The notes: generated from the letters alone by a model not told the origin. Shown: positions 1 to 46,512, counted from the stretch's first letter. The stretch is 46,512 nucleotides of DNA from Parcubacteria group bacterium (GCA_028286825.1 JAQBQV010000005.1:1-46512), one strand, 5' to 3'. Program-made: numbers and translations.

Positions 1-552
1 TTTCCCGGCGAAGAGCCAGTTGATCGGGGTCACATGAAGCCATGAAAGAATGTTGAAGTCGCCGCAGACAATAGTTCGTTGTGTAGAATCGAGATGTGCG
101 AAGGCTCTTTGGAGTTCTTCAAGTCTCCAGAGCGGATGACCAAGTATTAAATGAAGACAGAACACCCGGACGACGCCTGACTGCGTTGAGACATCGGCAT
201 AGATACCATTACGATTACGGATTTTGGAAAAATGAAACGGCCTTAAGAGGCGTACGGCGAGTCGTGTGCGAAAAGGTAACGCGTCTTGATAGTCGCGGAA
301 GGGGATGGTCTCTTCCTTCAGGATCGGAAATTTAGAAAGTATGACATTGTATCCAGGATAAACCGCGTATGGAAAGATGCGCTCGACGTCAGTCACATAA
401 GCGAGGTGATACTTCGTTGCTTTTAGTTTAGTGAGCATTTCGGTTGGAACTTCCTGCAAGCAGAAAATATCGAAATCACTACCCGTGACATACTCAAAAG
501 CAGCATCAACTTCTTTCGAGCGGAAAAGCATGTTCCAAGAATAAATTTTCAT
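1..552 (-). CDS. Endonuclease/exonuclease/phosphatase (EEP) family protein, C-terminus beyond the window edge
   Basis: Translated by hand from ATG at complement 552: MKIYSWNMLFRSKEVDAAFEYVTGSDFDIFCLQEVP...IVCGDFNILSWLHVTPINWLFAGK; EEP motifs LQE and GDFN; open to position 1, so absent from the ORF track. Confidence 0.8.
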   Translation of the reverse strand, partial: MKIYSWNMLFRSKEVDAAFEYVTGSDFDIFCLQEVPTEMLTKLKATKYHLAYVTDVERIFPYAVYPGYNVILSKFPILKEETIPFRDYQDALPFRTRLAVRLLRPFHFSKIRNRNGIYADVSTQSGVVRVFCLHLILGHPLWRLEELQRAFAHLDSTQRTIVCGDFNILSWLHVTPINWLFAGK

Positions 553-559
553 ATCTCCA

Positions 560-1417
560 TTATGCACGATGCCATGCCCCAAACTCTTCTTTGGTGAGTC
601 CACGTAGCTCGAGCGAGATGAGGGCAGTCATGACATCTCCGACATCTGCACTTACACGACGGAGGATCTCGTCGCGCGTCTTCGGTTCCTCGAGCATAGT
701 CCATATAACCAGTTCAGTGCCCTCAAGGTCACTCGGCGCATTCATGATGTCAGCTGACTCGCGAGGAGTGATCTTAAGCGCTTCAAGGATGTGAAGGGGC
801 TCGCTCACTAGGGTGGCTCCAAGGCGGATGAATAGATGGCTGCCAAACGAGTGTGGATCGCCGATGCGATGGGGGACGCAGAGCAGGTCACGATTGTACT
901 CACTTGCGAGCCGGGCGGTAATGAGGGTACCTGACTTCTCGCCAGCCTCAATCACTAGAACTGCATCTGAAAGCCCGGCCATAAGACGATTCCTCTCCGG
1001 GAAGTAATGGATTCGGGACGCTTCGTCCTGTGCGTACTCTGAGAGAAGTCCGCCACCTTTTTCGATGATTTCTTTTGCAAACGTACGATTGCTGCGCGGG
1101 TATATCACGTCATCACCAAGACCCGAGCCAGGTACTGCAAGGGTGTGGAGCCCAGCAGCGAGCGCGGCTTTGTGTGCGCACGTGTCAGTCCCAAGCGCCA
1201 AACCGCTCACAATAGAGATTGGATAGCCCGAAAGACCGCTGATTAATTTCTGGCACGCCTCTTCACCATAGCGGGTCATTGCACGACTCCCGACGACCGT
1301 GAGGAGCTTGGTGCCGGGCAAAGGCAGCTGGCCACGCATCCACAGCTGGTTAGGAGGCTGGGGTATTTGGAGAAGCTGCTTGGGCCACTGGCTCTTCGGT
1401 AACTCACGAACGTCCAT
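560..1417 (-). CDS. dprA: DNA processing protein DprA
   Basis: VVGSRAMTRYGEEA...SIVSGLALGTDTCAHKAAL...GGGLLSEY...FPERNRLMAGLSDAVLVIEAGEKSGTLITA; start placed at MDVREL with TATACT 7 nt upstream; longer ORF N-terminus looks spurious. Confidence 0.9.
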   Translation of the reverse strand: MDVRELPKSQWPKQLLQIPQPPNQLWMRGQLPLPGTKLLTVVGSRAMTRYGEEACQKLISGLSGYPISIVSGLALGTDTCAHKAALAAGLHTLAVPGSGLGDDVIYPRSNRTFAKEIIEKGGGLLSEYAQDEASRIHYFPERNRLMAGLSDAVLVIEAGEKSGTLITARLASEYNRDLLCVPHRIGDPHSFGSHLFIRLGATLVSEPLHILEALKITPRESADIMNAPSDLEGTELVIWTMLEEPKTRDEILRRVSADVGDVMTALISLELRGLTKEEFGAWHRA

Positions 1418-1501
1418 ATAAAGTAGTATAGCTAAAAATTTTACAGGGTATAAACGGGGTGGTATCTTCAAATTCGATTGATTTTTCACAAGGAGAGACG
1501 C

Positions 1502-1738
1502 ATGACGTTGCATTGCCCTAACTGTGGTTCCCCATTTGCTACTCCGCACAACGATGGCGATCCGTGTAGATCGTGTAAACAGGTATCGCCAAAACCAGCA
1601 GCCGATATTCCCGACTGTACGTGCGTTGGTCTCGGGTTTTTGATTCTCGGGGTCGGTCCGTTTGAACCCATCCAGGCAAATCCCGCATGCCCCGAGCACG
1701 GCGCTGAATTCATGCAACGTCTTTTGCTCTCCTCTTAA
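1502..1738 (+). CDS. Small zinc-ribbon-like hypothetical protein
   Basis: MTLHCPNCGSPF...PCRSCKQ, CxxC pairs; aaggag Shine-Dalgarno; terminator right after the stop. Confidence 0.65.
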   Translation: MTLHCPNCGSPFATPHNDGDPCRSCKQVSPKPAADIPDCTCVGLGFLILGVGPFEPIQANPACPEHGAEFMQRLLLSS

Positions 1739-1745
1739 ACCACGG

Positions 1746-1785
1746 CGCCGCGACCAGCAGGGTCGCGGCGAATTGTTTTATTTAT
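1746..1785 (+). terminator. Intrinsic terminator
   Basis: cgccgcgacc-agcag-ggtcgcggcg followed by a T-rich run. Confidence 0.8.
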
Positions 1786-1805
1786 TTGATATACTACTCA
1801 GCATT

Positions 1806-3074
1806 ATGCTCGACATTAAATTTATTCGGGAGAATGCGGAGCTTATTAAAGCGGGCGCCACTAAGAAGCGTATGGAGGTTGATATTGATCGGCTCTTAAT
1901 TGTTGACGATGAGCGCAAATTGATTCGTCAGGAGCTTGATGCTAAGAAGGCTGAACAGAACCGACGCAGCAACGAGATCCAGCTTTTGAAAGACGCTGAG
2001 CGGGAGAAGGTGATCGAGCAAATGAAGCATCTCAAAGACGGTATGGCCGAGAGCGAGGAACGACTTAAGGGCGTGATGGAGGAATGGCAGCGGCTCATGC
2101 TTACCGTGCCCAATATTCCTGATATGTCTGTCCCAGACGGTGAGAGTGATGCTGACAATATGGAAGTGAAGAAGTGGGGTGAACCTACCGTTTTTGATTT
2201 TGAACCAAAAGATCACGTCACCTTGATGACGAATCTCGGCATTGCCGACTTCGAGCGTGGTACGAAGGTTGCTGGTTTCCGCGGGTACTTTCTACGAGGT
2301 GATGGAGTGCTTCTTGCAAATGCCGTGTGGCAATTGGCTCTAAAACATTTTACTGCCAAAGGTCTTGAGCCACTTCTCGCGCCATCGCTTGTTCGTCGCG
2401 AAGTCTTCATGGGTAGCGGGTATTTGCCGCAAGGGGAAGAGGATCTCTATAAGACACAAGACGGCGACTATCTTGCTGGTACCGCTGAGGTAGCAACCAT
2501 GGGGTATTACATGAACGAGACCGTTGATCTTGAAAAGCTACCAATACAGTTTCTCGCATTCTCTCCTTGCTTTAGGCGCGAAGCGGGCGCACATGGGAAG
2601 GACGTTCGTGGGCTTATTCGCGTACACGAGTTCTTTAAGTGGGAGCAGGTTGTTCTCTGTAAGGCTGAGCACGACGAGACCGTAAAGATGCATGAGTGGC
2701 TAAATCGCAACACCGAAGAGTTTATCGAATTACTCAACATCCCTTATCACACGGTTGCCAATTGTGGCGGAGACCTCGGCCTCGGCCAGGTAAAAAAGTA
2801 TGATATCGAGCTATGGGTGCCTGGCGAGCAGACATATCGCGAAATAAGCTCCGCCTCGTACTTCCACGACTTCCAGACAAGACGACTAAACATTCGCTAT
2901 CGCGATGCAGAGGGCGAAATGAAGTTTGCTCACTCGCTTAACTCAACCGCAATTCCAACCCCGCGCATTCTCGTTTCAATCATAGAGAACTATCAACAAG
3001 CAGACGGTACGATTAAAGTGCCTCAGGCTCTCATCCCTTATGTCGGCAAGGACGTCATCGGGGGAGCGAGGTAG
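1806..3074 (+). CDS. serS: Seryl-tRNA synthetase
   Basis: MLDIKFIRENAELIKAG coiled-coil N-terminus; class II motifs FRREAGAHGKDVRGLIRVHEFFKWE and LNSTAIPTPRILVSIIENYQ. Confidence 0.95.
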   Translation: MLDIKFIRENAELIKAGATKKRMEVDIDRLLIVDDERKLIRQELDAKKAEQNRRSNEIQLLKDAEREKVIEQMKHLKDGMAESEERLKGVMEEWQRLMLTVPNIPDMSVPDGESDADNMEVKKWGEPTVFDFEPKDHVTLMTNLGIADFERGTKVAGFRGYFLRGDGVLLANAVWQLALKHFTAKGLEPLLAPSLVRREVFMGSGYLPQGEEDLYKTQDGDYLAGTAEVATMGYYMNETVDLEKLPIQFLAFSPCFRREAGAHGKDVRGLIRVHEFFKWEQVVLCKAEHDETVKMHEWLNRNTEEFIELLNIPYHTVANCGGDLGLGQVKKYDIELWVPGEQTYREISSASYFHDFQTRRLNIRYRDAEGEMKFAHSLNSTAIPTPRILVSIIENYQQADGTIKVPQALIPYVGKDVIGGAR

Positions 3075-3876
3075 CGATCGGTTGCGTAATCGGCGGCGTC
3101 TTCGCCGCCGCCGCATCTTGATCCTCGTCGGCGTCCTTTTCGTCATTTTGATTGGCGATGGGATCTACGAACTCCATCAACCTTTTGCTCGTATCACGCA
3201 GGTCCATATATTTGGCGCTGACGAATCGCTTGCTGCTACAGCGCTCTCGGCTATGCGAGGGACCTATCTCGGTATCATCCCACGCGATTCCACCCTCTTC
3301 TATCCGGAAGACAAAATTCGCGAAGCGATTTTGAAAGGTAACCCTGATATTGCTGCGGTCTCATTGTTCCGCAATGGACTCAATGGCCTTTCTATCAGGG
3401 TTGATATGCGCGTCCCAATCGCTCGCTGGTGCGGCCGCTCGCCGACTCAAGGCGTTGAGGAATACTGTTATATATTTGATTCGAGCGGTCTTATTTATGC
3501 AGTCTATGCTTCAAGTACACCGACGCTGAACACATTTAAACTATACGCACCGCTTGTGGGAGAGGTAGAAGAACCTTTACAAGCCACCATTGCTGAAGCT
3601 CACACCTTGCCTGCGACGTTCGACTTCGCTCGTCAGGTGGGGACGCTCGGATCAGTGGTCGCACGTATTCGACTGCATGATGGAGAAGTTGATGACATTT
3701 TGACAAATGGTACACGCATTTCTTACGTACTCGGTGAAGAGAAGGCTGCGTATACCGCTCTGGTTTCAGCACAGGCAAATAGTAACCTTGTCGATGGGTC
3801 GGTGGAGTACATTGATCTTCGATTCGGAAGTAAAGTCTATGTAAAAAGAAAAGGAGCAGCAAGCAATGAGCTGTAG
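3040..3876 (+). CDS. FtsQ/POTRA-like cell division membrane protein
   Basis: Basic N-terminus, single TM, then POTRA-like segment ITQVHIFGADESLAATAL. Confidence 0.5.
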   Translation: MSARTSSGERGSDRLRNRRRLRRRRILILVGVLFVILIGDGIYELHQPFARITQVHIFGADESLAATALSAMRGTYLGIIPRDSTLFYPEDKIREAILKGNPDIAAVSLFRNGLNGLSIRVDMRVPIARWCGRSPTQGVEEYCYIFDSSGLIYAVYASSTPTLNTFKLYAPLVGEVEEPLQATIAEAHTLPATFDFARQVGTLGSVVARIRLHDGEVDDILTNGTRISYVLGEEKAAYTALVSAQANSNLVDGSVEYIDLRFGSKVYVKRKGAASNEL

Positions 3877-3909
3877 GCAGCTTACTGCAATTTCTGATAC
3901 GGTATCAAA

Positions 3910-4890
3910 ATGAAGTCATTTTGGAACAATCTATCTAAACCATTTTTTGTAATGGCACCGATGGCGGACGTCACTGACGCCGCCTTCCGCTCCCTCGTAG
4001 CCTTGCGAGGAGCCCCTGACGTATTTTGGACCGAATTCGTCTCAGCTGATGGGGTCTACCATACGCGCGAGATAGGGAAGTTGAAGGATGAGGAGAACCC
4101 GCTAATGCGGGATTTCATAAAGAGCGACGCTGAGAAGCCTATTGTGGCACAGATCTTCTCTAGTAATCCGGAGAATATCGCTTACGTGACCAAGCTCGTC
4201 GCTAAGCTTGGCTTTGACGGCGTCGATATCAATATGGGCTGCCCTGATCGCACTATTGAGAAGCAGGGTTGTGGGGCCGCAATGATTAAGACACCAAAAC
4301 TCGCTCAAGAGATCATTCGTGCTGCCCAGGTGGCTAGCGACATGCCCGTTTCAGTAAAGACGCGTGTTGGCTATAACAAAGAATCACTCGATGAGTGGCT
4401 ACCTGCACTCCTAGAGACACATCCGGCAGCAATCACACTTCACTTGCGCACTAGAAAAGAGATGTCGCTCGTGCCCGCGCAGTGGGAGCTAATGCAAAAG
4501 GCCGTCGAGATCCGTGACCGACTGAACCCGGCAGTGCTCCTCATTGGAAATGGAGACGTGCTGGATCTTGAAGATGCGAAGATGAAAGTAGCAGAGTCTG
4601 GTTGTGACGGAGCGATGATTGGCCGCGGAATGTTCGGTAACCCGTGGGTCTTTGCAGGTAGAAAACCAGAAGACACGCCGCTCGAAGAAAAGCTTGCGGC
4701 ACTTGTTGAGCTGGCTCACGGCTTTGAGAGGCTTACTCCGCCCAAAAACTTCTCTATCTTGAAAAAGCATATCAAGGCATTCGTGACTGGTTTTGATGGC
4801 GCAGCAGAGCTGCGTGCTCGGTTGATGGATGCTCAAAATGCGCCCCAAATAGAGGGCATTGTAACCTCACTTGACAAAGTAGTGTTATAG
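3910..4890 (+). CDS. tRNA-dihydrouridine synthase
   Basis: MAPMADVTDAAFR, GVDINMGCPDRTIEKQGCGAAMIK, VSVKTRVG, GNGDVLD, GAMIGRGMFGNPWVF. Confidence 0.92.
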   Translation: MKSFWNNLSKPFFVMAPMADVTDAAFRSLVALRGAPDVFWTEFVSADGVYHTREIGKLKDEENPLMRDFIKSDAEKPIVAQIFSSNPENIAYVTKLVAKLGFDGVDINMGCPDRTIEKQGCGAAMIKTPKLAQEIIRAAQVASDMPVSVKTRVGYNKESLDEWLPALLETHPAAITLHLRTRKEMSLVPAQWELMQKAVEIRDRLNPAVLLIGNGDVLDLEDAKMKVAESGCDGAMIGRGMFGNPWVFAGRKPEDTPLEEKLAALVELAHGFERLTPPKNFSILKKHIKAFVTGFDGAAELRARLMDAQNAPQIEGIVTSLDKVVL

Positions 4891-5012
4891 AATGCAGAAT
4901 GTAGGTATCCGGGCTTGAGCCGTCTCCTCAACTGTGCTCGCCCCGATGTGGAGAGAGTGCTTGATTTGTCGCCTCACAGCGCCATTTCCAGGAAGCATTT
5001 TTTCCACTTCTT

Positions 5013-5041
5013 CCGGCGCCCTGTGCGCCGGTTTTTTTTAT
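5013..5041 (+). terminator. Intrinsic terminator upstream of dnaX
   Basis: ccggcgc-cctgt-gcgccgg followed by an 8-T run. Confidence 0.85.
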
Positions 5042-5082
5042 TTATCTATACGAGTAACACTCTCTCGCGGTATACTTTTGTC

Positions 5083-6111
5083 ATGGCGCACCAGTCTCTT
5101 TATCGGATCCACCGCCCAGCAACGTTTAGCGACGTTGTGGGACAGGAGCAGGTGACGAAGCCACTTGAGGAAGCGGCTAAGAGCAAGTCGATCGGTCATG
5201 CATACCTTTTTGCCGGTAGCCGCGGGCTTGGTAAAACAAGTGTGGCGCGCATTTTTGCAGCCGCTATTGGTTGTACCGGGAATGACCTCTACGAGATCGA
5301 TGCCGCGAGTAACAATAGTGTCGAGGACATTCGCACCCTCACTGAGGGCGTGTACACACTCCCGTTTAACTCAACGTACAAGGTGTACATTCTCGACGAA
5401 GTGCACATGCTCTCGAAGGGCGCGTGGAACGCATTTCTTAAAACCCTTGAAGAGCCGCCAGCTCATGCTGTCTTTATCTTAGCGACGACTGAGCTCGAGA
5501 AGGTACCCGAGACTGTCCAGTCGCGATGCCAGGTGTTTGAGTTTAAGAAGCCAAACCGCTCGATGCTTGCGAAAATGGTAGCGGCAGTGGCACAGAAAGA
5601 AGGGTATGCACTCGCAGCTGACGCCAGTGATCTGATTTCAATGCTTGCTGGGGGTTCGTATCGCGATGCGCTCTCAGTACTCCAAAAGGTGATCGCAGGG
5701 ACTGACGATACGTCGATTTCGCGCGAGGTAGTCGAGGCAGCCACAGGCGCGCCCAAGCGAGAGCAGGTGCACGCTCTCCTCGCGGCTCTTTCCGCGAAGG
5801 ATCAGGCAAAGGCGCTGACAGCGGTCGAAACGGCTGCTAAAGGAGGTGCTGACATGAAGCTGTATCTTGAGCTGGTGCTTGAAGCGCTTAGGACGGTACT
5901 TCTCGTGCGCTATGCACCAGATTTACGATCGCAGCTTGAAGCGGAGTTTGGTAGTGACGAACTGACAGCACTCGATAAATTTGCCAAGGCGGAGGGTATC
6001 ACTCACAAGACTTTGCTTGCCTTTCTTACTGCCGCAGATCGGATTCGCTATGCGCCTATTCTTGCACTACCGCTCGAGCTTGCGGTACTTGAACTCTTTT
6101 CAGTCGCATGA
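5083..6111 (+). CDS. dnaX: DNA polymerase III gamma/tau-type subunit
   Basis: MAHQSLYRIHRPATFSDVVGQE, GSRGLGKTSVARIF, EIDAASNNSVEDIR, VYILDEVHMLSKGAWNAFLKTLEEPP; TATACT-N6-ATG. Confidence 0.93.
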   Translation: MAHQSLYRIHRPATFSDVVGQEQVTKPLEEAAKSKSIGHAYLFAGSRGLGKTSVARIFAAAIGCTGNDLYEIDAASNNSVEDIRTLTEGVYTLPFNSTYKVYILDEVHMLSKGAWNAFLKTLEEPPAHAVFILATTELEKVPETVQSRCQVFEFKKPNRSMLAKMVAAVAQKEGYALAADASDLISMLAGGSYRDALSVLQKVIAGTDDTSISREVVEAATGAPKREQVHALLAALSAKDQAKALTAVETAAKGGADMKLYLELVLEALRTVLLVRYAPDLRSQLEAEFGSDELTALDKFAKAEGITHKTLLAFLTAADRIRYAPILALPLELAVLELFSVA

Positions 6112-6911
6112 CGAACGATTTGGGGCGTTGGGTCATAGTAATCATTGTCGCCGGGGCGTCAGCGGGTGGACTCTACTATGAATATCAGAGCATGCGGCCG
6201 TGCGTACGTCCGGTTGAATATGCAATTGGAGCAGTCGATCCGCGCTTTGGCGTCAGCACATCGACGCTTATGACTGAAGCGGCGCTTGCGGGAGCGATTT
6301 GGAACGAAGCAGCCGGTAAGTCGGTGCTCGTTTATGATCCCGAGGCCAAGATGAAAATAAATTTTGTATATGATGAGCGTGAGGCTAATGCGAAGAAGGG
6401 AAGTCAGATAACCCTTGAGCAAGATGCTCTTGATGCTGAACGTTCTCGAATCGATACTCTCGAAGCGCAGTTTAAGTCGAGACAAGACGCGTATAACAGC
6501 AGAGTCAAGATACTAAACGCTCGCGGCGGCGCAACGAAAGAGGAGGCAGTTCAGCTCGACGCGGAAAAGGCGTCGTTACAACAGCTTGCAAGCACAATAA
6601 ATTCGGGGGTAGCTAGCTACAACGCGGCCGTAAAAGCGCTAAATGGGACCGTTAATGAGTACAATAGAAGCGCCGGCCGCACCTTTGAAGAAGGTCAGTA
6701 CGTGCGCGACTCCGCTGGCGAGCGTATCAATATTTTCGAATTTATCGGGACGACACAACTCGAACGGGTTTTGGCACATGAGTTTGGCCACGCGATTGGC
6801 CTTGACCATAATGACAATCCAAAGTCGATTATGGCGGCAAAGAACGAGAGCGGTAACTTGGTCCCGACCAAGGACGACCTGGCCGCACTCGCCACCCTCT
6901 GTGGGGCTTAA
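6108..6911 (+). CDS. Membrane-anchored matrixin-like metalloprotease
   Basis: HEFGHAIGLDH (HExxHxxGxxH) plus N-terminal TM; start overlaps dnaX stop. Confidence 0.75.
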   Translation: MTNDLGRWVIVIIVAGASAGGLYYEYQSMRPCVRPVEYAIGAVDPRFGVSTSTLMTEAALAGAIWNEAAGKSVLVYDPEAKMKINFVYDEREANAKKGSQITLEQDALDAERSRIDTLEAQFKSRQDAYNSRVKILNARGGATKEEAVQLDAEKASLQQLASTINSGVASYNAAVKALNGTVNEYNRSAGRTFEEGQYVRDSAGERINIFEFIGTTQLERVLAHEFGHAIGLDHNDNPKSIMAAKNESGNLVPTKDDLAALATLCGA

Positions 6912-6941
6912 AAGCTGAGGGGATTAATGCTAAAGTCTAGA

Positions 6942-6967
6942 AACTGGAGGCTTCGGCCTCCAGTTTT
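6942..6967 (+). terminator. Intrinsic terminator
   Basis: aactggaggc-ttcg-gcctccagtt then tt. Confidence 0.8.
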
Positions 6968-7040
6968 GGGGGATCGTCTAATGGTAGGACACCAGCCTTT
7001 GAAGCTGAGAATCTTGGTCCGATTCCAAGTCCCCCAGCCA
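6967..7040 (+). tRNA. tRNA-Gln (anticodon TTG), CCA encoded
   Basis: tgggggatcgtctaatggtaggacaccagcctttgaagctgagaatcttggtccgattccaagtcccccagcca; acceptor tggggga/tccccca. Confidence 0.93.
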
Positions 7041-7058
7041 ATCGCCTATACTACGTAC

Positions 7059-7685
7059 ATGAATAAAATCGGGGAAGGGTACTACTACACTGTATACGAA
7101 ATGAGTCCAACTCGAGTGATGAAAAAAGAAACAAGTTATGAGAGTAAACTTGCGAAGCTTCAGAGTTGGTATGGGAATGATTCGCGGTTACTCGAAGAGA
7201 AAATATCTCACCTCGAAGAATCGTCGAAAAAGTCAATTGCACTTTCAAAACGACTTGCAGAGACGCCAGAGTTAAAGGCTGTATTAGGTAATCCTATGTT
7301 CGTCAATGACAGTGAGTACGAACAAGACAAGGCCACGTTGTTGGAATCGTTTCTTGATCAGGAAAACTTCCTACCCTTGCTTCACGAATACATACAAGCA
7401 AACTTTCTGCTTTGGGCTTTTGGATATGGGGACGTCGTCCATAACTTTACTTTCAATGCAGGAGTATCAGTCGTAACTAACAAGGTTATACTTCTGGACT
7501 TCAATGAGCTAACGCAAGATAAGGAGTCAATAGCTAAAGATATTGAAACCCAAAAATGGACAAATCAGGCTTCAATGCTTGGGCTAAAGCGTAAGTACCC
7601 TGATTTATATTCCCAAGTGGAAGCGCTCTTCGGATCAGGTTTTAACATAGATAATGTAGACAAATATTGGGCTAGCCGTTGCTAA
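7059..7685 (+). CDS. Hypothetical protein, possibly protein-kinase-like fold; first unit of the cassette array
   Basis: MNKIGEGYYYTVYEM glycine-rich start, ILLDFNEL DFG-like motif; TATACT-N6-ATG; stop followed by R1 repeat. Confidence 0.7.
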   Translation: MNKIGEGYYYTVYEMSPTRVMKKETSYESKLAKLQSWYGNDSRLLEEKISHLEESSKKSIALSKRLAETPELKAVLGNPMFVNDSEYEQDKATLLESFLDQENFLPLLHEYIQANFLLWAFGYGDVVHNFTFNAGVSVVTNKVILLDFNELTQDKESIAKDIETQKWTNQASMLGLKRKYPDLYSQVEALFGSGFNIDNVDKYWASRC

Positions 7686-7689
7686 GTTT

Positions 7690-7716
7690 GTTCCAACATC
7701 GTCCCAGACGGCCAGC
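7690..7716 (+). repeat. R1 cassette repeat copy 1
   Basis: gttccaacatcgtcccagacggccagc. Confidence 0.9.
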
Positions 7717-7720
7717 AGCT

Positions 7721-7847
7721 TAGTTTTAGTATCGAACGACCACGACAGGTCGAATATCTAAGCCGACAATTGGTAGGTGTCTAAAAGCGTCCTAGACGGA
7801 TCAAAAATCAGAAGTGAGTAAATAGGCTACAATTTTAGTTCGATTCC
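7721..7847 (+). repeat. R2 repeat copy A (~127 bp)
   Basis: tagttttagtatcgaacgaccacgacaggtcgaatat...ttagttcgattcc; near-collinear with 11378-11505. Confidence 0.9.
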
Positions 7848-7946
7848 AAGACGCCCGGTAGCAATTGACATTTAACCAAAAAGATATAATTTGCATTCAG
7901 GGGAATGTACAAAATCCAGATGGATAACTTTTTGACAGGAATACTC

Positions 7947-8522
7947 ATGAAAACATACGAGGTGGAAATCAAAGTTGAACATACGGAAAACCAGCGTCTC
8001 GAGTTACTCCAGAAATTTTTGGAGCTTTGTTTCGTTGATAATGGCGTCGTGTCGCAACAAGACCGCTACACCAAAGCAGTACTATCGCAGTACGGCGATC
8101 CTAAGGCGTTCGATATTGAGCGTTATCGCTCCGAAGACAGCAAGTTTTTCTTTACCAAGAAGGACTGGGAAGTAGAGGGCGGCAAGCCTGTCCGGAAGGA
8201 GGATGAGCGCGAAATAACGCGGAGGGAATTCGATGTAGCAATCGCCGGCCATCCCAATGCGCTCAAAATCATCAAAGACAGACACAGGTTCAAAGCATCG
8301 TTTGAAGGCATAGACATCAGCCTTTCAATCGACAGTGTGAAGTTCGACCACTCCCCCTCGGTGAGACACTTCATGGAACCAGAAATCCTCGTCGAAGATA
8401 AAGCCAGGGTGCAAGAGACGAAGGAGTTTCTTCGTCGATTTGTTTCATTCTTGCTGGATATACCAACGTCGCAGATAGTCGAAGCTCCCGGCATGTTCGC
8501 AATGGCATTCAAGAAGCTGTAA
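7947..8522 (+). CDS. CYTH-domain-like protein (class IV cyclase/triphosphatase superfamily)
   Basis: MKTYEVEIKVE carries the ExExK motif. Confidence 0.65.
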   Translation: MKTYEVEIKVEHTENQRLELLQKFLELCFVDNGVVSQQDRYTKAVLSQYGDPKAFDIERYRSEDSKFFFTKKDWEVEGGKPVRKEDEREITRREFDVAIAGHPNALKIIKDRHRFKASFEGIDISLSIDSVKFDHSPSVRHFMEPEILVEDKARVQETKEFLRRFVSFLLDIPTSQIVEAPGMFAMAFKKL

Positions 8523-8576
8523 ATACCTGCTATGCCGAAAGACCGCATGGTTCGCCCAGCGGCCTTTTGTTTTGCC

Positions 8577-8603
8577 GTTCCAACGTCGTCCCAGACGGTC
8601 AGC
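8577..8603 (+). repeat. R1 cassette repeat copy 2
   Basis: gttccaacgtcgtcccagacggtcagc. Confidence 0.92.
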
Positions 8604-8627
8604 CCGTAAAATTGCTACAATGTGCGT

Positions 8628-9050
8628 ATGGAAGACAAACACCTCGCCGCTGCAGTAGCAATACTTAAAAGTATTCACTATATAACGCTCGCCACCGTTT
8701 GTGAGGATGGCAGCCCCTGGAATTCTCCTGTGTCAGCAACTATAGACGCAGACTTAAATTTTAGTTGGGGTTCTAATGCAGACAATATCCACTCACAAAA
8801 CATTGGAAGAGATGGCCGGGTATTTGTGGTTATCTTTGATTCAAAGGCAGCTGAAGGAACAGGAGAGGGCTTATATCTTAAAGGCACAGCAGAAGAACTT
8901 GGACAGGAAAATGATTCTATTAATAAATACCGATTTATAGCAAATCAAGCCTGGGTTAATGACGAGGCTAAGAATGAGAATGGAAGCTATAAACACGACA
9001 TTCGTGTAGAGCTTAACTTGGATTCTTTGAAGGAATCGTTCTCTAAATAA
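8628..9050 (+). CDS. Pyridoxamine 5'-phosphate oxidase-like flavin-binding family protein
   Basis: ITLATVCEDGSPWNSPVSATIDADLNFSWGSNADNIHSQNI; TACAAT-N6-ATG. Confidence 0.75.
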   Translation: MEDKHLAAAVAILKSIHYITLATVCEDGSPWNSPVSATIDADLNFSWGSNADNIHSQNIGRDGRVFVVIFDSKAAEGTGEGLYLKGTAEELGQENDSINKYRFIANQAWVNDEAKNENGSYKHDIRVELNLDSLKESFSK

Positions 9051-9077
9051 GTTCCAGCGTCGTCCCAGGCGGCCAGC
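9051..9077 (+). repeat. R1 cassette repeat copy 3
   Basis: gttccagcgtcgtcccaggcggccagc, begins at the first base after the stop codon. Confidence 0.92.
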
Positions 9078-9103
9078 AAATAAGAATTTTAAATTGTACT
9101 GAT

Positions 9104-9829
9104 ATGAAATTGATAACTCTCAATACATGGGGTGGCAGAATAGGAAAACCTTTCATCGAATTTATCAAAAGCCATCAAGATGTGGATATTTTCTGTTTTC
9201 AGGAGATATACGAAAATGCTAAAGAAGTAATGGAGGCTGTCTATCCAAATGACATGTTTGATCAGTTTTCTGATCTGCAAGAGTTACTGCCGCACCATCA
9301 AGGTTTTTTTAGGCCCGTCTTGCACGGAGTATATGGTATAGCGACTTTCATTAAAAAAGATATCTCGCTTATAGAAGAAGGAGAATTGTTTATTCATTAC
9401 TCAGCTAGCGAAACAATTACTGATGGCCATCACTCAAGAAATTTGCAGTGGGTTAAATTTAACTTAAACGGAAAAGTGTTTACTGTAATTAATGTTCACG
9501 GCTTATGGAATGGGAAGGGAAAATCTGATACTCCAGAAAGAATTGTGCAATCAAATGTAATTAAGGAGTTTATGAATAAAGCCGAAGGAGAAAAGATATT
9601 AGCTGGAGATTTTAATCTCAACCCTGATACCGAAAGCATCGACATTATTGCAAAAGGAATGAGGAATCTCATAACTGAGAATGCTATTACTTCTACTCGA
9701 ACAAGTTTGTATGAAAAGCAGGGTAAATTTGCAGACTATATCTTTATCTCACCGGATATCCATGTTAAAGACTTCAAGGTCTTGCCAGAAGAGGTTTCTG
9801 ACCATTCTGCTTTGTATCTGGAGATATAG
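9104..9829 (+). CDS. Endonuclease/exonuclease/phosphatase family protein
   Basis: MKLITLNTWGG...DIFCFQEIYE...VINVHG...AGDFNLNPDTESI...DHSALYLEI. Confidence 0.88.
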   Translation: MKLITLNTWGGRIGKPFIEFIKSHQDVDIFCFQEIYENAKEVMEAVYPNDMFDQFSDLQELLPHHQGFFRPVLHGVYGIATFIKKDISLIEEGELFIHYSASETITDGHHSRNLQWVKFNLNGKVFTVINVHGLWNGKGKSDTPERIVQSNVIKEFMNKAEGEKILAGDFNLNPDTESIDIIAKGMRNLITENAITSTRTSLYEKQGKFADYIFISPDIHVKDFKVLPEEVSDHSALYLEI

Positions 9830-9831
9830 AG

Positions 9832-9858
9832 GTTCCCACGTCGTACCACGCGGCCAGC
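9832..9858 (+). repeat. R1 cassette repeat copy 4
   Basis: gttcccacgtcgtaccacgcggccagc. Confidence 0.92.
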
Positions 9859-9884
9859 TCATACTTTTGTGCCATAATTAACTA

Positions 9885-10157
9885 ATGTTTGATTTGACTC
9901 TCGAGACGTTTTTGGAAGTCGTCTATCTGCTTATCGGTATTGCAGTTATATGGAATGTAATTAAGCGCTCAAGTAAATTTGCCGCTAAGCTACAAATATC
10001 TTATATAGAGCAATCGAAGAAAGGAATCATAAATCGTCCTGAACAGTTTGAGGGGAAGTTTTTCTTTATCATGCTTCGAATTGGAATAATCTTCTCCTCA
10101 TTTGTGCTGATGGGAATGGGATATTCAATTCTGTTCGGACCAATTATTCTTAATTAA
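9885..10157 (+). CDS. Small membrane protein
   Basis: 90 aa, two hydrophobic stretches; CATAAT just upstream of ATG. Confidence 0.7.
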   Translation: MFDLTLETFLEVVYLLIGIAVIWNVIKRSSKFAAKLQISYIEQSKKGIINRPEQFEGKFFFIMLRIGIIFSSFVLMGMGYSILFGPIILN

Positions 10158-10173
10158 TATCCAACTCAATGCT

Positions 10174-10350
10174 ATGTGGAAAAAAATAGTAACTTTTTTC
10201 AATAATCCTATAAGAAGATACTATCCCAACGGAGAGGAGATAATCGATCAAAGCCCTCGTGTTTCTATGATATGGAGCATTCCTATTATTCTAGGTGGCT
10301 CAGTGTTAGTTATTTTCTTATTATTACTCTTTTTTGCTTTCGCAGCTTAA
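10174..10350 (+). CDS. 58-aa single-TM protein, not in the ORF track
   Basis: MWKKIVTFFNNPIRRYYPNGEEIIDQSPRVSMIWSIPIILGGSVLVIFLLLLFFAFAA; stop 4 nt before R1 copy 5. Confidence 0.6.
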   Translation: MWKKIVTFFNNPIRRYYPNGEEIIDQSPRVSMIWSIPIILGGSVLVIFLLLLFFAFAA

Positions 10351-10354
10351 TAAG

Positions 10355-10380
10355 GTTCCACGTCGTACCACAGAGCCACC
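10355..10380 (+). repeat. R1 cassette repeat copy 5
   Basis: gttccacgtcgtaccacagagccacc. Confidence 0.85.
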
Positions 10381-10406
10381 TCGTAGGTTTTGTTATAATC
10401 ACAGCA

Positions 10407-10667
10407 ATGAAATGTCCGGAGATAACGATGGGATCAATTCTATTAGCGTTTTTCATTTATGTCTTGGCAGTAAGCATTTGGAATCAAAGACAGATAAGAA
10501 AAATTAGGAATGCCACGGGTGGGCTAATGGCTGGTACGGAAGCTGCGCTAAAAGCGCAAGAGCCAAAGGCAAGGGAGTTGCTGGTTGGCTTTTCTCCAAC
10601 AGAAGCCCTGTCAGGCATTGCCGCTGCGGCTACGCTGTTAAGCCTGTTCTATTCTATTTGTGACTGA
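10407..10667 (+). CDS. Small hypothetical protein with N-terminal TM
   Basis: MKCPEITMGSILLAFFIYVLAVSIWNQRQIRKIRNATGG; TATAAT-N7-ATG. Confidence 0.7.
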   Translation: MKCPEITMGSILLAFFIYVLAVSIWNQRQIRKIRNATGGLMAGTEAALKAQEPKARELLVGFSPTEALSGIAAAATLLSLFYSICD

Positions 10668-10675
10668 TGTAAAAG

Positions 10676-10702
10676 GTTCCCACGTCGTACCAGACGGCCA
10701 TC
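10676..10702 (+). repeat. R1 cassette repeat copy 6
   Basis: gttcccacgtcgtaccagacggccatc. Confidence 0.92.
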
Positions 10703-10719
10703 AGATTAATTTCCAAACC

Positions 10720-11241
10720 ATGAGGTCCTTACTAAGAAAAACTTTTTTGATTCAATCAATCATAGGCAGCTTCATACTCTTACTCACTATTTTTGCTGGA
10801 ATTGCAGATGCAAAAATAACTGATATTAATGCTGAGGTTTTGCAAAAACAAAATCTAGCAAATAACTATTTGATTTTAGCGCTTGGCGCACAAGAAGCAC
10901 ATAACACATACTCTATGTATGTCCCACTAGGAATACAAATAAATCCGCAAACTTTCGAAAGAGCCCCGCAAATCGATTCCAACCCTAAATTAAAGAATGA
11001 TGCAGATAAATTTTATACTGGGACCATATCGAGTTCACAATACTTAACCGAATACGTCAGCTATTTATCAGATGAGTACGCACGCAATTCAGAGACGTAT
11101 AAAGCAGCGGTGTCCGAACTTAATTTAATCTCTAAAAACGGGAGTCCCTGGTCACTCTGGAAAAATATTTTTCTCTTCCTTCAAATCACTTTAATCCTAG
11201 GTTCGATCCTGATCGGCATACGATCTTCAGTGACTAAATAA
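10720..11241 (+). CDS. Hypothetical membrane protein, two TM
   Basis: MRSLLRKTFLIQSIIGSFILLLTIFAGI...IFLFLQITLILGSILIGIRSS. Confidence 0.7.
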   Translation: MRSLLRKTFLIQSIIGSFILLLTIFAGIADAKITDINAEVLQKQNLANNYLILALGAQEAHNTYSMYVPLGIQINPQTFERAPQIDSNPKLKNDADKFYTGTISSSQYLTEYVSYLSDEYARNSETYKAAVSELNLISKNGSPWSLWKNIFLFLQITLILGSILIGIRSSVTK

Positions 11242-11268
11242 GTTCCCACGTCGTACCAAGCGGCCAGC
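11242..11268 (+). repeat. R1 cassette repeat copy 7
   Basis: gttcccacgtcgtaccaagcggccagc, immediately after the stop codon. Confidence 0.92.
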
Positions 11269-11292
11269 AATCTGGAACAAAGACGTGTTTAA

Positions 11293-11370
11293 GAATCGAA
11301 CCAGCTTTTATACAAGAGAGATCCATATTCTAGCCCGCAGTACTAGACCTAGTGACATTCCTAGAGCATC
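11293..11370. repeat. R3 repeat copy B (78 bp)
   Basis: gaatcgaaccagcttttatacaa...cctagtgacattcctagagca; homologous to 15914-15991. Confidence 0.85.
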
Positions 11371-11377
11371 AGCAGTC

Positions 11378-11505
11378 TAGTTTTAGTATCGAAGGACCAC
11401 GACAGGTCGAATATTTAGACCGCCGTTTGGCAGGCGTCTAATAACGTCCCAGAGGGGTCAAAAATCATGAGTGAATATATAGGCCGCATATTTAGTTCGA
11501 TTCCT
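11378..11505 (+). repeat. R2 repeat copy B (~128 bp)
   Basis: tagttttagtatcgaaggaccacgacaggtcgaatatttag...atttagttcgattcc. Confidence 0.9.
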
Positions 11506-11548
11506 ATTCGAGTCACAACATCAGAAATCTATATTGTTTTATAAAACG

Positions 11549-11575
11549 GTTCCCACATCGTACAACACGGCCACA
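11549..11575 (+). repeat. R1 cassette repeat copy 8
   Basis: gttcccacatcgtacaacacggccaca. Confidence 0.85.
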
Positions 11576-11599
11576 CAATTTATGTGTCATAATTAAAGC

Positions 11600-12478
11600 A
11601 TGACTGCCAACGAAAAAATTTCAGTTACGCAACAGGACATACTTGGTGCATATAATAGAAAAGAATACGGCTGGTTCGCTTTGTACATATTGGCAGTTGT
11701 GCTGGCCTCACGATTGGCCGGTGTTTTTGGGGTCGTTGTTTCAGTAATCGTAGTCGCGGCTTTGTATAAGACTCTTAAAAATTCCAAATTTTCAAAAAAG
11801 AAAAAAGTAACTCTTTCTCTTGCTTATATACTTGGCGGAATGGTTGGAACAATTGTAGGAGTTTATCTTCTTTCGAGTGCTATCTATAATCTTTGGCCTC
11901 AAGCATATATCGCCAGCGTACTTTCAAATGATCCCAAAGTCTCTAATGCTGATTTTGTAAGTAGCTCAACTCCGAACTTAGCGTCAAACACGACAACCCG
12001 CGACACAAGTGAAGTTAGTCTAAAATACATTGATGCAAAGTGGAAATTTTCAATTAATTATCCAAAGACATGGACAGTGGACATGAGTGGTACAAATGGG
12101 GATGTCGAATTCGATAATCCTACCGCGGATGACGTAGCCCTTGAAACCATCTCAGTTGGTTTAGCTGATAGCTATACACCAGAGACATATTCCCAGGCCG
12201 TGATGCATAACTTTAAAGTTTCAGGAGATGAAAATTCAAATATTAAAATTATTTCTGAGGGAAGAACGACATTAGGAGGTAATCCCGCCTATGAATATGA
12301 AGTCATCTACAATTATGTAAATTCAGGTAAGAACTATCCATTCCACGGAATTTACATTACTTCCATATTCAATAACTTGGGATACACGATTTTTGCGTCA
12401 TCCTTTGAGACTACTTGGGCTCAAAATATTCAGCTCTTTAATTCTTCGATTGAGTCCTTCACATTTTCGACCCAATAA
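11600..12478 (+). CDS. Membrane protein with PsbP-like extracellular domain
   Basis: Hydrophobic N-terminal region, then YIDAKWKFSINYPKTWTVDMSG...; CATAAT upstream of ATG. Confidence 0.65.
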   Translation: MTANEKISVTQQDILGAYNRKEYGWFALYILAVVLASRLAGVFGVVVSVIVVAALYKTLKNSKFSKKKKVTLSLAYILGGMVGTIVGVYLLSSAIYNLWPQAYIASVLSNDPKVSNADFVSSSTPNLASNTTTRDTSEVSLKYIDAKWKFSINYPKTWTVDMSGTNGDVEFDNPTADDVALETISVGLADSYTPETYSQAVMHNFKVSGDENSNIKIISEGRTTLGGNPAYEYEVIYNYVNSGKNYPFHGIYITSIFNNLGYTIFASSFETTWAQNIQLFNSSIESFTFSTQ

Positions 12479-12480
12479 AA

Positions 12481-12507
12481 GTTGCCATGTCGTACCACGC
12501 GGTCACA
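12481..12507 (+). repeat. R1 cassette repeat copy 9
   Basis: gttgccatgtcgtaccacgcggtcaca. Confidence 0.85.
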
Positions 12508-12535
12508 TAGCGTTTTTTGTGTTTATATAGTTAAT

Positions 12536-12790
12536 ATGGAATTTGCTCACGTCTACAATATCTGTGGATCGCTCATCGCAATAGCAATTGGGATACTGAT
12601 CCTTACTTTCCCTAAACAAGCATTAGAAAAACAAAGAAAAACTATTATAAAACTTGCGAAGGCACTACCGTCCATTTATACGAAGGCACTCACAAAAACA
12701 GAGCGGCAGATTATGAGGGATAATTTCGTAGTCGCTTGCGGATTAGTTGGTATTGGATTTTTTGGACTAATTATCAGTTTTTCTAGCTAG
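12536..12790 (+). CDS. Small membrane protein
   Basis: MEFAHVYNICGSLIAIAIGILILTF..., two hydrophobic segments. Confidence 0.65.
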   Translation: MEFAHVYNICGSLIAIAIGILILTFPKQALEKQRKTIIKLAKALPSIYTKALTKTERQIMRDNFVVACGLVGIGFFGLIISFSS

Positions 12791-12794
12791 TAAG

Positions 12795-12821
12795 ATTCTC
12801 ACGTCGTACCACGCGGTAATT
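12795..12821 (+). repeat. R1 cassette repeat copy 10 (diverged)
   Basis: attctcacgtcgtaccacgcggtaatt. Confidence 0.75.
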
Positions 12822-12945
12822 CACTCAGCTATACTTAGGTTATGTTTTCTTGCATACCATCTCAAACCAGATAAAGCAGCTCCAGAAAACAATTAACAGT
12901 TCGAGATTAAGCAACTCGAAAAGCAACTAATGTTAGAATGTAACC

Positions 12946-13314
12946 ATGAACCAGATGGACTACTTTGAATACGGACTAATCATAGGGGCAACAATATTTT
13001 TCTTATTTCTAGGTTTGAAGTATTTTGATTATTGGAAACAGGTAAAGAAAGGATTTTTAGAATCTGGGATCAAATGGCCTCTTGATTCACAGGCTGAACT
13101 TAACGAAACGGCTCGTACAGATCTTCCTGGAGGTTACCAGATGATGGGAGGGAATATGGCTCAAGCTGCAAAAATAGTTTTCTCAATGCGGACTGATAAT
13201 CCTGCGATTCTCAAACCACTTCGCGGAATGCGTCGTATCTTACTTGCAGTTGTTTTGATCCCAATTCTGCTTGCTATTGTATTAGTTATTACATTCGGTT
13301 TCTTTGCCATCTAA
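12946..13314 (+). CDS. Hypothetical membrane protein
   Basis: N- and C-terminal TM segments. Confidence 0.65.
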   Translation: MNQMDYFEYGLIIGATIFFLFLGLKYFDYWKQVKKGFLESGIKWPLDSQAELNETARTDLPGGYQMMGGNMAQAAKIVFSMRTDNPAILKPLRGMRRILLAVVLIPILLAIVLVITFGFFAI

Positions 13315-13523
13315 ACGACTGTTGTACTCAACCATACTGATTCGCTTTTCTTCAAAAATTTTCCTCCTCCCTTTTCCAAACCTATCCGAGCCTAGTATTG
13401 GGAAGGTTATCCGGAACTCAATTCTCGCTATAGAAGTAGTCTGATCCATATCCTCGTACGCTTTGAGTCGGACTGGTACCGATCCGCATAACTCAGCTTG
13501 GGATTACATGCTAACTTTTAAGG

Positions 13524-14102
13524 GTGACTCAAAATTCCAGTGATCCCTCAGAAAAGGATCTAGTACATGCTGCTCGCAAGGATCCTGAGGCGTTTGCGGC
13601 TATTGTCGCGCGATATGATGAGAGACTTCGTCGCTACATTGTGCGATTAGGATTGCTTGATGCTGACGCAGTAAAGGACGTACTCCAGGAGGCATTCATT
13701 AAAACCTATATACATCTGAACGATTATGACTCCTCGCTTCCATTAAGCGCGTGGCTGTATCGTATAGCAAGAAATGAAACCATGAGTCATTTCCGCAAAC
13801 AGCGGAATCGTCCACATTCGGTCGAATATAGTGAAGATACGGAACAGTTCGAAAAGATTGCCGATGAGCTTGATATCGAACATGAGGCAAATGCATCTAT
13901 TGATCAGGCTGCCGTCCGGGCTGCACTGAATACTCTTGATTTGAAGTATCGCGAAATCCTCATACTTAGATACTTCGAAGAAAAGAGCTATGAAGATATA
14001 GCAGCTATTCTTTTAATACCCATGGGTACGGTAGGCGTATACTTGAATCGAGGAAAAAAGTTGCTCAAGATTGCACTAAAAAGATACGATACGCAGAACT
14101 AA
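13524..14102 (+). CDS. ECF-type RNA polymerase sigma factor
   Basis: DAVKDVLQEAFIKTYIHLNDYDSSLPLSAWLYRIARNETMSHFRKQ (region 2); YREILILRYFEEKSYEDIAAILLIPMGTVGVYLNRGKKLL (region 4). Confidence 0.9.
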   Translation: MTQNSSDPSEKDLVHAARKDPEAFAAIVARYDERLRRYIVRLGLLDADAVKDVLQEAFIKTYIHLNDYDSSLPLSAWLYRIARNETMSHFRKQRNRPHSVEYSEDTEQFEKIADELDIEHEANASIDQAAVRAALNTLDLKYREILILRYFEEKSYEDIAAILLIPMGTVGVYLNRGKKLLKIALKRYDTQN

Positions 14103-14103
14103 T

Positions 14104-14577
14104 ATGAACTCCCCCGACACATTCTCGCAAGACATAGTCCGAAAGATCGAGGCGCGAGGCGTTGTGCCTAAGCCGCGCTGGTATTTTCTCGCGAGTCGCA
14201 GTGCATTGTGGTTCTTGGCCATCGGCTCGGTCGTGATCGGCGCAATCGCGTTTGCCATTGCGGATTTTGTCTTCCTAGACAATGACGGCATTTCGAAACT
14301 TCAAGGCTCATCTATCCAAGATGTTGCGGAAGCTATCCCTTTCGTATGGCTTGCTGGGCTTGCTCTGTTTACGGTAAGTGCATACTACGCTTTTAGACAC
14401 ACTCGCGGTGGCTACAAATATCGGACGGCGACCATTGTCTTTGTAATGGTGCTTCTCAGTATTGGGCTCGGGCTTATTTTGAACGCTTATGACTTTGGTC
14501 AACATATCCACGCATTCATTCTCCACATCACTTCACCAGGTGCTGCATTACCAACTGGAAGCGAAGGCATGGACTAG
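14104..14577 (+). CDS. Membrane protein downstream of the sigma factor, candidate regulator
   Basis: Several TM segments; 2 nt after the sigma factor stop. Confidence 0.6.
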   Translation: MNSPDTFSQDIVRKIEARGVVPKPRWYFLASRSALWFLAIGSVVIGAIAFAIADFVFLDNDGISKLQGSSIQDVAEAIPFVWLAGLALFTVSAYYAFRHTRGGYKYRTATIVFVMVLLSIGLGLILNAYDFGQHIHAFILHITSPGAALPTGSEGMD

Positions 14578-14654
14578 CATTGTACGAAATGTGGGGCGAG
14601 ACGCGTATATATAGGTGGAGGGCGAATATTACTCGAACTTAACTTATTTACGCA

Positions 14655-14996
14655 ATGTTTTCAACCAAAAAATATATCCCCATTTTAGCAGCCTTCATAA
14701 TCGGAGTGACAGGAGCGGTGGGGTATGGGGTTCACGCACAGAGCGTAAGCCAAGCCCCAAATGTTCAGTCTGACTCAGCTATGGCAGACCAAGTTTCGGA
14801 CGGTGATGGAGAGACCGCCGACGATGCAAAGGGTGCTACACAACTGCAGACAGACGTACAAGACCCGAAACAACTTGATGGAGAGACTGAAGACGACGCA
14901 GGTGCTATTACAGAGGCTGCTAGCGGCTCACAGGAAGTTGAAAGTGGTCAGGATGACACCGATTCCGACTCAGGAGAAGTGGATAGCGGCAACTAA
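14655..14996 (+). CDS. Secreted acidic low-complexity protein
   Basis: Signal-peptide-like start, then D/E/G/S-rich tail. Confidence 0.6.
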   Translation: MFSTKKYIPILAAFIIGVTGAVGYGVHAQSVSQAPNVQSDSAMADQVSDGDGETADDAKGATQLQTDVQDPKQLDGETEDDAGAITEAASGSQEVESGQDDTDSDSGEVDSGN

Positions 14997-15003
14997 CAAT
15001 AGC

Positions 15004-15038
15004 AAACTCGCCGAGCGCTTATGCGACTCGGCGAGTTT
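15004..15038 (+). terminator. Intrinsic terminator/hairpin
   Basis: aaactcgccgag...ctcggcgagttt. Confidence 0.7.
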
Positions 15039-15073
15039 CTGTGAATTTTATACATTCATGTATTATATCTAAC

Positions 15074-15913
15074 ATGTCTATCTCAACTGCTGACTGGAAG
15101 AATGTCCTTAACAAAGTGCCAGAGGTTACTTTGTACTTCTGGATTATTAAAGTCCTCTGCACCACCGTCGGTGAGACAGCCGCTGACTATCTCAATACAA
15201 CTTTAAATTTAGGCCTCAATGGGACGTCGCTTGTAATGAGTGTTCTTCTTATCATTGTTCTCTTCTTTCAATTCAAATCTAAAAAGTATATCCCGTCGAT
15301 CTACTGGCTTTCTGTGGTTCTTATTAGTGTGGTCGGTACGCTTATCACCGACAATCTGACTGATAATCTCGGCATATCACTTCAGACAACGACTATAGTA
15401 TTTGCTCTCATGCTCGCTGCCGTATTCGGCGTTTGGTATGCGGTTGAAAAGACACTTTCGATGCATTCGATTGTTACCTTGCGTCGTGAGGCCTTCTACT
15501 GGCTCGCTATTTTATTCACCTTTGCTCTAGGAACTGCAGCAGGAGATCTTACCGCTGAGCAATTTGGCCTCGGATATCTCACTTCACTGCTTATCTTCGC
15601 CGGCCTCATCATGCTCGTGACAGCAGGGCATTACCTGGCGAAGAAAGTCTTAGTCACTGAACATAAAAACGCATTACGAAACGCCGTTCTCGCGTTCTGG
15701 CTCGCTTACATCTTGACTCGTCCACTTGGTGCCTCTATTGGCGATTATCTCTCTCAAGACCAAAGCAGCGGTGGCCTCAGTCTCGGCACTACCGTTACGA
15801 GTCTCATCTTCCTCGGCGCCATTCTTGCCCTCGTTATCTACCTCACGCTTACGAGAAAGGATCAAACACCTACCTCGTTGCTTGAGGCCGATCTTGCTGA
15901 AGAACCTATTTAG
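15074..15913 (+). CDS. COG4705-like repeat-containing membrane protein
   Basis: Repeated TM units around GETAADYL, GTLITDNL, GTAAGDLTAEQFGLG, GASIGDYLS. Confidence 0.75.
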   Translation: MSISTADWKNVLNKVPEVTLYFWIIKVLCTTVGETAADYLNTTLNLGLNGTSLVMSVLLIIVLFFQFKSKKYIPSIYWLSVVLISVVGTLITDNLTDNLGISLQTTTIVFALMLAAVFGVWYAVEKTLSMHSIVTLRREAFYWLAILFTFALGTAAGDLTAEQFGLGYLTSLLIFAGLIMLVTAGHYLAKKVLVTEHKNALRNAVLAFWLAYILTRPLGASIGDYLSQDQSSGGLSLGTTVTSLIFLGAILALVIYLTLTRKDQTPTSLLEADLAEEPI

Positions 15914-15991
15914 GACTCGAACCAGCTTCTATACAACGGCTATCTATATTCTAGGCCTCAGTACTAGGCCTGGTGACATTCCTAGAGCAGC
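15914..15991. repeat. R3 repeat copy C (78 bp)
   Basis: gactcgaaccagcttctatacaa...cctggtgacattcctagagcagc; begins immediately after the stop codon. Confidence 0.85.
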
Positions 15992-16104
15992 GGCAAATAA
16001 TTTGTGCGAAAGGACTAAAGTTACATGTATACGCAAACTCGGCACAAAGCTCCGTAGTGACGGCCAGCCACGTAACAACTGGGTTTGATATACTGCGGAA
16101 GCAT

Positions 16105-16446
16105 ATGGGCATTCGCGTTGAATTCAATCCTGACTTGGCTCTGAGGAATTTCGAGGAATATACAGCTGGTCGTAGGCAAATGGAGGAGTGTCTTCCTGAG
16201 GTCTTGGAGGCTGGGAGGGTTTACGATTTTTTAAAGAAAGAACAGCGCCTGTATTGGCTTCTTGGCGAACTTCCCTTAGTTGAAACGAAAGGGGATCAAA
16301 AGCTTTCGTTGCCGCTTGCGAGTGTGGTGATCGTCGAAGTAACACATACGCTCGTGATTGGAGAAGTTTGGACGAAAGGGAAATATAAGGTAGTTGAAGT
16401 CTTTGCCGGTTCCAAAGTTCACTTTAATGGTTTTGTAAAAGTGTAA
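16105..16446 (+). CDS. Hypothetical protein
   Basis: MGIRVEFNPDLALRNFEEYTAGRRQMEECLPE...; TATACT upstream. Confidence 0.6.
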   Translation: MGIRVEFNPDLALRNFEEYTAGRRQMEECLPEVLEAGRVYDFLKKEQRLYWLLGELPLVETKGDQKLSLPLASVVIVEVTHTLVIGEVWTKGKYKVVEVFAGSKVHFNGFVKV

Positions 16447-16447
16447 A

Positions 16448-16909
16448 ATGGACATCATGCGCAAATTTGTCATTGTTAGTTTGCTAACTAAAGATTGTCC
16501 AACAACTTTCCAAAAGACTGATTGGCCGCTCCATCTGACACTCGCCAGACCTTTTTTGAGTCCAGACTCGAACGAGGAGCTCATTCAAAAAGTCACATTG
16601 GCTTGCGCTAATCAAACGCCTCTAGTAACTCGCGGAGTATCGAGGGCGCTATTTGATCGTTATCAAAGAAAGATTGCTGCTACTGAGGTTGAGCACACTC
16701 CTGAGCTCCTACGACTACATACTCAAATCAGAGACGCGATCGGACCGGTGCAAGCGGTTGGAGAGTCTTATGACACCTTTAGACCTCATGTCAGCGATCA
16801 GGCCGCTGAAGCAATTGAAGTCGGACAAATCATCACACTTGATTCAGTTTCACTTGTCGAGATGGATGGGAATAATCGATATGTTTTTCATATCGCTGAC
16901 CTGAAATAA
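16448..16909 (+). CDS. 2H phosphoesterase/2'-5' RNA ligase-like protein
   Basis: Two HxT/S motifs: HLTLARPF and RPHVSDQA. Confidence 0.65.
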   Translation: MDIMRKFVIVSLLTKDCPTTFQKTDWPLHLTLARPFLSPDSNEELIQKVTLACANQTPLVTRGVSRALFDRYQRKIAATEVEHTPELLRLHTQIRDAIGPVQAVGESYDTFRPHVSDQAAEAIEVGQIITLDSVSLVEMDGNNRYVFHIADLK

Positions 16910-16929
16910 AACCTGATATAATCGAAACC

Positions 16930-17082
16930 ATGAATAATAATGAAATGGGAGGTCATTCAGAAATAGAAGACTTGGAGAAGACAGTACATGCTGCTGGCTA
17001 CGCGACGGCTGACCAGACAGAAATGGAACCACAATCAGACGTAGTGGTTACTGAAGAAGAGGGTGAAGAGGGCGCAGTGTAA
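16930..17082 (+). CDS. 50-aa acidic microprotein (copy 1)
   Basis: MNNNEMGGHSEIEDLEKTVHAAGYATADQTEMEPQSDVVVTEEEGEEGAV; TATAAT 7 nt upstream; terminator downstream. Confidence 0.65.
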   Translation: MNNNEMGGHSEIEDLEKTVHAAGYATADQTEMEPQSDVVVTEEEGEEGAV

Positions 17083-17094
17083 TTATCAAACTCA

Positions 17095-17121
17095 ACAAAA
17101 GCCGCCCAAAGCGGCTTTTGT
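17095..17121 (+). terminator. Intrinsic terminator, near-identical to the one at 17381
   Basis: acaaaagccgc-ccaaa-gcggcttttgt. Confidence 0.85.
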
Positions 17122-17233
17122 TATTTCTGAACGAATGCCGTCATGCCTATCCTCCATAGACATTAGAATGCTGACGCTAACGTACCATTCAGAAAAGTAG
17201 GTGCAAAACCGAATGCCTGTTATACTCCAGCTT

Positions 17234-17368
17234 ATGGATACAAATGATACAGAAGTAAAGGTAGAAGTTACTGAGGGCGAAGTCCCTGAGTCGGGTGCCG
17301 CAGTAGAGACAGAAGTGGAGCCAGCTGCAGACGCAGTTGTAGAGACAGAAGAAGCGGAGACCGTTTAA
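17234..17368 (+). CDS. 44-aa acidic microprotein (copy 2)
   Basis: MDTNDTEVKVEVTEGEVPESGAAVETEVEPAADAVVETEEAETV; TATACT-N7-ATG. Confidence 0.65.
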   Translation: MDTNDTEVKVEVTEGEVPESGAAVETEVEPAADAVVETEEAETV

Positions 17369-17380
17369 TAACCCGAATCG

Positions 17381-17408
17381 ACAAAAGCCGCCTAAAAGCG
17401 GCTTTTGT
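17381..17408 (+). terminator. Intrinsic terminator
   Basis: acaaaagccgc-ctaaaa-gcggcttttgt. Confidence 0.85.
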
Positions 17409-17532
17409 TATTTATGAAAGAATGTCACCTGCAGTTCGTCTGAGCTTGTAGGGAAGAAGAGTATATACTTAGCTGTATAGTGCGTGCTCCGCACACTTAC
17501 AAGCTCATGATTCCTTATCTTTATATCTATTT

Positions 17533-17826
17533 ATGTCATCAAACACCAAGGTCGGCTTAACGCTCGTAGTAGCGATCGTGCTTATCGGCATCGCGGCCTA
17601 CGTCTATACGCCTCAGGAGAGTGCGATTGATTCAGAGCTCGGTAACTCGGCGGAACAAACGACAACTACTACGACAACTACAACTGGGTCTAACGCGACA
17701 CCCTCAGATACAACCGACTCGGCTCTCCTTAAAGACTCAGCGGCGATTGATGCACAAATGTCTGCTCTCGATAAAGACAATACCAGTATGGCCCAAAGTG
17801 ATCAGGCAGTTACTCAGTCTTACTAA
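17533..17826 (+). CDS. Small membrane-anchored Thr-rich protein
   Basis: N-terminal TM then TTTTTTTTT low-complexity segment. Confidence 0.6.
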   Translation: MSSNTKVGLTLVVAIVLIGIAAYVYTPQESAIDSELGNSAEQTTTTTTTTTGSNATPSDTTDSALLKDSAAIDAQMSALDKDNTSMAQSDQAVTQSY

Positions 17827-17843
17827 TCTATTTTTACATTCCT

Positions 17844-18662
17844 ATGAAACGAATCATTTTGAGTCTCGTCGCGCTTATGGTTACTGTTTCAGTTGTGCCC
17901 CTCCCGGCTCTTGCTGAGACAAGCGATACGATAGCTGTTACTGGAGGACTCCGCGTGGGTAGTTCGAGCGCCAAGATTGGCGTAAAAGCATCAACTACCA
18001 TTGATATCACTCGCGCTAAGAGTCGTGCCGACGAAGAAATCAGTCGCCGAATCAAGAACCTGAGCGATCTTTCAGTTCGCATTAGTGAGATGAAGCGACT
18101 CACTGCCGAACAGAAAGCTAGTCTCTCTGCTTCGATCTCGGCACAGATAAGCGCCCTCACGACACTCAAGTCACAAATCGACGCAGAGACCGTACTTGAA
18201 ATCTTGAAAACGGAGATTCAGTCGATCTCCAGAGAATATCGGATCTATATGCTCGTCATGCCTCAGATCCATATTGCAGCTGCAGCTGATCGCATTCTGA
18301 CAGTAACGAGTGTTGGTGGGAATCTTGATACGCTTGCAACAAAGATAGAGGCGCGTTTAAACGCGACGACCACAGCAAGCACGAATGACCTCAAAGCGCT
18401 CGACACGGAGCTTCGTGCGAAAATGACTGAGGCTAAGTCGCTCGCACAGGCTGCCGTGACGGAAACAATACTGCTCAAGCCTGATAATGGTGATGCAAGC
18501 GTACAAGCCTCAAATAAGGTAGCGCTCGATGATGCGCGTGAAAAAATAAAGAATGCTACGACGGCTCTTAAGACAGCCGTTGCTGATCTTCATAAACTGA
18601 TGGCAGCGCTAAAGCTAAAGGGTTCTAGTGAACTCCACGCCTCGTCGACTGGTTCCCACTAA
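17844..18662 (+). CDS. Secreted helical/coiled-coil protein
   Basis: Signal peptide MKRIILSLVALMVTVSVVPLPALAE. Confidence 0.65.
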   Translation: MKRIILSLVALMVTVSVVPLPALAETSDTIAVTGGLRVGSSSAKIGVKASTTIDITRAKSRADEEISRRIKNLSDLSVRISEMKRLTAEQKASLSASISAQISALTTLKSQIDAETVLEILKTEIQSISREYRIYMLVMPQIHIAAAADRILTVTSVGGNLDTLATKIEARLNATTTASTNDLKALDTELRAKMTEAKSLAQAAVTETILLKPDNGDASVQASNKVALDDAREKIKNATTALKTAVADLHKLMAALKLKGSSELHASSTGSH

Positions 18663-18683
18663 AAACCTATATCTTTATAGGGC

Positions 18684-18710
18684 AACCCGGCGCCTTTGGC
18701 GCCGGGTTTT
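18684..18710 (+). terminator. Intrinsic terminator
   Basis: aacccggcgcc-ttt-ggcgccgggtttt. Confidence 0.8.
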
Positions 18711-18733
18711 GCGTTCGGCGGTATACTAATCTC

Positions 18734-18973
18734 ATGCCTTACTTTGTCTACATTCTCGAATGCGACGACAGTTCTCTCTATACGGGGATTACGACCGATA
18801 TCGACCGTCGGTTTACTGAGCACAAGAGCGGCGTGGGTGGGCACTTCACTCGCTCAAGAGGTGTGAAGCGCGTTGTATATACCGAAGAGCTACCCGACCG
18901 TAGCTCAGCGCTTAAGCGTGAGGCATCGATCAAAAAGCTTACGCGGGCTGCGAAATTAGCTCTCATTTCTTAG
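18734..18973 (+). CDS. GIY-YIG nuclease family protein (UPF0213-like)
   Basis: YFVYILECDDSSLYTGITTDIDRRFTEHKSG; TATACT-N6-ATG. Confidence 0.9.
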   Translation: MPYFVYILECDDSSLYTGITTDIDRRFTEHKSGVGGHFTRSRGVKRVVYTEELPDRSSALKREASIKKLTRAAKLALIS

Positions 18974-19051
18974 TTACTTTAGAAGAGGCGCGGATCAGTT
19001 GCTTGCTAGTCGTTTTTTTACAGAACTGCCAGATGATACACTGTACGCACT

Positions 19052-20113
19052 ATGGCTCTTGCTAAACGTTTAGGGATTATTGGTGGAGCAACAGTCCTCG
19101 TTGTTGGCACTATTCTTCTCTTCTCCAACTTCTTCCCGACGGAATATCGCTCAGCACTCGCTGATGTTGCAGAAAAGATGATTCCACTCCCAAGTCTTGA
19201 TAGGGCAGACTACGATGCGCGCATGCTTCGGCTTGCTCATGTAAGCTCAACTACCGCAACGTCGACTAGGAGTATTGCGTCGACGACGCTGCGGAAGTGG
19301 CCGGTGCACAGCGTGTATCCAGATGCTGGCGCGATTCTTCCCTTTAAGCGCATCGTTGCCTATTACGGCAATTTTTATTCACGAGGTATGGGAGTGCTCG
19401 GCGAATATCCAACTGATCAGATGCTTGCGATGCTCGACACTGAAGTGAAGAAATGGACGGCGGCAGATCCAGGGACACCGGTTGTGCCGGCGATTCACTA
19501 TATCGCCGTGGTTGCTCAGGGCACCGCAGGGAGAGAGGGTAAATGGATTCTTCGCATGCCCGACGATCAGATCGATCACGCAATCGATCTGGCAGCGCGG
19601 ATCGGTGGCATCGTGATTTTGGATGTGCAGGTCGGGCAGAGCACGGTTCAGCACGAGATCCCTCTTCTGGAGAAATATTTAAAAATGCCGAACGTGCATC
19701 TTGGTCTCGATCCAGAATTCTCAATGAAAAACGGTGAACCACCTGGCTCGGTTATAGGCACCATGGACGCGAGCGATATTAACTTTACGGCACAATACCT
19801 AGCTAAACTTGTAACTGAGAACAAGCTTCCACCCAAAGTGCTCATTGTGCATCGCTTCACCGGAGACATGCTTACCAACTACAAGCAGATTCAACCGCTT
19901 CCACAGGTCCAAATTGTCGTCGATATGGACGGATACGGCTCGAAAGCAAAGAAGATTGGCACCTATACCCGGGTAGTGGCTCCACAGCCCGTTCAATTTA
20001 CGGGAGTAAAGCTTTTTTATAAAAACGATACTCGACCACCTGCAGATGGTCTCCTCTCCCCAAGTCAGTTACTCAACCTCACTCCGGCGCCGAGCTACAT
20101 TCAGTATCAATAA
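19052..20113 (+). CDS. Hypothetical membrane-anchored, possibly TIM-barrel-like protein
   Basis: N-terminal TM then FKRIVAYYGNFYSRGMGVLG...HLGLDPEFSM. Confidence 0.6.
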   Translation: MALAKRLGIIGGATVLVVGTILLFSNFFPTEYRSALADVAEKMIPLPSLDRADYDARMLRLAHVSSTTATSTRSIASTTLRKWPVHSVYPDAGAILPFKRIVAYYGNFYSRGMGVLGEYPTDQMLAMLDTEVKKWTAADPGTPVVPAIHYIAVVAQGTAGREGKWILRMPDDQIDHAIDLAARIGGIVILDVQVGQSTVQHEIPLLEKYLKMPNVHLGLDPEFSMKNGEPPGSVIGTMDASDINFTAQYLAKLVTENKLPPKVLIVHRFTGDMLTNYKQIQPLPQVQIVVDMDGYGSKAKKIGTYTRVVAPQPVQFTGVKLFYKNDTRPPADGLLSPSQLLNLTPAPSYIQYQ

Positions 20114-20114
20114 A

Positions 20115-20136
20115 AGAGCCCCGATTTCGGGGCTCT
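20115..20136 (+). terminator. Hairpin, possibly bidirectional terminator
   Basis: agagccccga-tt-tcggggctct. Confidence 0.65.
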
Positions 20137-20160
20137 AGTGTTCTTATTTTGTGCGTCATC

Positions 20161-20568
20161 TCAGAATCGCCATCGATACGCGAGCATCGGGACGCGCGCG
20201 CCGGTGAAGCTGTTGTTTGCGAATGACACATACAGGCTATTTGTATCATCGACATGGTATTCAAATCCGGCACCGCGAATGAATTCGATCTCGCGGACTT
20301 GGCCGAAACCGACTTGTTCGGAGAACATGAGCATTCGCGTCGCCCTGTTCCAGGTTGCCGAGTAGCCGGAGTTTGCGATAAGCACGTGCACGCGACTCGC
20401 CGATGTCGGAGTGCTCGCACTTTTTGGTATTTCCGAGATAAACCCCTTGACGGGGCTGTAGTGAATCCTCAGACTTGTTGGCGGAAATGCAGAATCGACA
20501 TCACGATTGTCTGCGAGTGCCGAAGCGGAGAGGAGGAAAGAGAGAAGAACAAGAACAAGGTAAGGCAT
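20161..20568 (-). CDS. Secreted hypothetical protein
   Basis: Signal peptide MPYLVLVLLSFLLSASALA. Confidence 0.55.
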   Translation of the reverse strand: MPYLVLVLLSFLLSASALADNRDVDSAFPPTSLRIHYSPVKGFISEIPKSASTPTSASRVHVLIANSGYSATWNRATRMLMFSEQVGFGQVREIEFIRGAGFEYHVDDTNSLYVSFANNSFTGARVPMLAYRWRF

Positions 20569-20657
20569 ATAATTCCTTCGCTGTTTTGGAACAGGTGACC
20601 AAAAGGGAATATAGCACCCCGGTTACAAAAGTCTACGACCGCGCATTAGCACGGCCG

Positions 20658-21131
20658 TTACTCTTCAGCGAACGGAAAGAACTCAATATGGTCAAAGTCC
20701 TTGGCTCGATCTTTGTAATACACATTCGCTCTGAACTTATCGCCTCGTGCAGCTCTCGGCAGCCAGTGACGATCTGACTCATACGTCCGCTCAAATGTGG
20801 AGTCATTGATAGGGTACCAGCCGGGAATCATGTCAGCGGTTTCGTGAAGCTCACCTGACAAAAAAGCTGCGCGATAGGTGTGTACACGAAAATCGATCTC
20901 GTCTTCGGCATAGAAGTCGATAATCGCGACGAGTTCAAGAGACGATGGATCAAGCTCGATCTCCAGCTCTTCTCTTGTCTCACGGATAAGGCATTCCGCC
21001 AGAGTCTCACCGAGCTCCAGTTTGCCGCCGGGACCAGAGAGCACTCCGGTACCGATCTCACCCCGCTTCTTTTCGCCTAGAAGCAGTTCATTTTTATCGT
21101 TTGTAATAATACCAAGTGTGGCTATTTTCAT
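20658..21131 (-). CDS. Nudix hydrolase
   Basis: Nudix box GGKLELGETLAECLIRETREELEIEL. Confidence 0.93.
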   Translation of the reverse strand: MKIATLGIITNDKNELLLGEKKRGEIGTGVLSGPGGKLELGETLAECLIRETREELEIELDPSSLELVAIIDFYAEDEIDFRVHTYRAAFLSGELHETADMIPGWYPINDSTFERTYESDRHWLPRAARGDKFRANVYYKDRAKDFDHIEFFPFAEE

Positions 21132-21181
21132 ACATTCTTCTCCCGTTGTGGTTTACATCAGTATGGTATCATTTCCTCCAT

Positions 21182-21904
21182 ATGAACAATACCGATACAA
21201 ATAAGTATTTTTTACCAGCGGCCGTCATTGTGGCCGGGCTTTTTATTGGAGGCGCAGTGCTTTGGAATGGTTCGCACGGATCTACCGCGACCGGTAACAC
21301 GGGAGCTGCTGCTCCTGAAGTTGATATTAAAAAGGTGAAGATGGATGGTAATCCGTACCTCGGTAAAGCTGACGCTCCCGTCACGATTGCTTTCTGGAGC
21401 GACTTCCAGTGCCCTTACTGCAAAGCCTTCGAGACAGGTGGCGTAGAGGGAATCACCACCCCAGCCGCGCTTCCTGAGATCATCAAGAATTATGTTGATC
21501 AGGGTAAGGTCAAAGTTGTCTTTATGGACTTTACGTTCCTTGGACAGGATTCAATAGCAGCAGCGCTGTATGGCCGCTCAGTATGGAAACTCTATCCGAA
21601 CCAGTATTTTGCGTGGCGCACCGCAATGTACACGGCGCAAGATGCTGAAGGTGACCAGGGCTTCGGCGACACCGCTTCGATCGATAAGCTGAACGCAACG
21701 ATACCAGGACTCGATGCCGCTAAAATCGCCGCTGATGTGAAGGCGAACACAGCAGCATACCAGGCAATGGTTGATTCTGATCGCGCTGAGGCAGGCAAGG
21801 CAGGCGTGAGTGCAACGCCGTCCTTCGTGCTTGGTAAGCAGGTAATCGCAGGGGCGTATCCATACGCCACCTTCCAAGCAGCGATCGACTCGCTCTTAAA
21901 GTAA
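21182..21904 (+). CDS. DsbA-family thioredoxin-like protein
   Basis: N-terminal TM; FWSDFQCPYCKAFE; GVSATPSFVLG cis-Pro loop. Confidence 0.9.
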   Translation: MNNTDTNKYFLPAAVIVAGLFIGGAVLWNGSHGSTATGNTGAAAPEVDIKKVKMDGNPYLGKADAPVTIAFWSDFQCPYCKAFETGGVEGITTPAALPEIIKNYVDQGKVKVVFMDFTFLGQDSIAAALYGRSVWKLYPNQYFAWRTAMYTAQDAEGDQGFGDTASIDKLNATIPGLDAAKIAADVKANTAAYQAMVDSDRAEAGKAGVSATPSFVLGKQVIAGAYPYATFQAAIDSLLK

Positions 21905-21915
21905 GTTAATAGTAA

Positions 21916-21950
21916 AGCAAAACGCCCCGCTATAGGAGGGGCGTTTTGCT
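21916..21950 (+). terminator. Intrinsic terminator
   Basis: agcaaaacgcccc...ggggcgttttgct. Confidence 0.85.
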
Positions 21951-21961
21951 ATTATAGGGGT

Positions 21962-22408
21962 ATGCAAATTAAGGAACTCGGCCATATTGTGCTCTATGTC
22001 ACTGACCTTACTCGTATGGCTGACTTTTACGAAAAGACACTCGGCTTTACGCAGATTGCACGGCAGTGGCCGACCGCGCTCTTTTCAAGCGGCCGCACCC
22101 ACCACGAGCTACTCTTGATCGAAGTGGGCGGCGAGCCCAAGAGCGCGGCACAAATGCACGAGATGCGGGCAGGGCTCTACCACATTGGTTTTAAAATTGG
22201 CGATGGCCCTGAAGCAGCAAAGGTTACGTATGCCGAACTTATGGAAAAGGGTGTGAAAATCATTGGAACTACCGATCACGGTGTAACTCATAGTATTTAT
22301 ATTCTTGACCCAGACGGGAACGAGCTCGAACTATATGCAGATGTGAGTGATGAGTGGAAGAAAGATCCGAAAGCTATTTTAGCTGCGCCGAAACCTCTAA
22401 GACTCTAA
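21962..22408 (+). CDS. VOC-family (glyoxalase/dioxygenase-like) protein
   Basis: LGHIVLYVTDLTRMADFYEKTLGF...SIYILDPDGNELELY. Confidence 0.88.
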   Translation: MQIKELGHIVLYVTDLTRMADFYEKTLGFTQIARQWPTALFSSGRTHHELLLIEVGGEPKSAAQMHEMRAGLYHIGFKIGDGPEAAKVTYAELMEKGVKIIGTTDHGVTHSIYILDPDGNELELYADVSDEWKKDPKAILAAPKPLRL

Positions 22409-22426
22409 AGGAGTTCTTATAGAAGT

Positions 22427-23026
22427 ATGAGAAAGCTCCTTAGTCGAGCATTCGTGCTCTGGCTTCCGTTCGTAATTGCCATTACGGGCGTATTTGGTTT
22501 TGCCTATGTTGCAGTGCAACAGAACTATCGCCAGTCATTGAATGATCCGCAAATACAAATGGCAGAAGATGCAGCGATCTCGCTCGCTCGCGAGTACTTG
22601 CCCGCAAATATTCTTCCTCGAAACACACCTCCAATCGATATGCGTACCAGCCTTGCGACGTGGATCACTGTGTACGACGCGTCAGGTACCCCGCTTGAAT
22701 CCTCGGCAACGCTTGATGGCGTTCCGCCACGTTTACCTCCGGGGCTTTTTGACACCCGTACTTGGACGACCTTGAAGACTCTTGCTGCACCCACTGGTCC
22801 AGAAACGCGCGTAACCTGGCAGCCACGCCCGGACGTACGACAAGCCGTTGTTCTCGTGCAATTTAAGAAGCCAGATGGGGTAGGGTATGTGGCAGTCGGC
22901 CGCTCAATGCGTATTACCGAAGATCGCGTCATAGACCTTACTCAAAACGCCGCTCTCGCCTGGTGCGTAACCGTTCTTGCTACTTTCGTAGCGATTTTTC
23001 TTGTTCTTGCTCTCGGTTGGTTGTAA
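22427..23026 (+). CDS. Membrane protein with extracytoplasmic domain
   Basis: TM at both ends flanking a sensor-like region. Confidence 0.6.
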   Translation: MRKLLSRAFVLWLPFVIAITGVFGFAYVAVQQNYRQSLNDPQIQMAEDAAISLAREYLPANILPRNTPPIDMRTSLATWITVYDASGTPLESSATLDGVPPRLPPGLFDTRTWTTLKTLAAPTGPETRVTWQPRPDVRQAVVLVQFKKPDGVGYVAVGRSMRITEDRVIDLTQNAALAWCVTVLATFVAIFLVLALGWL

Positions 23027-23125
23027 ACGTCCCAATTACTTCATTTGTATTTCAAATATGGGTACGGTATAGTAATAAGGGAAACGCGAATTGTTCGCGT
23101 TTGTACACTGATGAAAGGAGTTTGC

Positions 23126-23827
23126 ATGGATATGTTTCCAATGAGGTGGGAACCGACAACACATCGGTTTCTTAGGCCCACTGTTGTGGATTTTGCCGCC
23201 GTTCCCGAGATCGCGCGTGAACAAACGCAAAACCTGCTCTGTCGTCTGGGGGACGATGCTCGATGGGTAGCACAACCCATTGCGCACTCTATCGAACACA
23301 CGAAGTTTGACGGCAATCGCTTTGACTTGCTGGTCGCCATGAATTTCGAGTCACCCCATAACTTCTCGCGCACTGGCTGGGTACATGGTCTCGAGGAGCT
23401 AGCTGAAAAATATCCGCTTGTTCCGAGCATTCTCTGGGACACGATTGCGACAATGGGATTGCGACCGAACGCAGATCAGGAAGAGGCCATCCCAAACTTG
23501 GGCGGCATTCTACGCCATCCTTGGAGCCTTTCGGATGCCGCGCTTCACGGAGCGGCAAAAACGACAGCGCTCTGGCTCGACATCTGCTCGACACTTCAGC
23601 GGCGATCGGGTCGGTATCCAGAACATGACTGTGGTTGCTCGCATATCTTTCGTGAGCTGAGAGGGGGCGCACAACTCCCTCAGGCCTCGGAAGATCGCGT
23701 GCCACATCTGCAGAAAGCATGGTGGGAGCATTTTCTGTCCGAATTGGCATTGATTCACGTTTTCGGATTTCCGTTTGCTCTCCATCAGAGCTTGAAGACG
23801 TATGAAGGAACGTTGATTCCTGCGTGA
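23126..23827 (+). CDS. Hypothetical protein
   Basis: Shine-Dalgarno aaagga upstream of ATG; own terminator. Confidence 0.6.
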   Translation: MDMFPMRWEPTTHRFLRPTVVDFAAVPEIAREQTQNLLCRLGDDARWVAQPIAHSIEHTKFDGNRFDLLVAMNFESPHNFSRTGWVHGLEELAEKYPLVPSILWDTIATMGLRPNADQEEAIPNLGGILRHPWSLSDAALHGAAKTTALWLDICSTLQRRSGRYPEHDCGCSHIFRELRGGAQLPQASEDRVPHLQKAWWEHFLSELALIHVFGFPFALHQSLKTYEGTLIPA

Positions 23828-23842
23828 GATCGTCCGCGGACA

Positions 23843-23875
23843 GAAGGTACGCTGCATCCGGCGTGCCTTCTTTTT
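23843..23875 (+). terminator. Intrinsic terminator
   Basis: gaaggtacgc...gcgtgccttcttttt. Confidence 0.8.
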
Positions 23876-23892
23876 ATTCTTAATTTGCTGAT

Positions 23893-24261
23893 ATGACTAT
23901 CATTCTTATCGTTCTTGCTACAGCCGGCGTATCGCTATTATGGCGTACCTATCGCTATGACTCTGAGAATAGCTTTAACGTCGTTCTTGATGCGTGGCCA
24001 TTTTGGATCAGAAAGCCCCTTACCTGCGGGCTCTGCTTTACGTTTTGGATAGCGCTGATCGTCTCTGGTATATTCTCGCCTTTCACTCACTTAATAGGAG
24101 ATTTGCCCTATCGTGTAGAGCCAGAGTATTGGACTGCTCAGATCGTCGCATTTCTTGTCGGGTGGCTGGCACTCGGAACGCTTTCCGTATTTGTTCTATA
24201 TCTCATCGATACTCTTTTCCAAATTTCTCACTACTTCAAGCACGCAGCACACTCTAAGTAG
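23893..24261 (+). CDS. Membrane protein
   Basis: Three hydrophobic segments; CGLCFTFW motif. Confidence 0.6.
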   Translation: MTIILIVLATAGVSLLWRTYRYDSENSFNVVLDAWPFWIRKPLTCGLCFTFWIALIVSGIFSPFTHLIGDLPYRVEPEYWTAQIVAFLVGWLALGTLSVFVLYLIDTLFQISHYFKHAAHSK

Positions 24262-24310
24262 ATGGAAAATAATTATTGCAAGTTATTCGCGTCTATAATA
24301 AAGTAAAGGA

Positions 24311-24739
24311 ATGTCAGCACAGATGAATGATAGCGTCGAGTTTGCGCGACTGTTGCGCGAGCATGGGTTCCGCGCTACATTCGGGCGCGTTGCGTTACTC
24401 ACTGCGCTCCAGAAGGCTAAGAAGCCCGTGACGGTTGAATATGTAGTTAAAAATCTAAAAGGGAAAATCGATCAGGCGAATGCCTATCGTGCGGTTGAGG
24501 CACTTGAGAAGAAGGGGCTCGTGCGTCGTATTGATCTTGGGCACGATCACGCCCATTATGAGCTTGCTACAGGAAAACATCATCATCACCTCGTGTGTGA
24601 CTCGTGCGGTAAGATTGCTGATGTGGAGATTGCAGAACAAAAAATGGAGCGTGCTGCGCTTCGTGCCGCACGCGAATTCAAGAGTATCCGCACACATTCA
24701 CTTGAATTTTTTGGTACTTGCCAAGCATGTACTGTCTAA
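24311..24739 (+). CDS. Fur-family metal-responsive regulator
   Basis: LREHGFRATFGRVALLTAL...HYELATGKHHHHLVCDSCGKIADVE. Confidence 0.9.
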   Translation: MSAQMNDSVEFARLLREHGFRATFGRVALLTALQKAKKPVTVEYVVKNLKGKIDQANAYRAVEALEKKGLVRRIDLGHDHAHYELATGKHHHHLVCDSCGKIADVEIAEQKMERAALRAAREFKSIRTHSLEFFGTCQACTV

Positions 24740-24749
24740 TTTAAAATCC

Positions 24750-25466
24750 ATGACCCTCATTCTCATCAGTCTGGCGGCGTTCATTGCCACATTCATCGGC
24801 GGATCCTTCGCATTGCGGTTTCGCGATAAACTCCATCTCATTCTCGGTTTTTCAGCAGGAGCAGTAGCGGGGGTGGCCCTCTTTGATCTTTTGCCCGAAG
24901 CGATCGAATTGGGAACGGCCTATCATTCTGCTTCGACTATTGCGCTTTTTGTTGCATTCGGTCTCTTCGGGTATCTGATTCTCGACAGGCTCATTCTTTT
25001 GCATACGCACGAGGAAGATAATGAAACGAATGCTCCGAGGGGATTCTTCGGAGCGCTTACGCTCTCCGCACACAGCTTCCTCGATGGTGTTGCTATCGGT
25101 GTCGGTTTTCAAGCGTCAGCAATGGTGGGTGTTGTGGTGACGGCAGCAGTCCTTACTCATGATTTTTCTGATGGTATTAATACGGTGAATCTCATATTGC
25201 GAAATGGAGGAAGCTGGAAGAGCGCCTTTCGCTGGCTTCTTATCGACGCATCCGCGCCGGTACTCGGCGTCGCTTCGACACTCTTCTTCCAGATCCCTGA
25301 CGCTGCTATTGGGCTTGTACTCGCTGTGTTTGTTGGGACATTCCTTTATCTATCGGCGAGCGATCTGATCCCGGAGAGCCATCACCGTCACCCACGCGCG
25401 CTCACAACCGGCATGACGCTCCTTGGTGCGTTGGCACTTTATATTGTTATCAATTTGGTACAATAG
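24750..25466 (+). CDS. ZIP-family metal transporter
   Basis: HSFLDGVAIGVGFQ and HDFSDGINTVNLIL metal-binding helices. Confidence 0.9.
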   Translation: MTLILISLAAFIATFIGGSFALRFRDKLHLILGFSAGAVAGVALFDLLPEAIELGTAYHSASTIALFVAFGLFGYLILDRLILLHTHEEDNETNAPRGFFGALTLSAHSFLDGVAIGVGFQASAMVGVVVTAAVLTHDFSDGINTVNLILRNGGSWKSAFRWLLIDASAPVLGVASTLFFQIPDAAIGLVLAVFVGTFLYLSASDLIPESHHRHPRALTTGMTLLGALALYIVINLVQ

Positions 25467-25472
25467 CCCTAT

Positions 25473-25808
25473 ATGAAATTACTCTTACATTGGTTTATCG
25501 GCGTGGTCGCAATTCTTATCGCTGCGTATATTGTGCCGGGTTCGAGTATCACTTTTGTAGCTGCATGTATTGCTGCGGTCGTTATTGGTGTATTGAATCT
25601 TTTTATTAAACCGATATTGCTCGTGCTTACGCTCCCTATCAACCTCATCACGCTGGGGCTATTCACGCTCGTAATCAATGCGCTTCTCGTGATGCTCGCG
25701 GCGGTTATTGTTCCTGGTTTTGGAATCGCGGGCTTCTGGACGGCGTTCCTCTTCGCCTTGGTGCTTGCTGTGGTGAACTGGGTCTTCAACTCGTGGGGTA
25801 AGGATTAA
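25473..25808 (+). CDS. Phage holin superfamily IV-like 4-TM membrane protein
   Basis: Hydrophobic, NLFIKPILLVLTLPINLITLGLFTLVINALLVMLAA. Confidence 0.8.
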   Translation: MKLLLHWFIGVVAILIAAYIVPGSSITFVAACIAAVVIGVLNLFIKPILLVLTLPINLITLGLFTLVINALLVMLAAVIVPGFGIAGFWTAFLFALVLAVVNWVFNSWGKD

Positions 25809-25809
25809 G

Positions 25810-26019
25810 ATGATCGATCCGGAGCTTTCCGCAAAGCTGGATGCTATTGAGGTGAAAGCCGAAATGGCCTATCAGGCTTCTGAGAAGGTACGCAAATATT
25901 TATTTTGGACAGGCGTCATTACGGCTGCTCTTGTGATACTGCCTGCTATTGGCCTAGTCTTTGCAATCCCAGCCTTTCTCAGCTCGTACGGCGCAACGTT
26001 GAACGGACTAGGGTATTAA
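25810..26019 (+). CDS. Small membrane protein
   Basis: 69 aa with one TM hairpin. Confidence 0.55.
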   Translation: MIDPELSAKLDAIEVKAEMAYQASEKVRKYLFWTGVITAALVILPAIGLVFAIPAFLSSYGATLNGLGY

Positions 26020-26633
26020 ATAGCGCGCTTACCACGGGTGAGATTAATCACAATTGGGAGGAAGGAAATTGCAACAATAACAAGTGAGATTGGAAGGATA
26101 TACTTTTCGCTATTCGGAACGATCGAGCCCAAGGTAAAGCCCATGAGCGTCATGCCGGCACCCCACAGCACCCCGCCGAGTATGTTGAATCCGATAAATT
26201 GACGGTACTTCATCCGACTTGCTCCTGCGAGAATCGGCGCGATTGTACGAACGATAGGGACAAAGCGTGCGAGTACCACTGCTCGACCGCCATATTTTTC
26301 ATAAAACCGCTCCGTACGTTTTAAATATTCTTGCTTGAAAAAACGTGAATCTTTGCGAGTGAAGAGTCGTTCGCCGACCTCTGAGCCAAACCAGTACCCC
26401 ACAGAGTCACCGACAATTGCCGCCACAACGACAACGATAATAAGAGGTCCGATTATGAGATACCCAGCTCCAGCAAGAAGTCCCGCGGCAAAGAGAAGCG
26501 AATCACCTGGTAAAAAAATGCCAATCAAGAGTCCGCTCTCAGCGAACACAAGAAAGGCGAGTCCGATATAACTCCCGGCCTTGATCATCTCAATCGGATC
26601 GAGATGTATACATGCCATGAGGAAATTGATCAT
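26016..26633 (-). CDS. DedA-family membrane protein
   Basis: FAESGLLIGIFLPGDSLLFAAGLLAG...GYWFGSEVGERLF...ARFVPIVRTIAPILAGASRM. Confidence 0.92.
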   Translation of the reverse strand: MINFLMACIHLDPIEMIKAGSYIGLAFLVFAESGLLIGIFLPGDSLLFAAGLLAGAGYLIIGPLIIVVVVAAIVGDSVGYWFGSEVGERLFTRKDSRFFKQEYLKRTERFYEKYGGRAVVLARFVPIVRTIAPILAGASRMKYRQFIGFNILGGVLWGAGMTLMGFTLGSIVPNSEKYILPISLVIVAISFLPIVINLTRGKRAI

Positions 26634-26656
26634 GTCTATCGAGTATACTTGAAGTA

Positions 26657-29428
26657 ATGGAATCCTCGCCCAAGTTGTCCACGCCAGAAGAGGAGCTCGC
26701 GTATCTGCGCGAACAAGTTTCTCGCAAGGAAGCCGAGCTATCAAAGCGCAATGTCGAGGCAAATGCGTTTGATCACGTGAGAGTCATTTCTGAGACGATC
26801 CACGAACACCATGCTGCTCCACTCGAGGTGCTAGCCAAAGAGTATCAAAGCACTGAAAAGACGATCGATACACAGGCTGAAGCGATCCTCAAAGAGCTTA
26901 ACCTAGGCGGTACCGAAGAAGCGGTGAAGAAGCTCCAGGCAGTTATGGAGGAGAAGGGGGTAAAAAATGCTCTAAGTGTTATGGAGAAACTGCACGATCC
27001 CCATGTGGCTGATGACTTCCATCAGTATCTCGTGCGTCATATTGCTGCGGGGATTCTTGTGCCCGGAATCGACGAGAAGGCACCTCGTTTCCAGGCGCTT
27101 CACATGACGCTATATGAAATCGCACTCCCAGAGCCTAAGCACGAGGAGGGGGGCCGCACAAAGACGCTCAAAGAGCTTGTCTCGGGAATGGAACAGTTCT
27201 ATGCGGGACTGCTCTCAGTTGAGGACGCGGAAGCGGGCGAGCCACCTTACTTTGCACTTGAATTAGCCGTGCCTGAGGACCGCCCTGAGCTCCAGTTTTA
27301 TGCCGCAGTGCCTAATAGTAAGTGCAATTTGTTTGAGAAGCAGCTTCTTGCGATCTTTCCCAATGCGCACCTTGTTGCACAACCACACGACTATAATGTG
27401 TTTACTAACAGCGGTATTTCCTACACCTCAACAGCAACGTTAGCCGCTAATCCGGCGCTTCCGCTGAAGGACTATACTGAGTTTGATTATGATCCGATCA
27501 ATGCGATAACCAATGCCTTCGCCAAGATCGAACACACAGGCGAAGGGGCAGCGCTCCAGATTATTATCGAGCCAAGAGCCGAACGGCATGTAAAGCATTA
27601 CCAGAAAATTTTGCATGCGCTCCGAAAGGGAGAAAAGCATACGACGGCCTTTAGTACGCCTGAGACCATGATGGGTGAAGTGGTTCGCGACATCGGTAAG
27701 TCCCTCTTTTCGAGCAAGCCTAAAGACGAACAGAAAGCAAAGGAGGCAGAAACGCGTCAGATAGAAGCGAACAAAGCGCATATCGAGCAGCTCGAGAAGA
27801 AAATAGCTGCACCCATTGTTGGAGTCACCATCAGACTGGTTGTCTCTTCTACCGACGAGCGTAAGGCAGGGCAGGTGCTCGACGAGATTGAGGCCGCGTT
27901 TAATCAGTTTGCGAGTACGCAAGGCAACCACCTTTCATTTAAGCGTACTCCGATGGGCGATAAAGCCGATGCGGCTTTTGAAAAGTTCTCGTTCCGCTTG
28001 CCGGACTCAAATGCACTCCCGCTCTCGCTTCGCGAACTCACGACCATCTACCACTTCCCGCCGTCTGGAATCGAATCCTCTCCGCACTTAAAGCAGGCGC
28101 GCTTTACCCATGCTCCAGCACCGGTCGCGCTCCCACAGACCGGTTCATTGCTTGGTATTAATACGTATCGTGGTCAAGAATCACGGATCTATCTGAGTCC
28201 TGAAGATCGCCTTCGCCACCTCTACATCATCGGGCAGACCGGTACCGGTAAGACCGGGCTCATGAAATCGATGATTATGCAGGATATAAAAAATGGCGAC
28301 GGCTGCTGCTTTATCGATCCGCACGGCTCAGACATTATCGATATCTTGGCCTCAATCCCGCCTGAGCGTTACCAAGATGTCATTTACTTTGACCCGGCTG
28401 ATCTTTCGCGGCCGCTCTCGCTTAATTTCCTCGAGTACGACATGTCTCGACCAGAGCAGAAGACATTTATTGTGAACGAACTTCTGATGATCTTTAAGCG
28501 CCTCTACGGTGACGTGCCTGAGAGTATGGGTCCCGCGTTTGAGCAGTACTTCCGGAACGCGACATTGCTCGTGATGGAAGATCCAAGCTCCGGATCGACG
28601 ATCCTCGACATTGCGCGCGTGCTTAGTAACAGCGAATTTAGAGCACAGAAGCTTGCAAAGAGTATGAACCCCATCGTGAATCAGTTCTGGACAGAGATCG
28701 CGACGAAGGCCGGAGGCGATGCGGCGCTTGAAAACATCGTGCCGTATATCACCAATAAGTTCGATGACTTTACGGCAAACGATTTCATTCGACCGATCGT
28801 CGGGCAACAGGAATCTTCCTTTAACTTCCGCGAAGTGATGGATACAAAAAAGATATTACTCGTAAACCTCTCGAAGGGCCGCTTAGGCGAGCGAAACGCA
28901 AACCTCCTCGGGCTGATCGTAGTGGGCAAGCTCTTTATGGCTGCGCTCTCTCGAGCCGACAATCCGCGCGGCCAACACGCACCTTTTTACCTCTACATTG
29001 ACGAGTTCCAAAACGTGACGACGGATTCGATCCCGGGGATTCTGTCCGAGGCCCGCAAATACAAACTTTCGCTCAGTATGGCGCACCAGTTCCTTTCGCA
29101 GATCGAGGAAAAAACACGTGACGCAGTCTTCGGGAACGTCGGCAATATGGCAGTCTTTCGTGTGGGTGAAGAGGACGCCGAGTTCTTTGCAAAGCAATTT
29201 GCTCCCGTATTTGAATCATCTGATTTCGTAAATCTTGAAAACCGAAACGCGTACGTAAAGATTCTTTCAAACGGCATACCGCAAAAGGCTTTTGACATGA
29301 AAACGCCTGATTTGCCGGAAGCAAATCAGGCTCAGGTAGACGACCTTATTCACCTCTCGTCGCTTACCTACGGTCGCGATCGTGCTACCGTTGAGAATAT
29401 GATCCGCGAACGATATCTCTCTCGTTAA
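26657..29428 (+). CDS. HerA/TraD-like conjugation-type ATPase
   Basis: LYIIGQTGTGKTGLMKSMIMQDI (Walker A); CCFIDPHGSDIIDIL; FYLYIDEFQNV (Walker B); TATACT-N7-ATG. Confidence 0.88.
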   Translation: MESSPKLSTPEEELAYLREQVSRKEAELSKRNVEANAFDHVRVISETIHEHHAAPLEVLAKEYQSTEKTIDTQAEAILKELNLGGTEEAVKKLQAVMEEKGVKNALSVMEKLHDPHVADDFHQYLVRHIAAGILVPGIDEKAPRFQALHMTLYEIALPEPKHEEGGRTKTLKELVSGMEQFYAGLLSVEDAEAGEPPYFALELAVPEDRPELQFYAAVPNSKCNLFEKQLLAIFPNAHLVAQPHDYNVFTNSGISYTSTATLAANPALPLKDYTEFDYDPINAITNAFAKIEHTGEGAALQIIIEPRAERHVKHYQKILHALRKGEKHTTAFSTPETMMGEVVRDIGKSLFSSKPKDEQKAKEAETRQIEANKAHIEQLEKKIAAPIVGVTIRLVVSSTDERKAGQVLDEIEAAFNQFASTQGNHLSFKRTPMGDKADAAFEKFSFRLPDSNALPLSLRELTTIYHFPPSGIESSPHLKQARFTHAPAPVALPQTGSLLGINTYRGQESRIYLSPEDRLRHLYIIGQTGTGKTGLMKSMIMQDIKNGDGCCFIDPHGSDIIDILASIPPERYQDVIYFDPADLSRPLSLNFLEYDMSRPEQKTFIVNELLMIFKRLYGDVPESMGPAFEQYFRNATLLVMEDPSSGSTILDIARVLSNSEFRAQKLAKSMNPIVNQFWTEIATKAGGDAALENIVPYITNKFDDFTANDFIRPIVGQQESSFNFREVMDTKKILLVNLSKGRLGERNANLLGLIVVGKLFMAALSRADNPRGQHAPFYLYIDEFQNVTTDSIPGILSEARKYKLSLSMAHQFLSQIEEKTRDAVFGNVGNMAVFRVGEEDAEFFAKQFAPVFESSDFVNLENRNAYVKILSNGIPQKAFDMKTPDLPEANQAQVDDLIHLSSLTYGRDRATVENMIRERYLSR

Positions 29429-29431
29429 TTT

Positions 29432-32400
29432 ATGGCACAAAAAAATGGTGAAGAAATGGGTATTGAAAAATTTCAGACACGCCGTCGCTCAGAAGCAGTT
29501 AAAAACGCTACTGACGTCGATGTGCAAACAGAAAATCGAACCTATGATGAACTCAAGTCACGTCTTGAGACCGCTTTTTTTGAAACGTACCCAGAGCCAG
29601 ACATGTCTGTTCCAGAGCAAAAGCAGCTTTACAACAAACTATCCGCTCTGAGAAAAGAATTGGCCAAGTCCATCAACCAACCGGCAAAAACGAGAAGTCT
29701 CGAAAACGTAAAAGCCCAGATTGACGCTTTTAGAGAGGAGTTAAAGCCGGCACAAACTGTGGTAAACGCCCAAATGACAGAAAGCGTTGTCCCTGAAGCC
29801 AGCGTTACTCAGCCTCAAGAGGCTAAACCGTTCAACCCTCATTCTGTAGCCTCTATACAGACCGTAGAAGAGCAACAGAAAAATTTGGAAGGTAGAAAAC
29901 ACGCGGCTGTACTCGGAATCATTCCGCCAGTGTCGATAAATGACCTCGATATAGATATTACTCACGCTCGCACTCCGCAGTATATGACTCGTCCCGAGAT
30001 GCAAAAGGACATGGATGCGTGGGCGGCCGGTTCTATTGCACCGACACAAACAGAGCATTCAGAATTTTCAGCACCAGAGGCGTTGACGGCATTATTTAGC
30101 GGCCACGTGCCCGCTCAGGTTTTAGAGGTGTATTCAAAATTGAAAGATCAAAAAAAGCAAGAAAGTTATCTTGAATCGCTTCGAAAGGAAATCGATGAAG
30201 AGAAGAAAGCCTCAGCTGTTGTGCAAGAGTGGGAACGGCAAGGGCCGACTGAACTCGGCAATCCGTGGGGCCGAGGTGGCTTGAAAAGAGGAATATTTAG
30301 AGAACAGCTTTTGAGTCTCTATCCGCCAAACCCAGACGGCACTCGGGATGCTAAACACATTTCGGAATCAGACTGGAGAAAATACGAAGACCTTGCAGAA
30401 GAACAGCAGAAGAACTTTGCTTCAGGAGACGAAGGAGCAGAGGAGGCGACACTTGAAAAGATTGCTCAGTTTCTGCTTGAGCCAAAAGTCCCCATTACTG
30501 ATGAGGCTGTTCTAGTGCCGACTGCCGAGCGAGTATTAAATGGAAGTTCTCATGAGACCATCTCAGACAAGGAGAACGGAGAGATGGCACAATCGGAAGA
30601 ATCCAATTTTCAAGATATAGGAAAAACCGTAAATATAGATTCCGATTCGAGCAGCGCTCATTTAAGTCTTGAGCTAGCAAAAGAATTTTTGAAGCTTGGT
30701 GATAGAGATACGGCCGAGCAGTATTTACAAGAAGTAATTGCAGAAGGGGATGATACTGAGAAAGCAGAAGCGCTAACTCTTCTCGGGAAAGCGGGTCACC
30801 ATGAGTCGGTAGAGACTGCCCCTAAGGTCTTCCACTTTAGGCCAGGTCATGAGAAAAATATTCCAGAAGACGCCGTTTTTTCAGACGGATCACCGCTTAA
30901 CCCAGAGCCGCGGCAAATTCCTTCTTCTGAGTCACCTAAGGAGCAGACCCAGAATGAGCAGCCGGAAACACCTAAGGAGTGGAAGGCAAAATTGCGTGAG
31001 CTCATTAGCGGAGCCAAGGACAGCACCAAAGAAAAGGTGAATTGGTATAAAAGCTCGGAAGAGGGTCTCATTCGCCGTTCTGCCGAACTGGATCTTAAAG
31101 CAGAGAACATTGGCGGGATTGAAAAATGGTTTAGAAATGTTGGCGAGAACTATAATAAGAAAAGTTTTACGACTAAGCTTGCCATGGGTGCAGGCCTCGG
31201 GCTAGGAGCATTCGCTTTTTCTACTATTGCACCTCCTGTTGCGGCAGCGTTCATGCTGGGTCTCGGCTATCAGCGCACCGCAGCGCTTTCGACAATGTTC
31301 TTAAAATTTGAGAAAAAGGCAGTCGACGACAAAAAAACCAATGCGAAAGAGTGGTCGATGTTGAAAGCGATAGGCTATACAGTAGCAATGGGTGCAGCGA
31401 TACAAGAAGCGCTGTTACTCGCCAATCAGACGGAAACCGGACAAAAAGTACATGAGTATATTGGAGAAAAAGCTCAAGTCGTCGGTGAAAAGACTCAAGA
31501 ATGGCTGAAGCAGTACTGGCCATTCAAGGGTGGTGTAAAACCCGAAGGGACGTGGGCAGAATCAACACCGGGGAATCCCTCGAACCTGTCGCCACAACCA
31601 CAAAAGCATCCTGAGATTACGTCGAGCGGGAAGCTACTGAATGACACAAATATTTCGGAGAGGATAGAAGGGGAGATTGCTCTCCCTGATGACCTTGAGC
31701 CCATTGCGGCGACAAAAGGAAAGGGTACAGAGTATATGATCAAGAGAATGTGGAAGCAGCTTTCGGAAAAGCATCTAGATGCAAGTAGCTATTACGATGC
31801 TGAACGCGCTCCTGATCAGCAACCAGACATATACAAACTTCTTACCGCAGATGAGGAAACAATTGATAAAGTCGTGCATAAAATCGCTGCTGACCCAAAG
31901 CACGGCTTCTATCACCCAGGCGGTACCAATGCGCGCGTTGATCTCGACTCAGTAATGTCTTTTGACACACACGGAGAGATAACGCTCGATGGAATGATGG
32001 AAACGCCAAATGACGGACCGATAACACCGCCATACAACCATGCCGCGAATGCAGAGAACCCTGCAATATCAGATGAGACTAGTGACGACGGTTTTCAGCG
32101 CGTTTCAGCAACTGATGAGTCATTCCACATACAAGAGCAGCTTGAGCGCGACTCGATCGGCGAACCTAGACCCATTAATGGAGGTGCCCCTGAAGGTCTT
32201 CAGGATGCAGATTCTATAGGAACTCAAGATTCAACTACATCGTCTGCTCCTGAGAGTGGCACAATCGAAAATCAGCCATCTCTCCCACAGACAAAGGAAT
32301 TTCTTAGTGATAGCGGACTAAAGATAGAACCTCGAGAGGGACATGTGTTTGTCGAAAAGGGAAGTGGTGTTCCAGTTGCGTATGGAGAACCCTTTGAAGC

Positions 32401-32641
32401 GAGATGGAACGCTGCTAACGAGTACGCAAAGGCTCATCCGGGTGAAGAAGTTTCTGTTGAAGCAGAGCGTCTTGTGATTCTCGAAGATGGCAAAGCTCAC
32501 TCTTGGGTGCACGCGGTTAAGGCAACCAAAATCTTAGGCATGACGTGGGTGTCATCCTCAGTCGAAGCACCACCAAGCTCTCTTGAGGCACCAAACCTTC
32601 GAGATATTGACCCTAAGAAATTTACTAAACAGTTGCAATAA
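29432..32641 (+). CDS. Large (1069 aa) hypothetical protein with central hydrophobic segment
   Basis: Charged low-complexity N-terminus; LAMGAGLGLGAFAFSTIAPPVAAAFMLGLGY. Confidence 0.65.
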   Translation: MAQKNGEEMGIEKFQTRRRSEAVKNATDVDVQTENRTYDELKSRLETAFFETYPEPDMSVPEQKQLYNKLSALRKELAKSINQPAKTRSLENVKAQIDAFREELKPAQTVVNAQMTESVVPEASVTQPQEAKPFNPHSVASIQTVEEQQKNLEGRKHAAVLGIIPPVSINDLDIDITHARTPQYMTRPEMQKDMDAWAAGSIAPTQTEHSEFSAPEALTALFSGHVPAQVLEVYSKLKDQKKQESYLESLRKEIDEEKKASAVVQEWERQGPTELGNPWGRGGLKRGIFREQLLSLYPPNPDGTRDAKHISESDWRKYEDLAEEQQKNFASGDEGAEEATLEKIAQFLLEPKVPITDEAVLVPTAERVLNGSSHETISDKENGEMAQSEESNFQDIGKTVNIDSDSSSAHLSLELAKEFLKLGDRDTAEQYLQEVIAEGDDTEKAEALTLLGKAGHHESVETAPKVFHFRPGHEKNIPEDAVFSDGSPLNPEPRQIPSSESPKEQTQNEQPETPKEWKAKLRELISGAKDSTKEKVNWYKSSEEGLIRRSAELDLKAENIGGIEKWFRNVGENYNKKSFTTKLAMGAGLGLGAFAFSTIAPPVAAAFMLGLGYQRTAALSTMFLKFEKKAVDDKKTNAKEWSMLKAIGYTVAMGAAIQEALLLANQTETGQKVHEYIGEKAQVVGEKTQEWLKQYWPFKGGVKPEGTWAESTPGNPSNLSPQPQKHPEITSSGKLLNDTNISERIEGEIALPDDLEPIAATKGKGTEYMIKRMWKQLSEKHLDASSYYDAERAPDQQPDIYKLLTADEETIDKVVHKIAADPKHGFYHPGGTNARVDLDSVMSFDTHGEITLDGMMETPNDGPITPPYNHAANAENPAISDETSDDGFQRVSATDESFHIQEQLERDSIGEPRPINGGAPEGLQDADSIGTQDSTTSSAPESGTIENQPSLPQTKEFLSDSGLKIEPREGHVFVEKGSGVPVAYGEPFEARWNAANEYAKAHPGEEVSVEAERLVILEDGKAHSWVHAVKATKILGMTWVSSSVEAPPSSLEAPNLRDIDPKKFTKQLQ

Positions 32642-32663
32642 TTAGCCGTGGTATATTACCTTT

Positions 32664-32960
32664 ATGCAAGATGAACTAACAAAAGCGATAGCAACTGATC
32701 TCGGGATCAACGATCTGAAACCAGAGGAACAGCAGGCCCTTATCAGTCAGTTTGGGGAAGTGGCGCTCAAGGCGGCGACCATTGCCATTGTTGAGAAGAT
32801 GCCAGAAGCGAAAAGAGAAGAGTTCACGCAGCTTGCTGAAGCGGGGGATGCGCTTGCAGTGCAGACCTTCCTTGACGCTGAGGTTCCTGGCCATGAGGCG
32901 ATCGCAAAAGCGGCTGTAGCTGAAGAGGTCAAGCGATTTAAGGCTTTTCAAGCTCCGTAG
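32664..32960 (+). CDS. Small hypothetical protein
   Basis: 98 aa; TATATT-N6-ATG. Confidence 0.6.
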   Translation: MQDELTKAIATDLGINDLKPEEQQALISQFGEVALKAATIAIVEKMPEAKREEFTQLAEAGDALAVQTFLDAEVPGHEAIAKAAVAEEVKRFKAFQAP

Positions 32961-32988
32961 TATACTAAGGGTCTAACCGTTATACATT

Positions 32989-33507
32989 ATGAATCCGACA
33001 CAAACAGGAATTGCCGTCGCTTTAGCACTTGTTGTGGTTAGCGTTTTCCTTTTCGTACCGGGGCTGTCGCCCTTCGGAGGCGTACAAACCGCAGCAGTCA
33101 CCGATTCGCAATCATTAGCAACTACAACAGCAGATCAAACAACTACCATGCCACCACAACCTCCCCTTACTCAGCTTGAAATGAAAGACGAAGTCGTCGG
33201 CACAGGTGCCACAGCAGTCGCTGGTGATACTGTGACCGTTCAGTATATTGGTACCCTTACAAACGGTACCGTCTTTGACGCATCAGCCAAACACGGCACA
33301 GAGGGCTTCACATTTAGGCTCGGTGCTGGAGAGGTGATTAAAGGATGGGATCAGGGCGTTGCCGGTATGAAGGAGGGAGGTAAGCGACTTCTCGCAATTC
33401 CAGCAGCACTTGCCTACGGGGCACAAGCCGTTGGCGGTGCAATACCTGCAAACTCGGATCTTATTTTCGAGGTTGAACTTTTGAAGGTTCAGAAGGGTGG
33501 TAACTAG
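32989..33507 (+). CDS. FKBP-type peptidyl-prolyl isomerase, membrane anchored
   Basis: VTVQYIGTLTNGTVFDASAKHG...FRLGAGEVIKGWDQGVAGMKEGGKRLLAIP. Confidence 0.93.
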   Translation: MNPTQTGIAVALALVVVSVFLFVPGLSPFGGVQTAAVTDSQSLATTTADQTTTMPPQPPLTQLEMKDEVVGTGATAVAGDTVTVQYIGTLTNGTVFDASAKHGTEGFTFRLGAGEVIKGWDQGVAGMKEGGKRLLAIPAALAYGAQAVGGAIPANSDLIFEVELLKVQKGGN

Positions 33508-33540
33508 AAGAGCTTGCAATTTTAGGGATTCTGTGCTATA

Positions 33541-33570
33541 AAAAAGACTGCTGTTAAGCGGTCTTTTTTG
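33541..33570 (+). terminator. Intrinsic terminator
   Basis: aaaaagac...gtctttttt. Confidence 0.7.
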
Positions 33571-33618
33571 TCATACCTTGCCTGAGGGTTTCAGGCGTCA
33601 AAATGGAAGGGAAAGAAA

Positions 33619-34224
33619 ATGAAGAAAATGCTACAGTTCGCTCTCCTCGTAACGATGGCGGCACTCCTTACGGCCTGCGCATCACCGCAGTATCGCTCTG
33701 GCGATGTCACGGTCGACAAGAAGGAAACAGGCGAGCTCGCCGATGCTGGTGGTTGGTCGCCTAAGGCAGCCGCGCAGTATGCGCTGGTTCAACACCCGCG
33801 CGTGAACAGTGGAGTCATTCCCGTCGAGGCAATACGCGAATCGCAATTCATGGGTGCGCACTGCCAGACCGAAATCGGCAAACAGATGGCTCCGGCGTAC
33901 ATGAATCCGTTCAGCGCTCAGGCGGCGGCCAAAGCGAAAGGCGACTGCGTGGAGAAGCTCTACGAGTTCTCGAAGGTGCACTTCGATCCCCAACACAGGC
34001 TCAACGGATCGTTCGTGATACCCATGCAAGGCGGCAAAGCCTTCGGCGACGCGCTTCCCACGGTAAGCGACGCAACGGCAGCATCGCTCAAAAAGGCGAA
34101 CGAAGCTTTCGCTAAGAAACAGGTCGACGATGCCGCCAAGAAAAAAGAAGCCGAAAAGATTTCGGCCGCTTGCGACACTTGCAAGAAGGCAACGGAAACC
34201 GCCGCGAAGAAGGACAAGAAGTAG
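33619..34224 (+). CDS. Putative lipoprotein
   Basis: MKKMLQFALLVTMAALLTAC lipobox; SD-like gaaggga upstream; Lys/Ala-rich C-terminus. Confidence 0.65.
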   Translation: MKKMLQFALLVTMAALLTACASPQYRSGDVTVDKKETGELADAGGWSPKAAAQYALVQHPRVNSGVIPVEAIRESQFMGAHCQTEIGKQMAPAYMNPFSAQAAAKAKGDCVEKLYEFSKVHFDPQHRLNGSFVIPMQGGKAFGDALPTVSDATAASLKKANEAFAKKQVDDAAKKKEAEKISAACDTCKKATETAAKKDKK

Positions 34225-34261
34225 CGGGTCCGATCAGACCCATCGAGAACGTCGTGTTCCG

Positions 34262-34290
34262 AAGCCGCGCAGCAATGCGCGGCTTTTTTA
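34262..34290 (+). terminator. Intrinsic terminator
   Basis: aagccgcgca-gcaa-tgcgcggctttttt. Confidence 0.85.
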
Positions 34291-34311
34291 TTTCTGGTAG
34301 GGTAGAGACAT

Positions 34312-35538
34312 ATGGCGGCTTTCAACTTTAAAATAGAAGCTAAGCAAGGTACGGCGCGTGCTGGCGTTATTACGACGCCTCATGGTGAGATTCACACGCC
34401 AGCTTTTTCTCCTGTAGGTACTAAGGCAAGCGTGAAGGGCATTTCGCCACGCGAGCTTAATGAGCTCGGCGCAGAAGTAGTGCTGGCTAATACCTATCAC
34501 TTATACTTGCAGCCAGGTGAGAAAATTGTTGAAGGAGCGGGTGGGCTAGCCAAATTCATGGGTTGGGAGGGACCGACGATTACTGACTCAGGCGGTTTCC
34601 AGGTCTTCTCGCTAGGTGCTGGCTTTGGCAAATCAGTATCAAAATTTGTAAAAGAGGATGTGCCGCGTGAAGAAGCAGTAACCGTCTTTGATCAAGAGGT
34701 CGCGAGCTCTCACGGGCAGCTTGCCATTATCGACGACGAAGGTGTCACGTTTACGTCACATATCGATGGCTCGCTGCACCGCTTCACGCCTGAACGCTCT
34801 GTCGAGATCCAGCATGCACTCGGCGCTGATATCTTTTTTGCTTTTGATGAGTGCACAGCACCCACTGAGCCATACGAATACCAAAAAGAAGCGATGGAGC
34901 GAACTCACCGCTGGGCCGAACGAAGTTTGAAAGCGCATCGACAAAATATCGACGCGAATAAAAAGCAGGCGATCTTTGGCATTGCTCAGGGTGGACAGTT
35001 TGATGATTTGCGTAAGAGTAGTGCGAGAGCAATCGCTGAAATGGGCTTCGACGGTTTCGGTCTCGGAGGCTCGTTTAGCAAGAAATATGGGGATGATTCC
35101 TTAGAGTCGGCGCTCGCGATGCTAAAGGAGCTACCAGAAACGATGCCGGTCCACGGACTCGGTATTGGGGAACCGGGGGACATCTTGGCGAGCATCGCAG
35201 CCGGCGTTGATATCTTTGACTGTGTTGCTGCGACACGGATTGGCCGCCACGGTTCTATTTATACAAAAAGGGGGATCATTCACATCACGGGCGAGAAGTA
35301 TAGAAACGACTACGGGTCACTCGACCCCGAGGGTGTCATTAAAGGAACTGAGTTGTATACGCGCGCATACGTTGCTCACCTTATTCATTCTAAAGAAATG
35401 CTAGGCTCGATTATTTGCTCCCTGCATAATGTCGGCTTCACCTTAAACTTGGTAAAAGAGGCTCGTCAGGCAATTCTCGATGGACGATTCATCGAATTTC
35501 GTGCAGACTTCATGAGAAACTACTACCAAGCGAGCTGA
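34312..35538 (+). CDS. tgt: Queuine/preQ1 tRNA-guanine transglycosylase
   Basis: GEIHTPAFSPVGTKASVKGISP, ANTYHLYLQPG, ITDSGGFQVFSL, FDCVAATRIGRHGSIYT. Confidence 0.93.
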   Translation: MAAFNFKIEAKQGTARAGVITTPHGEIHTPAFSPVGTKASVKGISPRELNELGAEVVLANTYHLYLQPGEKIVEGAGGLAKFMGWEGPTITDSGGFQVFSLGAGFGKSVSKFVKEDVPREEAVTVFDQEVASSHGQLAIIDDEGVTFTSHIDGSLHRFTPERSVEIQHALGADIFFAFDECTAPTEPYEYQKEAMERTHRWAERSLKAHRQNIDANKKQAIFGIAQGGQFDDLRKSSARAIAEMGFDGFGLGGSFSKKYGDDSLESALAMLKELPETMPVHGLGIGEPGDILASIAAGVDIFDCVAATRIGRHGSIYTKRGIIHITGEKYRNDYGSLDPEGVIKGTELYTRAYVAHLIHSKEMLGSIICSLHNVGFTLNLVKEARQAILDGRFIEFRADFMRNYYQAS

Positions 35539-35608
35539 GTAATATGGACAGAGTTATGTACATATTCGAGGCAAGCGCAGGGAGGAAGGAAGTAAACTAA
35601 TTACTATC

Positions 35609-37663
35609 ATGGCTAACTTCAAACTCCATACCCCATTCCCGCCGGCCGGCGATCAGCCCCAGGCCATTGAGAAGCTCACTGAGGGGCTTAAAAAGGGTAT
35701 GCACCACCAGACCCTACTTGGAGTCACCGGTAGTGGTAAGACTTTTACCGCAGCAAACGTGATAGCGAACTTCGATAAGCCGGCTCTTGTACTCGCGCAC
35801 AATAAGACGCTCGCTGCTCAGCTCGCGCAGGAGTACCGAGAATTCTTCCCTGAGAACGCAGTGCATTACTTCGTTTCCTACTACGACTACTATCAGCCTG
35901 AGGCGTACATCGCACACTCTGACACCTATATCGAGAAGGAGGCGATGATCAATGCGGAGATCGATCGCTTGCGTCATGCAGCTACTCAAGCGCTCCTCAC
36001 GCGCAAAGACGTGATTATCGTAGCGTCAGTTTCGGCGATCTACGGTCTTGGCTCGCCAGCCGAATATGAAAAAGTGCACGTGAAGATTGAAGTGGGTGGG
36101 GTAGAGAATCGAGCAGCACTTATCCGTAAACTCGTTGGTATCTTCTTTGAGCGAACGCCAGCCGACCTTAACCCGGGCCAAGTACGAGCGCTCGGCAATT
36201 CCTTAGAGTTTATGCCGGTCAACGAAAGGGTCATGTATAAGGTTACGTTTGATGGCGATAAAGTAGCCCATATCGATCAGCTCGATCCGGTATCGCGCGC
36301 CAAAGTAGCCGAGCCCAAATCGGTTTTCGTATTCCCGGCGAAGCACTTCGTGACAAGCGAAGACGAGCGCCTGCGTGCCATTGAAGACATTAAGCTCGAG
36401 CTGGCTGAACAGCTCGCCAAGTTTAAGCGCGAAGAGAAGCCGCTTGAGCACGAGCGAATTAAGCGCCGTACGCTCCACGACATCGCTCTCATACGAGAGC
36501 TTGGGTACACAAGCGGGATTGAGAACTATTCTCGCCACTTTGATAAGCGCGCACCCGGCGAGCCGCCTCACACGCTCCTTTCCTACTTCCCACACAAGAA
36601 AGATGGCTCGGCAGACTTCCTTACGGTAATCGATGAGTCACACGTAACTGTTTCTCAAATCGGAGGAATGTATGCGGGTGATCGGTCACGTAAAGATGTG
36701 CTGGTTGAGTATGGCTTTCGGCTCCCTTCAGCGCGCGACAATCGCCCACTCCAGTTTGAAGAGTTCGAAAAGCGCGTCGGCCAAGTGATCTACACGAGCG
36801 CAACGCCGGGGAAGTATGAACACGAGCATTCAGAGCAAATTGTTGAGCAGGTCATTCGCCCGACGGGTCTTATCGACCCTGAGCTTACGGTGCGCGGTGT
36901 TATTGAAGCCGGTAGCTACAAAGGACAAATTGCAGACTTTATTGCTGAAGCCGATATAGTTATTAAGCGCGGCGGTCGCGCACTAGCTACTACGCTGACT
37001 AAGCAGATGGCCGAAGACCTTGCCTCATTTCTTCGCGAGAAGGGGATTAAGGCTGAGTACCTGCACTCAGACATTAAGACGATTGATCGTATCGATATTC
37101 TTACCAAGTTCCGCAAAGGCGGGTTCGACATTCTCGTGGGCGTCAACCTGCTTCGCGAAGGGCTCGATCTTCCTGAAGTAGAGCTGGTGGGAATTCTGGA
37201 CGCAGACAAAGAAGGATTTCTACGAAGTGAGACATCACTCATCCAGACGATCGGTCGCGCGGCACGTAACGTGCTTGGTCGCGTCATCCTCTATGCCGAC
37301 CATATGACGAACTCACTCGACAAGGCGATCGGTGAGACCAATCGTCGCCGTGCCATACAGATGGCGTACAACACTAAGCATGGGATTACTCCCATTACGA
37401 TTAAGAAAGAAATCAGAGACATAGCTGAGTCGATGAGAAGCGAGCATCAGAAAACTATCGATGAGCTTCTTGCTCTCGACACTATCGCCTATAAGGAAGA
37501 CCCAACTGTTTTTATAAAGCGTAAAAGAGAAGAGATGGAAGAGGCAGTCGAGAACCTCGACTTCGAAACGGCCGCCCTCATCCGCGATGAGATCTACAAA
37601 CTGGAAGGCACCGGCCCTAAGGCCAAAAAGCCCCGCACCCGCAAACCGCTTTCTGGAGGTTGA
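35609..37663 (+). CDS. uvrB: Excinuclease ABC subunit UvrB
   Basis: GVTGSGKTFTAANVIA, YYDYYQPEAYI, DESHVTVSQIGGMYAGDRSRK, LLREGLDLPEV, C-terminal UVR motif. Confidence 0.97.
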   Translation: MANFKLHTPFPPAGDQPQAIEKLTEGLKKGMHHQTLLGVTGSGKTFTAANVIANFDKPALVLAHNKTLAAQLAQEYREFFPENAVHYFVSYYDYYQPEAYIAHSDTYIEKEAMINAEIDRLRHAATQALLTRKDVIIVASVSAIYGLGSPAEYEKVHVKIEVGGVENRAALIRKLVGIFFERTPADLNPGQVRALGNSLEFMPVNERVMYKVTFDGDKVAHIDQLDPVSRAKVAEPKSVFVFPAKHFVTSEDERLRAIEDIKLELAEQLAKFKREEKPLEHERIKRRTLHDIALIRELGYTSGIENYSRHFDKRAPGEPPHTLLSYFPHKKDGSADFLTVIDESHVTVSQIGGMYAGDRSRKDVLVEYGFRLPSARDNRPLQFEEFEKRVGQVIYTSATPGKYEHEHSEQIVEQVIRPTGLIDPELTVRGVIEAGSYKGQIADFIAEADIVIKRGGRALATTLTKQMAEDLASFLREKGIKAEYLHSDIKTIDRIDILTKFRKGGFDILVGVNLLREGLDLPEVELVGILDADKEGFLRSETSLIQTIGRAARNVLGRVILYADHMTNSLDKAIGETNRRRAIQMAYNTKHGITPITIKKEIRDIAESMRSEHQKTIDELLALDTIAYKEDPTVFIKRKREEMEEAVENLDFETAALIRDEIYKLEGTGPKAKKPRTRKPLSGG

Positions 37664-37717
37664 TTAATACCAGGGGTGTTGTAGATTTATACCTGTCGCT
37701 GATCTTTGGAGGTATGA

Positions 37718-37870
37718 ATGGACAAAAACCGTCTTGGTTTTGTTTTGCTTGTTTGCTTGCTAACAAGTCTATTCTTTCTTGACTGTCTCCAGACGGAGGA
37801 GGAGATAACCGATTTTCAGATTCAACAAATGCTGTCGAACACTGTTTGGGCGACAGCATGCGCACGCTGA
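37718..37870 (+). CDS. 50-aa hypothetical, signal/TM microprotein, not in the ORF track
   Basis: MDKNRLGFVLLVCLLTSLFFLDCLQTEEEITDFQIQQMLSNTVWATACAR; ggagg SD 5 nt upstream; terminator downstream. Confidence 0.5.
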   Translation: MDKNRLGFVLLVCLLTSLFFLDCLQTEEEITDFQIQQMLSNTVWATACAR

Positions 37871-37881
37871 GCTGTTTACCG

Positions 37882-37910
37882 AAAGAGCATCTGTAAAGGT
37901 GCTCTTTTTG
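37882..37910 (+). terminator. Intrinsic terminator
   Basis: aaagagcatctgtaaaggtgctcttttt. Confidence 0.75.
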
Positions 37911-37972
37911 TTACGTAAATATTGAAATTTGTGCTATAATCACTCATTGCCCATGGAAAACGGCAGATTTTA

Positions 37973-40633
37973 ATGAAAAAGACTACGGCGAAGGAAGAAC
38001 ATAAGCACAAGCACGGGAGCGACTGGCTCCGCGTGAAGGGTGCTCGCACCCACAACCTCAAGAATATTGATGTCGAGATGCCACGTGGCGCAATGACAGT
38101 GATCACTGGTCTTTCGGGGAGCGGGAAGTCTTCACTAGCGTTTGATACGATCTTTGCCGAAGGGCAGCGCCGCTACGTCGAAAGTCTCTCGGCCTATGCA
38201 CGCCAATTTCTCAATCAAATGGCGAAGCCGGACGTCGACGAGATCACGGGCCTCTCTCCAGCCATTTCAATAGATCAAAAGAGTCGCTCTAATAACCCTC
38301 GCTCGACGGTAGCTACCGTAACAGAGATTTACGACTATATGCGTGTGCTTTATGCGCGCGCCGGCCAACCGTATTGTATTCACCACGATGTACCCATCGT
38401 CCGCCTTTCGAAGGAGGAGATGATAAAAATGGTTTTTAATCGTGTCGAAGCAAAGCGTAAAGGTCTTCCAGTCGCTGCAGACGGCAGCAGTCACGTTATG
38501 GGCGTTGCTGTTGATAAAACAGCGGTGACAATTTATGCGCCTGTCGTTGTCGGCCGCAAAGGCGAGTACTACCAGCTTCTCTACGACCTTCTTGGGAAAG
38601 GATATGAACGAGTAGTGATTGATGGTAAGCCACACTCCTTGAGAGAGAAGATTGCGCTTGATCGCAACAAGCAACACTCGATCGACGCCGTTGTCGACTC
38701 TATTTTTGTATCTGAGTTTGCACGCACCACGGCAGGAGCACGCGAGCGCCTTTCTGAAGCTCTCGAGCTAGCACTGAAAGAAGCTGATGGATTGGTTAAA
38801 ATCCAGCACGCTGACGGGACCACCGAGACGCTGTCATCAAAGTTTATCTGTCCTGAAGACGGTGCGTCTTTCCCTGAAGTTGAGCCGCGCCTTTTCTCCT
38901 TCAACTCGCCCTATGGCGCATGTCCTGAGTGTCACGGGCTCGGCACGGAGTCGCTTTTTTCTACAAAAGTGTGTCCCGTGTGTGAAGGGAAGCGTCTACG
39001 TCCAGAGGCGCTCCGCGTTTTCCTGAAGAGTAAAAAGGATAAGACGCTTGGCAAAAGTGTTGTTGACTTCACGAGCATGTCGATCGCCGAAGCAAAGGAC
39101 TTTGTCGACTCGATTGAACTATCTGAAATGAAGAAGGATATCGCAGCGCCGATCCTTCGCGAGATCGACAGTCGCCTCACCTTTATGCTGAATGTCGGTC
39201 TTGACTACCTTACGCTTAATCGCTCGGCGGCCACTCTCTCTGGTGGCGAGGCACAGCGCATCCGCTTAGCGTCGCAGCTCGGGAGCGGGCTCACGGGCGC
39301 TCTCTATGTGCTTGATGAGCCGACAATTGGTCTCCATCAGCGCGACAACGATCGACTGATTAAAACTCTTTTAGTACTTAAAGACTTAGGCAACACTATT
39401 GTCGTTGTTGAACACGATGAAGACACGATCTACTCAGCTGACTATCTCATCGACATTGGGCCTGGTGCAGGAGTGCATGGTGGGCAAGTCGTGGTGTCGG
39501 GCTGGCTCGACGATCTCTTAACCGCTAAGAAAAATGAGAGCGGGTCATTAACGCTTTCGTACTTGCGACAAGAGACGGAACTTCCAGTTCCTGAGAAACG
39601 TCGCGAGAGCGAAAAGGGATCGATCAAGATCCGCGGAGCAACGCTGCATAACCTCAAGAATCAGAACGTTGACGTTCCTCTCGGCAAGCTGGTGTGCATC
39701 ACTGGAGTCTCGGGAAGCGGTAAGTCCACCTTTTTGTATGACATTCTTCATAAGAACTTGGAGAAGCGTTTTGCGCGCCGCGAGAGTAAGCTTGAGCACG
39801 TTGCCTCTATGACCGGCACCGAGTACGTCGGTCGTGGCATTCTTATCGACCAGTCTCCGATCGGGCGCACACCGCGCAGTAATCCCGCTACCTACACCGG
39901 CGCCTTCACGCATATTCGTGATCTTTTTGCGGCAACGAGCGAGTCTCGCGCACGAGGCTGGAAGCCAGGACGGTTCTCCTTTAACGTTCCGGGTGGTCGT
40001 TGTGAGGCTTGTCAGGGAAATGGAATGATTGCTGTTGAGATGCACTTCCTTCCAACGGTCTATGTGACCTGCGACATCTGTATGGGCAAGCGTTTTATGA
40101 AAGAGACGCTCGAAGTCACCTTCCGAAATAAAAGCATCTACGAAGTGCTTCAAATGACCGTCGAAGAAGCAGAAAAATTCTTCGAAGACATTCCAGCGAT
40201 TAGCGAGCGACTCATGAGTCTCAACTCGACTGGTCTTCAATATCTTACGCTCGGCCAGAGCGCGACTACGCTTTCTGGCGGCGAAGCGCAGCGTGTGAAG
40301 ATCGCGAGTGAACTCTACCGATCGCAGACCATGAAGACGATCTATCTCCTTGATGAGCCAACCGTTGGCCTCCACTACGAAGATGTTAAGAAACTAATTG
40401 AGATCCTCCAGGAGCTCGTCGTACGCGGCAACACGGTTGTGGTGATTGAGCACAACCTGGACGTAATAAAAAGTGCTGACTACCTGATCGACTTTGGCCC
40501 CGAGGGAGGTACAGGCGGCGGTAAGGTAGTCGCGAAAGGTACTCCTGAACAAGTTGCTGACACCAAGGGCTCTCACACAGGCGAATACCTTGCTAAAATG
40601 CTGTACCGCAATGCAAAGAAGCGAACTAGCTAA
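37973..40633 (+). CDS. uvrA: Excinuclease ABC subunit UvrA
   Basis: Two Walker A ([27 protein letters not shown]), two LSGGEAQR signatures, zinc motifs CPECHG/CPVC and CEACQG/CDIC. Confidence 0.97.
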
Positions 40634-41858
40634 ATTCGAGCTGCCGGATTGTCCGGGCGTGTACCTGTTTAAGCAGGGGAGAAAGGTGCTGTATGTGGGT
40701 AAGGCGACGAGCTTGCGCGATCGCGTGCGCTCTTACTTCGACGACGACCTTATCGCGACGCGCGGGCCGCGGGTCGTCGATATGGTCACGAAGGCTGACC
40801 GGGTTGCATATGAGACGACCCCAACGGTGCTTGAAGCCCTCGTGCGTGAGGCAGCACTCATTCGAGAGTACCGGCCAAGTGGAAATAGCGAAGGGAAAGA
40901 CGACAAAACATTTCTCTACGCGCTCATTACCGATGAAGAGATCCCGCGAGTTCTCGCCGTCCGTGGGAAGGACATCGACTTTAAAACCAAAACGACCAAC
41001 GTAGGTTTCAAATTCAAAGGAGCTCATGGACCATTCCCTTCGGGTGCTCAGCTGAGAGAAGGGCTACGGCTCATTCGTCGTATCTTTCCCTTTTACGACA
41101 CACCAAAACCTGTTGGAGCAAAGAGTAAGCATCAGGTGGCGAGAATCGAGTTTAATACTCAGATAAATCAATACCCGCGAGACTTTAACCCAAAGGGCTA
41201 TAAGCGCACCATCAAGCACGTTGAGCTCTTCTTAAGTGGGCGCGTTAATGAGCTACGCCGCACACTCGAAAAGGAAATGCGCGAACTGGCCAAAGAAGAG
41301 TGCTTTGAAGAGGCTGCCGAGACCCGTCGACAACTCTTCTCTCTCGATCACATTCAAGATGTGTCACTCATTAAAGATGAGAACCTCGAGGAAGCGCGTG
41401 AGAAGCTCGGAGGTGAGCGTATCGAGGCGTATGATACGGCGCATTTGGCTGGTACGAATGCGATTGGTGTCATGACGGTCATACAGGACGGTATGCCTGT
41501 TAAGAAGGAGTACCGAACATTTAATATAAGAGGAGTTAAGAAAAACGATGATATTGCGTCACTGAAGGAGCTCCTCACCCGGCGCTTTAGTCACCCGGAA
41601 TGGGCGTACCCAAAAGTGATAGTGATAGACGGTGGGACTACGCATAAAAAGGCCGCGGAAGGCGCACTTGCTGAAATGGGGGTTGGCATCCCAGTCGCGG
41701 CTGTCGTTAAAGACGAGCGGCACCGCCCTCGCGAAGTCTTAGGCGGCAAACGGGCCGGTATTACAGACGCTGATGCGGTACTTGCAAACAGTGAAGCACA
41801 TCGCTTCTCGCTCTCACGCCACCGTCTAGCCCGCTCACGTAACTTACGCGTAAAATAA
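40611..41858 (+). CDS. uvrC: UvrC-like excinuclease subunit, short C-terminus
   Basis: CPGVYLFKQGRKVLYVGKATSLRDRVRSYF (GIY-YIG), UVR motif, EAYDTAHLAGTNAIGVMTV RNase H-like domain. Confidence 0.9.
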   Translation: MQRSELAKFELPDCPGVYLFKQGRKVLYVGKATSLRDRVRSYFDDDLIATRGPRVVDMVTKADRVAYETTPTVLEALVREAALIREYRPSGNSEGKDDKTFLYALITDEEIPRVLAVRGKDIDFKTKTTNVGFKFKGAHGPFPSGAQLREGLRLIRRIFPFYDTPKPVGAKSKHQVARIEFNTQINQYPRDFNPKGYKRTIKHVELFLSGRVNELRRTLEKEMRELAKEECFEEAAETRRQLFSLDHIQDVSLIKDENLEEAREKLGGERIEAYDTAHLAGTNAIGVMTVIQDGMPVKKEYRTFNIRGVKKNDDIASLKELLTRRFSHPEWAYPKVIVIDGGTTHKKAAEGALAEMGVGIPVAAVVKDERHRPREVLGGKRAGITDADAVLANSEAHRFSLSRHRLARSRNLRVK

Positions 41859-41876
41859 ATTGTTATACTCTACTAC

Positions 41877-42836
41877 ATGCAGACTGTAGTTGGAGTATTA
41901 CGTGGAGGCCCAAGTCGCGAACACGAAGTGTCGCTCAAGACGGGCGCTGCTATACTCGCGAACCTACCCGAGGATAAGTATCTCGCTCGAGATATCTATA
42001 TCGACAAGCAAGGGCAATGGCATGATCGCGGTCGGGCGACTACTCCTGACAAAATTCTTCGACAGATCGATGTGGCCTTTCTAGGGCTCCATGGCGAATA
42101 CGGGGAGGATGGGGAAGTGCAGAAGCTCCTTGAGCGCTTTGGCGTTCCCTACACCGGCTCAGACTCCTTTGGTTCATATCTCGCAATGCACAAGATCATG
42201 AGTAAGCACAAGGCCGAGGAGGTCGGACTTCTCACACCAAAGTTCCACTATATCGAACGTGCGAGCGATGCTGAGGCGATCGCTCGAGAAGTGGTACAGC
42301 ATTTCCGTCAGCCAGTAGTAGTGAAGCCCGTTGCTTGGGGTTCGTCTGTTGGCGTATCGATAGTGGGCGGCTACGCGCCAGTTTTGGCAGCGATTCAGCA
42401 CCTTTTTAATGAAGGGTCACCCACCGTCGTCGTTGAGGAATTTATTAAGGGTCAAGAGGCAACAGCAGGGGTAGTAGAAGGTTTGCGAGGCGAGCAACTA
42501 TATACACTCCCACCCATTGAGATCATTCCCCCTACCGGCGACTTCTTTTCATACAATTCAAAGTATTCTGGCGAGACTCGCGAGATCTGCCCCGGCAACT
42601 TTACTCGAGTCGAGAGCGAAGAGCTCCAACGACTCTCTAAGGTAATGCATCGGGCTCTAGGATTACGCCACTATTCGCGAAGCGACTTTATTGTCACGCC
42701 AAAAGGCATTTACTATCTTGAGACCAATACGCTCCCCGGCCTCACGGCAGAGTCACTCCTCCCGAAGTCCCTTGCATCAGTCGGGGTCGCGTTTCCCGAT
42801 TTCCTGGCGCATCTCATTGGCCTTGCGCGTACATGA
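41877..42836 (+). CDS. ddl: D-alanine--D-alanine ligase
   Basis: GGPSREHEVSLKTGAAIL, VKPVAWGSSVGVSIV, YLETNTLPGLTAESLLPK; TATACT-N7-ATG. Confidence 0.95.
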   Translation: MQTVVGVLRGGPSREHEVSLKTGAAILANLPEDKYLARDIYIDKQGQWHDRGRATTPDKILRQIDVAFLGLHGEYGEDGEVQKLLERFGVPYTGSDSFGSYLAMHKIMSKHKAEEVGLLTPKFHYIERASDAEAIAREVVQHFRQPVVVKPVAWGSSVGVSIVGGYAPVLAAIQHLFNEGSPTVVVEEFIKGQEATAGVVEGLRGEQLYTLPPIEIIPPTGDFFSYNSKYSGETREICPGNFTRVESEELQRLSKVMHRALGLRHYSRSDFIVTPKGIYYLETNTLPGLTAESLLPKSLASVGVAFPDFLAHLIGLART

Positions 42837-42861
42837 ACTGAGATGATAAGGTAGTAATAAT

Positions 42862-42934
42862 GGGCCGTTAGCTCAGTTGGTAGAGCACCTCATTTGCAAT
42901 GAGGGGGTCGCAGGTTCAAATCCTGTACGGTCCA
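42862..42934 (+). tRNA. tRNA-Ala (anticodon TGC), CCA not encoded
   Basis: gggccgttagctcagttggtagagcacctcatttgcaatgagggggtcgcaggttcaaatcctgtacggtcca. Confidence 0.95.
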
Positions 42935-42984
42935 CAAATTGAATTGGAGAGCCCCGGAAGGGGCTTTTCAATTTGTGGACCGTA
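42926..42984. repeat. 18-bp perfect inverted repeat overlapping the tRNA-Ala 3' end, with nested hairpin
   Basis: tacggtccacaaattgaa ... agcccc-ggaa-ggggct ... ttcaatttgtggaccgta. Confidence 0.95.
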
Positions 42985-42985
42985 A

Positions 42986-43006
42986 GCAGAGTGCGGGGCA
43001 CTCTGC
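42986..43006. repeat. 9-bp perfect palindrome splitting an inverted copy of the tRNA-Ala 3' end
   Basis: gcagagtgc-ggg-gcactctgc. Confidence 0.95.
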
Positions 43007-43107
43007 GGCAGGATTTGAAGGACGGAACAAGTCGAGCCAGCAGGTGAGACAGTGAGGCAGGGTAGCGGAAATTCATGAGCGACGGCGAACGAATTATCCG
43101 TGACCAG

Positions 43108-43124
43108 ATCCTGTACGGTCCACA
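43108..43124 (+). repeat. 17-bp exact direct copy of the tRNA-Ala 3' end (att-like)
   Basis: atcctgtacggtccaca, identical to 42920-42936. Confidence 0.95.
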
Positions 43125-43156
43125 CTTGTTCACAAAGTCAAGGTTTCCGTCATTCC

Positions 43157-43190
43157 GTATTGGTGCGCTTAGGTTTCGGGAGGTTCTAAT
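43157..43190 (+). repeat. 34-bp imperfect direct repeat, left copy flanking SIR2-HerA
   Basis: gtattggtgcgcttaggtttcgggaggttctaat; 26/34 matches to 46288-46321. Confidence 0.85.
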
Positions 43191-43223
43191 CTTAAAGAAA
43201 CGGAAGTTGAAAAAGAGGCTTAA

Positions 43224-44297
43224 ATGTTTCATAATTCAACTATGCTCAACCAGTCTTCTCTAATAAGAGAAATACGAAAAACAATAGACAGCGCGAATAT
43301 CAACTTCTTGGTTGGAGCCGGTCTTTCTAGGCCTTTTCTTGATGTACTCAATGATATTGAAGTATTTCTCAGTGATGATTCAAAAACACCGGAAGAAATA
43401 AGAAATAAAAAGAAGGAGTACTTCAACAAGGTGATGCTTGGGAATCTAAAAATAAGAGACGCTATCTTAGATTCTAGTAAAGATGAGGTTTTGGCTGACT
43501 ATAAGAATTTCTACAAAATTATTAATAATCTTGTTCTAAGGAGAGAGAATTCCATTCTAACTAAGCAGGTGAATGTATTTACAACAAATATAGATATTTT
43601 TTCAGAAAAAGCTTTGGAGGAGACGGGTTTAGAATTTAATGATGGATTTAATGGACGTTTTAACCCGACATTTAATTTAGGAAACTTCAAGAAGTCATAC
43701 TTCATGAAGAGCCTGCATTACGAAAATACTTCTGAAATACCTGTCTTTAATATACTTAAAATTCATGGCTCGCTGACCTGGAGATACGAGAAGGTTGGTA
43801 ATGATGATCTAATTCTCCTTGATAGGGATTTGGAGAATACAAGAAACATAGAAGCTAAGAAAGATACCCCAGATTTCGACGACTGTTATAAGAAACTTAC
43901 AGTCATCAATCCAACTAAGGATAAATTTGAGCACACACTCCTTCGTCAGTATTTTTATGACCTTTTGAGAATTTATTCAAATGAACTAGAGAAAGAGAAT
44001 AGCGTACTTTTTGTAATGGGTTTTTCCTTCGCAGATGCTCACATCAGGGACATGACAGAAAGAGTTGCTGCCTCAAATCCTACTCTCAAGATATATATAT
44101 TTTCGCATGGTGAGATGACCCCTCTTTATAGGAAATTGAAAGATGACGCTAAGAATAAAAACATTGAAATTTTAATTCCTGAGGAAGGTAAAAATTACAA
44201 TCTCAAGACACTGAACACTGAGATTTTCGAAGAGATTATCCACTTTGACGAGGGCGTTGAAGAAACTCCTGTAGTTGAGCAAGGAGATGAAAAATAA
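43224..44297 (+). CDS. SIR2-like domain protein
   Basis: INFLVGAGLSRPFLDVL, VFTTNIDIFSEKAL, KIHGSLTWRYE, LFVMGFSFADAHIRDMT. Confidence 0.88.
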   Translation: MFHNSTMLNQSSLIREIRKTIDSANINFLVGAGLSRPFLDVLNDIEVFLSDDSKTPEEIRNKKKEYFNKVMLGNLKIRDAILDSSKDEVLADYKNFYKIINNLVLRRENSILTKQVNVFTTNIDIFSEKALEETGLEFNDGFNGRFNPTFNLGNFKKSYFMKSLHYENTSEIPVFNILKIHGSLTWRYEKVGNDDLILLDRDLENTRNIEAKKDTPDFDDCYKKLTVINPTKDKFEHTLLRQYFYDLLRIYSNELEKENSVLFVMGFSFADAHIRDMTERVAASNPTLKIYIFSHGEMTPLYRKLKDDAKNKNIEILIPEEGKNYNLKTLNTEIFEEIIHFDEGVEETPVVEQGDEK

Positions 44298-46179
44298 CGC
44301 GCTTACAAGTACTTATATTATCGACAATTCGATATTTAGAATCGGAGTAGTTTTTTCTGTTGAAGGACAATCGATAAAGGTAAAGGTTGATAAAGGTAAA
44401 AATAGTTCATCCGTCCTGTATAAGGGAAGCATCATTCAAAATATTTCTGTAGGAGGGTACATAAAGATAAAAAAAGGATTCTCAGAAATGATTGGGAAGA
44501 TCGAGGGAGAATCTATATCCGAAGATAAGGAATTCTCAAGAGTAAGTTACAAGAGTAATAAAGAAAAAATAAACAGGGTACTGAACGTAAAGATTCTTGG
44601 CTTTATTGAGGAGGGTACATTTTGCCGCGGTATCAAGGAGTTACCACTAATTGATAATAAATGTTTCCTGCTAAGCAAGGAAGAATTTGAAGAGATTCAT
44701 AACTTTATTCAAAAGGGCGACGAAAGAATTGAGGTCGGGGCACTAGAATACGATGACGGCCAAAAGATTGATCTAGGAATAAACAGTCTTTTTGCTAGTC
44801 ATATTGGCATTTTTGGAAATACAGGAAGTGGCAAGTCATATACATTGGCCAAGCTATACCGGGAGCTTTTTAAAAAGTTTAAAGATAGTTCAAATTTTAA
44901 ATCGAAAGCAAAATTCTTTCTGATCGATTTCAATGGTGAATATGCGGACGATGACGTAATTATCGAAAAGAAATATAAGAATATTTATAAACTTTCAACT
45001 AGCTCTCCTAATCCTAGTGATAAATTCCCAGTTAAGAAGGAAACCCTAAGGGACGTTGGGTTTTGGTCAATCTTTTTAGAAGCAACAGAGAAAACTCAGA
45101 TACCTTTTATAAATAGAGCAATTAAGGATTCTTATATTGAATCTAAATTGAATACAGAATTAAATTTTAAAACCTTAATAAAAGATAAAATTGAGGCCGC
45201 TACTACAGTAAACGGAAAGAACATAGATAGGGCTTTAACAATCGATTTACTCTATGAGCTAGCTTCCTTTCTTGATAATGAAAGTTTGCGTCAAGCAGGA
45301 CATTATTTTAAACAAAATCTATCCGGAGGAAACGAGAATATTAGTTTTTATTTGAAAACTAACCTGGTACCACCAAACGACAAACTTTTTAGTGACAGGC
45401 CAGCCTTCAAGGAAAAAATTAGTGAGCAGATTGACCTTGTAACATTCGAAGATTTTTCAGGATTATCAGTCATTAAGAAAGTAGGGTTAAGGATTATAAT
45501 TAAGTATTACGACGAAATGATCAGAGGGTTCTCAAACCGTGAACATCTTTCACCCCTGATTAAAAGAATGGAAAAAAGAATCTTAGATTTAGAGAAAGTT
45601 ATCACTGTTCACGGAAGAGAAAGATTTGCAAAAAATCTTACGATTATTTCTCTAAAAGATGTGAATTTAGATATTAGAAAGATGCTGCCATTGCTTATTT
45701 GTAAGGAACTTTATGATACTAAAAAGGAAGCCAATAATAAGGATACATCGCTTCATATAATTATTGATGAGGCACACAATATTCTCTCAGGTAATTCTGA
45801 GAGGGAAAGTGAACAATGGAAAGACTATCGACTTGAAACCTTCGAGGAAATCATCAAGGAAGGCAGAAAATTTGCTACATTCCTTACAATTTCAAGTCAA
45901 AGACCATCCGATATCTCTCCAACGATTATTTCCCAATTACATAACTATTTTCTTCATCGGCTGATAAATAATAATGATTTGCTTGCTGTTGAAAAAACTA
46001 TTGCGTATTTAGATAAAGTTTCTGCTGATTCAATTCCTAATTTAGCAACTGGTACATGTATTTTGGCTGGTTTACTAGCTCAAATCCCAGTCGTCATGAA
46101 GGTAAATAAAATTAGTAATAAAAAGAATCAACCAGTGAGTCAGACGATAAATCTTTTAGAGAAGTGGAAGCCTGTATAG
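44287..46179 (+). CDS. HerA-like ATPase (DUF87 type)
   Basis: IGIFGNTGSGKSYTLAKLYREL (Walker A), FFLIDFNGEYAD, LHIIIDEAHNIL (Walker B), SSQRPSDISPTIISQLHNYFLHRL; ATG at 44287 has aaggag upstream, overlapping the SIR2 stop. Confidence 0.9.
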   Translation: MKNNALTSTYIIDNSIFRIGVVFSVEGQSIKVKVDKGKNSSSVLYKGSIIQNISVGGYIKIKKGFSEMIGKIEGESISEDKEFSRVSYKSNKEKINRVLNVKILGFIEEGTFCRGIKELPLIDNKCFLLSKEEFEEIHNFIQKGDERIEVGALEYDDGQKIDLGINSLFASHIGIFGNTGSGKSYTLAKLYRELFKKFKDSSNFKSKAKFFLIDFNGEYADDDVIIEKKYKNIYKLSTSSPNPSDKFPVKKETLRDVGFWSIFLEATEKTQIPFINRAIKDSYIESKLNTELNFKTLIKDKIEAATTVNGKNIDRALTIDLLYELASFLDNESLRQAGHYFKQNLSGGNENISFYLKTNLVPPNDKLFSDRPAFKEKISEQIDLVTFEDFSGLSVIKKVGLRIIIKYYDEMIRGFSNREHLSPLIKRMEKRILDLEKVITVHGRERFAKNLTIISLKDVNLDIRKMLPLLICKELYDTKKEANNKDTSLHIIIDEAHNILSGNSERESEQWKDYRLETFEEIIKEGRKFATFLTISSQRPSDISPTIISQLHNYFLHRLINNNDLLAVEKTIAYLDKVSADSIPNLATGTCILAGLLAQIPVVMKVNKISNKKNQPVSQTINLLEKWKPV

Positions 46180-46287
46180 AAAAAACGGGAGTAAGTAATA
46201 AAGGTTCTAATCTCCGAACTTCTCTAGGCTCTCAAGCTCATTCTCGTCCCTCCAGACCATCCCACGAGTCCACGAGGCGTAAGAAAT

Positions 46288-46321
46288 GTATTGGTCTGGA
46301 TTGGATAAGGGAGGTTCTAAT
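46288..46321 (+). repeat. 34-bp imperfect direct repeat, right copy flanking SIR2-HerA
   Basis: gtattggtctggattggataagggaggttctaat; first 8 and last 13 bases identical to the left copy. Confidence 0.85.
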
Positions 46322-46412
46322 ATTCTGCAAGAATGACCACCCGAGAAGACATTGGTGCTGAACTAAGTCTTTCGCCTTAAGAATGCTACATGCTTCAAGA
46401 GTTCCAAATTAA

Positions 46413-46512
46413 CTAGAGAAACCTGATCATGTCCGTGTTTATTTGTGCGCTAGACACTTTGTAGCGAGTATCGCTCGTGTCGTATTTGTAACGCACCTCG
46501 TGTATCACGACG
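46413..46512 (-). CDS. Possible C-terminal fragment of a minus-strand gene entering from the right edge
   Basis: Open frame ...VVIHEVRYKYDTSDTRYKVSSAQINTDMIRFL-stop; short, no motif. Confidence 0.2.
   Translation of the reverse strand, partial: VVIHEVRYKYDTSDTRYKVSSAQINTDMIRFL

Follow-up and report, generated by a model that had tools for sequence, protein, structure and literature searches.

The window analysed here is the whole stretch of 46,512 nt of Parcubacteria group bacterium (GCA_028286825.1 JAQBQV010000005.1:1-46512), to which all coordinates refer, and it comes from a draft genome of 675 kb in 24 contigs that is about 70% complete. The region spanning 7690–12821 contains ten copies of a 27-bp repeat, named R1, all in the same orientation on the plus strand, as a preliminary description of this DNA had claimed. 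The array starts directly after a tRNA-Gln (TTG) gene at 6967–7040 (+ strand; ARAGORN and Rfam tRNA), which was absent from that description. The 3′ end of this gene, GGTCCGATTCCAAGTCCCCCAGC at 7016–7038 (+), is the head site of the array, and the same tail heads the arrays of relatives. The Rfam scan of the window detected two tRNAs and nothing further.

All the features of the array lie on the plus strand. Unit 1 carries a gene for a 208-aa protein with no convincing family in Pfam or NCBIfam (7059–7685) and is followed by R1 copy 1 (7690–7716). Next come a non-coding element (copy A, 7717–7862) that ends in a degenerate tRNA-tail-like sequence, the unit 2 gene for a 205-aa protein with a weak CYTH-domain match (7905–8522) and R1 copy 2 (8577–8603). 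Unit 3 encodes a PNPOx-like flavin-binding protein (8628–9050; PF01243, E = 1.5e-8) whose stop codon is abutted by R1 copy 3 (9051–9077), and unit 4 encodes a member of the endonuclease/exonuclease/phosphatase family (9104–9829; PF03372, E = 4e-13) followed by copy 4 (9832–9858). Unit 5 contains two genes, an ORF for a small protein of 90 aa (9885–10157) and, as read from the sequence, one for a small hydrophobic protein of 58 aa (10174–10350), ahead of copy 5, a one-base shift variant (10354–10380). A small membrane-like protein of 86 aa is encoded in unit 6 (10407–10667; copy 6 at 10676–10702) and a 173-aa protein of no family in unit 7 (10720–11241), with copy 7 again abutting the stop codon (11242–11268). 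Unit 8 is non-coding and contains copy B of the non-coding element (11359–11510), which is about 82% identical to copy A across 127 nt, and is closed by R1 copy 8 (11549–11575). The last two units encode a 292-aa protein with a PsbP-like domain (11600–12478; PF01789, E = 2.9e-9) and a small membrane-like protein of 84 aa (12536–12790). They are followed by a degenerate copy 9 (12481–12507) and by copy 10 (12795–12821), which is the most degenerate and forms the distal end of the array.

This anatomy largely agreed with the preliminary description. Most of the R1 copies begin 0–10 nt after a stop codon and two of them abut it directly, copy 2 follows a hairpin, which is terminator-like, and copy 8 follows non-coding DNA. 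Nine of the ten positions held as given, and the start of copy 5 was corrected from 10355 to 10354. The array was indeed AT-richer, with a GC content of mostly 0.38–0.43 (0.47 in one kb) against about 0.50–0.54 upstream. The units carry one or two unrelated genes, and every ORF-bearing unit of this genome reads in the direction of R1.

The R1 site and its relation to the tRNA-Gln tail

The R1 copies of the window scored 23–45 bits on a weight matrix. No match of at least 15 bits was found in a shuffled 364-kb contig, nor any of at least 18 bits in 2 Mb of random DNA. When the whole assembly was scanned with the pattern, 18 forward and no reverse matches were obtained (0 for the reversed-pattern control) and these were confined to two arrays, so R1 is not randomly placed in this genome. 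The second array has 11 R1 copies on contig C8 (L001:360-7059), and the orientation of R1 is uniform within each of the two. The consensus derived from 276 distinct R1 sites, A.AAAG GTTCCAACATCGTCCCAGACnGCCAGC AA, has sharp edges and random flanks. The site is 27 bp long in the window and 27–33 bp overall, conserved in sequence and unstructured. Folding was not detected on either strand (z = +0.4 and +0.5), inverted arms or a dyad were not found in the site (permutation fraction 0.73), and RYYYAAC/GTTRRRY boxes were absent from the consensus.

R1 was searched for with a model built on sequence alone. Among 105 genomes from the same family it was detected in 49, which carry from 1 to 30 copies, and of 289 genomes taken from across the class 20 had it, scattered among distant families. 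The exact pattern, searched in one genome per species over 85,462 species, was present in 76 stretches, nearly all titled Patescibacteria and a few titled only bacterium or uncultured bacterium. The taxa were Parcubacteria, Adlerbacteria, Kaiserbacteria and Nomurabacteria, together with one complete Woesebacteria chromosome. R1 was not found in IMG/VR. Its patchy distribution is what one would expect of a feature that moves or is readily lost. The position of R1 at unit borders, as first described for the window, holds in the surveyed arrays.

Almost every array whose left side is visible is headed by a 23-nt tRNA-Gln tail, which is either the 3′ end of a genuine tRNA-Gln gene or a stand-alone fragment. 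In several other species the array lies directly 3′ of tRNA-Gln and in the same direction, and arrays located elsewhere on chromosomes are headed by a stand-alone copy of the 23-nt tail, GGTTCGATCCCTAGTCT(C/G)CCAGC. Most arrays of the wider sample with a visible left side likewise have a stand-alone copy as head, and in some arrays of the larger sample the head was undetectable within the DNA examined. R1 could be aligned with the head over the full length of both, the only differences in length being one insertion of 6 nt and one gap of a single base. None of 5000 shuffles aligned as well, and the tails of four other tRNAs scored much lower. We read R1 as a putative derivative of the tRNA-Gln tail. 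The stand-alone heads often end in CTGCCAGC, as R1 does, and the true tRNA genes end in CTCCCAGC, which they probably keep owing to the acceptor stem.

Cassette content across species and the proposed exchange

In a sample of 174 units drawn from many species, unit length had a median of 504 bp, and one main ORF spanned about three quarters of the unit. This ORF had the same direction as R1 in 118 and the opposite direction in 47 of the 165 units that bear an ORF. Where the ORF reads with R1, its stop precedes GTTCC by 8 nt (median), and the reversed-gene units, found in relatives, are bounded by what appear to be terminators and promoters in reverse orientation. The commonest families among 140 cassette proteins were methyltransferases, NUDIX, histidine phosphatase and HAD hydrolases, with three or four members each. 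The arrays are not defence islands, because PADLOC found two families only, of four members each, among these 140 proteins. The functions of the units were mutually unrelated.

The content of arrays was found to differ between species at fixed loci. When the same locus was compared in two related species, G005 and G004, the flanks were 79% identical up to 11 nt beyond the head, after which the content differed (10 and 4 R1 copies, respectively, with unrelated genes) until the flanks resumed. The same pattern of matching flanks followed by replacement was observed for the locus pairs L050/L057 and L047/L048. The L047/L048 locus lies at tRNA-Pro, and in G059 and G086 tRNA-Pro and tRNA-Gly are nearly adjacent there, with no head and no array, which is an empty site. 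Furthermore, one cassette was homologous exactly from R1 to R1 between the tRNA-Gln array of G005 and another array in G004, a second cassette is common to G005 and G002, and a third cassette protein family also occurs in a Woesebacteria (Microgenomates) array. No movement was observed, and gain and loss were inferred between species because each species was represented by one genome. These comparisons support the earlier proposal that cassettes are captured or shuffled here by means of a short, non-canonical site: content is swapped at conserved loci starting from the head, one cassette is common to two loci from R1 to R1, and neither a random placement of R1 nor a conserved order and content of units with neutral drift of R1 was found.

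In 20 of 24 arrays, the R1 copies scored lower the farther they lay from the head (mean rho −0.50; none of 5000 permutations was as extreme). The set includes related loci, so its arrays are not fully independent; three arrays showed the opposite trend and one was flat. This decay implies insertion proximal to the head with the old distal sites decaying, and new cassettes would therefore enter at one end, beside a distinct head. In G059, a draft that was analysed in full and has about nine arrays, every array is oriented along the local GC skew, which marks the direction of replication. Array L046 is mixed: its two R1 types, which differ along the whole site, alternate, and every copy is pure with no mosaics. 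Because of this lack of mosaics and because the tRNA must stay intact, the exchange would be expected at the right edge of R1, between the shared CCAGC and AA, and R1 would therefore move with the gene on its left, as attC does.

A cassette consists of a gene, occasionally of two genes or of a non-coding piece, with its own R1 behind it. We propose that incoming cassettes, possibly through a circular intermediate, would join next to the head, be this the tail of the tRNA-Gln gene itself or a separate copy. An exchange at the shared right edge would leave the tRNA intact and carry the entire R1 along with the upstream gene, and the enzyme would probably be a tyrosine recombinase acting in trans. 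It appears quite probable that these are gene-cassette arrays built by site-specific recombination, in which the tRNA-Gln tails are attI-like and R1 is attC-like.

Candidate recombinase and rival explanations

The possibility of a tyrosine recombinase or Xer paralog linked to the array had been raised in the preliminary description, and the search for it found no dedicated linked recombinase. The sole Y-recombinase of the window genome, as counted in a 70%-complete draft, passed the XerA model NF040815 (237.9; cut-off 220) and failed the IntI model TIGR02249 (126; cut-off 265), and no Y-recombinase match was found inside the arrays of this genome. The near-complete, array-rich genomes G004, G059 and G086 each have one clear tyrosine recombinase of about 310 aa and of the same XerA-like kind. 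This protein is present in nearly all genomes, array-less ones included, and there is no consistent proximity of its gene to arrays, although in G086 the end of the gene is overlapped by an R1. Protein clusters near arrays revealed no shared integrase other than XerA itself, in conserved synteny. Serine recombinases were present in 10 of 13 array genomes and absent from the array-rich G059, G086 and G030, Y1 transposases were found in 1 of 10 genomes, and reverse transcriptases, considered for a tRNA-primed mechanism, in 2 of 10. Because each of these is missing from several array-rich genomes, XerA is the leading candidate. R1 lacks the inverted arms expected of the core site of a classical tyrosine recombinase. 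The XerA-like protein, the only candidate in all the near-complete array-rich genomes checked, may be the enzyme, at somewhat less than an even chance, and it is about equally likely that the enzyme is of a kind not recognised here or is brought in transiently by an element. More tentative is the fuller proposal, which we hold to be possible though rather doubtful, that the housekeeping XerA captures single genes via R1 at tRNA-Gln-derived, attI-like heads, in a system that is widespread in Patescibacteria and not homologous to integrons and whose heads can seed new arrays around the chromosome.

As an alternative to a gene-cassette array, independent integrase-bearing islands or satellites might have inserted successively at tRNA-Gln, leaving R1 as an att scar and no cassette system, and both the anchor at a tRNA 3′ end and the additive islands with tRNA-tail repeats already described (PMC10872708; PMC7771536) speak for it. 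However, each unit of about 500 bp holds a single gene and lacks an integrase, R1 is a conserved 27-bp site in its own right, with its 6-nt insertion, rather than a piece of a tRNA, array-rich genomes like G059 have no clear tyrosine integrase besides XerA, and arrays also occur at stand-alone heads distant from tRNA genes, all of which makes serial insertion improbable. We hold it slightly less probable still that the units are pdif-like modules with R1 as a dif-like site recombined at its middle by the Xer of the cell. Nearly all genomes have a single XerA-like recombinase, and some array-rich ones have no other, but R1 lacks the inverted arms of dif, the mixed array L046 gave no sign of mid-site exchange, and the arrays are headed by a site of a different type. 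No canonical dif was available for comparison, since the search with its pattern gave no credible site and the palindromes near the G059 terminus included no clear dif.

The remaining two explanations are both very improbable. A canonical integron without its former integrase (CALIN) would share with these arrays their geometry, single-gene cassettes and polarity of insertion, but there is no IntI, the sole Y-recombinase matches the XerA model above its cut-off and falls short of that of TIGR02249, R1 is unfolded on both strands and without RYYYAAC/GTTRRRY boxes, and the heads are tRNA tails. R1 is found a short distance upstream of many start codons and is followed at about 40 nt by a −10-like box, which would suit a shared promoter or operator of an accessory-gene regulon. 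Such a promoter is nevertheless excluded in practice because 47 of the 165 sampled ORF-bearing units, from relatives, carry the ORF on the opposite strand, with promoter- and terminator-like sequences at the reversed ends. Furthermore, R1 also borders non-coding units and closes the array after the last gene, and the replacement of content runs from the head to R1.

Relation to known systems and significance

The attC sites of integrons have variable sequence, a conserved fold and RYYYAAC/GTTRRRY boxes. Like integrons, the present system strings together single-gene cassettes of about 0.5 kb, which all end in one site of common orientation, and it has a distinct head site, probable insertion next to the head with the site apparently travelling with the upstream gene, and a content of hydrolases, NUDIX, methyltransferases and unknowns. 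Unlike integrons, it has no IntI, its R1 is a sequence-conserved, unstructured site of 27–33 bp, its head is the 3′ end of tRNA-Gln, several arrays occur per genome (about nine in G059) and many cassettes carry a reversed gene. The arrays are not integrons because IntI is missing and R1 neither folds nor has the attC boxes. The pdif sites have an 11-6-11 inverted-arm structure. The Acinetobacter pdif modules are similar in being units bordered by short conserved sites and in the possible use of the host Xer, whereas R1 has no 11-6-11 arms, all its sites are direct, the head is separate and the arrays are chromosomal. The interpretation in the preliminary description is thus amended in two respects: R1 is neither attC- nor dif-like, and the tRNA-Gln tail provides an attI-like head distinct from R1.

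In the additive islands of Methylopumilus, cassettes lie at tRNA-Lys with insertions of up to 42 kb (PMC10872708), and additive flexible genomic islands with tRNA-tail repeats also occur in Actinomarinales (PMC7771536); in both, the repeats reproduce the tRNA tail or belong to the tRNA gene itself (PMC10872708; PMC7771536). Small genomes, insertion at a tRNA 3′ end and tRNA-tail-related repeats that mark the insertions are shared with the arrays described here, in which, unlike in those islands, each unit has a distinct conserved R1 and stand-alone heads start arrays at new loci. When the repeats were compared with the tRNA tail, the heads proved to be copies of it, and R1 was related but with the 6-nt insertion and its own conserved motif. 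Tycheposons, which are 4–200 kb long and carry a tyrosine recombinase (PMC10872708), are similar in the tRNA-anchored gain of accessory genes in streamlined bacteria and differ from the present units, which have a median of 504 bp and carry no such enzyme. The arrays are therefore integron-like in working without being integrons, and they resemble the tRNA-anchored additive islands of streamlined aquatic bacteria. They differ from the latter in having a conserved unit-end site of their own and heads that start arrays away from tRNA genes. The open-access journal papers that were searched contained no description of arrays of this kind in Patescibacteria.

Patescibacteria have genomes of roughly 0.7 Mb with few mobile elements, and their route of gene gain is an open question. 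The arrays offer a concrete and countable route, with dozens of single accessory genes per genome that are exchanged between species. If the proposed reading is true, they would represent a second, independently evolved form of cassette capture, with a tRNA tail in place of attI/attC. R1 already provides a handle for mining the cassette genes of Patescibacteria from metagenomes.

A non-coding repeat within the array

Two copies of a repeat that does not code for protein lie in the window (7717-7862 and 11359-11510). They measure about 130-146 nt, share about 82% identity, and end in a degenerate sequence similar to the tRNA-Gln tail. The initial 30 nt of this repeat were also found after the attI-like array head in L050, after tRNA-Gln in L148, and in L200 of the array-rich relative G059. 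The repeat is possibly a non-coding cassette.

An interrupted R1 site

In the second R1 array of this genome, one R1 (L001:2557-2640) is interrupted between ...CCCA and CGGCCAGCTCG by about 57 nt containing a small hairpin. L004 may hold a comparable interruption.

Other possible tRNA-anchored DNA

Past tRNA-Ala (42862-42935), the GC content falls from 0.53 to 0.33-0.37 and long ORFs are present; the region spanning 42862-46512 is a possible second tRNA-anchored island. Other short sequences, for example aactgagcgagagcgaaggcg, are common to the DNA directly past tRNA-Gln in several genomes (L145, L155, L141, L164, L151, L165 and L166), and are perhaps other element families exploiting the same tRNA end.

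Recombinase proximity and array direction

A large serine recombinase is encoded about 2.4 kb from the array on the Woesebacteria chromosome CP011214 (G106, 361.2-368.4 kb); such proximity is not a general association. At L049 of the array-rich relative G004 (C3:66000-80000), two headed arrays are divergent with about 4 kb between them, the pattern expected if a putative switch in replication direction sits between the pair.
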